Part shown: piece after piece, positions 1-44,404 of the stretch
Numbering within the stretch: position 1 is the stretch's first letter
Layout of the letters: the number at the start of each line of letters is the position of its first letter
Source of the DNA: Clostridia bacterium
GTDB lineage: Bacteria; Bacillota; Clostridia; Oscillospirales; Acutalibacteraceae
DNA: 44,404 nucleotides
NCBI GenBank assembly: GCA_017409265.1
Contig: JAFQSY010000068.1
Span: 1-44,404 of the forward strand
Direction: 5' to 3'
Position numbers and translations under genes: made by a program
Notes under the pieces: model-generated
Database searches by the model: none
Told to the model about the DNA's origin: nothing
What the model saw: the letters and a program-made list of their open reading frames with translations, nothing else

Positions 1-4
1 AAGA

Positions 5-295
5 ATGTCAGCAAACATCAGCTATGAGACAATGATGGTTTTTTCAGTTGCCAACGGCGAAGAAGCTGTTCAGCCTCTCATGGAGAAATTCAAGGCTATG
101 ATTGAAGCTAACGGCACTCTTGAGAGCGTTGATGAATGGGGTAAGCGCAAGCTCGCATATCTCATCAACGACGAAGCAGAGGGTTACTACGTTCTCTTCA
201 ATTATCAGGCAACACCTGAATTTCCCGCAGAGCTTGACCGTGTTGTAAAGATTACAGACGGCGTGCTTCGTTCACTCATTGTCAAGAAGAACTAA
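5..295 (+). CDS. rpsF: 30S ribosomal protein S6
   Basis: Component of the small ribosomal subunit that pairs with S18 on the platform of the 30S particle. The 96-residue product has the usual S6 length and the family pattern: an early YETM strand, an EANG...VDEWGKRKLAY segment and a C-terminal LRSLIVKK end. It is first in an rpsF-ssb-rpsR operon, the standard bacterial order, with only 12 bases before ssb. The ribosome binding site and promoter lie outside the window, so the start at ATG 5 rests on family length. Confidence 0.97.
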   Translation: MSANISYETMMVFSVANGEEAVQPLMEKFKAMIEANGTLESVDEWGKRKLAYLINDEAEGYYVLFNYQATPEFPAELDRVVKITDGVLRSLIVKKN

Positions 296-307
296 GGAGG
301 TCGCAAA

Positions 308-751
308 ATGTTAAATAATGCCGTAATTATGGGCAGACTTGTTGCAGACCCCGAGCTCCGCACTACCGGAAGCGGTATTTCCGTAACATCGTTCACCGTA
401 GCCGTTGACAGACGCTTCAACCGTCAGGGCGAAGACCGTCAAGCAGATTTCATTGACATCATTGCATGGAGACAGACTGCAGAATTTGTCTGCAAATATT
501 TCCGCAAGGGTTCAATGATTGCAATTCAGGGCTACATTCAGACCAGAATGTATGAGGATAAGAACGGCAACAAGAGAAAGGCTGTTGAAATCGTTGCAGA
601 CAACGTAAGCTTCTGCGGCTCAAAGAGCGAAAGCGGAACAGGCTCGTTTGCAAGAGAGGACAGCTTCGCAGCTGCTCAGCCCGCACCCTCATATTCAACT
701 GCGGACGAAGGCGATTTCAAGGAAATCCCCGAAGACGATCTCCCGTTTTAA
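308..751 (+). CDS. ssb: Single-stranded DNA-binding protein
   Basis: Binds and protects single-stranded DNA during replication, repair and recombination, and recruits partner proteins through its acidic tip. The 147-residue protein has an N-terminal OB fold (about residues 1-105, starting MLNNAVIMGRL, with DFIDIIAWRQTAEF), a short low-complexity linker, and the diagnostic C-terminal acidic tail ending EDDLPF. An AAGGAGG site at 294-300 sits correctly before ATG 308. Its place between rpsF and rpsR is conserved in Firmicutes. Confidence 0.97.
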   Translation: MLNNAVIMGRLVADPELRTTGSGISVTSFTVAVDRRFNRQGEDRQADFIDIIAWRQTAEFVCKYFRKGSMIAIQGYIQTRMYEDKNGNKRKAVEIVADNVSFCGSKSESGTGSFAREDSFAAAQPAPSYSTADEGDFKEIPEDDLPF

Positions 752-790
752 GAGATCGCAAAAACTGAAACTGAAAAGGAGGTTTAATCC

Positions 791-1036
791 ATGGCTTACG
801 ATAGAAGCGAAAGAAGACCCAACAAAAAGGGCCGCAGAAAGGTTTGCGCTTTCTGTGTAGATAAGGTTGAATGCATCGATTACAAGGATGTAAACAGACT
901 TAACAAGTTCACTTCAGACAGAGCAAAGATCCTTCCCCGCCGTGTTACCGGCACTTGCGCTAAGCATCAGCGTGAGCTGACAACCGCTATCAAGCGCGCA
1001 CGTCAGATTGCTCTTCTTCCCTACACAAGTGACTGA
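791..1036 (+). CDS. rpsR: 30S ribosomal protein S18
   Basis: Small-subunit ribosomal protein that forms a dimer with S6. The 81-residue product has an N-terminal CxxC-like pair ([16 protein letters not shown]) seen in S18 proteins that may bind zinc, then the conserved [15 protein letters not shown] and [19 protein letters not shown] blocks. A strong AAAGGAGG at about 775-782 precedes ATG 791. It is the last gene of the operon and is followed 12 bases later by an intrinsic terminator. Confidence 0.97.
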
Positions 1037-1048
1037 TTATAAAAATTG

Positions 1049-1078
1049 ACTCCGTACCTTCGGGTACGGAGTTTTTTT
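1049..1078. terminator. Bidirectional intrinsic terminator, rpsR / yqfD
   Basis: A perfect 10-bp stem (ACTCCGTACC / GGTACGGAGT) with a UUCG tetraloop is followed by seven T on the plus strand. On the minus strand the same hairpin is followed by CAATTTTT. It therefore ends the rpsF-ssb-rpsR operon and also serves the convergent yqfD, whose stop codon (1077-1079) lies in the T tract. Confidence 0.93.
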
Positions 1079-2249
1079 ATTGCGGAATTTCTTCAATCTG
1101 CATTCTTCTTTCCTCGCCTATATTTTCAAGACAAACAAACTGACCGCCGAGAGTGCAGGCAGTTTCACTTTTGGCGGCAGAAAGTTTTGACTCCTCAACC
1201 TTAAGATGTTTAAATTCCCCTGAACACCTGTCAAGAAAACGCAAAGCGGCAAGCATTTCGGTTTCCGGCTGAGAAAGAGTGATGTTTTTCTCTTCATAAA
1301 CCGTTTGCGTGCATTCGGTAATGCTCACGGGAAGAGTTACGCCGTTTATAAAAATTTCCCGTTTTTCTTTGTAAGCATTCTCGGGAATCCTGCCGAGAGG
1401 AATTTTAAAGAAAAGAAACTCTATAATATAGCTTTTCTTTTCCGATACAGCCTTCATGGCCGTGATTTTACTGTTTTGAGCAACATTGATTTGTCGGTTT
1501 GTTCTCGCAACAACATAGCCCTTTGCCTTGCAGAAGCTGACAGTCAAATCCCTGTTTTCCTCAATTCCGCTGATTAAAAGGTCACCCTTAAGAACGGGAT
1601 TTCCGATTTTCTGCTCCTGCGTACCGTTGAACGGGCGCAGAATCACTATTTGTCCGTCTCTCGCCGCAACAATATCCGTCGGGGTGTTGTCATCATCGGT
1701 ATCTGGTGAAACAACTCTTTCTCTGACCTCAATGAGCGCCGCACTACCGTTTATGTTTATGTTAAGCCACGTTATGTCGGGCAGCTTTTTCAAAGCCGAA
1801 AGCTCGACTGAATTTATATCGACTTTTTTGCCTGCAACACCTTTTTTTACTCCAAGTTCTTCAAAAACGCCTATGATTTCTTCCGATGAAACGGCAGTAT
1901 TTCCGACAACATCTATGCTCCAGATTCTCGTCGACAGAATGCAAAGCACCGCCGCGCAAAAACAGATTCCGACTAAAACTCCCGCTCTTCGGCTGTGTCT
2001 GTTAAGAAAAAACGGCAGACCGTATTTTTTCTTTATTCTCACTCTCATTCCCGATTTTTTTGCAACGGGGCGGATGCTGCGATAGCCGGCTCGGTCCGTG
2101 CAGGCAATGATAACCCCATTTCTGCATTTAAGCTCCCACAGCAGAATCCCTCTGTTTTTGCAAAGGTTTATAAATCTCTCGGGAAAACCTCCGCACGCCG
2201 TAAAGCACACATACCCGAGAACAAATCTTATCAGTTTCAGAACAAGCAT
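1077..2249 (-). CDS. yqfD: Sporulation protein YqfD
   Basis: Stage IV sporulation protein family member; in Bacillus the yqfCD genes belong to the mother-cell sigma-E regulon, but the biochemical role is unsettled. The 390-residue length matches the family. It has a hydrophobic N-terminus (LVLKLIRFVLGYV), an internal membrane segment near residues 90-110 (RAGVLVGICFCAAVLCIL) followed by WSIDVVGNTAVSSEEI, a FtsQ/POTRA-like stretch, then a soluble C-terminal domain. ATG 2249 is preceded by AGGAGA at proper spacing. It lies 9 bases downstream of yqfC in one operon and converges on rpsR. Confidence 0.9.
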   Translation of the reverse strand: MLVLKLIRFVLGYVCFTACGGFPERFINLCKNRGILLWELKCRNGVIIACTDRAGYRSIRPVAKKSGMRVRIKKKYGLPFFLNRHSRRAGVLVGICFCAAVLCILSTRIWSIDVVGNTAVSSEEIIGVFEELGVKKGVAGKKVDINSVELSALKKLPDITWLNININGSAALIEVRERVVSPDTDDDNTPTDIVAARDGQIVILRPFNGTQEQKIGNPVLKGDLLISGIEENRDLTVSFCKAKGYVVARTNRQINVAQNSKITAMKAVSEKKSYIIEFLFFKIPLGRIPENAYKEKREIFINGVTLPVSITECTQTVYEEKNITLSQPETEMLAALRFLDRCSGEFKHLKVEESKLSAAKSETACTLGGQFVCLENIGEERRMQIEEIPQ

Positions 2250-2258
2250 ATAATTCTC

Positions 2259-2555
2259 CTAATTGCAATAATCAACGCCCGTTATTGTACCTTTTATTAT
2301 CGCCTGACCGTTCTGCATTGATACTATCGTCAACCCACAGCCGCAGACTCTCACGGTCAGACGCCCCGTATTGAGCGCAATAAGATTGTCGCCGTATTCA
2401 AGCACACCTTGGCACCCCTCAATTATCGCCTCTCTGTTGCCGCTGATTTCAATATGTGCATAGCCCGAAACCGCATCCTGCGGCAAATCAAGATTGCGTG
2501 TTATTGATTCTATTATGCGTTCTCCCCTGTTATTGCTTTTCCTTCGGTTTCTCAC
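2259..2555 (-). CDS. yqfC: Sporulation protein YqfC
   Basis: Small sporulation protein of the YabP/YqfC family, the usual partner upstream of yqfD. The 98-residue product begins with a basic stretch and then carries the family pattern DLPQDAVSG..HIEISGNREAIIEGCQGVLEY, ending in a strand-rich RLTVRVCGCGLTI segment. The start is a GTG at 2555 with an AGGAGG 7 bases before it; the nearby ATG is out of frame and runs straight into a stop. A sigma-E-like promoter lies just upstream (separate entry). Confidence 0.9.
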   Translation of the reverse strand: MRNRRKSNNRGERIIESITRNLDLPQDAVSGYAHIEISGNREAIIEGCQGVLEYGDNLIALNTGRLTVRVCGCGLTIVSMQNGQAIIKGTITGVDYCN

Positions 2556-2576
2556 TCACATTCCTCCTTTTTTAGT

Positions 2577-2605
2577 ATCCTATGAATATTTGTAATTAAA
2601 AATGA
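2577..2605 (-). promoter_or_regulatory. Putative sigma-E-type promoter for yqfCD
   Basis: Read on the minus strand, TCATTTT (2605-2599) is followed after 14 bases by CATAGGAT (2584-2577). The known Bacillus sigma-E consensus is about KMATATT, 13-15 bases, CATACAAT, so the -35 has one mismatch and the -10 two. Position and known regulon membership support it. No good sigma-A promoter was seen in the same place. Confidence 0.5.
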
Positions 2606-2645
2606 CCTGCAATTCATAGAATTGGATAAAAAAGGAGTGGAGTAT

Positions 2646-3686
2646 TTGAAGAAAAAAGGATTTACCGCCGCCGTTTCGGGCATTATTTTTTTTGCTTTTT
2701 TATTTACTTTTCCAAAAGAATTTTCATCAGGCTTTACAACGGGACTTGTAAACTGCGGAAATGTCGTTATTCCGTCTCTTTTTCCGTTTCTTGTTGCATC
2801 ATCGCTTGCAGGCTCAGGAGAATTGCCGAAGGCTCTGAAAAAAGTTGCAGAGCCGATAACACATCGGCTGTTTCACCTGCCTGCCGATGCCCTGCCTGCA
2901 ATAATTCTCGGTCAGCTCGGCGGATATCTTTCGGGAGCAAAAGCCGTTGATTCACTTTATTCCTCGGGAATCATAAACCGCACGCAGGCGCAAAAACTCC
3001 TGCTTTTCTGCGTAAACTCGGGCATCGGTTTTTCCGTAAATGCCGTCGGCAACGCCCTGCTCAGCTCAAGAAAAGCAGGAAGAATCCTTTTGATTTCTCT
3101 GTGTATTTCATCAATCTTAATAGGGTTTTTAATCCGTTTCATTCCCGATAAAAGTGAAGAAACCAAGCCGTTAAATATTCACTCTGTACCGTTTTCCTCC
3201 GCAGTGGTAAACAGCGTTTCTTCAGCGGCTTCGGCAATGCTCGGCTGTTGCGGTTTTGTCTGCATTTTTTCAGGCATAAGCGCCGTAACAAGCAGTCTTA
3301 TCAAAAATCAAATCTTAAATCTTATTTTCGGATGTATTCTTGAGGTAACAAGCGGCTGTGCCTCTGCCGCATGTAAGGTTTCTCTGCCCGTTATCGCTGC
3401 CGCCTGCGCTTTCGGCGGGCTTTGCGTTCACATGCAGATTATATCCGTTTCACGGGATTTCGGAATAAATCTTCCGCTGTTTTTTCTTTTCCGCATTCTT
3501 CATTCTGCGTTTGCTTATGCTGTTTGCAGAATCATTCTTTATTTTCACCCGATTGAAGAGCAGGTTTTTATTTCGGTTTCGGAAAACATTCAGCTCTGGT
3601 CATTTTCCGCACCTGCTGCGATTTCTCTTCTGTTTCTCTGTTCTCTGCTGATATTAGACCTTGATAATAACAAAAAGATATGTTAA
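2646..3686 (+). CDS. ylbJ: YlbJ-like sporulation integral membrane protein
   Basis: Polytopic membrane protein of the YlbJ/nucleoside-recognition (Gate) family, needed for spore formation in Bacillus, substrate unproven. The roughly 346-residue product has many hydrophobic segments. Family features include SLFPFLVASSLAGSGE, an AIILGQLGGYLSGAKAVDSLY block, and CVNSGIGFSVNAVG. I place the start at TTG 2646 because AGGAGTGG at 2632-2639 lies about 6 bases before it. An in-frame TTG at 2622 has no such site. It is divergent from yqfCD, which fits a shared sporulation role. Confidence 0.83.
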   Translation: MKKKGFTAAVSGIIFFAFLFTFPKEFSSGFTTGLVNCGNVVIPSLFPFLVASSLAGSGELPKALKKVAEPITHRLFHLPADALPAIILGQLGGYLSGAKAVDSLYSSGIINRTQAQKLLLFCVNSGIGFSVNAVGNALLSSRKAGRILLISLCISSILIGFLIRFIPDKSEETKPLNIHSVPFSSAVVNSVSSAASAMLGCCGFVCIFSGISAVTSSLIKNQILNLIFGCILEVTSGCASAACKVSLPVIAAACAFGGLCVHMQIISVSRDFGINLPLFFLFRILHSAFAYAVCRIILYFHPIEEQVFISVSENIQLWSFSAPAAISLLFLCSLLILDLDNNKKIC

Positions 3687-3712
3687 TATTCTAAATGAAA
3701 GGTTGTTGAAAG

Positions 3713-3931
3713 ATGAGAAAGAAGCTTTTTGAAAAGAAGAAATATCCGTCGATGTGCGAGCATTGCGTACACGGCAGACTTTCGCCCGATGAACAGTCTG
3801 TTCTCTGCATTAAAAAAGGCATTGTTGCAACTGACGGAAAATGCAGAAAATACATATATGACCCCTTAAAGCGCAGACCGCAAAAACCGCTTATTATTGA
3901 AAAGGCTGACCCCTCTGAATTTGAACTTTGA
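3713..3931 (+). CDS. Small four-Cys conserved protein of unknown function
   Basis: The 72-residue basic protein has no recognised domain name. It carries CEHCVHG near residue 16, then C at about 33 and 44 (VLCIKKG, GKCRKY), a spacing that could make a small metal-binding knuckle. The C-terminus is proline- and lysine-rich and ends acidic. AAAGGTTG precedes ATG 3713, it follows ylbJ by 26 bases, and the sialidase-like gene starts 11 bases after it, so all three may be cotranscribed. It looks like a real gene from its ribosome binding site and tight packing. Confidence 0.7.
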   Translation: MRKKLFEKKKYPSMCEHCVHGRLSPDEQSVLCIKKGIVATDGKCRKYIYDPLKRRPQKPLIIEKADPSEFEL

Positions 3932-3942
3932 GGTAATTTATA

Positions 3943-4932
3943 ATGAAAATTTTAAAAGAATTCGTCTGTAATCCTCTTCCCACGGCAAACTGCCACGCAT
4001 CAACCGTTCTTCCTCTGCCCGACGGCAGCGTTCTTTCGGCATGGTTCGGCGGAACGAAAGAGGGCAAGACCGATGTTGATATCTGGTATGCCCGCAGAGA
4101 TGAAAACGGCTGGGAAGAACCCAAAAGAATAACCTACAACAGCCGCATTCCGCATTGGAACCCCGTTCTTTTTCTTCGAGAGAACGGCGAAGTTGTTCTC
4201 TTCTTCAAGGTTGGAAAAGAAATTCCCTCGTGGCGCACCTTTGCCTGCGTTTCAACCGACGGCGGCAGAACCTTCGGTAAGCCCTATGAGCTTGTAAGCG
4301 GTGACAGAAGCGGCGGCAGAGGGCCCGTTAAAAACAAGTGCATCCGCCTTTCCGACGGACGCATTCTCGCTCCCGCATCGAGCGAAAACCGAGGCTGGAA
4401 TTGCTTTATCGACACCTCGTTTGACGAAGGCAAAACCTGGAAAAAAGGCGCAAAAATAAAAACAGAGCGTGTCGCTCCCATTCTCAACAGTCTGAATAAA
4501 TACACTTCAAATCTCATCCCCATGATCCAGCCCACTCTTTGGGAATCCGCTCCCGGCAAGGTTCATATGCTCACGAGAACGGCTGTCGGCAAAGCATACA
4601 GAAGCGATTCCGAGGATTACGGCGAAAGCTGGTGTCAGGCATACGAAACAAGCCTTCTTAACAACAACAGCGGTCTTGACGTTGTCAAAACACCCGACGG
4701 CTGCTTATGGCTGCTTTCAAATCCCGTCGGCGAAAATTGGGGTGAACGCTCTCCGCTGACCCTTCAGAAGTCCTCCGATAACGGAAAAACATGGGAAACT
4801 GCCGTTGTGCTCGAAGAAGAAAAACTTGACAGCGAATTTTCCTACCCCGCAATCGAATACTATAATGGGGCGCTTTACATAGCATATACTTATGAAAGAC
4901 TGAATGTAGCCTTTGTTAAAATCGAGCTTTGA
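3943..4932 (+). CDS. BNR/Asp-box sialidase-family protein, cytoplasmic
   Basis: Six-bladed propeller protein of the BNR_2 sialidase-like family (exo-glycosidase fold). Residues 18-36 (HAST..PLPDGSVLSAWFGG) are the usual start of this family. Asp boxes are visible: STDGGRTFG (about 104), SFDEGKTWK (159), SEDYGESW (223) and SSDNGKTWE near the C-terminus. There is no signal peptide, so it should act in the cytosol on an imported glycan or oligosaccharide. Length (329 residues) is short, as for single-domain members. True sialic acid specificity is not shown; no sialic acid catabolic genes are in the window. AGGTAA at 3931-3936 is a weak ribosome binding site. Confidence 0.8.
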   Translation: MKILKEFVCNPLPTANCHASTVLPLPDGSVLSAWFGGTKEGKTDVDIWYARRDENGWEEPKRITYNSRIPHWNPVLFLRENGEVVLFFKVGKEIPSWRTFACVSTDGGRTFGKPYELVSGDRSGGRGPVKNKCIRLSDGRILAPASSENRGWNCFIDTSFDEGKTWKKGAKIKTERVAPILNSLNKYTSNLIPMIQPTLWESAPGKVHMLTRTAVGKAYRSDSEDYGESWCQAYETSLLNNNSGLDVVKTPDGCLWLLSNPVGENWGERSPLTLQKSSDNGKTWETAVVLEEEKLDSEFSYPAIEYYNGALYIAYTYERLNVAFVKIEL

Positions 4933-4976
4933 TTCAGCCATTAACATCAATTTAACCGTTTGTTAAAATAAACGAC

Positions 4977-5005
4977 TTGCCAAAAGCCCTTTTCGCTGAT
5001 ATAAT
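4977..5005 (+). promoter_or_regulatory. Sigma-A-type promoter for the 5049 lipoprotein
   Basis: TTGCCA (4977-4982), a 17-base spacer and a perfect TATAAT (5000-5005) lie 43 bases before the ATG of the next gene. This separates the lipoprotein from the upstream sialidase-family gene. Confidence 0.82.
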
Positions 5006-5048
5006 GGCATGGTACGGCAAAAAACAAAAAATAAAGGAGAATAATTAG

Positions 5049-5696
5049 ATGAAAAAGATTATCTGTATTTTGCTCGCACTTTCAATGATGTTTGCTTTCG
5101 CAGCATGCGGCGGTAACGGTGAAAACCCCGACGAACCGCAAACCATAACTGATGCTCCTGCTGCAGAACTCACAGGCACACTTGAAGAAATCGCAGCCAA
5201 TGTTTATTCAAACGCAACAAAAATCGAAATGATGCTCGGCGAGCCCATGGAAATTGACCTTGCAGACGTTGATGCTGCAAACTACTACCTCGGCGTTGCA
5301 TCAACAGCTTCAATTGCAAGAGCTGTTTTCTCCGAGCCCATGATCGGCTCAATCCCCTACTCAATGTGCCTTGTTACAGTAGCCGACGGTGCTGACATTG
5401 AGGCTCTCAAAAACGAAATTCTTGAAGGCGTTAATTACAGAAAGTGGATGTGCGTTGCAGCTGAAAAGGTTCTCGTTACAAACTGTGGCAGCACAATCAT
5501 GATGGTTATGGCTCAGGAAGAAATCGTTGACGATGTTTACAACGCATTCAACATCGTTGCAAACGGTACAGCAAGCACTCCCCTCACCAAGGCAGGCGAA
5601 GTTCAGGAAGAACTTCCTCTCGGCGATGAAGCTGCAGATGCAGGCGATATGCCCGCTGCAATGCCCGGCGAAGACGAAGGCATTATTCTCGGTTAA
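5049..5696 (+). CDS. Lipoprotein of unknown function (possibly DUF4358-like)
   Basis: Secreted, lipid-anchored protein of 215 residues. The N-terminus is a lipoprotein signal peptide (MKKIICILLALSMM) with lipobox AFAAC, Cys 19, followed by a Gly/Asn/Pro linker. The globular part (about residues 40-185) has a YNxA-type helix, YYLGVAS, and a conserved-looking MCLVTVADGADIEALKNEI..GVNYRKWMCV segment, reminiscent of DUF4358 lipoproteins of Clostridia. The C-terminal tail is acidic and Gly/Ala/Met-rich. AAAGGAG lies before ATG 5049. It has its own promoter and terminator, so it is monocistronic. Confidence 0.72.
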   Translation: MKKIICILLALSMMFAFAACGGNGENPDEPQTITDAPAAELTGTLEEIAANVYSNATKIEMMLGEPMEIDLADVDAANYYLGVASTASIARAVFSEPMIGSIPYSMCLVTVADGADIEALKNEILEGVNYRKWMCVAAEKVLVTNCGSTIMMVMAQEEIVDDVYNAFNIVANGTASTPLTKAGEVQEELPLGDEAADAGDMPAAMPGEDEGIILG

Positions 5697-5709
5697 TTAA
5701 AAATTTTTT

Positions 5710-5740
5710 CAGGGCGGGACTTGCTCCCGCCTGATTTTTT
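5710..5740 (+). terminator. Intrinsic terminator after the 5049 lipoprotein gene
   Basis: A G+C-rich stem (CAGGGCGGGA / TCCCGCCTG, one bulge) followed by ATTTTTT. It lies 13 bases after the stop codon and directly before the ribosome binding site of the MBOAT gene. Confidence 0.88.
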
Positions 5741-5755
5741 GAAAGGGGGCCGCCG

Positions 5756-7153
5756 ATGCTTTTCTCAAGTTTAACATTCTTGTTTGTTTTCCTGCCTGTT
5801 GTTATGGCGGGATATTATCTGCTGCCGATGAAGGCAAAAAACATCTGGCTTTTGGCGGCGAGCCTTTTCTTCTACTTTTACGGTGAACCGAAATATCTTG
5901 TGCTCATGCTTGCGGTTATAACCGTCAGCTACATTTTCGGTATTCTTACCGAAAAAACGCAGGGAACCGTGCGCAAAATCATGCTTGCTGTTTCAGTTTT
6001 ATTAAGCCTTTCAGCGCTGATTTGTTTTAAATACACAGACTTTTTTATTTCCGTAACAAATTCAATTTTCGGCTCGGATATCGATTTGCTCGGAATTGCC
6101 CTGCCAATTGGCATAAGCTTCTTCACCTTCCAGTCAATCAGCTATAACATTGACGTTTACAGAGGTGACGTGCCTGCACAGAAAAATCCGATTAACCTCG
6201 CACTCTATGTTTCTCTCTTTCCGCAGCTTGTCGCAGGTCCGATAGTCCGTTATCCCGACGTTGAGCGTGAGCTTCGCACAAGAAAGCACACGCTTGACGG
6301 CTTTGTATACGGCGTAAGAAGATTTGCAGTAGGCCTCGGCAAAAAAATCATGCTTGCAAACTCATTCGGCAGCTTCTGCGAGATTTTCAGAGAATCCGAT
6401 GAAAAATCAACCCTGTTCTTCTGGGGATATGCGGTTGCATATTCGCTTCAGGTTTATTTTGATTTCTCGGGTTACAGCGACATGGCAATCGGTCTGGGCA
6501 GCATGTTCGGCTTCAAATTTCCCGAAAATTTCCGCCATCCGTACATTTCAAAATCTGTCACGGAATTTTGGAGAAGATGGCACATTTCGCTCGGCAGCTG
6601 GTTCAGGGATTATGTTTATATCCCCATGGGCGGCAACAGAGTCAAAACGCCGAGATTTTTCTTTAATATTCTAACCGTATGGTTCTTAACAGGCTTTTGG
6701 CACGGCGCAGACTGGACCTTTATCATCTGGGGTCTTTATTTTGCGGCTCTGCTCCTGATTGAAAAGAGCATTCCGAAAAAAATCAAGGACAAGGCTCCTA
6801 CCGTTATCAGCCATATTTATCTTATCTTTGCCGTTCTTATCGGCTTTGTTATCTTCAACGCAAACGGTGTAGGCGGAATCGCATTTGACCTCAAGGGAAT
6901 GTTCACCGCCGCTTATCCCGCATGTACCCAAACAACTCTTTACTATCTCAAGAGCTATGCGGTTCTTTTTGTTATCGGTATAATCGGAGCAACCCCCGCA
7001 GTCAAAATTGCCGCCGAAAAAATCAACAACGGCAAAATCGGCTCAAAAATCTGCTCCGTTGCAGAGCCCGTTATCATTCTTACGCTGCTTGTTGCTGTCA
7101 CCGCATATCTCATCAACGGCTCATACAATCCGTTTCTCTATTTCAGATTTTAA
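5756..7153 (+). CDS. MBOAT family O-acyltransferase (AlgI/DltB-like)
   Basis: Integral membrane acyltransferase expected to pass acetyl or acyl groups across the membrane to an exported polysaccharide or wall polymer. The 465-residue protein has many membrane segments and the AlgI-type landmarks LPIGISFFTFQSISY, FPQLVAGPIVRY, FDFSGYSDMAIGLG, VTEFWRRWHISLGSWFRDYVYIPMGG and FLTGFWHGADW, with the likely catalytic His at about residue 316. AAAGGGGG precedes ATG 5756. The next gene, 14 bases downstream, is a DHHW protein, the usual partner in Gram-positive acylation loci. The acceptor polymer is unknown; no glycan synthesis genes are adjacent. Confidence 0.93.
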   Translation: MLFSSLTFLFVFLPVVMAGYYLLPMKAKNIWLLAASLFFYFYGEPKYLVLMLAVITVSYIFGILTEKTQGTVRKIMLAVSVLLSLSALICFKYTDFFISVTNSIFGSDIDLLGIALPIGISFFTFQSISYNIDVYRGDVPAQKNPINLALYVSLFPQLVAGPIVRYPDVERELRTRKHTLDGFVYGVRRFAVGLGKKIMLANSFGSFCEIFRESDEKSTLFFWGYAVAYSLQVYFDFSGYSDMAIGLGSMFGFKFPENFRHPYISKSVTEFWRRWHISLGSWFRDYVYIPMGGNRVKTPRFFFNILTVWFLTGFWHGADWTFIIWGLYFAALLLIEKSIPKKIKDKAPTVISHIYLIFAVLIGFVIFNANGVGGIAFDLKGMFTAAYPACTQTTLYYLKSYAVLFVIGIIGATPAVKIAAEKINNGKIGSKICSVAEPVIILTLLVAVTAYLINGSYNPFLYFRF

Positions 7154-7167
7154 AAAGGAGGTTTCCC

Positions 7168-8274
7168 ATGGGTAAAAAGATGCGCAACATTGCGTGCACA
7201 GTCTGCTTTGCGGCATTTATTATTGCCCTCGGAGCAGCCTGCTTTTTGAGAGAGCCCGTACAGATTCTTGTTTCGGAAAGGCGCAAGGCAACACAGATGC
7301 CCGAATTTTCCGTTGAAGCTGTTATGGACAAAAGTCTTTTTGACGATTTTGAAAAATATCTCACAGACCAATTTCCGCTGCGTGACGGCTTCCGTTCAAT
7401 CAATGCGGCAATCCGCATGAAGCTTTTCCGCCAAACGGATAACGGCGGAGTTTATCTTGCCGAAGGTCATATTTCCGAGTTTCAGTCAACACTCAACGAA
7501 AACTCGGTCAAAGCAACTGCCGATAAGCTCAATTCAATTTATGAAAAATATATCAGCGGCAAAAACGCCAAGGTTTACTGCTCGGTTGTTCCCGATAAGA
7601 ACTATTATCTTGCCGAAAAAAACGGCTATCCGTCGCTTGATTACGATAAAATGCTTGAGATTTTCACCTCAGAAATCAAGAACATGGAATATATTGACAT
7701 CTTCGATTGTCTGACCATTGATGACTATTATAAGACCGACTCCCATTGGAAGCAGGAAGAAATAAGTGCAGTTGTCGACCGATTAAGCGAGAAAATGGGA
7801 TTCAAAACCAGACCTTTCAGCGATTATAAAAATCAGAAGCTCTCCGATTTCGAAGGCGTTTACGCTCCGAGGCTTGCACTCGGCAGCACAAAAGACGAAA
7901 TAATCGCTCTTTCATCGCCAGTTACGGATTCCGCAAAGGTCTTTAACCTTGAAACGAACAAAACGACGCAGGGTGTTTATGATATGTCAAAGCTCGACGG
8001 CTATGATAAATATGAGGTGTTTCTTTCGGGCGCCGCCGCATTCCTGACAGTCGAAAATCCGCTTGCACAGGAAAAAAGAGAGCTTGTTATCTTCCGCGAT
8101 TCTTTCGGCTCATCGCTTGTACCGCTCATGCTTGAGGGCTACAGCAAAATCACCGTTGTTGACATCAGATATATCTCTCCGCAGATTCTCGGCGAATACG
8201 TCGATTTCACAGACTGCGACGTTCTTTTTATCTACAACACGCTTATTCTTAATCAGAGCAATATACTCAAATAA
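7168..8274 (+). CDS. DHHW family protein, exported partner of the MBOAT enzyme
   Basis: Membrane-anchored extracytoplasmic protein related to AlgX/AlgJ SGNH-like proteins, probably completing acyl transfer to the polymer. The 368-residue protein has an N-terminal membrane segment (about residues 6-25), an FDDFEKYLTDQFPLRDGF motif, the signature KTDSHW (Ser 192-His 193-Trp 194) and a C-terminal FRDSFGSSLVPLM block typical of this fold. The true start is ATG 7168 with AAAGGAGG at 7154-7161; the frame stays open upstream but that part overlaps the MBOAT gene. The two genes form one operon ended by the hairpin at 8278. Confidence 0.88.
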   Translation: MGKKMRNIACTVCFAAFIIALGAACFLREPVQILVSERRKATQMPEFSVEAVMDKSLFDDFEKYLTDQFPLRDGFRSINAAIRMKLFRQTDNGGVYLAEGHISEFQSTLNENSVKATADKLNSIYEKYISGKNAKVYCSVVPDKNYYLAEKNGYPSLDYDKMLEIFTSEIKNMEYIDIFDCLTIDDYYKTDSHWKQEEISAVVDRLSEKMGFKTRPFSDYKNQKLSDFEGVYAPRLALGSTKDEIIALSSPVTDSAKVFNLETNKTTQGVYDMSKLDGYDKYEVFLSGAAAFLTVENPLAQEKRELVIFRDSFGSSLVPLMLEGYSKITVVDIRYISPQILGEYVDFTDCDVLFIYNTLILNQSNILK

Positions 8275-8277
8275 AAA

Positions 8278-8313
8278 AAGCGTAAGGCTGACATTGTTTC
8301 AACCTTACGCTTT
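8278..8313. terminator. Bidirectional intrinsic terminator
   Basis: Stem AAAGCGTAAGG / CCTTACGCTTT. On the minus strand it is followed by TTTTTTT, a strong terminator for the small membrane protein and phosphohexomutase operon. The plus-strand tract (TCTCTGTTTT) is weaker but should help end the MBOAT-DHHW operon. Confidence 0.85.
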
Positions 8314-8327
8314 CTCTGTTTTGCTTT

Positions 8328-8543
8328 TTACTTTTTAGTCTTTGGAATTATAATACAGCCTGCGATAACCGCAACCGCCGCAACAACCGCAATAATAACC
8401 CATACCATCGGCTGACTGCCCGTATCGGGTGCAGGTACGCCTGCATCTGCGGCAAATGCCGTAAGCGCCGCCGTCGCAACGCCGAGAATCATTATAACGC
8501 AAAGGATTATCGCAACTATTCTGACTACTATATTTCTTTTCAT
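8328..8543 (-). CDS. Tiny exported membrane protein with sorting-signal-like end
   Basis: A 71-residue protein made of almost nothing but a signal peptide and a C-terminal anchor. It begins with a basic N-terminus and a hydrophobic stretch (residues 5-30, cleavage plausible after TAFAA), then has about 15 residues containing APDTGSQ, a hydrophobic segment (about 47-66) and a PKTKK tail. That order resembles a sortase sorting signal, with PDTG in place of LPxTG. AAAGGA lies before ATG 8543, overlapping the stop of the mutase gene 11 bases upstream, so the two are cotranscribed. Function unknown. Confidence 0.68.
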   Translation of the reverse strand: MKRNIVVRIVAIILCVIMILGVATAALTAFAADAGVPAPDTGSQPMVWVIIAVVAAVAVIAGCIIIPKTKK

Positions 8544-8554
8544 AATTTATTCCT

Positions 8555-10273
8555 TTATATTTTCAGCAGTTTTTTCATCGCTTCGCCGAGATTTTCGGCA
8601 AGCTTTTCTGCCCCTTCCTTTGTTTTTTCGCAGCCGGTAATATAGACCTTGATTTTCGGCTCTGTTCCCGAGGGACGGACTATCGCAAAATTGCCGTCTG
8701 GCAAGGTGTATGCAAGAACGTTGGATTTGGGAAGTCCGATATCTCTTTTTTCGCCCGTTTCGGTGTTTGTAATCGTTCCTTCCTCAAAATCATGCACCTC
8801 AAGAACTTTGAGTCCCGCAAGCTCTTTCGGCGGATTTTCTCTTGTTTCGGTCATGATTTCCGCCATCTTAACCATTCCGCTTGCGCCCTCAAACGCAAAA
8901 TTATAAAGACGGTTAACATAAATACCGAACTCGGCATAAATATCATTGAGAACATCAACAAGAGTTTTGCCCTTACTCTTATAATAAGCCGCCATTTCAC
9001 AGACCATAAGCGATGCGGCAACAGCATCCTTATCTCTTGCGTGAGTGCCGATAAGATAGCCGTAGCTTTCTTCAAAGCCCATAATAAAGCGGTGGTCATC
9101 ACCCGTTTTTTCAAGCTTTGCAATAAATTCGCCGACATACTTAAAGCCCGTAAGAACATCAACAACCCTGCAGCCGTACTTTGCGGCAACTCTGTTGATG
9201 AGCGGAGTTGAAACAAACGATTTCGTCATCAGCGGATTTTCAGGAAGCATGCCCTTTTCTTTTCGCGCGGAAAGCATATATTCCGCAAGCAGAACGCCGA
9301 CATCGTTGCCCGAAAGAAGAACACATTCATCTCCCGTAAGAACTGCAATTCCCACTCTATCGCAGTCGGGGTCGGTTGCAAGAAGCAAATCTGCTTTTTC
9401 GGTCTTTGTCATTTCAAGAGCGCACTCAAAAACCTGTCTGATTTCGGGGTTGGGATAGGGGCAGGTCGGGAATTTGCCGTCGGGCATTTCCTGCTCTTTT
9501 ACAACCGTAACATTCTTAAAGCCTGCTCTGTCAAGGATAGTTCTGACGGGAATGTTTCCCGTACCGTTGAGCGGCGTATAGATTACCTTAAGGTCGCTTG
9601 CCTTACAGATTTCGGGGTTAATCGGTCTTTGCATTACAAGCGCATAAAACTCCTCAACAATCTCATCCGAAATATATTCGATAAGACCTTTTTCCATCGC
9701 CTCGTCAAACGGCATACGCTTTATATCCTCAAACATATCAACCTTCCGAATAAAGCCGTAGGTTTCAAGTGCCGCCTCATCGGTCATTTGATAGCCCGAG
9801 GGGTCATAGCATTTATATCCGTTATATTTTGAGGGATTATGGCTTGCGGTGATAACAATTCCGCTCTGACATTTAAGACGCATAACCGCATACGAAAGAA
9901 GAGGAGTCGGCATAAGTGTCGGGAAAATATAAGCTTTGACGCCGTTTGCGGCAAGTACCTCGGCACATTGCTTTGCAAAAACATCGGAATTAATTCTCGA
10001 GTCATACCCGATTGCAACGCTCGGATTTTCTTCCTTGCTGTTAAGATAATCCGCAAGACCTTGTGTAGCTTGACAAACGGTGTAGGTATTCATTCTGTTT
10101 GTGCCTGCACCGAGAACACCTCTCAAGCCTGCCGTGCCAAATTCAAGGTTTCTGTAAAACCTGTCAAGAATTTCTTCATCATTGCCCTTTATTGCAAGAA
10201 GCTCTTCATTGATTTCGGAATCTTCGGCAGTCCTTTCAAGCCAGAGATCATAAAGCTGTTTAACATCGTTCAT
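8555..10273 (-). CDS. pgcA: Phospho-sugar mutase (phosphoglucomutase/phosphomannomutase)
   Basis: Cytosolic alpha-D-phosphohexomutase that interconverts hexose 1- and 6-phosphates, feeding glycogen or nucleotide-sugar synthesis. The 572-residue length fits the long PgcA/PGM2-like branch. Landmarks: FGTAGLRG (about 45), the phosphoserine loop TASHNP (Ser 144), the Mg loop DPDCDR (301-306), the sugar-binding GFEESYGY, and the phosphate-binding RPSGTEPKIKVY near the C-terminus. Two ATGs six bases apart compete; I choose 10273 because AAAGGAG is 7 bases from it and only 1 base from the ATG at 10279. Exact sugar preference cannot be read from sequence. Confidence 0.93.
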   Translation of the reverse strand: MNDVKQLYDLWLERTAEDSEINEELLAIKGNDEEILDRFYRNLEFGTAGLRGVLGAGTNRMNTYTVCQATQGLADYLNSKEENPSVAIGYDSRINSDVFAKQCAEVLAANGVKAYIFPTLMPTPLLSYAVMRLKCQSGIVITASHNPSKYNGYKCYDPSGYQMTDEAALETYGFIRKVDMFEDIKRMPFDEAMEKGLIEYISDEIVEEFYALVMQRPINPEICKASDLKVIYTPLNGTGNIPVRTILDRAGFKNVTVVKEQEMPDGKFPTCPYPNPEIRQVFECALEMTKTEKADLLLATDPDCDRVGIAVLTGDECVLLSGNDVGVLLAEYMLSARKEKGMLPENPLMTKSFVSTPLINRVAAKYGCRVVDVLTGFKYVGEFIAKLEKTGDDHRFIMGFEESYGYLIGTHARDKDAVAASLMVCEMAAYYKSKGKTLVDVLNDIYAEFGIYVNRLYNFAFEGASGMVKMAEIMTETRENPPKELAGLKVLEVHDFEEGTITNTETGEKRDIGLPKSNVLAYTLPDGNFAIVRPSGTEPKIKVYITGCEKTKEGAEKLAENLGEAMKKLLKI

Positions 10274-10376
10274 CGCCATTCTCCTTTCAATATATCTCCA
10301 TTTTATATATTAACCATTTTTTATTTTATTGTCAATCTTAAGAAAACATTCTTATTTATATTTGACGATTAGTGCA

Positions 10377-10405
10377 TTGACTAAATTATTCTGATTTGGT
10401 ATAAT
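10377..10405 (+). promoter_or_regulatory. Sigma-A-type promoter for the 10435-12349 operon
   Basis: TTGACT (10377-10382), exactly 17 bases, TATAAT (10400-10405). It lies 29 bases before ATG 10435, leaving a short leader with a GAGGTG ribosome binding site. Confidence 0.87.
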
Positions 10406-10434
10406 TTTTTATTATTCAAGTTGAGGTGAAAAAG

Positions 10435-11277
10435 ATGACTGCTTTTCAGCTTCTGATCAACAAAATTCTTTCGGTTGTTTTTGCCGTTATTCTTATTCCG
10501 TTTTCGGTTCTGACTCACGGAATTGACCTTATTTCGGCAGATGAACGCACCGACAGCGAAAAAACAAACGTTATCGGCATAGGAGCATATTTCCGCTCGC
10601 AGGGCATGGCATCCGACGGTGAAACCCTTTATTTTTCATCCAAAACAACTCTTATCCGCACCGAGGATGATGCAAAAACACTCATCAACGCCAATTATTT
10701 TGCGATTCCCGATGAGCTTAAGGAGCTTGGCATTGCACACATCGGCGGATTGAGTTGTTATAACGGATTTATTTATGCCGGCCTTGAGGACAGTAAGGTC
10801 TGGGATTACCCCATAGTCGGTGTTTTTGATTCAGAAACACTTGAGCTTGTTGACTATTACATTCTTGATGCAGAGCTGATAACAAGAGGTCTGCCGTGGG
10901 TATGTGTCAATCCCGAAAACGGCTTGCTTTACTGCACAGACCATTCAAAGAATCCCACAAAGCTCCTCGTTTATGACACAAAAGATGAAATGTCGTTTGT
11001 AAAAGAAGTTTCCCTTGAAGAATCTCCTTATGCGATTCAAGGTGCAGAATTTTACGGCGGTACAATTTACGCAGCAACCAATGACGATACACAGGCAATT
11101 TATAAAATCAATCCCGACAGCGGCAAGGTTGAAAAACTGCTCGACCGAAATCTCACAGCAGGCAGCGAGGGAGAGGGAATGACTTTCATAGTCAAAAACG
11201 GAGCTCCTGTTCTGATAGCCATGGATATGGGGCCTTTGTTCATAAACGCTTTTGTGCGCGAATATAAATTCTCATAA
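10435..11277 (+). CDS. Membrane-anchored beta-propeller-like protein, unknown function
   Basis: The 280-residue protein has one N-terminal hydrophobic segment (about residues 7-30, signal peptide or anchor) and an extracytoplasmic part built of short strand repeats, such as GMASDGETLYFSS, GGLSCYNGFIYAGL, CVNPENGLLYCTDH, GAEFYGGTIYAAT and YKINPDSGKVE. These look like degenerate propeller blades, as in proteins that bind or sense ligands outside the cell. I cannot name a family. GAGGTG at 10423-10428 supports ATG 10435 over an in-frame GTG at 10426 that overlaps the site itself. It is followed 19 bases later by a DUF4474 gene. Confidence 0.66.
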   Translation: MTAFQLLINKILSVVFAVILIPFSVLTHGIDLISADERTDSEKTNVIGIGAYFRSQGMASDGETLYFSSKTTLIRTEDDAKTLINANYFAIPDELKELGIAHIGGLSCYNGFIYAGLEDSKVWDYPIVGVFDSETLELVDYYILDAELITRGLPWVCVNPENGLLYCTDHSKNPTKLLVYDTKDEMSFVKEVSLEESPYAIQGAEFYGGTIYAATNDDTQAIYKINPDSGKVEKLLDRNLTAGSEGEGMTFIVKNGAPVLIAMDMGPLFINAFVREYKFS

Positions 11278-11296
11278 AGAATTTGGAGGAAAGAAA

Positions 11297-12349
11297 ATGA
11301 AAAGCAAATCACTAACCGTTGCCGTAGCAGGAGTTGCGGTGGCAATGGTGTGCATCGTTGCTGTGCTTGCTATCAAAATGAACGGCACCGGCAAGGTTCC
11401 CGTTGCAACCGACCCGACGGATTTATATGCACAGGCAACAACACAGGCAGAAACTTATCTCGTTTATCTTGACGAAAAATATACTTCTTTGCCCGATTTT
11501 TCGCAAAGCAATCCGTATTTTTCCTCAACAGCGGCAACAACTCAAATTCAGACAGCCGTTGAAAACACAACCCTTAATGCAACAACCGTTCCTGCAATAA
11601 CCGAAACCGCAACCCTCACACAAAAAGTAACCGAACTCGCTACTGTAATCAACAAGGCATTCAAAGAGGTTTTTACTCTTCCGAAAGCACCCAAATATAT
11701 TCCGCCCGAAGCAAGCATCGATTATGAAAAAGTTAATCTCGCATCCTATCGCTATGACGGCGACGGCAACTACTATTACACCGACGATAAGGACTGCTGG
11801 CAGAAAAACTTTGGCTTCAACGAAGTCTATGATAACTTTGCTCCGCTGACCATGATGTATTACGATACGGTCAGAACTACATTTGAATACGATGGCAAGG
11901 AATGGCTCATTCAGCTGTGGAAGGGCCAGTACGGAATGGTATTCGTCGGCGGCGAAGTCGGTGTTTACACCAGGTCACTCGGCAGCAGCGGAACTCATTT
12001 TGTCTGCGCAGATAAGCCTGACTGGCTCAACATGGAAATGGCTTTCATGTGGGACGAATATTCAAACGGAAATTACAGAGCGGTTTTCAACCGTGACTAC
12101 GAAAAATACTGGTGGTGCACAGGCTTTGTCGTCGGCTTCCCTAACGGCAGCCTCAGGCAGACTCTCAAGGAATTTCGCCTTGTTCATCATATAACATTCA
12201 AAGATACCGAAATGGCAAATGCCTTCTGTGAAGCATTTGAAAGAAACGGCTTTAACAGAGTTTCAAAGCTTGATAACAACACACCGGACACCTTTGTGCA
12301 GGTCGGCGCCGATGTAGGCTTTGTCTGGCAGAATATCAATCATAAATAA
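11297..12349 (+). CDS. Exported DUF4474-like protein
   Basis: The 350-residue protein has an N-terminal hydrophobic anchor (about residues 6-26), a Thr/Ala/Gln-rich low-complexity spacer (about 40-125), and a C-terminal domain beginning near residue 150. That domain contains WQKNFGFNEVYDNFAPL, a FEYDGKEWLIQLWKGQYG block and GGEVGVY, which resemble DUF4474 proteins of Clostridia; their function is unknown. TTGGAGGAAA lies before ATG 11297, which is preferred over an upstream in-frame codon inside the preceding gene. The two exported proteins share an operon, so a joint role at the cell surface is likely but unproven. Confidence 0.72.
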   Translation: MKSKSLTVAVAGVAVAMVCIVAVLAIKMNGTGKVPVATDPTDLYAQATTQAETYLVYLDEKYTSLPDFSQSNPYFSSTAATTQIQTAVENTTLNATTVPAITETATLTQKVTELATVINKAFKEVFTLPKAPKYIPPEASIDYEKVNLASYRYDGDGNYYYTDDKDCWQKNFGFNEVYDNFAPLTMMYYDTVRTTFEYDGKEWLIQLWKGQYGMVFVGGEVGVYTRSLGSSGTHFVCADKPDWLNMEMAFMWDEYSNGNYRAVFNRDYEKYWWCTGFVVGFPNGSLRQTLKEFRLVHHITFKDTEMANAFCEAFERNGFNRVSKLDNNTPDTFVQVGADVGFVWQNINHK

Positions 12350-12353
12350 TAAA

Positions 12354-12386
12354 AACGCATTTCAGAGCAAAATTCTGAAATGCGTT
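12354..12386. terminator. Bidirectional intrinsic terminator
   Basis: A perfect 13-bp stem (AACGCATTTCAGA / TCTGAAATGCGTT) with a 7-base loop. T-rich tracts follow on both strands (GATTTTTATT on plus, TTTTATTATT on minus). It separates the convergent DUF4474-like and TetR genes. Confidence 0.88.
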
Positions 12387-12391
12387 GATTT

Positions 12392-12946
12392 TTATTTGCT
12401 TTTAAAAACAAGAAATTCCGCAGCCTTTTCAACATTGATTAAACGGCAGAGAATATCCGAAATCTCCTCAATCGATTCAACCATTCCGTTATCAAACCAA
12501 CGCTTGAACACAGCAAGAACCGCGCCGACATAAAACGGAACAGCGTATTTGCCTGCATAATCGGCAAATGCAACGGGAAAATATGTATAAATCCTTTCGG
12601 CAAGCATATCCGTCAGCCTGTGTGCAAGGCCTGCATCATAGATCGCTTTGATAACACCTGCGTTCTCTTGGAAGAATCCTGAAACAATCATTATCATGCC
12701 TCTGAGATCGTCGGCGTTCTCGCCGTGAAGCTCGCTGAGAAGCTGTTTTTCACGGTCAACAAGATGATTTATCAGAATATCATCTTTGCTTTTATAGTTG
12801 CGGTAATATGCCATTCTTGAAACGCCGGCAAGATTGGTTATATCTGTTATCGAAATGCTTGCATAGCTGTTATTTTCCATCAGCCTCATCAGTGCAGTTA
12901 CGATACATTCTTTTGTTAATACATTTACTTCGTTAACCTTTTCCAT
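12392..12946 (-). CDS. TetR family transcriptional regulator
   Basis: DNA-binding repressor of the TetR family, 184 residues. The N-terminal helix-turn-helix lies at about residues 29-52 (ASISITDITNLAGVSRMAYYRNYKSKDDI). The C-terminal ligand and dimer domain is helical with no recognised effector. The start is taken at ATG 12946, which has AGAGG 7 bases upstream; a further in-frame ATG at 12979 lacks one and would place the coding region in the operator area. Divergent transcription from the ABC exporter and GTTAC repeats between them suggest it represses both itself and the exporter. Confidence 0.88.
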   Translation of the reverse strand: MEKVNEVNVLTKECIVTALMRLMENNSYASISITDITNLAGVSRMAYYRNYKSKDDILINHLVDREKQLLSELHGENADDLRGMIMIVSGFFQENAGVIKAIYDAGLAHRLTDMLAERIYTYFPVAFADYAGKYAVPFYVGAVLAVFKRWFDNGMVESIEEISDILCRLINVEKAAEFLVFKSK

Positions 12947-13017
12947 TACAAATCCTCTCATTTTGTAACGTTTTGCCATTTAAAAACAATTTGTTGATGA
13001 TTTATTCATAAACTAAT

Positions 13018-13046
13018 GTTACAATCGTTACTGTTACAAGTGTAAC
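13018..13046. promoter_or_regulatory. Putative TetR operator between regulator and exporter
   Basis: Two adjacent elements: GTTACAATCGTTAC (13018-13031) and the inverted repeat GTTAC-AAGT-GTAAC (13033-13046). Another GTAAC occurs at 12965-12969, close to the tetR start. Symmetric half-sites between a TetR gene and a divergent transporter are the standard arrangement for autoregulated repression. Binding is inferred. Confidence 0.6.
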
Positions 13047-13079
13047 ACCCAAAAATTACTTTGTCAAGAGGTATTTTTT

Positions 13080-16000
13080 ATGCTGAAACTGAAAAATATT
13101 GTTAAGGAGTATCCGACCGGTGACTCAAAGGTTGTTGCGCTCAAAAAAGTCAACATCGAGTTCCGCAGAAACGAATTTGTTTCAATTCTCGGTCACTCGG
13201 GCTGCGGCAAAACAACTCTTCTTAATATCATCGGCGGTCTCGACCAATACACATCGGGCGACCTGATAATCGAAGGAAAATCAACCAAGGATTTCAAGGA
13301 CGGCGATTGGGACGCATACCGCAACCATTCGGTCGGTTTTGTTTTCCAGAACTATAACCTCATACCCCACCAGAGCGTTCTTTCAAACGTTGAGCTTGCC
13401 CTGACTCTTTCGGGTGTTTCGAAGAGCGAAAGAAAGCAGAGAGCGAAGGAGGCACTTGAAAAGGTCGGTCTCGGCGACCAGCTGGGCAAGAAGCCCAACC
13501 AGATGTCCGGCGGTCAGATGCAGAGAGTTGCAATCGCAAGAGCTCTCGTCAACAACCCCGAAATTCTTCTTGCCGATGAGCCCACCGGTGCTCTTGACTC
13601 TGAAACAAGTGTTCAGATTATGGAGCTTCTCAAGGAAATTTCAAAAGAAAAGCTTGTTGTTATGGTTACTCATAACCCCGAGCTTGCCGATGAATATTCA
13701 ACAAGAATAATCCGCCTTGTTGACGGCAGTATTGTTGATGACACCAATCCCTTCACAACCGAGGATATTTCAAAACAGGAAAAAACAAGAGCTGAAAAGA
13801 AAACAGAGAAAAAAGCAGCAAAGAAAAACAGAAAGCCTTCAATGTCTTTCTTCACCGCTCTTACTCTTTCGCTCAACAACCTTATGACGAAAAAAATGCG
13901 TACCTTCCTCACATCATTTGCTGGAAGCATCGGCATTATCGGCATCGCTCTTATCCTTGCTCTTTCAAGCGGATTCCAGGCATATATTGATTCTATTCAG
14001 CAGGAAACACTTACCTCTTACCCCGTTATGATAGAAAAAACCGCCATGGATATGAACGCCATGATGACAGGCATGGCAGGCGTTACTCCGGGCGAGGTTG
14101 ACCATGCACTTGATAAGGTCTATTCAAACACACTCACATCAAGCATGATGGAATCCTTCAGCTCGGAAATCTGGCAGAATGACCTCGGCGCTTTCAAAAA
14201 ATATCTTGAAAGCGATGCCTGCATGATTGACGATTATTCGAGCAGTATAAAATATACCTACGGCGGATCACTCAATATTTTTGCATCTGATACATCAAAC
14301 GGCTTAAACCAGGTTTTCCCCAGCCCCGTTATTTCCATGATGGAATCAATGATGGGCAGCATCAACATGGGCGGCATGAGCTTTGATACATCAATGATGG
14401 CTTCAATGGAAACCATGATGAACTCATGGCAGGAGCTTATTGATAACAAGCAAATGCTCGAGGACCAGTATGAAATCGTTCAAGGCAAATGGCCCGAGGT
14501 ATATAACGAAGTTGTTCTCATCGTTGATAAAAACAACGAAATCAGCGATATCGCCATTCAGGGTCTCGGTCTTATGACGAGTCAGGATATGATGCAGGCA
14601 TTCATGGCTGCACAGGGCGGCGAAAAATATGAGCCCAAGAAATTTGAAATTGAATATAACGATATAATCGACAAAACCTTCAAGCTTGTGCTTGAACCCG
14701 ATTATTACAGCTATGACGAAGAAACACAGACCTGGATTGACATGCGCGGCGATGACCTCTACGTTCAGCAGCTTGTTGAAAACGGCGAGGAAATCAAAAT
14801 AGTCGGTATCATCCGACCTGCCGATGACTCGATAATGGTAACAACCATGGGTGCAATCGGCTACACAGCAGAGCTTACCGAGCATGTTATCAACGCAACC
14901 AATGAATGTGAAATCGTTAAAAAGCAGAAGGCAAATCCCGAAATTGATGTCTTCACAGGCATTCCTTTTGAAAAAGAAGAGAGTACCGAAGATAAAACAA
15001 CCGCTCCTGCCGCTTCGGGCGTGTCGCTTGACCCGCAGATTAATGTCGCATCTGCCGAATCCTTTGCACCCACAGCAAGCCCGATGATGCATACAGGCAG
15101 CTCGCTCAAAGCATCACCCACCGCAACGGGAATGCCAGATTTCAGCCAATTCCCTGCAATCACCGAAGAAGAAATCTACGCTTCCATCGACAGCACTTAC
15201 AGCGGTGAAGAAGCCGAAATGATGAAGCGCACCGTTGAGCTCATGCTCAAATCCATGCTTTCATTAAGCGAAAGACAGGAGCTTATCGGCTATCTTGATA
15301 TCATGCTTGAGGGTCAGGAAATCGAGGGCATGGGTCAGATAAGCGGCGAACAGGCTCTCACCTTCCTCCAGATGATGGATAGAGAAACCAAGCTCAAGAT
15401 GCTCAACGCAATTATGAGCGGCGAAATGGGCGATATCGCTCCCGGAACAACCCAGGGAGAAACAACGGAGCCGGACACCAACAGCGAAACAACCGAGCCC
15501 GGTACAACAACAGGCTCAACACAGCCCTCAACAACCGAGCCTGCTCCCGAACCTGAACCGGAACCCGAACCTGAACCCGAGCCCTTCGCCAAGAGCTATG
15601 ACGAAGCTCTCTCGCTTCTCGGCGTTGCAGACCTCGAAAACCCGCAGTCGATTTATATTTATCCCCTTGACTTCGAGTCAAAGGATCTGATTTCAGAGGA
15701 AATCAACAAATATAACGCAGCTGCAACAGATTCGGGAAATGAAAGCTATGAAATCAAATATACCGATTATATCGGACTTCTTCTTTCATCGGTAACAACA
15801 ATAATCAACATTATCTCTTATGTTCTTATCGCTTTCGTGGCTATTTCACTTGTTGTTTCCTCAATCATGATTGGAATTATCACCTATATTTCAGTTCTTG
15901 AAAGAACAAAGGAAATCGGTATTCTCCGCGCAATCGGCGCATCAAAGAGAGATATTTCACGAGTATTCAATGCAGAAACGCTGATTGTCGGCTTTGTTTC

Positions 16001-16214
16001 GGGCGCACTCGGAATACTTTCAACAATCCTGCTTATCATTCCCATCAACGCTCTTATTGAGCATCTCACAAAGCTGCCCAACATCGCACAGCTGCCCACC
16101 GACGGAGCAATTGCTCTTGTTATTATCAGCATGACCCTCACATTCATCTCAGGTCTTATCCCCTCAAGAATAGCATCAAAGAAAGACCCTGTTGTTGCGC
16201 TCCGAACAGAATAA
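13080..16214 (+). CDS. MacB-like ABC exporter, fused ATPase and permease
   Basis: Fused ABC exporter half-transporter of 1044 residues, likely moving peptides, lipids or drugs, or driving envelope work by mechanotransmission. The ATPase (1-225) has Walker A GHSGCGKTT (38-46), signature SGGQM (143-147), Walker B ILLADEP (162-168) and the switch His of VTHNP. A Lys-rich linker leads to a membrane segment (about 275-300), a very long extracytoplasmic region (300-895), and three C-terminal membrane segments of the FtsX family with VLERTKEIGILRAIGAS. The outer region has Met-rich stretches (about 320-345 and 415-460), Thr/Pro-rich linkers and an EP dipeptide run near 823-836. AGAGG precedes ATG 13080. 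The upstream TetR gene probably controls it. Confidence 0.9.
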   Translation: MLKLKNIVKEYPTGDSKVVALKKVNIEFRRNEFVSILGHSGCGKTTLLNIIGGLDQYTSGDLIIEGKSTKDFKDGDWDAYRNHSVGFVFQNYNLIPHQSVLSNVELALTLSGVSKSERKQRAKEALEKVGLGDQLGKKPNQMSGGQMQRVAIARALVNNPEILLADEPTGALDSETSVQIMELLKEISKEKLVVMVTHNPELADEYSTRIIRLVDGSIVDDTNPFTTEDISKQEKTRAEKKTEKKAAKKNRKPSMSFFTALTLSLNNLMTKKMRTFLTSFAGSIGIIGIALILALSSGFQAYIDSIQQETLTSYPVMIEKTAMDMNAMMTGMAGVTPGEVDHALDKVYSNTLTSSMMESFSSEIWQNDLGAFKKYLESDACMIDDYSSSIKYTYGGSLNIFASDTSNGLNQVFPSPVISMMESMMGSINMGGMSFDTSMMASMETMMNSWQELIDNKQMLEDQYEIVQGKWPEVYNEVVLIVDKNNEISDIAIQGLGLMTSQDMMQAFMAAQGGEKYEPKKFEIEYNDIIDKTFKLVLEPDYYSYDEETQTWIDMRGDDLYVQQLVENGEEIKIVGIIRPADDSIMVTTMGAIGYTAELTEHVINATNECEIVKKQKANPEIDVFTGIPFEKEESTEDKTTAPAASGVSLDPQINVASAESFAPTASPMMHTGSSLKASPTATGMPDFSQFPAITEEEIYASIDSTYSGEEAEMMKRTVELMLKSMLSLSERQELIGYLDIMLEGQEIEGMGQISGEQALTFLQMMDRETKLKMLNAIMSGEMGDIAPGTTQGETTEPDTNSETTEPGTTTGSTQPSTTEPAPEPEPEPEPEPEPFAKSYDEALSLLGVADLENPQSIYIYPLDFESKDLISEEINKYNAAATDSGNESYEIKYTDYIGLLLSSVTTIINIISYVLIAFVAISLVVSSIMIGIITYISVLERTKEIGILRAIGASKRDISRVFNAETLIVGFVSGALGILSTILLIIPINALIEHLTKLPNIAQLPTDGAIALVIISMTLTFISGLIPSRIASKKDPVVALRTE

Positions 16215-16222
16215 GATATAAA

Positions 16223-16249
16223 AAAGACCGATGCACCGCATCGGTCTTT
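16223..16249. terminator. Intrinsic terminator after the ABC exporter
   Basis: A 12-bp stem (AAAGACCGATGC / GCATCGGTCTTT) with a 3-base loop, 8 bases after the exporter stop codon. The plus-strand T run is short (TTT). The minus-strand run is longer, so it also backs up the terminator of the convergent EF-G-like gene. Confidence 0.8.
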
Positions 16250-16263
16250 CCCCATTGTATATC

Positions 16264-16290
16264 AAAAACCGCCCGAATCATCGGGCGGTT
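16264..16290 (-). terminator. Intrinsic terminator of the EF-G-like gene
   Basis: Read on the minus strand, AACCGCCCGA, a 4-base loop and TCGGGCGGTT are followed by TTTTTGAT. The hairpin starts 13 bases after the stop codon. Confidence 0.88.
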
Positions 16291-16302
16291 AATTTTTATG
16301 TA

Positions 16303-18351
16303 TTAGTCGTCTGCTTCAGCCTTTGCGTCTGCGATAACCTTCTGTGCAACGTTTTCAGGAGCTACTTCATAATGGTCAAACTCAAATGAGAAATAGCCTC
16401 TGCCGATTGTTACGGAGCGGAGAACGGTTGCGAAATCGCCCATTTCAGCCATGGGAACTTCAGCTACAAGCTCTTGCATCTTGGGATCTTCCTCGCAGGG
16501 ACCCATGCCGAGAACGCGTCCGCGTCTCTTTGTGATGTCGCCCATGATGTCGCCGAGATTGTCGCCGGGCATGTAAGCCTTGAGTGAGCCATAGGGCTCA
16601 AGAAGCTTGGGAGCTGCGTTGGGCATACCGTTCTTATATGCGATGATGGCAGCCATCTTGAATGCCATTTCGTTTGAGTCAACGGGGTGTGATGAACCGT
16701 CATAAAGAGTTGCTCTCAAACCAACAACGGGGTAGCCTGCAAGAGGTCCTCTGAGGATTGCTTCGCGAAGACCCTTTTCAACTGCGGGGAAGAAGTTCTT
16801 GGGAACGGAGCCGCCGACAACTCTCTCTGCAAATTCAAAATCTTCTGTGGGAATAGGCTCAAATTCAACCCATACATCACCGAACTGACCGCTGCCGCCT
16901 GACTGCTTCTTATGACGTCCCTGAACAGCAACCTTCTTGCTGATGGTTTCTCTGTATGCAACCTTGGGAACGGAAAGGTCAACTTCAACGCCGAACTTTG
17001 CCTTGAGCTTTGTAACAACAGAGTCAAGATGCTGCTCGCCGAGACCCGAAATAATCTGTTCCTTGGTTTCTGCGTTTGTATAGTAGCTGATGGTAAGGTC
17101 TTCTTCTGCGAGTCTGTTAAGACCTGCTGCAACCTTATCTTCCTCGCCCTTCTTACGAGCCTTGACAGCCATGGGAAGGCAGGGTGCGGGGAAGCTTACG
17201 CCCTTAAGCTTGATATCTGCCTTGGGAGCACAGAGAGTATCGCCTGTCTTGAAGCCCGAAAGCTTTGTTACGATACCGATATCGCCTGCAAGGATAGCGG
17301 GAGCATCTTCCTGCTTGCCGCCCTTGGGGAAGAGGAGCTTACCCATTCTCTCGGTTTCGCCTGTACGCTCGTTATATGCGGGTGTATCGGGAGTGATTTT
17401 GCCCGAAATAACCTTGAAATATGACATCTTACCAACGAAGGGGTCAGCAACGGTCTTGAAGCAGATAGCTGCAAGAGGTGCATTTTCATCGCAGGTAACA
17501 TCTCCCTCTGATGCAACGGAAGCGGCGTCGGGAGCAGACTGAACGATACTGTTGTTGATAAGGTCAACAGCTTCAAGCTGATAACCCGAGCAAGCATAAA
17601 CAGGACAGATATCGCCTGCAAGAATGCCTGTTTTAAGACCTCTGTCGATTTCTTCATCGGTGAGAGGCTCGCCGTCAAAGAATTTCATCATAAGATCTTC
17701 GTCAGCACTTGCAACTGCTTCGATGAAAGCTTCCTTCATTCTGTTTGTTCTTTCATCATTCTCGGGCATAGGAGCGTCCGAACGCTTGCCGTCTTTATAT
17801 GAGAAAGCTTCGTTTCTGGAGAAGTCAACATATGAAATAACCTTATCGCCTTCAACATAAGGAACAACAACGGGGCAAATCTTGTTGCCGTATTCTTCCT
17901 GAAGCGAATCAAAAGTCTTATAGAAATGAGCATTTTCAGCATCGCACTTTGTGATAGCGAACATCTTGTTGATGCCTCTGTCGGTAGCTGCCTTGAAAGC
18001 CTTTTCTGCGCCTACATCAAGTGTGCTGCCCGAAGCAAGAACGATAAGAACTGCACCTGCTGCGCGCATACCTTCGCTTACGCCGCCTGCAAAGTCAAAA
18101 AGACCCGGGGTGTCTATAATATTAATCTTTGTATTTTTCCATTCAAATGAAGCAATAGCGGAAGCTATTGAACACTTTCTTCTCTTTTCCTCTGCGTCAA
18201 AGTCGAGAACTGTGTTGCCGTCTGCAACTCTGCCGAGTCTGTCTGTTGCATTGGAAATGTAAAGCATTGCCTCTGCAAGAGTGGTTTTGCCTCGTCCGCC
18301 GTGACCGGCAAGAACGATGTTTCTGATGTCTTTTGCGCTGTAAGATTTCAA
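16303..18351 (-). CDS. Elongation factor G-like GTPase (EF-G paralogue)
   Basis: Translational GTPase of EF-G architecture, 682 residues: G domain, domain II, then EF-G III-V blocks (GLGEQHLD, YRETI, the GSGQFGDVWVEFEP region, GYPVVG, and a C-terminal MAEMGDFATVLRSVTIGRG). It differs from housekeeping EF-G in its G motifs: G1 is GHGGRGKTT (16-24), the switch I RGITI is replaced by RKCSI, G3 is DTPG (80-83) and G4 is TKCD (134-137). This matches the EF-G2-like group common in Firmicutes, whose role is not settled. The start is TTG 18351, which has AAAGGAGG 8 bases upstream; an in-frame GTG at 18390 lacks a site. Confidence 0.87.
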   Translation of the reverse strand: MKSYSAKDIRNIVLAGHGGRGKTTLAEAMLYISNATDRLGRVADGNTVLDFDAEEKRRKCSIASAIASFEWKNTKINIIDTPGLFDFAGGVSEGMRAAGAVLIVLASGSTLDVGAEKAFKAATDRGINKMFAITKCDAENAHFYKTFDSLQEEYGNKICPVVVPYVEGDKVISYVDFSRNEAFSYKDGKRSDAPMPENDERTNRMKEAFIEAVASADEDLMMKFFDGEPLTDEEIDRGLKTGILAGDICPVYACSGYQLEAVDLINNSIVQSAPDAASVASEGDVTCDENAPLAAICFKTVADPFVGKMSYFKVISGKITPDTPAYNERTGETERMGKLLFPKGGKQEDAPAILAGDIGIVTKLSGFKTGDTLCAPKADIKLKGVSFPAPCLPMAVKARKKGEEDKVAAGLNRLAEEDLTISYYTNAETKEQIISGLGEQHLDSVVTKLKAKFGVEVDLSVPKVAYRETISKKVAVQGRHKKQSGGSGQFGDVWVEFEPIPTEDFEFAERVVGGSVPKNFFPAVEKGLREAILRGPLAGYPVVGLRATLYDGSSHPVDSNEMAFKMAAIIAYKNGMPNAAPKLLEPYGSLKAYMPGDNLGDIMGDITKRRGRVLGMGPCEEDPKMQELVAEVPMAEMGDFATVLRSVTIGRGYFSFEFDHYEVAPENVAQKVIADAKAEADD

Positions 18352-18441
18352 TGGGGGTTCCTCCTTTATCTGCTCCTCTGCGGTGCACACCGCAAGGGAT
18401 TAAAACTAATATTGACAGTTTAAAACGCCATATTAAATAGA

Positions 18442-18470
18442 ATTATATCACAAAAGTTTTCCCATTTCAA
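18442..18470 (-). promoter_or_regulatory. Sigma-A-type promoter for the EF-G-like gene
   Basis: On the minus strand, TTGAAA (18470-18465), 17 bases, TATAAT (18447-18442). The leader of about 85 bases contains a 7-bp inverted repeat, TGCGGTG-CA-CACCGCA (18379-18394), just upstream of the ribosome binding site. Confidence 0.78.
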
Positions 18471-18526
18471 TGATTTTTTTGTTGTTTTTTATAAAAAACC
18501 AATAAAAATTCAGACTTTTTTCTGCG

Positions 18527-18550
18527 AAAAAGGCATCCTTAAGCCTTTTT
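18527..18550 (-). terminator. Intrinsic terminator overlapping the ytvI stop codon
   Basis: On the minus strand, AAAAAGGC, an 8-base loop containing the stop, then GCCTTTTT. The stem is short, but the T run is good and the position is right. Confidence 0.7.
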
Positions 18551-19735
18551 CACACTTTCCTCTTGGTCATTTTTATTGTTTTTCCGTCTGTCAATGCTCC
18601 AAAGGTGGATAATTCCCTCTTCATTGAGCACGTTTATCATAACAAAAGTAATCGGCAGCGCAAAAAGACCAACCACTCCGAAAATCTGAAGTCCGAGATA
18701 CATGCCTGCGAGAGTAACGATGGGCGGAAGTCCGACATTCATTGCAACGAGCCTCGGCTCAAGAATCTGGCGGATAACCGTTATCAGAGCATAGATGACA
18801 AGAAGTCCGATACCGAGACCTATATTACCGCTGAAGAAGCTGATTACAGCCCACGGAATAAGTACGGTGCCCGTACCGAAAACGGGAAGAATATCAAGAA
18901 GCGCGGTACATATTGAAATTGCAACAATATATCCGCCGTCATAAACGCCGATAAGCTTGAGTATATTCAGACCGATAGTAATTTCACAGAAGGTGACAAA
19001 AATAATCGTCGCATAAGATTTTATCATTTTGCCGATTATATCGCCGAAAAGCCTTTTGACCTTAATAACTGTTGCCTCGTGCTCTTCTGTAATGTGGTTT
19101 TTAACAAGATTCGAAAGACTTTCATAATCACAAGTTACAAAGAAACATGCTATAATACTTATTAGGGTTGCGGTTAAAATTGCAGGAATGTGCTTTGCAG
19201 TCGAGAGGATTCCCCCGAGCGGAGTTGTTATCAGCGAAAGGTCGAAGCCATCGGTACCGAAATCCATTCCCTCGGCAGCTTTGCCCTGCTCAACAAATAG
19301 AAGCAGGTTATCAACCACTCCGCCGATGGTTTCTGCCGTTGCATTTTCAATGGAATCGGGCAGAAACGCAAGATGGCTTATAATCCAGTTTTCGGCAGTT
19401 TTGATAAGCTCGGGTATATCCTGAAGCTTTGCCCACAGATATGAGCCGAGCCCCTTAAATTCGTTGACCAGACGGTATCCGACAAGCACAACCGCCGTTA
19501 CGATTGCAGAAAGAATAAGGAAAACCGATATTGCACCGATAATGCTTCTTTTTATTTTTGTTTTCTTTGATATTGCCCTTATCGGTTTCTGAAGAATCAG
19601 CGCTACGGCAAAGGCAAGAATAAACGGTGCCGCCAGCCAGAACGCATATTTCAAAAAGAAATAATACGCCGCAACAATAACAGCGAAATAAGCAAAATTT
19701 ATGAGCTTTGCTCTTCTGCTTTCAACCAAATTCAT
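18539..19735 (-). CDS. ytvI: AI-2E/YtvI family membrane protein
   Basis: Polytopic membrane protein of the AI-2E transporter superfamily, 398 residues, probably the sporulation-linked YtvI branch. It has N-terminal membrane segments (YFAVIVAAYYFFLKYAFWLAAPF), a soluble central stretch (about 105-190), then several C-terminal segments with the family blocks LLDILPVFGTGTVLIPWA and ILEPRLVAMNVGLPPIVTL. The start is ATG 19735 with GGGAGGTG upstream; the GTG at 19744 overlaps that site. A hairpin GAACAC/GTGTTC lies just before the site. The transported substrate is unknown; the YtvI label is likely rather than certain. Confidence 0.78.
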   Translation of the reverse strand: MNLVESRRAKLINFAYFAVIVAAYYFFLKYAFWLAAPFILAFAVALILQKPIRAISKKTKIKRSIIGAISVFLILSAIVTAVVLVGYRLVNEFKGLGSYLWAKLQDIPELIKTAENWIISHLAFLPDSIENATAETIGGVVDNLLLFVEQGKAAEGMDFGTDGFDLSLITTPLGGILSTAKHIPAILTATLISIIACFFVTCDYESLSNLVKNHITEEHEATVIKVKRLFGDIIGKMIKSYATIIFVTFCEITIGLNILKLIGVYDGGYIVAISICTALLDILPVFGTGTVLIPWAVISFFSGNIGLGIGLLVIYALITVIRQILEPRLVAMNVGLPPIVTLAGMYLGLQIFGVVGLFALPITFVMINVLNEEGIIHLWSIDRRKNNKNDQEESVKKA

Positions 19736-19940
19736 TTTATACACCTCCCGAACACCTCTGAAACGTGTTCATTTATTGTTTAGTTTACACCTTTTTAATG
19801 TAAAACGCAATTATTGTTATTAAAAATACACAAAAATTTAATAAAAGTTAAAAATAGGTCTTTATTATTTTGAAAATGTGTGATAGAATTTAATCTAAAT
19901 ACATTTTGTTTTAAAGTCAAAGCATAAAGGAGCGCTTTAC

Positions 19941-21179
19941 ATGTATGTTGCTATAATGGGATATGGCGTGGTTGGCTCGGGTGTTGCAACCCTTCTCAAA
20001 AAGAACCACGAGCATATCGTCAAAAAGAGTATGCAGAGCGAAATGGAGCTTAAATATATTCTTGACCGCCGCACCTTTCCCGGTGACCCCTATGAGCATC
20101 TTCTCATAACCGATTTTTCAAAAATCGTTGAAGATGACGAGGTTAAGATTGTTGTTGAAACCATGGGCGGTCTTCATCCTGCATATGAATATGTTCTTGC
20201 AAGCCTCAAGGCAGGCAAAAACGTTGTAACCTCCAACAAGGAGCTTGTTGCCGCAAAGGGCTGCGAGTTGCTCAAGGTTGCAGACGAAAACAATGTTAAC
20301 TTCCTGTTTGAAGCAAGCGTCGGCGGCGGTATCCCCATCATAAGACCCATCAGCCAGTGCCTTGCAGCAAACGATATTGATGAAATTGCGGGTATCCTTA
20401 ACGGCACCACCAATTTCATTCTCACAAAGATGATTACCGACGGCATGACCTTTGATGAAGCCCTGCTTCTTGCCCAGAAAAACGGCTATGCAGAGCGCGA
20501 CCCGTCTGCCGATGTTGACGGCTTTGATGCATGCAGAAAAATCTGCATTCTTGCCGCTCTCTGCTTTGGTAAGCATGTCTATCCCGATGCTGTTTACACC
20601 GAAGGCATCCGCAAGATTACCCTTGCAGATGTTGAATACGCACGCTCATGGGGCGGCGTAATAAAGCTCATTGCAAGAGCAAAAAAGATGGAAGACGGCA
20701 GAGTTTCCGTTATGGTTTCCCCTGCTTTTGTCCAGAATCACAGCCAGCTTGCATCGGTTGACGATGTTTTCAATGCAATTCTCGTTCGCGGCGATGCTAT
20801 CGGTGATGTTGTATTCTATGGCAAGGGCGCAGGAAAAATGCCCACCGCAAGCGCCGTTGTTGCAGACGTTATCGACTGCGCAAGACACATGGAGCGCAAA
20901 AAGTTCTTCGGCTGGCAGGACAGCGAGGACGGATATGTTGCCGACTATCTTGAAACAGAAAATACTTTCTATATCAGAGCAACAACCGAAAATGCCGCAG
21001 CAGCAGTTGCGCAGTTCTCCGAATTTTTCGGCGATATCAGCCTTCTTGCCCGTCAGGATGCACCCGAAGGTGAGTTTGCATTCGTAACAAAGCCTCTTTC
21101 AGAAAAAGAGATTGCAGAAAAGCTTGCTCTTGTTAAGGAAGCAAACGTTGAATCTGTTATCAGAATCACAAATTATTAA
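19941..21179 (+). CDS. hom: Homoserine dehydrogenase
   Basis: Reduces aspartate semialdehyde to homoserine with NAD(P)H, the branch towards threonine and methionine. The 412-residue protein has a Rossmann start MYVAIMGYGVVGSGV, SNKELVAAKG, GGGIPIIRP, LNGTTNFILT and GYAERDPSADVDGFDA, the catalytic region, then a C-terminal ACT domain (about 325-412) that should allow feedback control by an amino acid. AAAGGAG lies about 8 bases before ATG 19941. Aspartate kinase follows 40 bases later with no terminator between, so the two enzymes on either side of aspartate semialdehyde are cotranscribed. Confidence 0.96.
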   Translation: MYVAIMGYGVVGSGVATLLKKNHEHIVKKSMQSEMELKYILDRRTFPGDPYEHLLITDFSKIVEDDEVKIVVETMGGLHPAYEYVLASLKAGKNVVTSNKELVAAKGCELLKVADENNVNFLFEASVGGGIPIIRPISQCLAANDIDEIAGILNGTTNFILTKMITDGMTFDEALLLAQKNGYAERDPSADVDGFDACRKICILAALCFGKHVYPDAVYTEGIRKITLADVEYARSWGGVIKLIARAKKMEDGRVSVMVSPAFVQNHSQLASVDDVFNAILVRGDAIGDVVFYGKGAGKMPTASAVVADVIDCARHMERKKFFGWQDSEDGYVADYLETENTFYIRATTENAAAAVAQFSEFFGDISLLARQDAPEGEFAFVTKPLSEKEIAEKLALVKEANVESVIRITNY

Positions 21180-21219
21180 TTTTTGCATTGTTTATTATTT
21201 ACCCTTATAGGAGGATATT

Positions 21220-22431
21220 ATGGCACTAATTGTTCAGAAATTCGGCGGCAGCTCCGTTGCAAATGCCGAAAGAGTAATGAACGTTGCGAGAATCGTTACC
21301 GATACATATAAGGCGGGCAACGACGTTGTTGTTGTTGTTTCAGCCCAGGGCGATACAACCGACGACCTCATTGCCAAAGCACAGGAAATCAATCCCAAGG
21401 CTTCAAAAAGAGAGATGGATATGCTCCTCGCATCGGGCGAGCAGATTTCAATTGCACTTCTTGCCATGGCTATCGAAAGCCTCGGCTACCCCGCATGCTC
21501 GCTTCTCGGCTGGCAGGCAGGCTTCTCAACAAACTCCGTTTACGGCTCCGCAAGAATCAAAAAGGTTTCGGCAGACCGCATCAAGATGGAGCTTGCAAAG
21601 AAGAATATCGTTGTTGTTGCAGGCTTCCAGGGTCTTAACAAGTATGACGATATAACAACTCTCGGCAGAGGCGGCTCGGACACAAGCGCCGTTGCAATCG
21701 CCGCTGCAATGCATGCAGACCGCTGCCAGATTTATACCGACGTTGAAGGTGTTTACACCGCTGACCCCAGAAAGATTAAGGGCGCAAAAAAGCTCAATGA
21801 AATCACATATGACGAAATGCTTGAGCTTGCAACCCTCGGCGCACAGGTTCTCAACAACCGTTCGGTAGAAATGGCTAAGAAATATAATGTTAAGCTTGAG
21901 GTGCTTTCAAGCCTTGTGCGTGCACCCGGTACAATTGTCAAGGAGGTAGCAGATATGGAAAAAATGCTCGTCAGAGGTGTAACTAAAGATACAGATGTTG
22001 CACGTATTTCAATAATCGGAGTTCCCAACGTTCCCGGAATCGCTTACAAAATTTTCGGCAAACTCGCCGCAAAGAACATAAACGTAGATATCATTCTTCA
22101 GTCTGTCGGCAGAGGCGACACAAAGGATATCGCTTTCACAACAACAAAGTCAAATGTTAACGACACAGTTGAAACTCTCAAGAATCTTGACCTTCTCAGC
22201 GGTCTTGAAATCATCTGCGACACCGATGTTGCAAAGGTTTCCGTTGTCGGCGCAGGCATGGAATCACATCCCGGTATCGCTGCAAAAATGTTCGAAGCTC
22301 TTTTTGAAACAGACGTCAACATCCAGATGATTGCTACCAGCGAAATCAAGATTTCGGTTCTTATCGACGTTAACGATGCAGACAAGGCTGTTGCGGCAAT
22401 TCATAACGCATTCATCCCCGAACTCGGTTAA
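21220..22431 (+). CDS. lysC: Aspartate kinase
   Basis: Phosphorylates aspartate, the first step to lysine, threonine, methionine and diaminopimelate. The 403-residue protein has the kinase landmarks KFGGSSVA (7-14), the GRGGSDTSAVA loop and VYTADPR, followed by two ACT domains (about 265-330 and 340-403) with VPNVPGIAYKIF and GMESHPGIAAKMF. This is the length of the monofunctional lysine- or threonine-sensitive type. TAGGAGG precedes ATG 21220. It ends the hom-lysC operon. Confidence 0.96.
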   Translation: MALIVQKFGGSSVANAERVMNVARIVTDTYKAGNDVVVVVSAQGDTTDDLIAKAQEINPKASKREMDMLLASGEQISIALLAMAIESLGYPACSLLGWQAGFSTNSVYGSARIKKVSADRIKMELAKKNIVVVAGFQGLNKYDDITTLGRGGSDTSAVAIAAAMHADRCQIYTDVEGVYTADPRKIKGAKKLNEITYDEMLELATLGAQVLNNRSVEMAKKYNVKLEVLSSLVRAPGTIVKEVADMEKMLVRGVTKDTDVARISIIGVPNVPGIAYKIFGKLAAKNINVDIILQSVGRGDTKDIAFTTTKSNVNDTVETLKNLDLLSGLEIICDTDVAKVSVVGAGMESHPGIAAKMFEALFETDVNIQMIATSEIKISVLIDVNDADKAVAAIHNAFIPELG

Positions 22432-22450
22432 TTATTATTATAATGTATAA

Positions 22451-22482
22451 AAAAGACGGCTTCGCTTGAAGCCGTCTTTTTT
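22451..22482. terminator. Bidirectional intrinsic terminator, lysC / SBP
   Basis: A perfect 13-bp stem AAAAGACGGCTTC / GAAGCCGTCTTTT with GCTT loop, flanked by T runs on both strands. It ends hom-lysC and the convergent lipoprotein operon. Confidence 0.93.
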
Positions 22483-22493
22483 GTTGTTGCAAA

Positions 22494-23501
22494 TTACACG
22501 CCGTAATAAAAACCATCATCGGGGATTTTACCGCCGATTAACTCGGGATTATTCTGATTAAGGATATCAAGGATTGCATTAACTGCAGGTTTCATCTCTT
22601 CTCCGCCGATAAAGGCAAGGTTGCTGGCAGGAATAATGTAGGTTGCAAGAGTGGCTGTTTCACAGAAGCCTTCATCCAAAAGGAAAACCGGTGCGCTGTA
22701 AATGTTCGTATTGAGATAGTTGATTGAAATCTTGTTATAAGAAACAAATTCTTTTATGATATCGGGATTTGCGTCAATATATTCGCTTCTTGCAACGACA
22801 ACGCTCTGAACAAGCTTATTCTCGCTGATTTTATTCCACTCGGCATTGATATCAAGCGCTCTTCTGTATTCCTGATTGTTTGAAAGCACCTTGGATGCAT
22901 AAGGTTCTGGAAGAATAAGGATTTCTGCGGTACCGCTGTCGGTAAGCATTGCCGCTTCAGCATTATCCGCCTTGAACTGAATGTCGATATTCTTTTCGGG
23001 ATTGATGCCGTTTTGCTCAAAAATATAGTTTATGACATTTTCATAAGCCGTTCCCTGATATGCAGCATAGACGGTCTTGCCCTTAAGGTCTTTTATACTC
23101 TTGATTTTTTCGCCTTTTTCAACAACGCTGAAAAATCCGAGAGAATTGACCGCAAGAATTTTAACTGCACCGTTTGTTTCGTTATAAAGCTTTGCGGCTG
23201 CATCAATTGGTAAGGTTGCAATATCTGCCTGACCGTTTTTGAGAAGAGCAACAACCTCGTCTGTTGTATCATAAAATGCGGTTTCGTAGTTATATTCTCT
23301 GTCAATCGAAAATTTTGTCAAGCCGAAACCAACAGGACCGTTAAGAGCGGCAATTTTCGTTTTTATTTCTCTGATATAGCTTGTGGCTGTTTCGGTAAGT
23401 GCTTCGGTTGTTTCTTCACCCGAACCACCGCCGCACGCAGCAAAGCCGAAAAGCATAATCAGAGCCATAAGCGCAGCTGCTGCCTTTTTAAGATTATTCA
23501 T
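22494..23501 (-). CDS. Orphan substrate-binding lipoprotein, NMT1/SsuA-like
   Basis: Periplasmic-type binding protein on a lipid anchor, 335 residues. The signal peptide ends in lipobox FAAC. The mature part has the NMT1/THI5/SsuA pattern: YNYETAFYDTTDEVVALLKNG, QADIATLPIDAAAKLYN, SLGFFSVVEKGEKIKSIKDLKGKTVYA, and EILILPEPYASKV. Such proteins bind thiamine precursors, sulfonates, nitrate or similar small molecules. No permease or ATPase gene is adjacent, which is unusual. The start is ATG 23501 with GAAAGG 9 bases before it; the ORF overlaps the end of the upstream fusion gene by 8 bases, so translation is probably coupled. Confidence 0.82.
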   Translation of the reverse strand: MNNLKKAAAALMALIMLFGFAACGGGSGEETTEALTETATSYIREIKTKIAALNGPVGFGLTKFSIDREYNYETAFYDTTDEVVALLKNGQADIATLPIDAAAKLYNETNGAVKILAVNSLGFFSVVEKGEKIKSIKDLKGKTVYAAYQGTAYENVINYIFEQNGINPEKNIDIQFKADNAEAAMLTDSGTAEILILPEPYASKVLSNNQEYRRALDINAEWNKISENKLVQSVVVARSEYIDANPDIIKEFVSYNKISINYLNTNIYSAPVFLLDEGFCETATLATYIIPASNLAFIGGEEMKPAVNAILDILNQNNPELIGGKIPDDGFYYGV

Positions 23502-25143
23502 ATTGTTCAACCTTTCTGTCAGTTTTTATAGCATCATTATACATTTCACTGTCGGTATTGTCAACAGCACGGCTCTGCGCAAGAACAGCATTGAGATATT
23601 CTGCGATTCCGCTTTTTTTAGCCTTCAGTTTAAGATAATAACGGTTGGAATATTTATCCTTGACCGAAGTGAGCATTCCTTCGCTGTCAACAGTAATTTT
23701 AACAGGCTTTGAAAGTGAATAATAATCCCCGCAGCCCTCAAAAGCATAGTGAACAGCAGTCAAATCCCAACTGTCGCGCAGCATTGGCGGTTCTTTTTTT
23801 TCGAGATATTCCTTATAGCAATCATAAACGGGACTGTCATTTTCAGGTACTTCCGAAAAACCTGTCATCATGCCGTGACCGATTTCGAAACCCGAACAGA
23901 CAATGACATTTTTGAAGCCTTCAAAAACAGTTGTTGCCGCCTTCGGGTCGCATTCAATGTTGAACTCCTTGCCCGAGGGAAATTTGCCTGCCATGGCAAC
24001 GATTGAATTGACCTTTGAATTGAAAAGCTTCGGTTCTTTTTCAAGAATTTCCGCAAGATTTGTGAGCGGACCGACAGAGATTACCGTTACTGAATCATCG
24101 TCTGCCTTTGAAAGAAGTTTTTTATAAAAGTCAGCAGCAAGGCTTGCGTTTTTCGCTTTGATATCATATTTTTTTGCGAGCGGTTTATTATATTTATCGC
24201 TGTCTTTGAGAATTTCATAGCCTTTATGCTCACCCAGAGGAATATCAAGCCCGAAGTGTTCCGAGAGCACAGCAAGAGCATCCGTACCATATGGATTTGA
24301 GGTACAGTTTGCTGCGCCGAGAATTTTGATTCCGTGCTTCTCCGCCATATGAGCCATAACGGCAAAAGCACCCGCATCGTCGCAGTCGGGGCCGATATCA
24401 GTATCAAAAATAACGCTTCGCTTGCTGTCCTTGAGAGGCTCAAACGGCGGTTTGCCGTATTCATCCTCTTTTTTCTTTGATTTCATTGCGTATCTGACAA
24501 CCCATATTACAAGAGCAATCGGGAGAAGAATTGCGGCAATGCCTACAAGCTGCTGCATGGGCACATAGTCATAAAGTCCGTCGCCGAGGATGGTGAAAAG
24601 AATAACTCTCGGCAGTATTCCGCCGAGCGAAAGCAGAATATAGGGGAGAAATCTCATTCTTACCGCTCCGAGGAAAAGGCTGACTATGTCAATCGGAAAA
24701 ACGGGAAGTGCACGGATTGCAAAAATTGCCGATAGCTTGTTTTTTCCGTGAAGCTCCAAGATTTTATCGCCGTATTTGATTTTTTTGAGTTTATTTATGA
24801 CGTACGGTCCGCCCATAATAAGACCGAAAAGATATGTCGCAGAAACCTCAATAAGAATGCCTACAGCATTGATAAGTATTGCCCAATGAGTGGGAAACGC
24901 AAGCCCTACGGCTATATAAATCAGCGAAGCAGGCACAACAAAAACAAGCGATTTGAGCAGATATATGCCGAGAATTGCGGCAACTGCGGCAAAAACACCC
25001 GAGCTTGCCTCAATAAGCGCGCGTATATCAATATTTTTAAATTCATCATATTTCCAGATAATGACTGCAATTATCAACACCGAAACAATAATTCTTACGG
25101 CAAGACCCATCGCATGAGAACTGCGGAGCAATTTTTCTTTCAT
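23494..25143 (-). CDS. VTT (DedA/TVP38) membrane domain fused to nucleoside hydrolase
   Basis: A two-domain protein of 549 residues. Residues 1-222 are a VTT-family membrane domain with the typical FAIRALPVFPIDIVSLFLGAVRM motif (about 141-163) and GGILPRV. A basic linker (KSKKKEDEYGK, 221-231) leads to a ribonucleoside hydrolase domain (about 243-530) with the calcium-site motif DTDIGPDCDDAGA (247-259), ISVGPLTNLA (356-364), FNIECDPKAA (394-403) and a C-terminal SWDLTAVHYAF. The basic linker places the hydrolase in the cytosol. Stand-alone members cleave nucleosides to ribose and base; VTT proteins include lipid scramblases and carrier recyclers. AAGG precedes ATG 25143. The pairing with an overlapping binding lipoprotein suggests linked uptake and cleavage, which is inference. 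Confidence 0.86.
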   Translation of the reverse strand: MKEKLLRSSHAMGLAVRIIVSVLIIAVIIWKYDEFKNIDIRALIEASSGVFAAVAAILGIYLLKSLVFVVPASLIYIAVGLAFPTHWAILINAVGILIEVSATYLFGLIMGGPYVINKLKKIKYGDKILELHGKNKLSAIFAIRALPVFPIDIVSLFLGAVRMRFLPYILLSLGGILPRVILFTILGDGLYDYVPMQQLVGIAAILLPIALVIWVVRYAMKSKKKEDEYGKPPFEPLKDSKRSVIFDTDIGPDCDDAGAFAVMAHMAEKHGIKILGAANCTSNPYGTDALAVLSEHFGLDIPLGEHKGYEILKDSDKYNKPLAKKYDIKAKNASLAADFYKKLLSKADDDSVTVISVGPLTNLAEILEKEPKLFNSKVNSIVAMAGKFPSGKEFNIECDPKAATTVFEGFKNVIVCSGFEIGHGMMTGFSEVPENDSPVYDCYKEYLEKKEPPMLRDSWDLTAVHYAFEGCGDYYSLSKPVKITVDSEGMLTSVKDKYSNRYYLKLKAKKSGIAEYLNAVLAQSRAVDNTDSEMYNDAIKTDRKVEQYE

Positions 25144-25239
25144 AGGAATACCTTCTTAACAAATTTCCAATAATATATAACATAATACTATTTTTGACCG
25201 CATAAAGCAAGAAAAAAACAGATGTTTACAAAATATTAG

Positions 25240-25268
25240 TAGACATTGGCCGTTTGTTGTGATATATT
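25240..25268 (+). promoter_or_regulatory. Probable promoter for the radical SAM gene
   Basis: TAGACA (25240-25245), 17 bases, TATATT (25263-25268), 38 bases before ATG 25307. Both hexamers have one mismatch to the sigma-A consensus. Confidence 0.55.
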
Positions 25269-25306
25269 AATATAGTATATGGTCATAAAAAGGAGGGAAG
25301 ATTCCC

Positions 25307-26743
25307 ATGATGACCGCAAAAGAGAAAATAGAAAGAGCTACAGCTTCGGTGGCTTTTGACGGCATATATAAATATGTTAAGAAAAACCCCGAAGAAAACA
25401 TAATAAAGCTCATTGACCTTGCCCAAAAGCTTATGGGAGGAGCGTTCCCCGAAAAAAACTTTGATTCCTTCAGAAAAGCTATTCAGGATAAGGATAATGT
25501 CTGGCACACTTTCGCAATGAACATCCTTAACAATGCTGACGGCGAGGTTATCAAGAAAATGCTTCTTGCTCTCGGACTCGGTGCAGGCGTTAACGGCACA
25601 AAGGCTGTCAGAGCAAACAGAGAAAAATATAAATGCAACATTCCCTTTATCATGCTCTTTGACCCCACCAGTGCATGCAACCTCAAGTGTAAGGGCTGCT
25701 GGTCCGCTGAATACGGTCATAAGTCAAACCTCTCGCTTGATGAAATGAGAAGCATCGTCAATCAGGGAACAGAGCTCGGAACTCACCTTTATATGCTTAC
25801 GGGCGGTGAACCGCTCATAAAGAAAAAAGAAATCCTCACTCTTTGCCGTGAGAATCCCGACTGCGCATTTCTTGCTTATACAAACGCAACCCTCATCGAC
25901 CAGGCATTCTGCGACGAAATGAAGGAAGTCGGAAATCTTACCCTTGCATTGAGCATTGAAGGCTCGGAAGAAAGCAACGACTACCGCAGAGGCGACGGCG
26001 CATACAAAACAACAATTGAGGCAATGGACCTTCTGAAAAAGAACGGGTTGCTTTACGGAATCTCGGTTTGCTATACAAGTAAAAACATTCCGTATGTCAC
26101 AAGCGACGAATTTCTTGACCTCATGGTTGAAAAAGGCGTAATCTTCGGTCTTTATTTCAACTATATGCCCGTCGGCAAGGATGCCGTCGTTGAGCTTATT
26201 CCGACTCCCGAACAAAGAGTGTTCATGTATAAATGGCTCCGCAAGGTCAGAAACGGAAAAACAGGCAAACCCATGTTTATCATGGATTTCCAGAACGATG
26301 CGGAATATGTCGGCGGATGCATTGCAGGCGGCAGAAACTATTTCCACATTAATTCCGAGGGCGACATGGAGCCCTGCGTTTTCATTCATTATTCGGATTC
26401 CAACATCAGAAACAAAACAATTGTCGAAGGTCTTAAAAGTCCTCTTTTCCAGGCATATTGGCACAACCAGCCATTTAACGATAACCACTTAAGACCCTGC
26501 CCGATGCTTGAAAATCCCGAATGCTTGCGAAAGATAATTGCAGAAACGGGCGCAAAATCAACCGACCTCATCGAGCCCGAAAGCGCCGAAACACTTTGTG
26601 CAAAATGCGATAAGTTTGCGGCGGCGTGGAAACCCGTTGCGGAAGAACTCTGGAATTCAACCAAGCACCCCAACCCCAAAACACAGTTTTACCGCGACAC
26701 TCCCGAAGGACGCGCAGAACTTGAAAAAAAGAATAACCAATAA
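25307..26743 (+). CDS. Radical SAM enzyme with Cys-rich C-terminus, substrate unknown
   Basis: A [4Fe-4S] radical S-adenosylmethionine enzyme of 478 residues. An all-alpha N-terminal region of about 110 residues precedes the CX3CX2C cluster motif (Cys 124, 128, 131). The TIM-barrel follows, with MLTGGEPLI and LSIEGSEESNDYRRG as the SAM-contact segments. The C-terminus is Cys-rich (CIAGG, EPCVF, RPCPML, PECL, LCAKC), the pattern of a SPASM-like auxiliary cluster domain, as in enzymes that modify peptides or other macromolecules. No candidate peptide precursor was seen beside it. AAGGAGGG lies before ATG 25307. It is alone between two divergent or convergent genes. Confidence 0.86.
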   Translation: MMTAKEKIERATASVAFDGIYKYVKKNPEENIIKLIDLAQKLMGGAFPEKNFDSFRKAIQDKDNVWHTFAMNILNNADGEVIKKMLLALGLGAGVNGTKAVRANREKYKCNIPFIMLFDPTSACNLKCKGCWSAEYGHKSNLSLDEMRSIVNQGTELGTHLYMLTGGEPLIKKKEILTLCRENPDCAFLAYTNATLIDQAFCDEMKEVGNLTLALSIEGSEESNDYRRGDGAYKTTIEAMDLLKKNGLLYGISVCYTSKNIPYVTSDEFLDLMVEKGVIFGLYFNYMPVGKDAVVELIPTPEQRVFMYKWLRKVRNGKTGKPMFIMDFQNDAEYVGGCIAGGRNYFHINSEGDMEPCVFIHYSDSNIRNKTIVEGLKSPLFQAYWHNQPFNDNHLRPCPMLENPECLRKIIAETGAKSTDLIEPESAETLCAKCDKFAAAWKPVAEELWNSTKHPNPKTQFYRDTPEGRAELEKKNNQ

Positions 26744-26763
26744 AATCCGATTTAAAAATAACA

Positions 26764-26790
26764 CACCCCAAAGCCTTAAGCTTTGGGGTG
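26764..26790. terminator. Bidirectional intrinsic terminator
   Basis: A perfect 11-bp stem CACCCCAAAGC / GCTTTGGGGTG with 5-base loop. The minus strand has GTTATTTTT after it, good for the repeat lipoprotein gene; the plus strand tract is weaker. Confidence 0.8.
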
Positions 26791-26807
26791 CTGCTTTGTG
26801 TATAGCA

Positions 26808-28880
26808 TTATTTTTTAAATGTAAGACAACTTACAAAACCGACAGCCTCTGCCTTTGTGCCCTTTGCTTCACACTCTGCAAAAGCAATGTCGCCCGAATT
26901 TGTTGAGCCCGCAACAAAAATTGATTTGCCGTTTGAACAGATTGCACGTGCATTGTCGGCGCCTGAACCGTTAAATGTATAAACGTCCTTTGTTGCGCCG
27001 AGGTCTGTGATAATGTAAACATAAGCGTCATAATCACCACTGCCGGGCATCATGTCGAAATCTCTGTTGGTTGATGCGGTATAGCCGGAAATTGCAAAGC
27101 CACCGTTAATCTTTGCGATGCCTGTAATAAAGTCGCTTTCAAAGCCGCGAAGCGGGCAGGTCCAGCCAACAACGCCTTCACCGTTTGAGCCTACAGAGTT
27201 AAACTTAACAAGCATACCGTCAGCAGTGCCTGCGTTACCCGCGTTATGGATTCCCTCAAACGATCCCATTGTGTTGCCGTTACGACCTGATGTATATTGA
27301 CCTGCAACAACACAGCCACCATCAATCGAAACTGCAACTGAATGGAGCGCTGTCATTCCTGTGCCGTAAAGCGTCTTATACCATTCGAGATTGCCAGCCG
27401 AAGAAAGCTTAAGAACAATAGTGCATTTTGAAACGCTGTCTGCCGTGCCCTTAAGCTCCTTATCGCCGTAATATGTAGTACCTACGCATTCAACAGTCGC
27501 ATAAATGCTACCCTCATCGTTGATTGCAAAATCATGAACAATAAGACCTGTTCTTGAATTAAGAACCGAACGCCAGACGATTGCTCCGTCCTTTGTGCAT
27601 TTGTAAACAAAGCACTTTCGGTAGTTGGGAGTGTTGAGTCCGTCCATATCGCCGTCAACGGATTCACTCTTTCCGCCGATGACATATCCACCGTCAGCTG
27701 TTGCCTTAACCGAATAAATCATGTCGTCAGCGCTGCCGCCTACAATTTTGATGTTGCCGATAAGCTCTCCCTTGGAATTGAATCTTGCAACAATACCCTC
27801 GATTGTTCCGGGACACTTGAATTCGCCTGCTCCGTCAAGTGTATCTGACGCTGTGTAGCCGACAGCTATGATTGAGCCGTCGGAAAGAACATCAACGCTC
27901 TCGAAGGTTGTTGTTTTGTCACTACCTATAATCTTGCTCCAATCAACTCTACCGTTTTTATCATACTTAACGATAAGAGCCGATGAAACGCCGCCATCAT
28001 CAAGATTATCCGAAACGCTTGCATATGTAATACCGACTGCTGCAACGCCGCCGTCATTTGTCGCTACTGAATCAACAAAAACATCGTTGTCGGATTTTTT
28101 GAAAGTCGAGGTCCAATCTCTTGTTGAAGCAGGAATTGCTGTTGTTACGGGAGGCATAGGAGCAACAGTTCCGGGAATAGGAACAGGCTTATAAACAACC
28201 GTTGTTACAGGTGCAGGCTTTGTTGTTTTGCCGGGCTTTGCGGTTGCGTTTGTTATCTGCTGCGCTGCGGTGGGAGCTTTTGTTGTAGGCGCAGGCTTAA
28301 TAGTTGTTACGGGTTTTACAACAACAACCTCGTTCTTCTTTGTTTCTTCTTCATTTGCGTTGGTCACTGCAGGTCTTGTTGCAATAATAAAACCTTCGCT
28401 CTGCGCAACCTGTGAAAGTCTTTCATACTCCTCATCGGAAAGATTGCTCGGGTCTTTAACCGATGCTTTTGTCATAAGCTGATTGATTTCGTCCTTGGAC
28501 GCCTCGGAGGTTACCATTTCCTCTTTTTTGATAACGGTATTTCCGCTCTGATCCTTCTCAACGGTAAGACCTTCGTTCTTTGCGTGCTCCTCAACTTTTT
28601 CAAGCTGTTCGGGAGTCAGCGCATTCAGATCTCCGTTCCAATCGTCGCTGATTTCGTCGCCGAGAGCATCCTTGACAAGGTCAACAAGCTCAACTTTGCT
28701 GATTGTTATTGATTCATAAACATAATCCGCAATACCCGGAGTCCATGAATTATCGGGTGTAAGAGTTCCGAGCGTTGTATTTTCGCCGTTCTTGTCTTTA
28801 ACACTGCATGCCGCAAACACAGAAAGAACAAGTATCGCACACATAAGGACACTCAAAACACCTGTGAATTTGTTCTTCAT
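26808..28880 (-). CDS. Large repeat lipoprotein with propeller-like C-terminus
   Basis: Surface lipoprotein of 690 residues. A signal peptide with lipobox VFAAC is followed by an acidic helical region (about 50-160), a Thr/Pro/Lys-rich spacer (about 160-250) with repeated TTxxP units, and a C-terminal half of about 50-residue strand repeats. Repeat cores include SVDVLSDGSIIAVGYT, SVKATADGGYVIGG, SVAVSIDGGCVVAG and GIAKINGGFAISGYT, typical of propeller-forming repeat proteins in which DGG.V..G lines recur. It likely spans the wall and shows a ligand-binding domain outside; the ligand is unknown. It is monocistronic, with a GGGGGAT site before ATG 28880. Confidence 0.75.
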   Translation of the reverse strand: MKNKFTGVLSVLMCAILVLSVFAACSVKDKNGENTTLGTLTPDNSWTPGIADYVYESITISKVELVDLVKDALGDEISDDWNGDLNALTPEQLEKVEEHAKNEGLTVEKDQSGNTVIKKEEMVTSEASKDEINQLMTKASVKDPSNLSDEEYERLSQVAQSEGFIIATRPAVTNANEEETKKNEVVVVKPVTTIKPAPTTKAPTAAQQITNATAKPGKTTKPAPVTTVVYKPVPIPGTVAPMPPVTTAIPASTRDWTSTFKKSDNDVFVDSVATNDGGVAAVGITYASVSDNLDDGGVSSALIVKYDKNGRVDWSKIIGSDKTTTFESVDVLSDGSIIAVGYTASDTLDGAGEFKCPGTIEGIVARFNSKGELIGNIKIVGGSADDMIYSVKATADGGYVIGGKSESVDGDMDGLNTPNYRKCFVYKCTKDGAIVWRSVLNSRTGLIVHDFAINDEGSIYATVECVGTTYYGDKELKGTADSVSKCTIVLKLSSAGNLEWYKTLYGTGMTALHSVAVSIDGGCVVAGQYTSGRNGNTMGSFEGIHNAGNAGTADGMLVKFNSVGSNGEGVVGWTCPLRGFESDFITGIAKINGGFAISGYTASTNRDFDMMPGSGDYDAYVYIITDLGATKDVYTFNGSGADNARAICSNGKSIFVAGSTNSGDIAFAECEAKGTKAEAVGFVSCLTFKK

Positions 28881-29061
28881 AAGGTTATCCCCCTATTTTA
28901 TTAAAATAAGTAAGTATATGCTACCATAAATCGCCCTTAAAATCAACTGTTTTTATTTGTAAGTAATAAAAATTCATATTTATTTTAAAAAGACTCTTCA
29001 TTTTCGACATTATTTATTATATAATTGGATAAGAGATTCAGGATTTACAGGAGATGTTTTT

Positions 29062-29694
29062 ATGACCGAAAAAGAAAGAGCGCTTCTTGCAGTTGAAGCA
29101 CTCAAAACCAAATATCCCGACAGTCTTTGCTCTCTTAATGCCGAAAATCCCTTGCAGCTGATTATTGCGACCCGTCTTTCAGCGCAATGCACAGATGCAA
29201 GGGTTAATCTTGTTACTCCCGCACTGTTTGAAAAATATAAAACAGTTGAGGATTTTGCGGCGGCAGATGTTGCCGATATTGAAAAAATCATTCATTCCTG
29301 CGGATTCTTCAGAGCAAAAGCCAAGGATATTGTTGAAATGTGCAAAAAGATGATATCGGATTTCGGCGGAAAAGTTCCCGACAATCTTGATGACCTCACA
29401 AGCCTTCCCGGCGTCGGAAGAAAAACCGCAAATCTTATAATGGGTGATGTTTACGGTCAGCCCGCCGTTGTTGCAGATACCCATCTTATAAGAATCTCTA
29501 ACCTTCTCGGGCTTGTTTCATCCAAAGATCCATTCAAGGTTGAAATGCGTCTGTGCGAGCTTCTTCCGCCCGAAGAAAGCAATGATTTCTGTCACCGCTG
29601 TGTGCTTCACGGCAGGGATACCTGCGTTTCCGGCAGACCTAAATGTGCAGAATGCGTTATGAATGCCTTCTGCAAGCACGCATCAGAAAAATGA
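29062..29694 (+). CDS. nth: Endonuclease III (DNA glycosylase/AP lyase)
   Basis: Removes oxidised pyrimidines and nicks the resulting abasic site in base-excision repair. The 210-residue protein has the helix-hairpin-helix LPGVGRKTANL with catalytic Lys 121, catalytic Asp 139 (VVADTH), and the C-terminal [4Fe-4S] ligands Cys 188, 195, 198 and 204 in CX6CX2CX5C spacing. An AGGAGA site precedes ATG 29062. It converges on the small minus-strand gene and overlaps it by 12 bases. Confidence 0.96.
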   Translation: MTEKERALLAVEALKTKYPDSLCSLNAENPLQLIIATRLSAQCTDARVNLVTPALFEKYKTVEDFAAADVADIEKIIHSCGFFRAKAKDIVEMCKKMISDFGGKVPDNLDDLTSLPGVGRKTANLIMGDVYGQPAVVADTHLIRISNLLGLVSSKDPFKVEMRLCELLPPEESNDFCHRCVLHGRDTCVSGRPKCAECVMNAFCKHASEK

Positions 29695-29955
29695 TGTCAG
29701 CAAAAAAACAAAACCGCTGACAACCGCTCCCCCGCACGCCGCAGCACACATACTCAAAACCATTCGTACTCGGTTTTTCTTCAGTCTTGCGGCAGGCGGC
29801 ATTCCCGCACTCTGGGCAATAATCGTTGCCCTCTCCTTCAAATCACCCTCGCTGACGGCAGAGTATTCGGGCTTTATGAAAAAAAGCACCTTTTCAAAAT
29901 ATTCGCATTGGGTCTGCGTTATCTCCACAACCTGTCTGTTGACTCCTTTAATCAA
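29683..29955 (-). CDS. Small tail-anchored membrane protein, unknown function
   Basis: A 90-residue protein with a soluble N-terminal half (MIKGVNRQVVEITQTQCEYFEKVLFF...) and one C-terminal membrane segment (about 68-88, Ala/Gly-rich). It resembles small conserved proteins of Oscillospiraceae that begin IKGVNRQVVE and carry an EYFEKVLFFIKP block, but I know no function. The start is a TTG at 29955 with an AGGGG-like site upstream. The stop overlaps the end of nth by 12 bases on the opposite strand. A TTGAAA-18-TATAAT promoter sits about 165 bases upstream on the same strand. Confidence 0.62.
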   Translation of the reverse strand: MIKGVNRQVVEITQTQCEYFEKVLFFIKPEYSAVSEGDLKERATIIAQSAGMPPAARLKKNRVRMVLSMCAAACGGAVVSGFVFLLTSFF

Positions 29956-30353
29956 ATCCAGTGCCCCTTTTTATTTTATTTCCCTGTTATTTTTGGCATG
30001 GAAGCGCTTGTTTATTCTGACATAAAACACAATAAAAATATACTTTTTGAAACAGCAACCGTATATGGTTTTGAGCGAAATATTTTTGTCCCGTCTGCGT
30101 TAAAAATCTTTGAAATTATACTGCTTGTATAACGGGCTTTTCAACCAAAAATGTGGATAACCGTGTGGAAAAGGTGTATAACTCGGGTTAAAAAGCCTTG
30201 TTTTGTTGGGTTTTTGAGTGTGGAAAACTTTATTTTTCTTTTTTAGAATATACAAAAGGTTGTGTATTCTTTACAATTTGTTGGGTTTTGTCGATAAAAT
30301 TATGGCGATTTTTGAGTGCCGAAAAACAAATATATTACAGATTGGAGAATTTT
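29956..30353. other. Noncoding region with DnaA-box-like repeats
   Basis: No convincing gene in 398 bases. It holds TGTGGATAA (30152-30160), the reverse complement of a perfect DnaA box, TGTGGAAAA (30164-30172), TGTATAACT (30175-30183) and a second TGTGGAAAA (30219-30227). The first three sit between imperfect inverted arms GGCTTTTCAACC (30135-30146) and GGTTAAAAAGCC (30186-30197). A 13-base direct repeat TTTGTTGGGTTTT occurs at 30202-30214 and 30277-30289. Confidence 0.6.
30115..30144 (-). promoter_or_regulatory. Probable promoter reading towards the tail-anchored gene
   Basis: On the minus strand, TTGAAA (30144-30139), 18 bases, TATAAT (30120-30115). The DnaA-box-like repeats lie immediately upstream of its -35. 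The resulting leader for the gene at 29955 would be about 150 bases. Confidence 0.6.
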
Positions 30354-31187
30354 ATGATAAGCGAAAAACAGCATGAAATTCATACCGGAAATATTGCTAT
30401 AAATACCCCCTGCTTTAATCTCGGGCTGACACTCGACTGCGGTCAGGCCTTCAGATGGAGTCAAGATTCTGACGGCGATTGGCATGGAGTTGCCTTTTCA
30501 AAACCACTCACTCTCCGTCAAACCGGAAACGGAATTGAACTAATCGGCACGTCAGCAGAAGACTTTGAAAATATCTGGAAGCCTTATTTTGACCTTGACC
30601 GTGATTATGATACACTCTGCAAAAGATTTTCAAATGATAAACAGCTCAAAAAAGCGGTTACGGAGTGCTACGGAATCAGACTTCTCAAACAGGAGCCTTG
30701 GGAAGCTCTTTGTTCATTTATAATTTCACAGAATAATAACATTCCCCGAATCAAGGGAATTATTGACCGCCTTTGCCGTCTTTTGGGCGAGTATCTCGGC
30801 AGAGATGATTACGCATTCCCGACTCCGCAAAAGATTGCCGAAGCAGGCGTTGACGGACTTGCTCCGATAAGAGCAGGCTTCAGAGCAAAGTATATAATTG
30901 ATGCCGCACAAAAGGTTGCAAACGGCGAAATTGATTTTGAAAATATTCTTTTGCCGTCAACAAGCATTGACGAGGGCAGAGATGAATTGATTAAAATCAA
31001 AGGTGTCGGCGAAAAGGTTGCGCAATGCACTCTTCTTTACGGCTGCGGCAAGGTTGATGCCCTGCCCATTGATGTCTGGGTGAAGCGTATTCTTGCAGAG
31101 GATTATCCCGACGGATTCCCCGAATGCACAAACGGCGTGCGCGGCATAGCACAGCAATATTTATTCCATTGGAAACGCACACAATAA
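30354..31187 (+). CDS. ogg: 8-oxoguanine DNA glycosylase (OGG1-type)
   Basis: Removes 8-oxoguanine or other damaged purines opposite cytosine, with AP lyase activity. The 277-residue protein has an OGG N-terminal domain (LTLDCGQAFRW at about 26-35) and a helix-hairpin-helix core with GVGEKVAQC (catalytic Lys 221) and LPIDVWVKR (catalytic Asp 240), the K/D pair of the OGG1 family. No Fe-S Cys cluster is present, unlike nth. The start is ATG 30354 with TTGGAG at 30343-30348; the frame is open further upstream but crosses the noncoding repeats. Confidence 0.9.
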   Translation: MISEKQHEIHTGNIAINTPCFNLGLTLDCGQAFRWSQDSDGDWHGVAFSKPLTLRQTGNGIELIGTSAEDFENIWKPYFDLDRDYDTLCKRFSNDKQLKKAVTECYGIRLLKQEPWEALCSFIISQNNNIPRIKGIIDRLCRLLGEYLGRDDYAFPTPQKIAEAGVDGLAPIRAGFRAKYIIDAAQKVANGEIDFENILLPSTSIDEGRDELIKIKGVGEKVAQCTLLYGCGKVDALPIDVWVKRILAEDYPDGFPECTNGVRGIAQQYLFHWKRTQ

Positions 31188-31194
31188 AAAGTGC

Positions 31195-31223
31195 TTGACA
31201 ATCACCAAAATTGCGTATATAAT
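31195..31223 (+). promoter_or_regulatory. Consensus sigma-A promoter for the TPP riboswitch-thiT unit
   Basis: TTGACA (31195-31200), 17 bases, TATAAT (31218-31223), both perfect, 10 bases before the riboswitch. Confidence 0.93.
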
Positions 31224-31232
31224 GTCATCAAC

Positions 31233-31308
31233 AAAGGGGTGCTGCCTTTCGGCGGCTGAGATTATACCCTCAAACCTGATCCCGGTAATGCGGGCGTAGG
31301 AAGCATAC
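31233..31308 (+). promoter_or_regulatory. TPP riboswitch (THI box)
   Basis: Thiamine pyrophosphate aptamer controlling thiT. The conserved parts are in order: GGGGTGC (31236-31242), CTGAGA (31256-31261) followed by TATACCC, ACCTGATC (31274-31281), and GGTAATGCGGGCGTAGGAAGC (split here at 31284-31304). It is followed by a strong terminator hairpin, so ligand binding should stop transcription of the thiamine transporter gene. Confidence 0.96.
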
Positions 31309-31323
31309 GGAAAGTGTTTTTAC

Positions 31324-31351
31324 GCCCGACGTTTAATGCGTCGGGCTTTTT
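31324..31351 (+). terminator. Riboswitch expression-platform terminator
   Basis: Stem GCCCGACG / CGTCGGGC with 7-base loop and TTTTT. It sits between the aptamer and thiT. GAAGCATAC at 31300-31308 and its exact complement GTATGCTTC at 31352-31360 bracket the hairpin. Confidence 0.9.
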
Positions 31352-31391
31352 GTATGCTTCTTTCTTTTAGGTTAAAAGAAAGGATTGAAAA

Positions 31392-31973
31392 ATGAGAAAA
31401 AACTTATCAAAAACACAGATCCTTGCCGAAAGTGCAATAATGGTTGCGCTTTCAATCGCCGTTTTCCTCGTTTCGGATTTAATTCCGTGGCCGTTTCTCT
31501 ACGGCGGCGGCTTCAGCCTTTTCGGTCAGGTGCCGCTGATTATAGTTTCTTATCGCCACGGCATCAAAAACGGTATTGCCGCATCACTCGCTCTGGCAAT
31601 CTTTGAAATGATAATGGGATATAAGAACTTTGTTCACGTAACAGGTCTTGCCGCCTATCTCACCGTTGCGCTTGCGGATTACATCATCGCTTTCGGATGT
31701 CTGGGACTCGGAGGCATGTTCAAAGGAAAATTCAACGGCAGGCAGTCATTGGAGCTTGCCTTGGGCGGTACGGTTGTCTGCATAATCAGATTCATTTGTC
31801 ACTACATCAGCGGCGTCACAATTTGGAAAGACTACTGCCCTGAGGGAATGGCTGTTGAACTTTATTCGTTCTTCTATAACGGTTCATATATGGCTGTTGA
31901 ACTCGTTCTTACAGTTATTGGTCTCATTGCCGTCGGAAAATTCATTAATCTTGACAAGAAAAAGCTTATATAA
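31392..31973 (+). CDS. thiT: ThiT, thiamine-binding subunit of an ECF transporter
   Basis: Membrane S-component that binds thiamine and works with the shared energy-coupling factor module (encoded elsewhere). The 193-residue protein has the family length and about six membrane segments. Characteristic blocks are LIPWPFLYGGGFSLFGQVPLI in the N-terminal half and RFICHYISGVTIW..CPEGM in the C-terminal half, which line the thiamine site in known ThiT. AAAGGATT precedes ATG 31392. The upstream TPP riboswitch confirms the substrate. Confidence 0.95.
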   Translation: MRKNLSKTQILAESAIMVALSIAVFLVSDLIPWPFLYGGGFSLFGQVPLIIVSYRHGIKNGIAASLALAIFEMIMGYKNFVHVTGLAAYLTVALADYIIAFGCLGLGGMFKGKFNGRQSLELALGGTVVCIIRFICHYISGVTIWKDYCPEGMAVELYSFFYNGSYMAVELVLTVIGLIAVGKFINLDKKKLI

Positions 31974-31978
31974 CAAAA

Positions 31979-32013
31979 ATCCGCTCTGCAAAAAGCAGAG
32001 CGGATAATTTTTT
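31979..32013. terminator. Bidirectional intrinsic terminator
   Basis: A perfect 11-bp stem ATCCGCTCTGC / GCAGAGCGGAT with an A5 loop, followed by AATTTTTT on plus and TTTTTG on minus. It ends thiT and the convergent CD1247-like gene. Confidence 0.93.
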
Positions 32014-32018
32014 AATTA

Positions 32019-32441
32019 TCAGTCGTCGCAACAATCGTCGCAGTCGCAATCGAAATCAATTTCAAACTCGAGAAGCTCGTTGCACTTGGGGCAGTTGATG
32101 CTGCCTTCTTCAAGAATATCTCTGTCAACGCAGATTACTTCGCCGCAGCTGGGGCATTCAACGTCATAATATTCTTCCTCGTCTTCGTCGCAGCAATCAT
32201 CGCAGCAGCAATCATCGAGGTCTTCGTAAACATAGCCTTCAAGCTCATCAAGGTCCTCATCAACAGCATCAAGCTGCTCGCTGAGAAGATCCATGCCGTC
32301 CTCAAGATCGCTGACTGAAAGAGCGATATCATCGAGAACATCCATCATAGCCTTGATAATCTTTACTTCGGGCTTTGACTCGTCAAGAGCAAGACCCTCT
32401 GCAAGACCCTTGAGGTATGCAACCTTTTCAGTAATGGTCAT
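32019..32441 (-). CDS. CD1247-like protein with Asp/Cys-rich zinc-ribbon tail
   Basis: A 140-residue protein. The N-terminal helical domain (about 1-60, MTITEKVAYLKGLAEG..., ALSVSDLEDGMD) is the CD1247-type domain found in Clostridia. It is followed by a Cys/Asp cluster (DDCCCDDCCDEDEEE), a zinc ribbon (CPSCGEVIC...CPKC) and a second Asp/Cys tail ending DCDDCCDD. Metal binding is very likely; the biological role is unknown. GGAGGAC precedes ATG 32441. It lies 36 bases after efp in the same direction, the neighbourhood it often occupies in this group. Confidence 0.8.
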   Translation of the reverse strand: MTITEKVAYLKGLAEGLALDESKPEVKIIKAMMDVLDDIALSVSDLEDGMDLLSEQLDAVDEDLDELEGYVYEDLDDCCCDDCCDEDEEEYYDVECPSCGEVICVDRDILEEGSINCPKCNELLEFEIDFDCDCDDCCDD

Positions 32442-32477
32442 TTCTTTGTCCTCCGTTAAAATAATTTATGCACTTGA

Positions 32478-33035
32478 TTATGCACGGCTGAGATATTCGC
32501 CTGTGCGAGTGTCAACAACAATCATTTCACCCTCGTCGATGAAGAGAGGAACCTTAACCTCTGCGCCTGTTTCGAGAGTTGCGGGCTTTGTTGCGTTAGT
32601 AGCTGTGTTGCCTGCAAAGCCGGGATCGGTCTTTGTTACCTGAAGAGTAACAGAGTTGGGGGGTTCAACACCGAAAACGCTGCCCTTGTATGAAAGAACA
32701 CGGCAGGTTTCGTTTTCCTTAACAAACTTGAAGTTCTCGGGAAGAGTGTCTGCACCGATGGGAACCATGTCATAGGTTTCGGGGTCCATGAAGTAGTAAA
32801 GACCGCCGTCCTCATATGAATATTCCATTTCCTTGCGCTCAATATAAGCGGTGGGGAACTTATCTGTGGGGTTGAAAGTACGCTCAACAACAGCGCCGCC
32901 AATAACGTTTCTGATCTTTGTTCTTACGAAAGCTGCGCCTTTGCCGGGCTTAACGTGCTGAAATTCGATAATCTGATAGACCTGGCCTTCCATTTCGAAG
33001 GTTACGCCGTTTCTGAAATCGCCTGCTGATACCAT
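32478..33035 (-). CDS. efp: Elongation factor P
   Basis: Relieves ribosome stalling at consecutive prolines. The 185-residue protein has three beta-barrel domains; loop I carries KPGKGAAFV with Lys 32, the residue post-translationally modified in Bacillus. The C-terminal domain begins near VEPPNSVTLQVTKTDPG. A 185-residue length is exact for the family. AAGGAGAAA lies before ATG 33035. It follows an Xaa-Pro peptidase gene, a long-known clostridial and bacillar pairing of two proline-linked functions. Confidence 0.97.
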   Translation of the reverse strand: MVSAGDFRNGVTFEMEGQVYQIIEFQHVKPGKGAAFVRTKIRNVIGGAVVERTFNPTDKFPTAYIERKEMEYSYEDGGLYYFMDPETYDMVPIGADTLPENFKFVKENETCRVLSYKGSVFGVEPPNSVTLQVTKTDPGFAGNTATNATKPATLETGAEVKVPLFIDEGEMIVVDTRTGEYLSRA

Positions 33036-33133
33036 AAAAATATTTCTCCTTATAATTGTTTATATGTTGTCACAGATATTTTATACTATTCATTATTATT
33101 TTTCAAGTGTTTTTTAATAATTATCGCTTTACT

Positions 33134-34192
33134 TTAAAGAATTATGAGCTTTTTTTCGCAATTTGTGAGATTTTCACAGCCGTTTTCAGTTATGAACGCC
33201 ATATCTTCAATACGTACGCCAAATTCTGAAGGCAGATAAATTCCCGGCTCAACCGTCACAACATCGCCGATTTGCAGAGTCTGTGCACTCTTCGGCGATA
33301 CCCTCGGCTCTTCGTGGATTTCGATTCCGACTCCGTGACCGGTGCCGTGACCGAAAAATTCACCGTAGCCCGCCTTGGCAATTACATCTCTTGCGGCGGC
33401 ATCGGCATCCTTGCATGCAACACCCGCCTTAAGAATTTCAAGGCTTTTTTTCTGTGCGTTGAGAACGGTTTCATAAACCTCTGCCTGTTTTGACGAAACA
33501 CCGCCGACTGCAACAGTTCTTGTCATATCGCTGTGGTATCCGCCGACTACCGCACCGTAATCCATAGTTATAAAATCGCCGTTTTCGATTTTTTTATAAC
33601 TCGGAACACCGTGGGGCATTGAGGAGTTTTTACCGCTGACGGCAATCGTTTCAAACGAAACGCATTCGGCGCCGTTTCTGAGCATGAAAAAGTCAAGAGT
33701 GAGGGCAATTTCGCGCTCCGTTACCCCCTCTTTTATGAACCCGAGGATATGGTCGAATGCCTTTTCCGCAATAGCCTGCGCCTCAAGGATTTTCTTTTTT
33801 TCTTCTTCACATTTTGTGCGACGAAGAGCATTTACCGCTTCATCGGTCTTTTCGGCTAAACATTCGCAGGGCAGAATCTTCTGCATTTTCATAAATTCCG
33901 AAACACTTAATTTTTCGGACTCGGTAAAAACTTTTTTAATGCCGAGTTTTTCAATATATTCAGGCATTTGCTCCGAAAAGGATTTGAGAAGTACGATTTC
34001 GCTGCATTCCTTGATTTCGTTTTGTGCTGCTTCAATGTATCGGCTGTCAATTAGAAAAACCGCTTCGTTTTCCGTGACAAGCAGATATCCGTCAGACGAT
34101 GCAAAGCCCGTCAGATAACGGCGGTTTTCGGGTGATACAACAAGAAATGCTTCGCCGACATTTAACTGCATTTGTAATTTTTTAATATTCAT
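33134..34192 (-). CDS. pepP: Xaa-Pro aminopeptidase, M24 family
   Basis: Cytosolic dinuclear metallopeptidase releasing N-terminal residues before proline. The 352-residue protein has an N-terminal creatinase-like domain (to about 130) and a pita-bread C-terminal domain with metal ligands in MDYGAVVGGYHSDMTRT, GHGTGHGVG, VEPGIYLP and VRIEDMAFI. The start is ATG 34192 with AGGAG 6 bases before it; the frame is open for 32 more codons but without a site and across the leader hairpin. A hairpin, T tract and promoter lie directly upstream. efp follows. Confidence 0.92.
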   Translation of the reverse strand: MNIKKLQMQLNVGEAFLVVSPENRRYLTGFASSDGYLLVTENEAVFLIDSRYIEAAQNEIKECSEIVLLKSFSEQMPEYIEKLGIKKVFTESEKLSVSEFMKMQKILPCECLAEKTDEAVNALRRTKCEEEKKKILEAQAIAEKAFDHILGFIKEGVTEREIALTLDFFMLRNGAECVSFETIAVSGKNSSMPHGVPSYKKIENGDFITMDYGAVVGGYHSDMTRTVAVGGVSSKQAEVYETVLNAQKKSLEILKAGVACKDADAAARDVIAKAGYGEFFGHGTGHGVGIEIHEEPRVSPKSAQTLQIGDVVTVEPGIYLPSEFGVRIEDMAFITENGCENLTNCEKKLIIL

Positions 34193-34204
34193 AAAACTCT
34201 CCTG

Positions 34205-34246
34205 AAAAAAGATGTACTGCCGAATGTGTGCAGCATTCGGCAGTAC
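34205..34246 (-). terminator. Terminator-like hairpin in the pepP leader
   Basis: On the minus strand, a perfect 13-bp stem GTACTGCCGAATG / CATTCGGCAGTAC (34246-34214) with a 7-base loop is followed by ATC and TTTTTT (34210-34205). The pepP ribosome binding site CAGGAG starts at once after it. It may end apeB transcripts, stabilise the pepP mRNA 5' end, or attenuate pepP-efp. Confidence 0.7.
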
Positions 34247-34259
34247 GTTGGGGAAAGAG

Positions 34260-34288
34260 AAAATAAAAATGAAAAAAGAAGTTGTCAA
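34260..34288 (-). promoter_or_regulatory. Putative promoter of pepP-efp
   Basis: On the minus strand, a perfect TTGACA (34288-34283), 17 bases, TATTTT (34265-34260). Transcription would begin just before the hairpin described above. Confidence 0.6.
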
Positions 34289-34333
34289 TACAAATAATAA
34301 CCGTACATTTGGTTATCTATTTGTATAATATTG
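34286..34333. repeat. Imperfect inverted repeat overlapping the pepP -35
   Basis: Arms CAAATAATAACC (34291-34302) and GGTTAT-C-TATTTG (34311-34323) pair over 12 bp with one bulge, and the pairing resumes with CAATA (34286-34290) and TATTG (34329-34333). It touches the -35 box, so it could be an operator. Confidence 0.5.
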
Positions 34334-34408
34334 TACGAATGCTTTGCATGTGTTGTAGAAATGTTAACAAATTGTAAACAAAATCTGTTTTTCTTCTTTT
34401 TTCGTGCT

Positions 34409-35809
34409 TTACTGCTCTAAAAATGCTTTGAATCCTTTATATGCCATATATACGTCAAGCTTTGCAACGACCTCAAACGGTGCGTGCATCGAAAGCACGG
34501 GAACGCCAACGTCAACAACCTCAACGCCGAGATTTGCAACGTATTTTGCAACGGTTCCGCCGCCGCCCTCATCAACCTTGCCGAGCTCACCTGTCTGCCA
34601 TGCAACCTTTGCCGAGTCAAAAAGATTTCTCATCTTTGCCATAAATTCGGCATTTGCATCATTGGTGCTGCTCTTGCCTCTTGAACCTGTATATTTTGTG
34701 ACAACGATTCCCTTGTTAAGGAATGCTGCGTTCATTTTATCGTGAACAGAAGGATATGTCGGGTCAAAGCCTGCGTTTACATCGGCTGAAAGGCACTCCG
34801 ATGCACGCAACACATCTCTACCCTCAAGACCCTGCGTTTTTGCGATATCCGCGATAAAATGCTTGAGGAAGGCCGAATTAAGACCCGTGTTGCCGTCAGA
34901 ACCGACCTCTTCCTTGTCGGTGATGACAGTAACACTTGTATATTTTGGAGCCTTTGCCTCAAAAGCGGCAATGATTGACGGGTATGCGCACACTCTGTCA
35001 TCATGACCGTATGAGCCTATCATGCTGCGGTCAAAGCCGATATCAACAGCCTTGAAAGCAGGCACCATTTCAAGCTCTGCCGAGAGGAAATCCTCTTCGA
35101 TGATACCATATTTTTCGTTGATAAGTTTCATGATATTGAGCTTGACCATTTCGCTGCCGCCGTCGGTACCGAAAGGACGGCTGCCGACAAGAATGTTGAG
35201 ATTTTCGCCTGCAATCGCCTCATCAAGAGGTCTGCTCGCCTGCTTTTTATCAAGATGGGGAAGAAGGTCTGTAACAACAAAAACAGGGTCGCCCTCATCC
35301 TCACCGAGTCTGACATTCACGCAGCTTCCGTCACGGCGGTAAACAATGCCGTGAAGAGCAAGAGGAATTGCTGTCCACTGATATTTTTTGATTCCGCCGT
35401 AATAGTGAGTCTTGAAGAGTGCAAGCTCCGCATCCTCATAAAGCGGATTGGGCTTGAGGTCAAGGCGGGGTGAATCAATATGCGATGCAACAATTTTTGC
35501 ACCTTTTTCAAGACTCTCCTCGCCAAAGGTGCAGAGAATAAGTGCCTTTGAACGGATATCATAATAAACCTTGTCGCCTGCTTTATAGCTTGCGTTGGGG
35601 TCAAATTCGACATAACCTTCTTTTATTGCAAGCGCCTTTGTATAAGCGGCGGCTTCACGCTCAGTTTTGCATGCATCAAGAAACTTTTTATAGCCCTCGC
35701 AAAACTCATCAGCCTTTGCAATTTCGTTTTCTTCGCAGGTATAAGCAGCATGCTCCTGCTTTGCAAAAAGCTCTTCCTTTAATATTTCTGCCTGTGTTTT
35801 TTCACACAT
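34409..35809 (-). CDS. apeB: M18 family zinc aminopeptidase
   Basis: Zinc-dependent aminopeptidase (aminopeptidase I type), 466 residues, which removes N-terminal acidic or hydrophobic residues from peptides in the cytosol. It has the family blocks IVASHIDSPRLDLKPNP (metal His), TDLLPHL, TDKEEVGSDGNTGLNS, RASECLSADVNAGFDPT and a C-terminal VDVGVPVLSMHAPFEV (metal His). AAAGG lies 8-9 bases before ATG 35809; the ATG at 35818 overlaps that site. The lytic transglycosylase gene ends 15 bases upstream, and no strong terminator follows except the distant hairpin at 34246. Confidence 0.93.
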   Translation of the reverse strand: MCEKTQAEILKEELFAKQEHAAYTCEENEIAKADEFCEGYKKFLDACKTEREAAAYTKALAIKEGYVEFDPNASYKAGDKVYYDIRSKALILCTFGEESLEKGAKIVASHIDSPRLDLKPNPLYEDAELALFKTHYYGGIKKYQWTAIPLALHGIVYRRDGSCVNVRLGEDEGDPVFVVTDLLPHLDKKQASRPLDEAIAGENLNILVGSRPFGTDGGSEMVKLNIMKLINEKYGIIEEDFLSAELEMVPAFKAVDIGFDRSMIGSYGHDDRVCAYPSIIAAFEAKAPKYTSVTVITDKEEVGSDGNTGLNSAFLKHFIADIAKTQGLEGRDVLRASECLSADVNAGFDPTYPSVHDKMNAAFLNKGIVVTKYTGSRGKSSTNDANAEFMAKMRNLFDSAKVAWQTGELGKVDEGGGGTVAKYVANLGVEVVDVGVPVLSMHAPFEVVAKLDVYMAYKGFKAFLEQ

Positions 35810-35824
35810 GACCGTCATCCTTTC

Positions 35825-36382
35825 TTAATAGAGATTATTATAAACATTCAATGCTTTGTTTACTTTTTTAACGTAATGCGCAGTTTCGGGAATGGGAATT
35901 TCATTGAGAGTTTTGCCGTCAGACGATATCTTTTCATCCTCAAGCCACCCGTTGACTCTTCCTCTGCCTGCATGATAAGCGGCAAGGACCGTATCGGTAT
36001 TTTCAAACTCATCGAGAAGATAACCGAGAAAAAACGTGCCGTATTTTACAGACGTTTCGGGGTCGTAAAGACTTAAATCCTTATCCTCTTCGCCGAGCTT
36101 TGTTTTTATCCATTCAAATGTTTCGGGCGTCATCTGCATAAGACCAACTGCGTCTGCATCAGAAACGGCATTCGGATTAAATGAGCTTTCGGTTTTTATC
36201 ACGGCATAGACAAGCTCACTTTCAACACCGTATTCTCCGCTGTATTTTTCAACATATTCGGTGTATTTCATCGGATAGGCAAGCTTCATGAGCGTTTTGC
36301 CCGTCACGGAAAATGCAGCGAATAAAACAGCGGCGGAAAATAAAATTATGATTGCTGTTTTAATTTTGCCTTTTTTCGTCAT
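35825..36382 (-). CDS. SLT-type lytic transglycosylase
   Basis: Membrane-anchored enzyme that cleaves peptidoglycan glycan chains. The 185-residue protein has one N-terminal membrane segment (about 8-25) and an SLT domain (about 40-180) with VIKTESSFNP (catalytic Glu 65), AVGLMQMTPETF, YGTFFLGYLL and AAYHAGRGRVNGW. This short anchored form is common in Clostridia. AAAGG precedes ATG 36382. It follows the Sua5-CoaE gene by 21 bases in one minus-strand run. Confidence 0.92.
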   Translation of the reverse strand: MTKKGKIKTAIIILFSAAVLFAAFSVTGKTLMKLAYPMKYTEYVEKYSGEYGVESELVYAVIKTESSFNPNAVSDADAVGLMQMTPETFEWIKTKLGEEDKDLSLYDPETSVKYGTFFLGYLLDEFENTDTVLAAYHAGRGRVNGWLEDEKISSDGKTLNEIPIPETAHYVKKVNKALNVYNNLY

Positions 36383-36403
36383 AAAAAACCTTTCAGGGAT
36401 TGT

Positions 36404-37996
36404 TTAATGTAATATGCCGATTATCTGAGCTTCAATATCCGTACCGACGTTGTTATTAATAATGATATCCGATTTTTCGGTGTAATATTCCGTCGAGGGC
36501 TGGGCATTTATGCGCAGCCTTGCATCAGATTCCGATATCGAATCACGCTTCATTATTCTTTCAAGACGTGTTTTCTCATCGGCAACAACGCAGATATTCT
36601 TTTCACATACCGCAACAAGCGGACTGTCAAACAGCAGCGCCGCATCAATCACAGCCGCCTTTGCACCGCTCTTTTCGGCGGTATGTATCTCTTCGATTGC
36701 AAGGCGTGTTATTTCGGGATGGGTTATTGCACTCAAAGCCTTTGTGCCTTCGGGAGTCGAAAAAGCCCGCCTTGCAAGCTCACGTCGGTCAAGAACACTG
36801 TCTTTGATAATATCCGCACCGAATCTTTTTGAAAGCATGGCAATAACCTCGGGGTTTTCAACGGCTTTTCTTGCGAGAATATCGGTGTCAACTATATGAC
36901 AGCCTTTTTTTAATAGTATTTCTCCGACGGTTGTTTTGCCTGCACCCGTCTGACCCGTAAGCCCGATAACGGGAATGCTTATATCCAAATCAATCACACG
37001 GAAAGCGGCAGAGCGCAAAAGTCTGTTATAGACAGCAAGACCGACTCCGCTTGTAATCGGGCATCTTACAAATGCTTTTTCGCAGCCGATTGCATCAACC
37101 TCACGCAGAGCATCAAAAATCATGTGTGCCTGCGAGATATCGTCATTCTCTTTTCCGTATTCGATATATTTCTCAAAGTGCTTTCCCTCTCCCTCAAAGC
37201 AGACGGCGCAGACCGTTTCTTTTTGGGCAAGAAGGAAATTTTTATACTGTTCAAAGCTGCCTTTAATTATCGTGACCTGTGCAGCAGGAGCATAATGCTT
37301 ATATTTCATGCCGGGGGACTCCGCCTTTTCACCCTCACGGAGCTTTTCAAAAACAGCAGGTGAAATCTGAATTGCACCAAGCACCGCTTCAAGCTGCTCG
37401 GGGGTAATTCCGCCGGGTCTTAAAAGAGTCGGCGGCTCTGTTGCGAGAGTCACAACAGTTGACTCAACGCCGACGGAGCATTCTCCGCCGTCAACAACGG
37501 CATCAATTTTTCCGTCAAGATCCTCAATAACGTGCGATGCCTTTGTGGGGCTGGGTTTTCCCGATGCATTTGCACTCGGCGCCGCAAGCGGCAAGCCCGA
37601 TTCCATTATGATTTCCCTTGCACATTCGTGCGACGGCATGCGTATTGCAACCGTATCAAGCCCTGCGCTGACCTCATTCGGGATAAGCGCCGATTTTTTC
37701 ATTATAACCGTCAGCGGACCGGGCCAATATTCTTTTGCAAGCGAATATACTCTCGGGTCAACCTTTTCAACAAGCGGCTCAATCTCCTCAAGCGATGCAA
37801 CATGGACAATCAGCGGATTATCCTGCGGTCTGCCCTTGGCAATAAAAATCTTTCTGACCGCTTCGCCGTCAAGTGCATTGGCTGCAAGACCGTAAACAGT
37901 TTCTGTGGGTATGGCAACAAGACCGCCGTTTTTCAATATTTCGGCAGCCGTGCTGATTGATTTTTTATCATTGGATTTCAAATAAAGTGTTTTCAT
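36404..37996 (-). CDS. Sua5/TsaC-CoaE fusion: threonylcarbamoyl-AMP synthase plus dephospho-CoA kinase
   Basis: A 530-residue fusion of two essential enzymes. Residues 1-205 are a YrdC/Sua5 domain with KSISTAAEIL, VAIPTETVYGLAA and KGRPQDNPLIVHV, which makes threonylcarbamoyl-AMP for the tRNA t6A modification. The Sua5 linker ESPGMKYKHYAP (227-238) and C-terminal domain run to about 340. Residues 342-530 are a complete dephospho-CoA kinase with P-loop GLTGQTGAGKTT, VDTD, THPEI and LERIMKRD. Both halves keep their key motifs. Few other bases separate it from prfA (3-base gap), and a separate coaE is not seen in the window. Start ATG 37996 has only a weak GTGAG site, suggesting coupling to prfA. 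Confidence 0.9.
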   Translation of the reverse strand: MKTLYLKSNDKKSISTAAEILKNGGLVAIPTETVYGLAANALDGEAVRKIFIAKGRPQDNPLIVHVASLEEIEPLVEKVDPRVYSLAKEYWPGPLTVIMKKSALIPNEVSAGLDTVAIRMPSHECAREIIMESGLPLAAPSANASGKPSPTKASHVIEDLDGKIDAVVDGGECSVGVESTVVTLATEPPTLLRPGGITPEQLEAVLGAIQISPAVFEKLREGEKAESPGMKYKHYAPAAQVTIIKGSFEQYKNFLLAQKETVCAVCFEGEGKHFEKYIEYGKENDDISQAHMIFDALREVDAIGCEKAFVRCPITSGVGLAVYNRLLRSAAFRVIDLDISIPVIGLTGQTGAGKTTVGEILLKKGCHIVDTDILARKAVENPEVIAMLSKRFGADIIKDSVLDRRELARRAFSTPEGTKALSAITHPEITRLAIEEIHTAEKSGAKAAVIDAALLFDSPLVAVCEKNICVVADEKTRLERIMKRDSISESDARLRINAQPSTEYYTEKSDIIINNNVGTDIEAQIIGILH

Positions 37997-37999
37997 CTT

Positions 38000-39067
38000 T
38001 TACTCACTTTTTAATTTTTCCGCTGTATCGGCGGTTATCAAAGCGTCAATAATCTCATCAAGGTCACCGTTGAGGATTGCCTCAATTTTATAAAGGGTGA
38101 GATTGATTCTGTGGTCGCTGACTCTGCCCTGCGGATAGTTATAGGTTCGGATTCTCTCGCTTCTGTCGCCCGTGCCGACCTGCGCCTTGCGCTCGCCCGC
38201 AATGGCATCATGCTGCTTTTCTCTTTCAGCTTCAAGAATTTTTGAACGGAGAATCTTCATCGCTCTGTCTTTATTTTTATGCTGACTGCGCTCATCCTGG
38301 CATTCAACAACCGTTCCCGTCGGAATATGCGTTATGCGGATTGCACTTTCGGTTTTATTGACGTGCTGGCCGCCTGCACCGCCCGAACGGTAGGTGTCAA
38401 TCTGCAAATCGGCAGGGTTGATTTCAATATCAACCTCTTCCGCCTCGGGAAGAACGGCAACCGTTACCGTTGAGGTATGAATCCTGCCCTGACTTTCGGT
38501 TTCGGGCACTCGCTGAACTCTGTGCACTCCGCTCTCAAACTTGAAGCGTGAATATGCGCCCTCTCCCTCAATCATAAAGCTGATTTCTTTAAATCCGCCG
38601 AGCTCCGTGGGATTGGAATTGAGAATTTCGCTCTTCCAGCCCTTTGCCTCGCCGTACATTGAATACATTCTGAACAACACGCCTGCAAAGAGCGATGCTT
38701 CCTCGCCACCTGCGCCGCCTCTTATTTCAACGATAACGTTCTTATCATCGTTGGGGTCACGGGGCAGAAGAAGAATTTTAAGCTCCTCACGGAAGATTTC
38801 AACCTGCTCTCCCGCCTGTTCAAACTCCTCCTGAACCATTTCACGGAAATCCTTTTCCATTCCGCCTGCATCAAGCATCTCCCTTGCCTCCTGCAAGGTT
38901 GCCTGCGCAGCTTTAAGCTCACGGTATTTTTCAACAATCGGGGTTAAAACCTTAAGCTCCTGCATAAACTTTTTATATTGCGCCATATCCGAAACAACAT
39001 CGGCTTCGCAGAGCTTTTCGTTTATAAATTCAAAGCGTTCATCTACTTTTACAAGTTTATCAAGCAT
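38000..39067 (-). CDS. prfA: Peptide chain release factor 1
   Basis: Recognises UAA and UAG stop codons and triggers peptide release. The 355-residue protein has the class I GGQ motif in RSGGAGGQHVNKTESAIRI and the N-terminal, helical and codon-recognition domains of RF1 length, with GGAGGEEASLFAG and HRVQRVPETESQGRIHTS. GAGGAA precedes ATG 39067. It is tightly packed between DUF951 (3 bases) and the Sua5-CoaE gene; in many Firmicutes prfA neighbours prmC and sua5, and here prmC is absent. Confidence 0.97.
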   Translation of the reverse strand: MLDKLVKVDERFEFINEKLCEADVVSDMAQYKKFMQELKVLTPIVEKYRELKAAQATLQEAREMLDAGGMEKDFREMVQEEFEQAGEQVEIFREELKILLLPRDPNDDKNVIVEIRGGAGGEEASLFAGVLFRMYSMYGEAKGWKSEILNSNPTELGGFKEISFMIEGEGAYSRFKFESGVHRVQRVPETESQGRIHTSTVTVAVLPEAEEVDIEINPADLQIDTYRSGGAGGQHVNKTESAIRITHIPTGTVVECQDERSQHKNKDRAMKILRSKILEAEREKQHDAIAGERKAQVGTGDRSERIRTYNYPQGRVSDHRINLTLYKIEAILNGDLDEIIDALITADTAEKLKSE

Positions 39068-39070
39068 AAA

Positions 39071-39256
39071 TTATTCCTCATCACGGATTATTTTTTTGAT
39101 GTTTTTTTCAACCTTGACTCTTTCAAGCATAACCTCTCTGCCGCATCCCACGCATCTTATGCGGAAATCCGCACCGATACGCAAAACGGTAAACTTATCC
39201 TCGCCGCAGGGATGCTTTTTTTTCATTAAAAGTATGTCGCCTACTCTTACATCCAT
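39071..39256 (-). CDS. DUF951 family protein
   Basis: A 61-residue conserved protein with the DUF951 pattern: VRVGDILLMKKKHPCG, then a CxxC pair (RCVGCGREVMLERVKVEKNIKKI), which may bind metal or nucleic acid. Function unknown. The start is ATG 39256 with a GGAG site 8 bases before it; an in-frame codon 13 codons upstream lacks one. prfA starts 3 bases after its stop, so the two are cotranscribed. Confidence 0.87.
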   Translation of the reverse strand: MDVRVGDILLMKKKHPCGEDKFTVLRIGADFRIRCVGCGREVMLERVKVEKNIKKIIRDEE

Positions 39257-39404
39257 AAATAACACTCCGAAATTTATTAAAATAATATAACACAAATTAT
39301 AATTAAAGTATATGCATGTGTAAAATTTTTTGGAATTTTCCGGCAGTTAAAGCCATATATTTTAACATTGAAAAACAGCCGTAAAGGCGGAATGGTGGTC
39401 AGAA

Positions 39405-40328
39405 ATGAGAATATTCAAACCCGAGGGGCAAATTATAACAACAGACGAAAACAAACGCTTTCTTTCAAATCCGTTTGCTCTGCGAGATGCTTTTTATTCC
39501 GAAGCAATGCTTGAGGGGCGTGTCACACGCTGTGACAGCGAGCATAACCTTCACGTTGATTTGGGCTGCATGAAAGGCATTATCCCCAGAAACGAAGGCG
39601 CTGTCGGAATAGAAGAGGGCACCGTCAGAGATATCGCTCTGATTTCAAGGGTCAACAAGCCCGTTGCCTTTGTTATCACAGGCTTCCGTTCCGACGGAAA
39701 CGGCGGCACACTTGCTCTTTTAAGTCGAAAAAGAGTCCAGAACGATTGCTCACGGGAATATATTTCATCGCTTCGTGCAGGCGATGTTATCCCCGCAACA
39801 GTCACACATATTGAGGGCTTCGGCGTTTTCTGCGACATCGGAGCAGGCATAAGCGCACTCATGCCGATTGACAGCATTTCCGTTTCACGCATTCCGCACC
39901 CGAGTGCAAGATTCATGCCGGGGCAGAATATTTTTGCAGTTGTGAAAGGCATTGACGAAAACGGAAGAATTACCCTTAGCCATAAGGAACTGCTCGGTAC
40001 GTGGGAGGAAAACGCCGCCATGTTCTCCGTCGGCGAAACCGTTCCCGGAATAGTCCGTTCGGTTGAAAAATACGGAATTTTTGTTGAGCTTGCGCCTAAT
40101 CTCGCAGGGCTTGCCGAATTTTCCGACGGAGTTGAGGCAGGCTGCCATGCGAGCGTATATATCAAAAGCATTATTCCTTCAAAAATGAAAATCAAGCTGA
40201 TTATCGTTGACTGCTTTGATGCGGATTATCCTGTTGAAGCTCCTAAATATTTCATAAAAAGCGGCAGAATTGACCGCTGGATTTATTCGCCTGAAATAAG
40301 CGATAAGGTTATTGAAAGCGAGTTCTGA
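39405..40328 (+). CDS. S1 RNA-binding domain protein
   Basis: A 307-residue protein of S1-like OB folds. The first (about 30-95) contains LEGRVTRCDSEHNLHVDLGCMKGIIPR, the second (about 125-195) GDVIPATVTHIEGFGVFCDIG, the third (about 210-275) GETVPGIVRSVEKYGIFVEL. It resembles the short S1-family proteins of Clostridia thought to help translation or RNA decay rather than full-length ribosomal S1. The ribosome binding site is modest (GGCGG or GGTGG). It is convergent with mnmA, and the two stops are only 2 bases apart. Confidence 0.83.
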   Translation: MRIFKPEGQIITTDENKRFLSNPFALRDAFYSEAMLEGRVTRCDSEHNLHVDLGCMKGIIPRNEGAVGIEEGTVRDIALISRVNKPVAFVITGFRSDGNGGTLALLSRKRVQNDCSREYISSLRAGDVIPATVTHIEGFGVFCDIGAGISALMPIDSISVSRIPHPSARFMPGQNIFAVVKGIDENGRITLSHKELLGTWEENAAMFSVGETVPGIVRSVEKYGIFVELAPNLAGLAEFSDGVEAGCHASVYIKSIIPSKMKIKLIIVDCFDADYPVEAPKYFIKSGRIDRWIYSPEISDKVIESEF

Positions 40329-40330
40329 TA

Positions 40331-41371
40331 TCACTGTTGCAAAGCAACAACAATCCTTCCTCCGCCGACAACAACATCGCCGTCATAGAAAACGGCGCTC
40401 TGTCCCGGAGTTACGGAGCGCTGCGGTTCATCAAAAATAACGGTAACGCTGCCGTCATTGTTCGGAGTAATCAGCGCAGGCTGTTCTTTTGCCTTGAACC
40501 GGATTTTTACGTTTGCTCTTATCGGCTCCGTCAGAGCCTCAACAGAGATAAAATTGGTTCTGTCAGCAACAAATCCAATGCTGTACTGGCTACCGTTTTC
40601 GCCGATTGTGACGGTGTTATCCGCAGCATTCATGGCGGTTACAAACATCGGCTTTCCGAAAGCACCGAGTCCCTTGCGCTGACCGATTGTATAGTTAATT
40701 ATGCCGCTGTGTTCGCCGAGAACGTTGCCGTCTTTATCAATGAAATTCCCTTTCGGCGAAGATATGCCGAGAGAAGAAAGATATGCAATATAATCATCAT
40801 TCGGAACAAAGCAGATTTCCTGGCTGTCGCCCTTTCGGGCAACGGGAAGTCCTGCTTTTTCCGCTTTTTCACGGATTTCGTCTTTTTGCATCCCCTCAAG
40901 AGGAAAAATTGCTCTTGAGAGCTGAATTTGGCTGAGTCTGTAAAGAAAATAGCTCTGGTCTTTTGCGCTCTCAGAGCGTTTAAGCAGAAATCTGCCGTCT
41001 TTCTCTTCAATTTTTGCGTAGTGACCCGTTGCGATTCCGTCGCAGCCGATTTCGAGCGCATAATCAAGAAGCGTTCCGAATTTTACGGCACTGTTGCATT
41101 CAACGCAGGGGTTCGGAGTCCTTGCGGCAAGATATTCACTGACAAACGGCTCAATAACGTTTTTTTTGAAATAATCACGACGGTCAAGAATCTTCAGCTC
41201 AATTCCAAGGCAGTCAGCAATTCTCTGTGCATCGGCGATATCGGAATCCGCATAATTTCCGGGCTTCAGGCGCAGGATAACACCCGTAACATCATAGCCC
41301 TGCTCAAGCAAAAGCAACGCCGCCGCGCTGCTGTCAACACCGCCGCTGAGTCCGACTGCAAGTCTTTTCAT
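40331..41371 (-). CDS. mnmA: tRNA-specific 2-thiouridylase
   Basis: Adds sulfur to U34 of tRNA-Lys, -Glu and -Gln. The 346-residue protein has the PP-loop SGGVDSS (9-15), catalytic Cys 89 in NPCVECN and the second active-site Cys 187 in EICFVP, then the C-terminal beta-barrel domain with YTIGQRKGLG. GGAGGG lies before ATG 41371. It is monocistronic, and the 219-base upstream gap also holds the divergent PHP promoter. Confidence 0.96.
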   Translation of the reverse strand: MKRLAVGLSGGVDSSAAALLLLEQGYDVTGVILRLKPGNYADSDIADAQRIADCLGIELKILDRRDYFKKNVIEPFVSEYLAARTPNPCVECNSAVKFGTLLDYALEIGCDGIATGHYAKIEEKDGRFLLKRSESAKDQSYFLYRLSQIQLSRAIFPLEGMQKDEIREKAEKAGLPVARKGDSQEICFVPNDDYIAYLSSLGISSPKGNFIDKDGNVLGEHSGIINYTIGQRKGLGAFGKPMFVTAMNAADNTVTIGENGSQYSIGFVADRTNFISVEALTEPIRANVKIRFKAKEQPALITPNNDGSVTVIFDEPQRSVTPGQSAVFYDGDVVVGGGRIVVALQQ

Positions 41372-41514
41372 TTTCGACCCTCCGTTATTTTCTTTGCTGA
41401 AATTTAAGAATATTATTATAACACATATAAAGCAAAAATCAAACCTATTAACAAAAATAGCAATAAAATAATTAAAATTTATACAAAAAATTTTACTCTT
41501 AATTCAAAAAATAC

Positions 41515-41543
41515 TTGCACAAAATTTACTGTTGTTGTATAAT
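41515..41543 (+). promoter_or_regulatory. Sigma-A-type promoter for the PHP operon
   Basis: TTGCAC (41515-41520), 17 bases, TATAAT (41538-41543), 47 bases before ATG 41591. Confidence 0.8.
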
Positions 41544-41590
41544 TATTGTATATTAGGAGATTGTGCGATTTTTTGAAAGAGGTAAAGATT

Positions 41591-42454
41591 ATGCCATCAG
41601 ATTTGCATTGCCACACCAAACTTTCTGACAGCTCAATGGGTATTGATGACCTCATCGTACTCGCTCAGAAGAAAGGATTAACCACCATCGCCATAACGGA
41701 CCGCGATTGCCAGGCAGGCACAGTCCGCGCAAAAATTATCGGCGAACGCAGAGGAATAACAGTCATTCCGGGAGTTGAGATTTCGGCAACCGACTCAAAG
41801 TCGGGCAAAAACGTTGAAATTCTCGGCTATCTTTGCGACAGCCCGGACAGGCTTGAGGGCCTTTGCCACAGAAACGTTGTTTCTCGCAAAAAGGCAAGCC
41901 AGCTTATGACTCTTAAAATCGCCCGTAAATATCCCATCTCTCCCGAGCTTGTTCTTAAATGTGCAACAGGTTCAACCGCCGTTTTTGAGCAGCACATCAT
42001 GCACGCTCTCCTTGAATGCGGAATAACAGATAAAATTTACGGAAACATATACCATGAGCTTTTCTCCCCCGAAAGCGAAGAAAATGTTCTTGTTAAGGTG
42101 AACTATCCCGAACCCTCCGAAGTTATTGAAGCGATTCACGAAGCGGGCGGAATTGCCGTGATTGCCCATCCCGGTGCATCGGGATGCTTTGAAATTCTTG
42201 AAGAGCTTCTCACTTGCGGAGTTGACGGTGTTGAAGTATGGCATCCCGAAAACACTCCCGAGCAGGAAGCCGAGCTTCTTAAATTTGCACGCGACAACGG
42301 TATTCTCGCAATCGGCGGAACGGATTTCAAGGGTATGTATTCAAAGAAAACGATCTGTGTGGGTGACTGTGCAACACCCGATGCAGACGTCAAGGCTCTT
42401 ATGAGCTATAAAACAAAAATGAAAAAGAAAAAAACTGCAACGGAGAACAAATAA
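41591..42454 (+). CDS. PHP-domain phosphoesterase
   Basis: Metal-dependent phosphoesterase of the PHP family, 287 residues, similar to the RNase AM/nucleoside 3',5'-bisphosphate phosphatase group. Motifs: DLHCHTKLSDSS (His 6, His 8, Asp 13), TDRDCQAGT, GVEISATD, IAHPGASG and GTDFKG. The middle insertion differs from histidinol phosphatase. AGAGGTAA lies before ATG 41591; an in-frame codon at 41546 has no site and overlaps the -10 region. The next gene begins 2 bases after its stop. Substrate is inferred from family only. Confidence 0.85.
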   Translation: MPSDLHCHTKLSDSSMGIDDLIVLAQKKGLTTIAITDRDCQAGTVRAKIIGERRGITVIPGVEISATDSKSGKNVEILGYLCDSPDRLEGLCHRNVVSRKKASQLMTLKIARKYPISPELVLKCATGSTAVFEQHIMHALLECGITDKIYGNIYHELFSPESEENVLVKVNYPEPSEVIEAIHEAGGIAVIAHPGASGCFEILEELLTCGVDGVEVWHPENTPEQEAELLKFARDNGILAIGGTDFKGMYSKKTICVGDCATPDADVKALMSYKTKMKKKKTATENK

Positions 42455-42456
42455 AA

Positions 42457-43005
42457 ATGAGACCTAATGACGACGACATTAAAATCTTTCATCCAAAAAA
42501 GACGGATGCCGCAGGAGCAGACCTTGCAGAGCTCGCTCTGCTTGTTGATTCCTACCGCAGCAACGGCAACATGGAGAAAGCAATAAAGCTCGGTGAAGAG
42601 CTCGCAGGTCTTTCACCCGAAAGCTTCTGCCCCGAGGATGCCTCAAAGCTCACCACCAACGAGGTGCGTCAGCTTCGCGCGCTGATGGTTTTTGCATCGC
42701 AGATTGCTCTGCATAAATATCTGCCGCACACCATGCTGTCCTCACAGGCAATAAACGCAATGTATTCAAGGTTAAGTGAAACTGCCGCAGGCTTTTTTTC
42801 AAACATTACCGACGGCTCATCATTCACTTTCTATTATCTCACCGTCAGAAAAAACAGGGATGTTGTTGAAAACATCGGCAAGAACTATGCCATGCTCTGC
42901 GACAAGGATGAGGATGAATTTCTTGTTTCGCTCGGCAGTCGTGTTTTCTCGCAGGTTGATGTTTATATCTGCGATATGATTGAAAAAGCTGAATTTGCAG
43001 AATAA
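42457..43005 (+). CDS. Conserved hypothetical protein of the PHP operon
   Basis: A 182-residue, mostly alpha-helical protein with no recognised domain. It begins MRPNDDDIKIFHPKK and contains regular helix pairs (LALLVDSYRSNGNMEKAIKLGEELAGL) that look like a short TPR-type hairpin, then RQLRALMVFASQIALHKYLP and a C-terminal SRVFSQVDVYICDMIEKAEF. No Cys cluster, signal or membrane segment. Two bases separate it from the PHP gene and 16 from the metallophosphoesterase, so the three form one operon. Confidence 0.62.
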   Translation: MRPNDDDIKIFHPKKTDAAGADLAELALLVDSYRSNGNMEKAIKLGEELAGLSPESFCPEDASKLTTNEVRQLRALMVFASQIALHKYLPHTMLSSQAINAMYSRLSETAAGFFSNITDGSSFTFYYLTVRKNRDVVENIGKNYAMLCDKDEDEFLVSLGSRVFSQVDVYICDMIEKAEFAE

Positions 43006-43021
43006 AAAGGAGTTATAAATT

Positions 43022-44008
43022 ATGTGGCTTGCAATTAAACAAATCATCGCGCTTATCGTTTCGCTTCTGATGACGGTTTTTCCCTCAAGCGAATTTCTTG
43101 CAGGTTTTGAAGCTCTTGAACTCGCAACAAAAGAGGACGACTGCCTTCTGAATGCATCAATCGTTTCCGATGTTCACATTGATGTTGATTGGCCCATCGG
43201 CGAATGGATTTGGGCAAACGGTCTCAACGACCTTGAGCGCTCAAAAGATACCGTTGATGCCCTTATAGTTTCGGGCGACCTTACAAACTACGGCGACGGA
43301 CCCTCTATGGAGAGTTTTTTCAGAATTATGGCGGACAGCTCCTGCGCCGAAAATTGGGTGACCGCAATGGGTAACCATGACGTCGGTCACGTTGAGGACA
43401 CAACACAGGAAGGCGCAAGACAGAGATTTGTTGACCTTTATAACGAGCTGAATCCCTCGGGCCAGCAAATTGACAAGGCATATTATAAAATGGATATCAA
43501 CGGTTACCGCTTCGTTGTTCTGGTTGATGACGGTGAGGATACCTGGGATCATCCCGATATGGCTGAAGAACAATATCAGTTCCTTGACGATGCTCTTGCA
43601 GAAGCTACCGACAGAGGGCTTCCGATGTTTGTAGTCTGCCACGTTCCCGTTGAGGGCGTTAACGGTCAGGATAAAATCTGGGAGGACGGCGGTCTCGGCG
43701 ATTGCAGCGACAGAGTGCAGTCCATTCTTGAAAAATACGAAAACGTATTCTTCATCAGCGGTCATGTTCATACCGGCATCAACGGTCCACTTGTAGAAAA
43801 TGCTTTCGGCTTCTCATGCGTTGAAACCATTAACGGCGTTAATTACATAAATCTTCCCACTTACATGATTGTTAACAGATACGGTGTTCCCTGGGGCGGC
43901 ATGGGCTTCCAAATGGAGGTTTATGAGGATGAGGTTCTCTTCAGAGCAAGAAACTTCGGCTCATCAAAATGGTACCCCGTTTATGACCACACAGTTCCAC
44001 TTGTATAA
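43022..44008 (+). CDS. Exported metallophosphoesterase
   Basis: Calcineurin-like phosphoesterase of 328 residues with an N-terminal hydrophobic signal (about residues 4-22), so it acts outside the membrane. The dinuclear metal motifs are complete: SDVHID (about 48), GDLTNYG, GNHDVG, VCHVP and SGHVHTGIN. Substrate unknown (nucleotide, phospholipid or phosphodiester). AAAGGAG precedes ATG 43022. It is last in the PHP operon, followed by a terminator and tRNA-Pro. Confidence 0.88.
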   Translation: MWLAIKQIIALIVSLLMTVFPSSEFLAGFEALELATKEDDCLLNASIVSDVHIDVDWPIGEWIWANGLNDLERSKDTVDALIVSGDLTNYGDGPSMESFFRIMADSSCAENWVTAMGNHDVGHVEDTTQEGARQRFVDLYNELNPSGQQIDKAYYKMDINGYRFVVLVDDGEDTWDHPDMAEEQYQFLDDALAEATDRGLPMFVVCHVPVEGVNGQDKIWEDGGLGDCSDRVQSILEKYENVFFISGHVHTGINGPLVENAFGFSCVETINGVNYINLPTYMIVNRYGVPWGGMGFQMEVYEDEVLFRARNFGSSKWYPVYDHTVPLV

Positions 44009-44014
44009 AACTTC

Positions 44015-44048
44015 AGCGGTGTCTTCAAAAAGAAGATGCCGCTCTTTT
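44015..44048 (+). terminator. Intrinsic terminator of the PHP operon
   Basis: A 12-bp stem AGCGGTGTCTTC / GAAGATGCCGCT (two G-U pairs) with an A5 loop, followed by CTTTT. Confidence 0.83.
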
Positions 44049-44058
44049 AAAATTACTG

Positions 44059-44087
44059 TTGACTTTACAGCCCAAATATCATAAAAT
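44059..44087 (+). promoter_or_regulatory. Promoter of tRNA-Pro
   Basis: TTGACT (44059-44064), 17 bases, TAAAAT (44082-44087), 33 bases before the mature tRNA 5' end. Confidence 0.78.
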
Positions 44088-44120
44088 ATATGGTAGCAAG
44101 TTTCATAATTTAATATTAAT

Positions 44121-44196
44121 CGGGGTGTGGCGCAGCTGGTAGCGCGCGTGGTTTGGGACCACGAGGCCCAGAGTTCGAAACTCTGCACTCCGACCA
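44121..44196 (+). tRNA. tRNA-Pro (anticodon UGG)
   Basis: A complete 76-base cloverleaf: acceptor CGGGGTG / CACTCCG (one G-U pair), D arm GCGC...GCGC, anticodon stem CGTGG / CCACG with loop TTTGGGA (anticodon TGG at 44154-44156), T arm CAGAG-TTCGAAA-CTCTG, discriminator A and encoded CCA. UGG reads all or most proline codons. Confidence 0.96.
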
Positions 44197-44205
44197 AAAG
44201 ATGAT

Positions 44206-44249
44206 AATCCGAACCCTCTCTTCAAAGTAGGAGATGCGTTCGGATTTTT
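44206..44249 (+). terminator. Intrinsic terminator after tRNA-Pro
   Basis: Stem AATCCGAAC / GTTCGGATT with an inner TCTC/GAGA pairing, followed by TTT and a further T-rich tract. It starts 9 bases after the tRNA CCA end. Confidence 0.78.
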
Positions 44250-44273
44250 CATTTCTTATAGTCTTTTAGAATG

Positions 44274-44301
44274 AGAAAACGGGGATGAAAATTCATCCCC
44301 G
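44274..44301 (-). terminator. Intrinsic terminator of the partial minus-strand gene
   Basis: Stem CGGGGATGAA / TTCATCCCCG with a 2-base loop, followed on the minus strand by TTTTCTC. It lies 17 bases after the stop at 44319. Confidence 0.83.
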
Positions 44302-44318
44302 CCGAATTAAGATTTATA

Positions 44319-44404
44319 TTAATCTGTACTTCGTTCTCTTTCGGCTTTCCACTTTTCAAAAGCTTCTTTGCCTTCTTCGCTTTCGTAGAATGCCCTGATT
44401 TCCG
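44319..44404 (-). CDS. C-terminal fragment of an unidentified protein
   Basis: Only the last 27 or so codons are in the window. The frame reads EIRAFYESEEGKEAFEKWKAERERSTD then stop, a charged helix with a plausible protein composition, and ends just before a terminator. The other two frames give basic runs or stops. The gene continues beyond the window; I do not recognise it. Confidence 0.55.
   Translation of the reverse strand, partial: EIRAFYESEEGKEAFEKWKAERERSTD

Follow-up and report, generated by a model that had tools for sequence, protein, structure and literature searches.

A VTT membrane domain joined to a nucleoside hydrolase in a protein of one genus of uncultured gut Clostridia

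We identified a two-part protein, in which a VTT membrane domain is followed by a nucleoside hydrolase (NH), that is real and conserved in one group of uncultured gut bacteria. It is encoded in a 44,404-nucleotide stretch of a Clostridia bacterium genome (the window), where a preliminary description had read one minus-strand frame (23494..25143) as joining a complete VTT domain and a complete nucleoside hydrolase. The reading was confirmed by 22 further full-length copies in separate assemblies, which are 43-86% identical in the rows aligned. Both families are known and their domain combination is new; the combination is real, under selection and restricted, among the genomes sampled, to one genus. 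The parts of the protein are as follows.

24460..25143, minus strand: VTT domain, residues 1-228, a YdjX-like membrane domain (Pfam VTT_dom; helices in the AF2 model)
24424..24459, minus strand: junction and linker, residues 229-240, where the end of solo VTT proteins meets the start of solo NH proteins
23563..24423, minus strand: nucleoside hydrolase domain, residues 241-527
24376..24405, minus strand: aspartate motif DTDIGPDCDD, residues 247-256
23752..23772, minus strand: SWDLTAV, residues 458-464, containing D460

The junction marks the fusion as end-to-end, two ordinary proteins having apparently been joined. Four of the 11 solo VTT genes of the genus end at window residue 228-229 (G005, G031, G033 and G063; the protein has 229 aa in G005 and G031), and the other seven have charged tails of 13-27 residues past the matched part. 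Among the nine NH proteins from other loci that carry the exact motif, the first Met lies 14-20 residues before DTD in eight, and most have an F/Y-E-x-L lead-in similar to one at residues 234-237 of the fusion. Since the solo VTT ends and the solo NH starts both fall at the junction, each protein appears to have been kept almost whole, with little added. The AF2 model of the fusion (pTM 0.62), whose topology and domain placement are predictions only, shows a low-confidence linker (pLDDT below 50 at residues 226-229).

The N-terminal half belongs to the VTT/DedA family (VTT_dom, 64.8 bits against a cut-off of 33.9). A profile of 53 VTT rows scored 57.2 bits against E. coli YdjX, 33.5 against YdjZ, 26.4 against DedA, 12.4 against YqjA and 2.8 against YqaA; YdjX is therefore the closest of the five, and the two that rank first, YdjX and YdjZ, are presumably COG0398 members. 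E99, R144, P150, D152, G159 and R179 are present in all 53 rows and invariant in the 42 rows of alignment A4, and the AF2 model has candidate hairpin pairs at about residues 50-82 and 137-160. Around the first hairpin turn (residues 66-86) there is no D or E. According to PMC10127716, whose models include YdjZ, the tip of hairpin 1 is without an acidic residue in COG0398, whereas the UndP flippases of COG0586 have acidic residues there. Both the profile scores and the hairpin tip place the VTT half in COG0398 (TVP38/TMEM64 type), and its reading as a COG0586 UndP flippase was not supported. In the same paper, Todor et al. consider COG0398 proteins unlikely to be UndP flippases and raise phospholipid scrambling; by its section 7, the commonest fusion partners in COG0398 are pyridine nucleotide-disulfide oxidoreductase domains, and the main text does not contain the word 'nucleoside'. 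The window protein differs from YdjX and YdjZ in bearing a C-terminal nucleoside hydrolase. The preliminary description did not know this architecture as described, and our search agreed: in the open-licence PMC literature we found no paper that brings VTT/DedA and nucleoside hydrolase together.

The C-terminal half is a nucleoside hydrolase by profile (PF01156, IU_nuc_hydro, 85.1 bits against a cut-off of 34.2), with the NH fold across the whole domain. It is 16-24% identical to solved nucleoside hydrolases, among the matches listed, and XopQ is absent from its sequence matches up to E 5. None of the NCBIfam Rih equivalog cut-offs was reached (best 51.5 of 382), and thus we place it in no named subgroup. 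All 43 NH rows have D247, D253, D255 and E393, and 42 of them have D249, D256, N395 and D460. An HMMER alignment to RihA, extending over roughly the N-terminal two thirds of the NH half, pairs D249 with D10 and D256 with D15. By the roles given for RihA (PMC2898832), D249 and D256 would be the counterparts of two Ca2+-binding aspartates, and N395 that of the Asn close to the water. The alignment stops before D460, which is therefore taken as the third Ca2+ aspartate by motif and place; at the level of sequence positions, the C-terminal Ca2+ aspartate and the active-site Asn are both there. The one exception is the fused copy of G004 (L051/L061; L051:804-2486), in which D249, D256, N395 and D460 are all changed in an intact frame, which suggests that its NH half is dead.

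The aspartate motif is two residues longer than DXDXXXDD; it departs from that strict spacing and fits DXDXXXXXDD, the longer form reported for some fungal RihC (PMC10526354). It also contains DXXXDXDD, the variant of HopQ1-like proteins (PMC3608555, PMC11685791), and HopQ1 is reported to have shown no activity on standard nucleosides (PMC3608555). Residue 459 is aromatic in all 43 rows (W in 19, Y in 13, F in 11), where RihA has His (PMC2898832). Compared with the Ca2+-dependent ribonucleoside hydrolases (RihA/RihB/RihC, IAG-NH, plant NRh), the window NH is thus set apart by the two-residue insertion in the motif, the aromatic residue before the third Ca2+ aspartate and the attached membrane domain. 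We set aside W459 as a guide to a group II-like, purine substrate class; it gives a hint at most, as other rows have Y or F there and a review doubts the rule.

Within the genus, the full fusion was found in one checked ORF in 23 of 45 genomes. Another copy has a run of N in its VTT part (G003), one is cut by a contig end (G011), and one (G027, L037:6953-8571) changes frame in its NH half directly behind the aspartate motif, either a sequencing fault or a loss in progress. Eleven genomes have the VTT gene only (G005, G013, G019, G021, G031, G033, G034, G035, G036, G061, G063), G067 has the first 43 residues at a contig end, and neither VTT gene nor fusion was found in seven (G001, G002, G014, G015, G022, G032, G064; several genomes are incomplete). 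This NH without VTT was not seen in the genus, whereas a solo VTT gene at the same place is common. In each of the 26 genomes with the fusion or a remnant, it is the only PF01156 match at E 1e-6; other strong matches occur in two solo-VTT genomes (G019, G035), and a weaker NH-like gene in G024 and G064, by the A1 profile only. Second NH genes in none of 25 fused versus two of 11 solo-VTT genomes is not a significant difference (p 0.087, calculated with 25 fused genomes where the PF01156 count has 26). Beyond the window's own genome, no fusion was found in samples of the order (394 genomes, E 1e-10), class (391, E 1e-60) or phylum (398, E 1e-60), which overlap in part and for which at most three candidates per genome were scored. 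The related genome records are metagenome assemblies, many of them from goat, sheep, deer, buffalo or horse gut.

Trees suggest how the two states arose. In a VTT tree of 49 rows, one group (93/89) holds the 24 sequences labelled fused (23 plus the split G027) together with 10 of the 11 solo congeners. On this tree the fused label takes four changes, most simply one gain and three losses, with NH lost at G034, in the G005/G013/G031/G033/G063 clade and in the G019/G021/G036/G061 clade; no single branch quite sets the outgroup apart (solo G035 falls within it), and the method alone does not distinguish gain from loss. Several secondary losses of the NH half thus seem to have occurred. The NH tree unites the 26 fused NHs with the solo pair L083/L084 in a starred group (96/85). 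A branch with the fused NHs alone on one side appeared in just 4% of 200 bootstrap trees, and therefore a single capture of NH is likely, not proven. Purifying selection on both halves is shown by dN/dS in 10 pairs, 0.035-0.124 for VTT and 0.046-0.185 for NH, most dS values being high; the least saturated pair (G008/G028) gave 0.056 and 0.124, respectively, and the NH value exceeded the VTT value in nine of the 10 pairs. No unfused precursor, a solo NH of the same subfamily beside a VTT gene, was labelled in the mapped loci (E 1e-6 to the window VTT), in a few of which an opposite ORF masks the NH frame, and tblastn for NH remnants behind solo VTT genes gave chance-level matches only.

The preliminary description had gone further and proposed that the fusion ties cleavage to a step of transport or flipping, with a nucleoside or nucleotide-linked lipid head group as a possible substrate. 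A cleavage-type enzyme is indeed joined to a VTT domain. Coupling to such a step was not supported: on the reading favoured by the tree, NH was lost three times while VTT was retained, one copy is altered at four catalytic positions yet still fused, and the linker is of low confidence in the model. Nothing seen pointed to a lipid head group.

The genes and elements around the fusion in the window are given below.

22494..23501, minus strand: ABC substrate-binding lipoprotein (NMT1/phosphonate-binding type), directly after the fusion
25307..26743, plus strand: radical SAM gene, divergent from the VTT gene
31225..31319, plus strand: TPP riboswitch ahead of thiT (55.4 bits; gathering score 54.3)
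31392..31973, plus strand: thiT-like thiamine ECF S component (Pfam Thia_YuaJ, 100.4 bits, above cut-off)

The ATG of the lipoprotein gene at 23501 overlaps the TAA stop of the fusion (ATGAATAA), from which we infer translational coupling of the two. On the divergent side, 31 of the 38 congeners with a VTT gene have the radical SAM gene no more than 300 bp away from it; the radical SAM gene is 2.1 kb off in G003, elsewhere in G012, G035, G065 and G066, on another contig in G011, and was not found in G029. VTT and radical SAM genes occur together in 37 genomes, VTT alone in one, radical SAM alone in one and neither in six (Fisher p 5.9e-6, kinship ignored). The thiT-like gene, which scores slightly below the TIGR02357 cut-off (105.1 against 108.45 bits), adjoins the radical SAM gene in many congeners. 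Of 37 mapped loci, 20 have thiamine transport genes beyond the radical SAM gene, and G036 has them on the other side. A search of 24 loci, the window among them, gave TPP riboswitches at the gathering score or above in 13, one of which is the window. The same-strand neighbour varies: directly after the fusion stands an NMT1-like binding lipoprotein gene in nine loci, G027 included, and a YfcE-type phosphodiesterase gene in nine (G003, G006, G009, G011, G017, G018, G020, G026, G060), which overlaps the fusion in eight; hydF precedes the fusion in four. Because this neighbour varies by subclade, we do not assign the fusion to thiamine metabolism, and gene order shared within one genus is weak evidence. 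The subclade L033, L034, L170 and L171 (G012, G029, G066 and G065) has the fusion directly downstream of hydF, a hydrogenase maturation GTPase gene, and away from the radical SAM gene (Pfam was run on L034 only).

Three readings of this neighbourhood were dropped. QueK/QueL-like queuine salvage pairs a nucleoside hydrolase, a radical SAM protein and an ECF transporter; here the ECF component is ThiT-like and stands behind a TPP riboswitch. A lipid-type radical SAM neighbour found no support, as the PDB matches were weak (SkfB, cytosylglucuronate decarboxylase). Radical SAM-VTT adjacency is no general rule either: a VTT gene lay within about 1.5 kb in one of 30 radical SAM loci from the order sample, the window's own, four of the other 29 (L189, L192, L193, L197) being cut to less than 300 bp on one side or nearly so. 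However, thiamine transport genes occur together with solo VTT and radical SAM genes in L103, L105, L106, L112 and L123. Coordinates also show a VTT gene divergent from a radical SAM relative in three further order genomes, at G434:C37 (1.2 kb apart), G214:C31 (3.2 kb) and G399:C21 (3.1 kb).

Some relatives of the NH half share its DTDIGPDCDD motif but have no VTT half, being fused instead to a PfkB sugar kinase (L088:8986-10827) or to an FtsK/SpoIIIE-like tail (L083:8881-10428 by Pfam, L084:8860-10452 by likeness). In L127, an NH relative slightly below the PF01156 cut-off stands behind an ABC transporter with two BPD_transp_2 permeases. The PfkB fusion and the ABC transporter setting fit hydrolysis of nucleosides to ribose.

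Taken together, we hold with moderate confidence that the protein is a membrane-tethered, working and optional nucleosidase, made by fusing two ordinary proteins. A complete YdjX-like VTT domain and then a complete Ca2+-type NH domain, its active-site residues in place, stand in one chain in about half of the genomes of the genus. The last transmembrane helix would end on the cytosolic side, so that the NH half would face the cytosol, where it may hydrolyse ribonucleosides to base and ribose close to the membrane. The VTT half would continue an older job, transport or lipid scrambling, without needing the hydrolase, and the tether would mainly place the enzyme, perhaps beside nucleoside uptake. 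A Bmp-type binding protein, a usual nucleoside route, is encoded by 35 of 45 congeners, among the 26 genomes with the fusion or a remnant by 22. Several points count against this proposal: the aspartate motif does not have the DXDXXXDD form, and HopQ1, which departs from it in another way, is reported to have shown no activity on standard nucleosides (PMC3608555); four of the 26 genomes (G007, G010, G016, G023) have no Bmp match; a single NH capture is unproven; G024 has a second, weaker NH-like gene; and a second VTT protein paired with a kinase suggests more than mere placement.

This paralogue (VTT2) is 25% identical to the first VTT over 158 residues. It lies directly upstream of a galactokinase-like GHMP kinase gene in 36 of 45 congeners by coordinates (seven checked as ORFs) and is fused to the kinase in seven (G002, G008, G015, G018, G026, G028, G067; G002 and G028 cut by contig ends), which gives a tandem or fused pair in 43 of 45; G011 has only a kinase piece and G066 neither. 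Both VTT and galactokinase domains are confirmed by Pfam in L214:694-2790, and in L215:1848-3902 the VTT score is slightly below cut-off (31.7 against 33.9). In the window's genome (L237:6149-8198) the two genes overlap by 8 nt, and the pair is also present in L216-L221 and L223. Outside the genus, 26 of 128 family genomes have VTT2 and kinase side by side by coordinates; neighbouring same-strand ORFs were checked in seven of the 26 (L229, L230, L232-L236), no intact kinase ORF was found in L228 (G1268), and G1255 is a candidate for one 765-aa frame by coordinate rows. The kinase is below the NCBIfam galactokinase cut-offs (180 of 499 and 157 of 227 bits). Like the fusion, the pair (L237, L214) has a VTT domain next to or fused with a cytosolic small-molecule enzyme; it differs in having an unrelated enzyme, a paralogous VTT and a tight tandem as its unfused state, none being seen for VTT and NH.

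VTT proteins are thus partnered twice here by cytosolic sugar or nucleoside enzymes, as expected if VTT domains work with cytosolic small-molecule enzymes. Hydrolysis might accordingly be coupled to transport, with VTT importing a nucleoside or riboside that NH splits on arrival and VTT2 handing a sugar to the kinase. We regard such vectorial capture as possible but rather unlikely: the VTT2-kinase pair helps it and the apparent NH losses hurt it, since 11 congeners keep VTT without NH; moreover, the Bmp-type protein already offers a route in most of the genomes, and COG0398 proteins have been proposed as phospholipid scramblases (PMC10127716, section 7). In a broader and somewhat less probable form, YdjX-type VTTs in these gut Clostridia would be small-molecule permeases with dedicated cytosolic capture enzymes, VTT-NH importing and splitting nucleosides or related ribosides and VTT2-kinase importing and phosphorylating a galactose-like sugar. 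If this is true, a DedA subfamily for which lipid movement has been the proposed role would gain a transport function. The nucleosidase and sugar kinase partners in this lineage name two candidate substrate classes for bacterial COG0398-type VTT/DedA proteins; the apparent NH losses in close relatives provide natural VTT-only and VTT-NH proteins for comparison.

It is unlikely, more so than the permease readings above, that the substrate of the NH half is a different ribosyl compound (a modified nucleoside, a 2',3'-cyclic nucleotide or an ADP-ribose-like compound) in place of ordinary nucleosides. The HopQ1-like DXXXDXDD within the motif, the aromatic residue 459 where RihA has His, and the YfcE-type gene after the fusion, nearly always overlapping it, are consistent with such a substrate. 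Less probable still is that the NH half has lost its enzyme activity across the genus and is retained as a binding or stabilising domain; the in-frame G004 copy, the higher dN/dS of NH and the frame change in G027 point that way, and the full catalytic set in the other 42 rows and NH dN/dS values of at most 0.185 argue against it. A sequencing or assembly artefact, a concern raised in the preliminary description and suggested by the metagenomic origin of the named congener records, is refuted by the 22 further copies and can practically be dismissed.

Two other observations were made in the window. At 36404-37996 (minus strand), one 530-aa frame joins a Sua5/YrdC threonylcarbamoyl-AMP synthase and a CoaE dephospho-CoA kinase, whose halves match separate genes in L049. 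At 5756-7153 and 6922-8274 (plus strand), MBOAT and DHHW frames overlap by 232 nt when counted from their first start codons, and the true start of the DHHW frame is probably later than listed.
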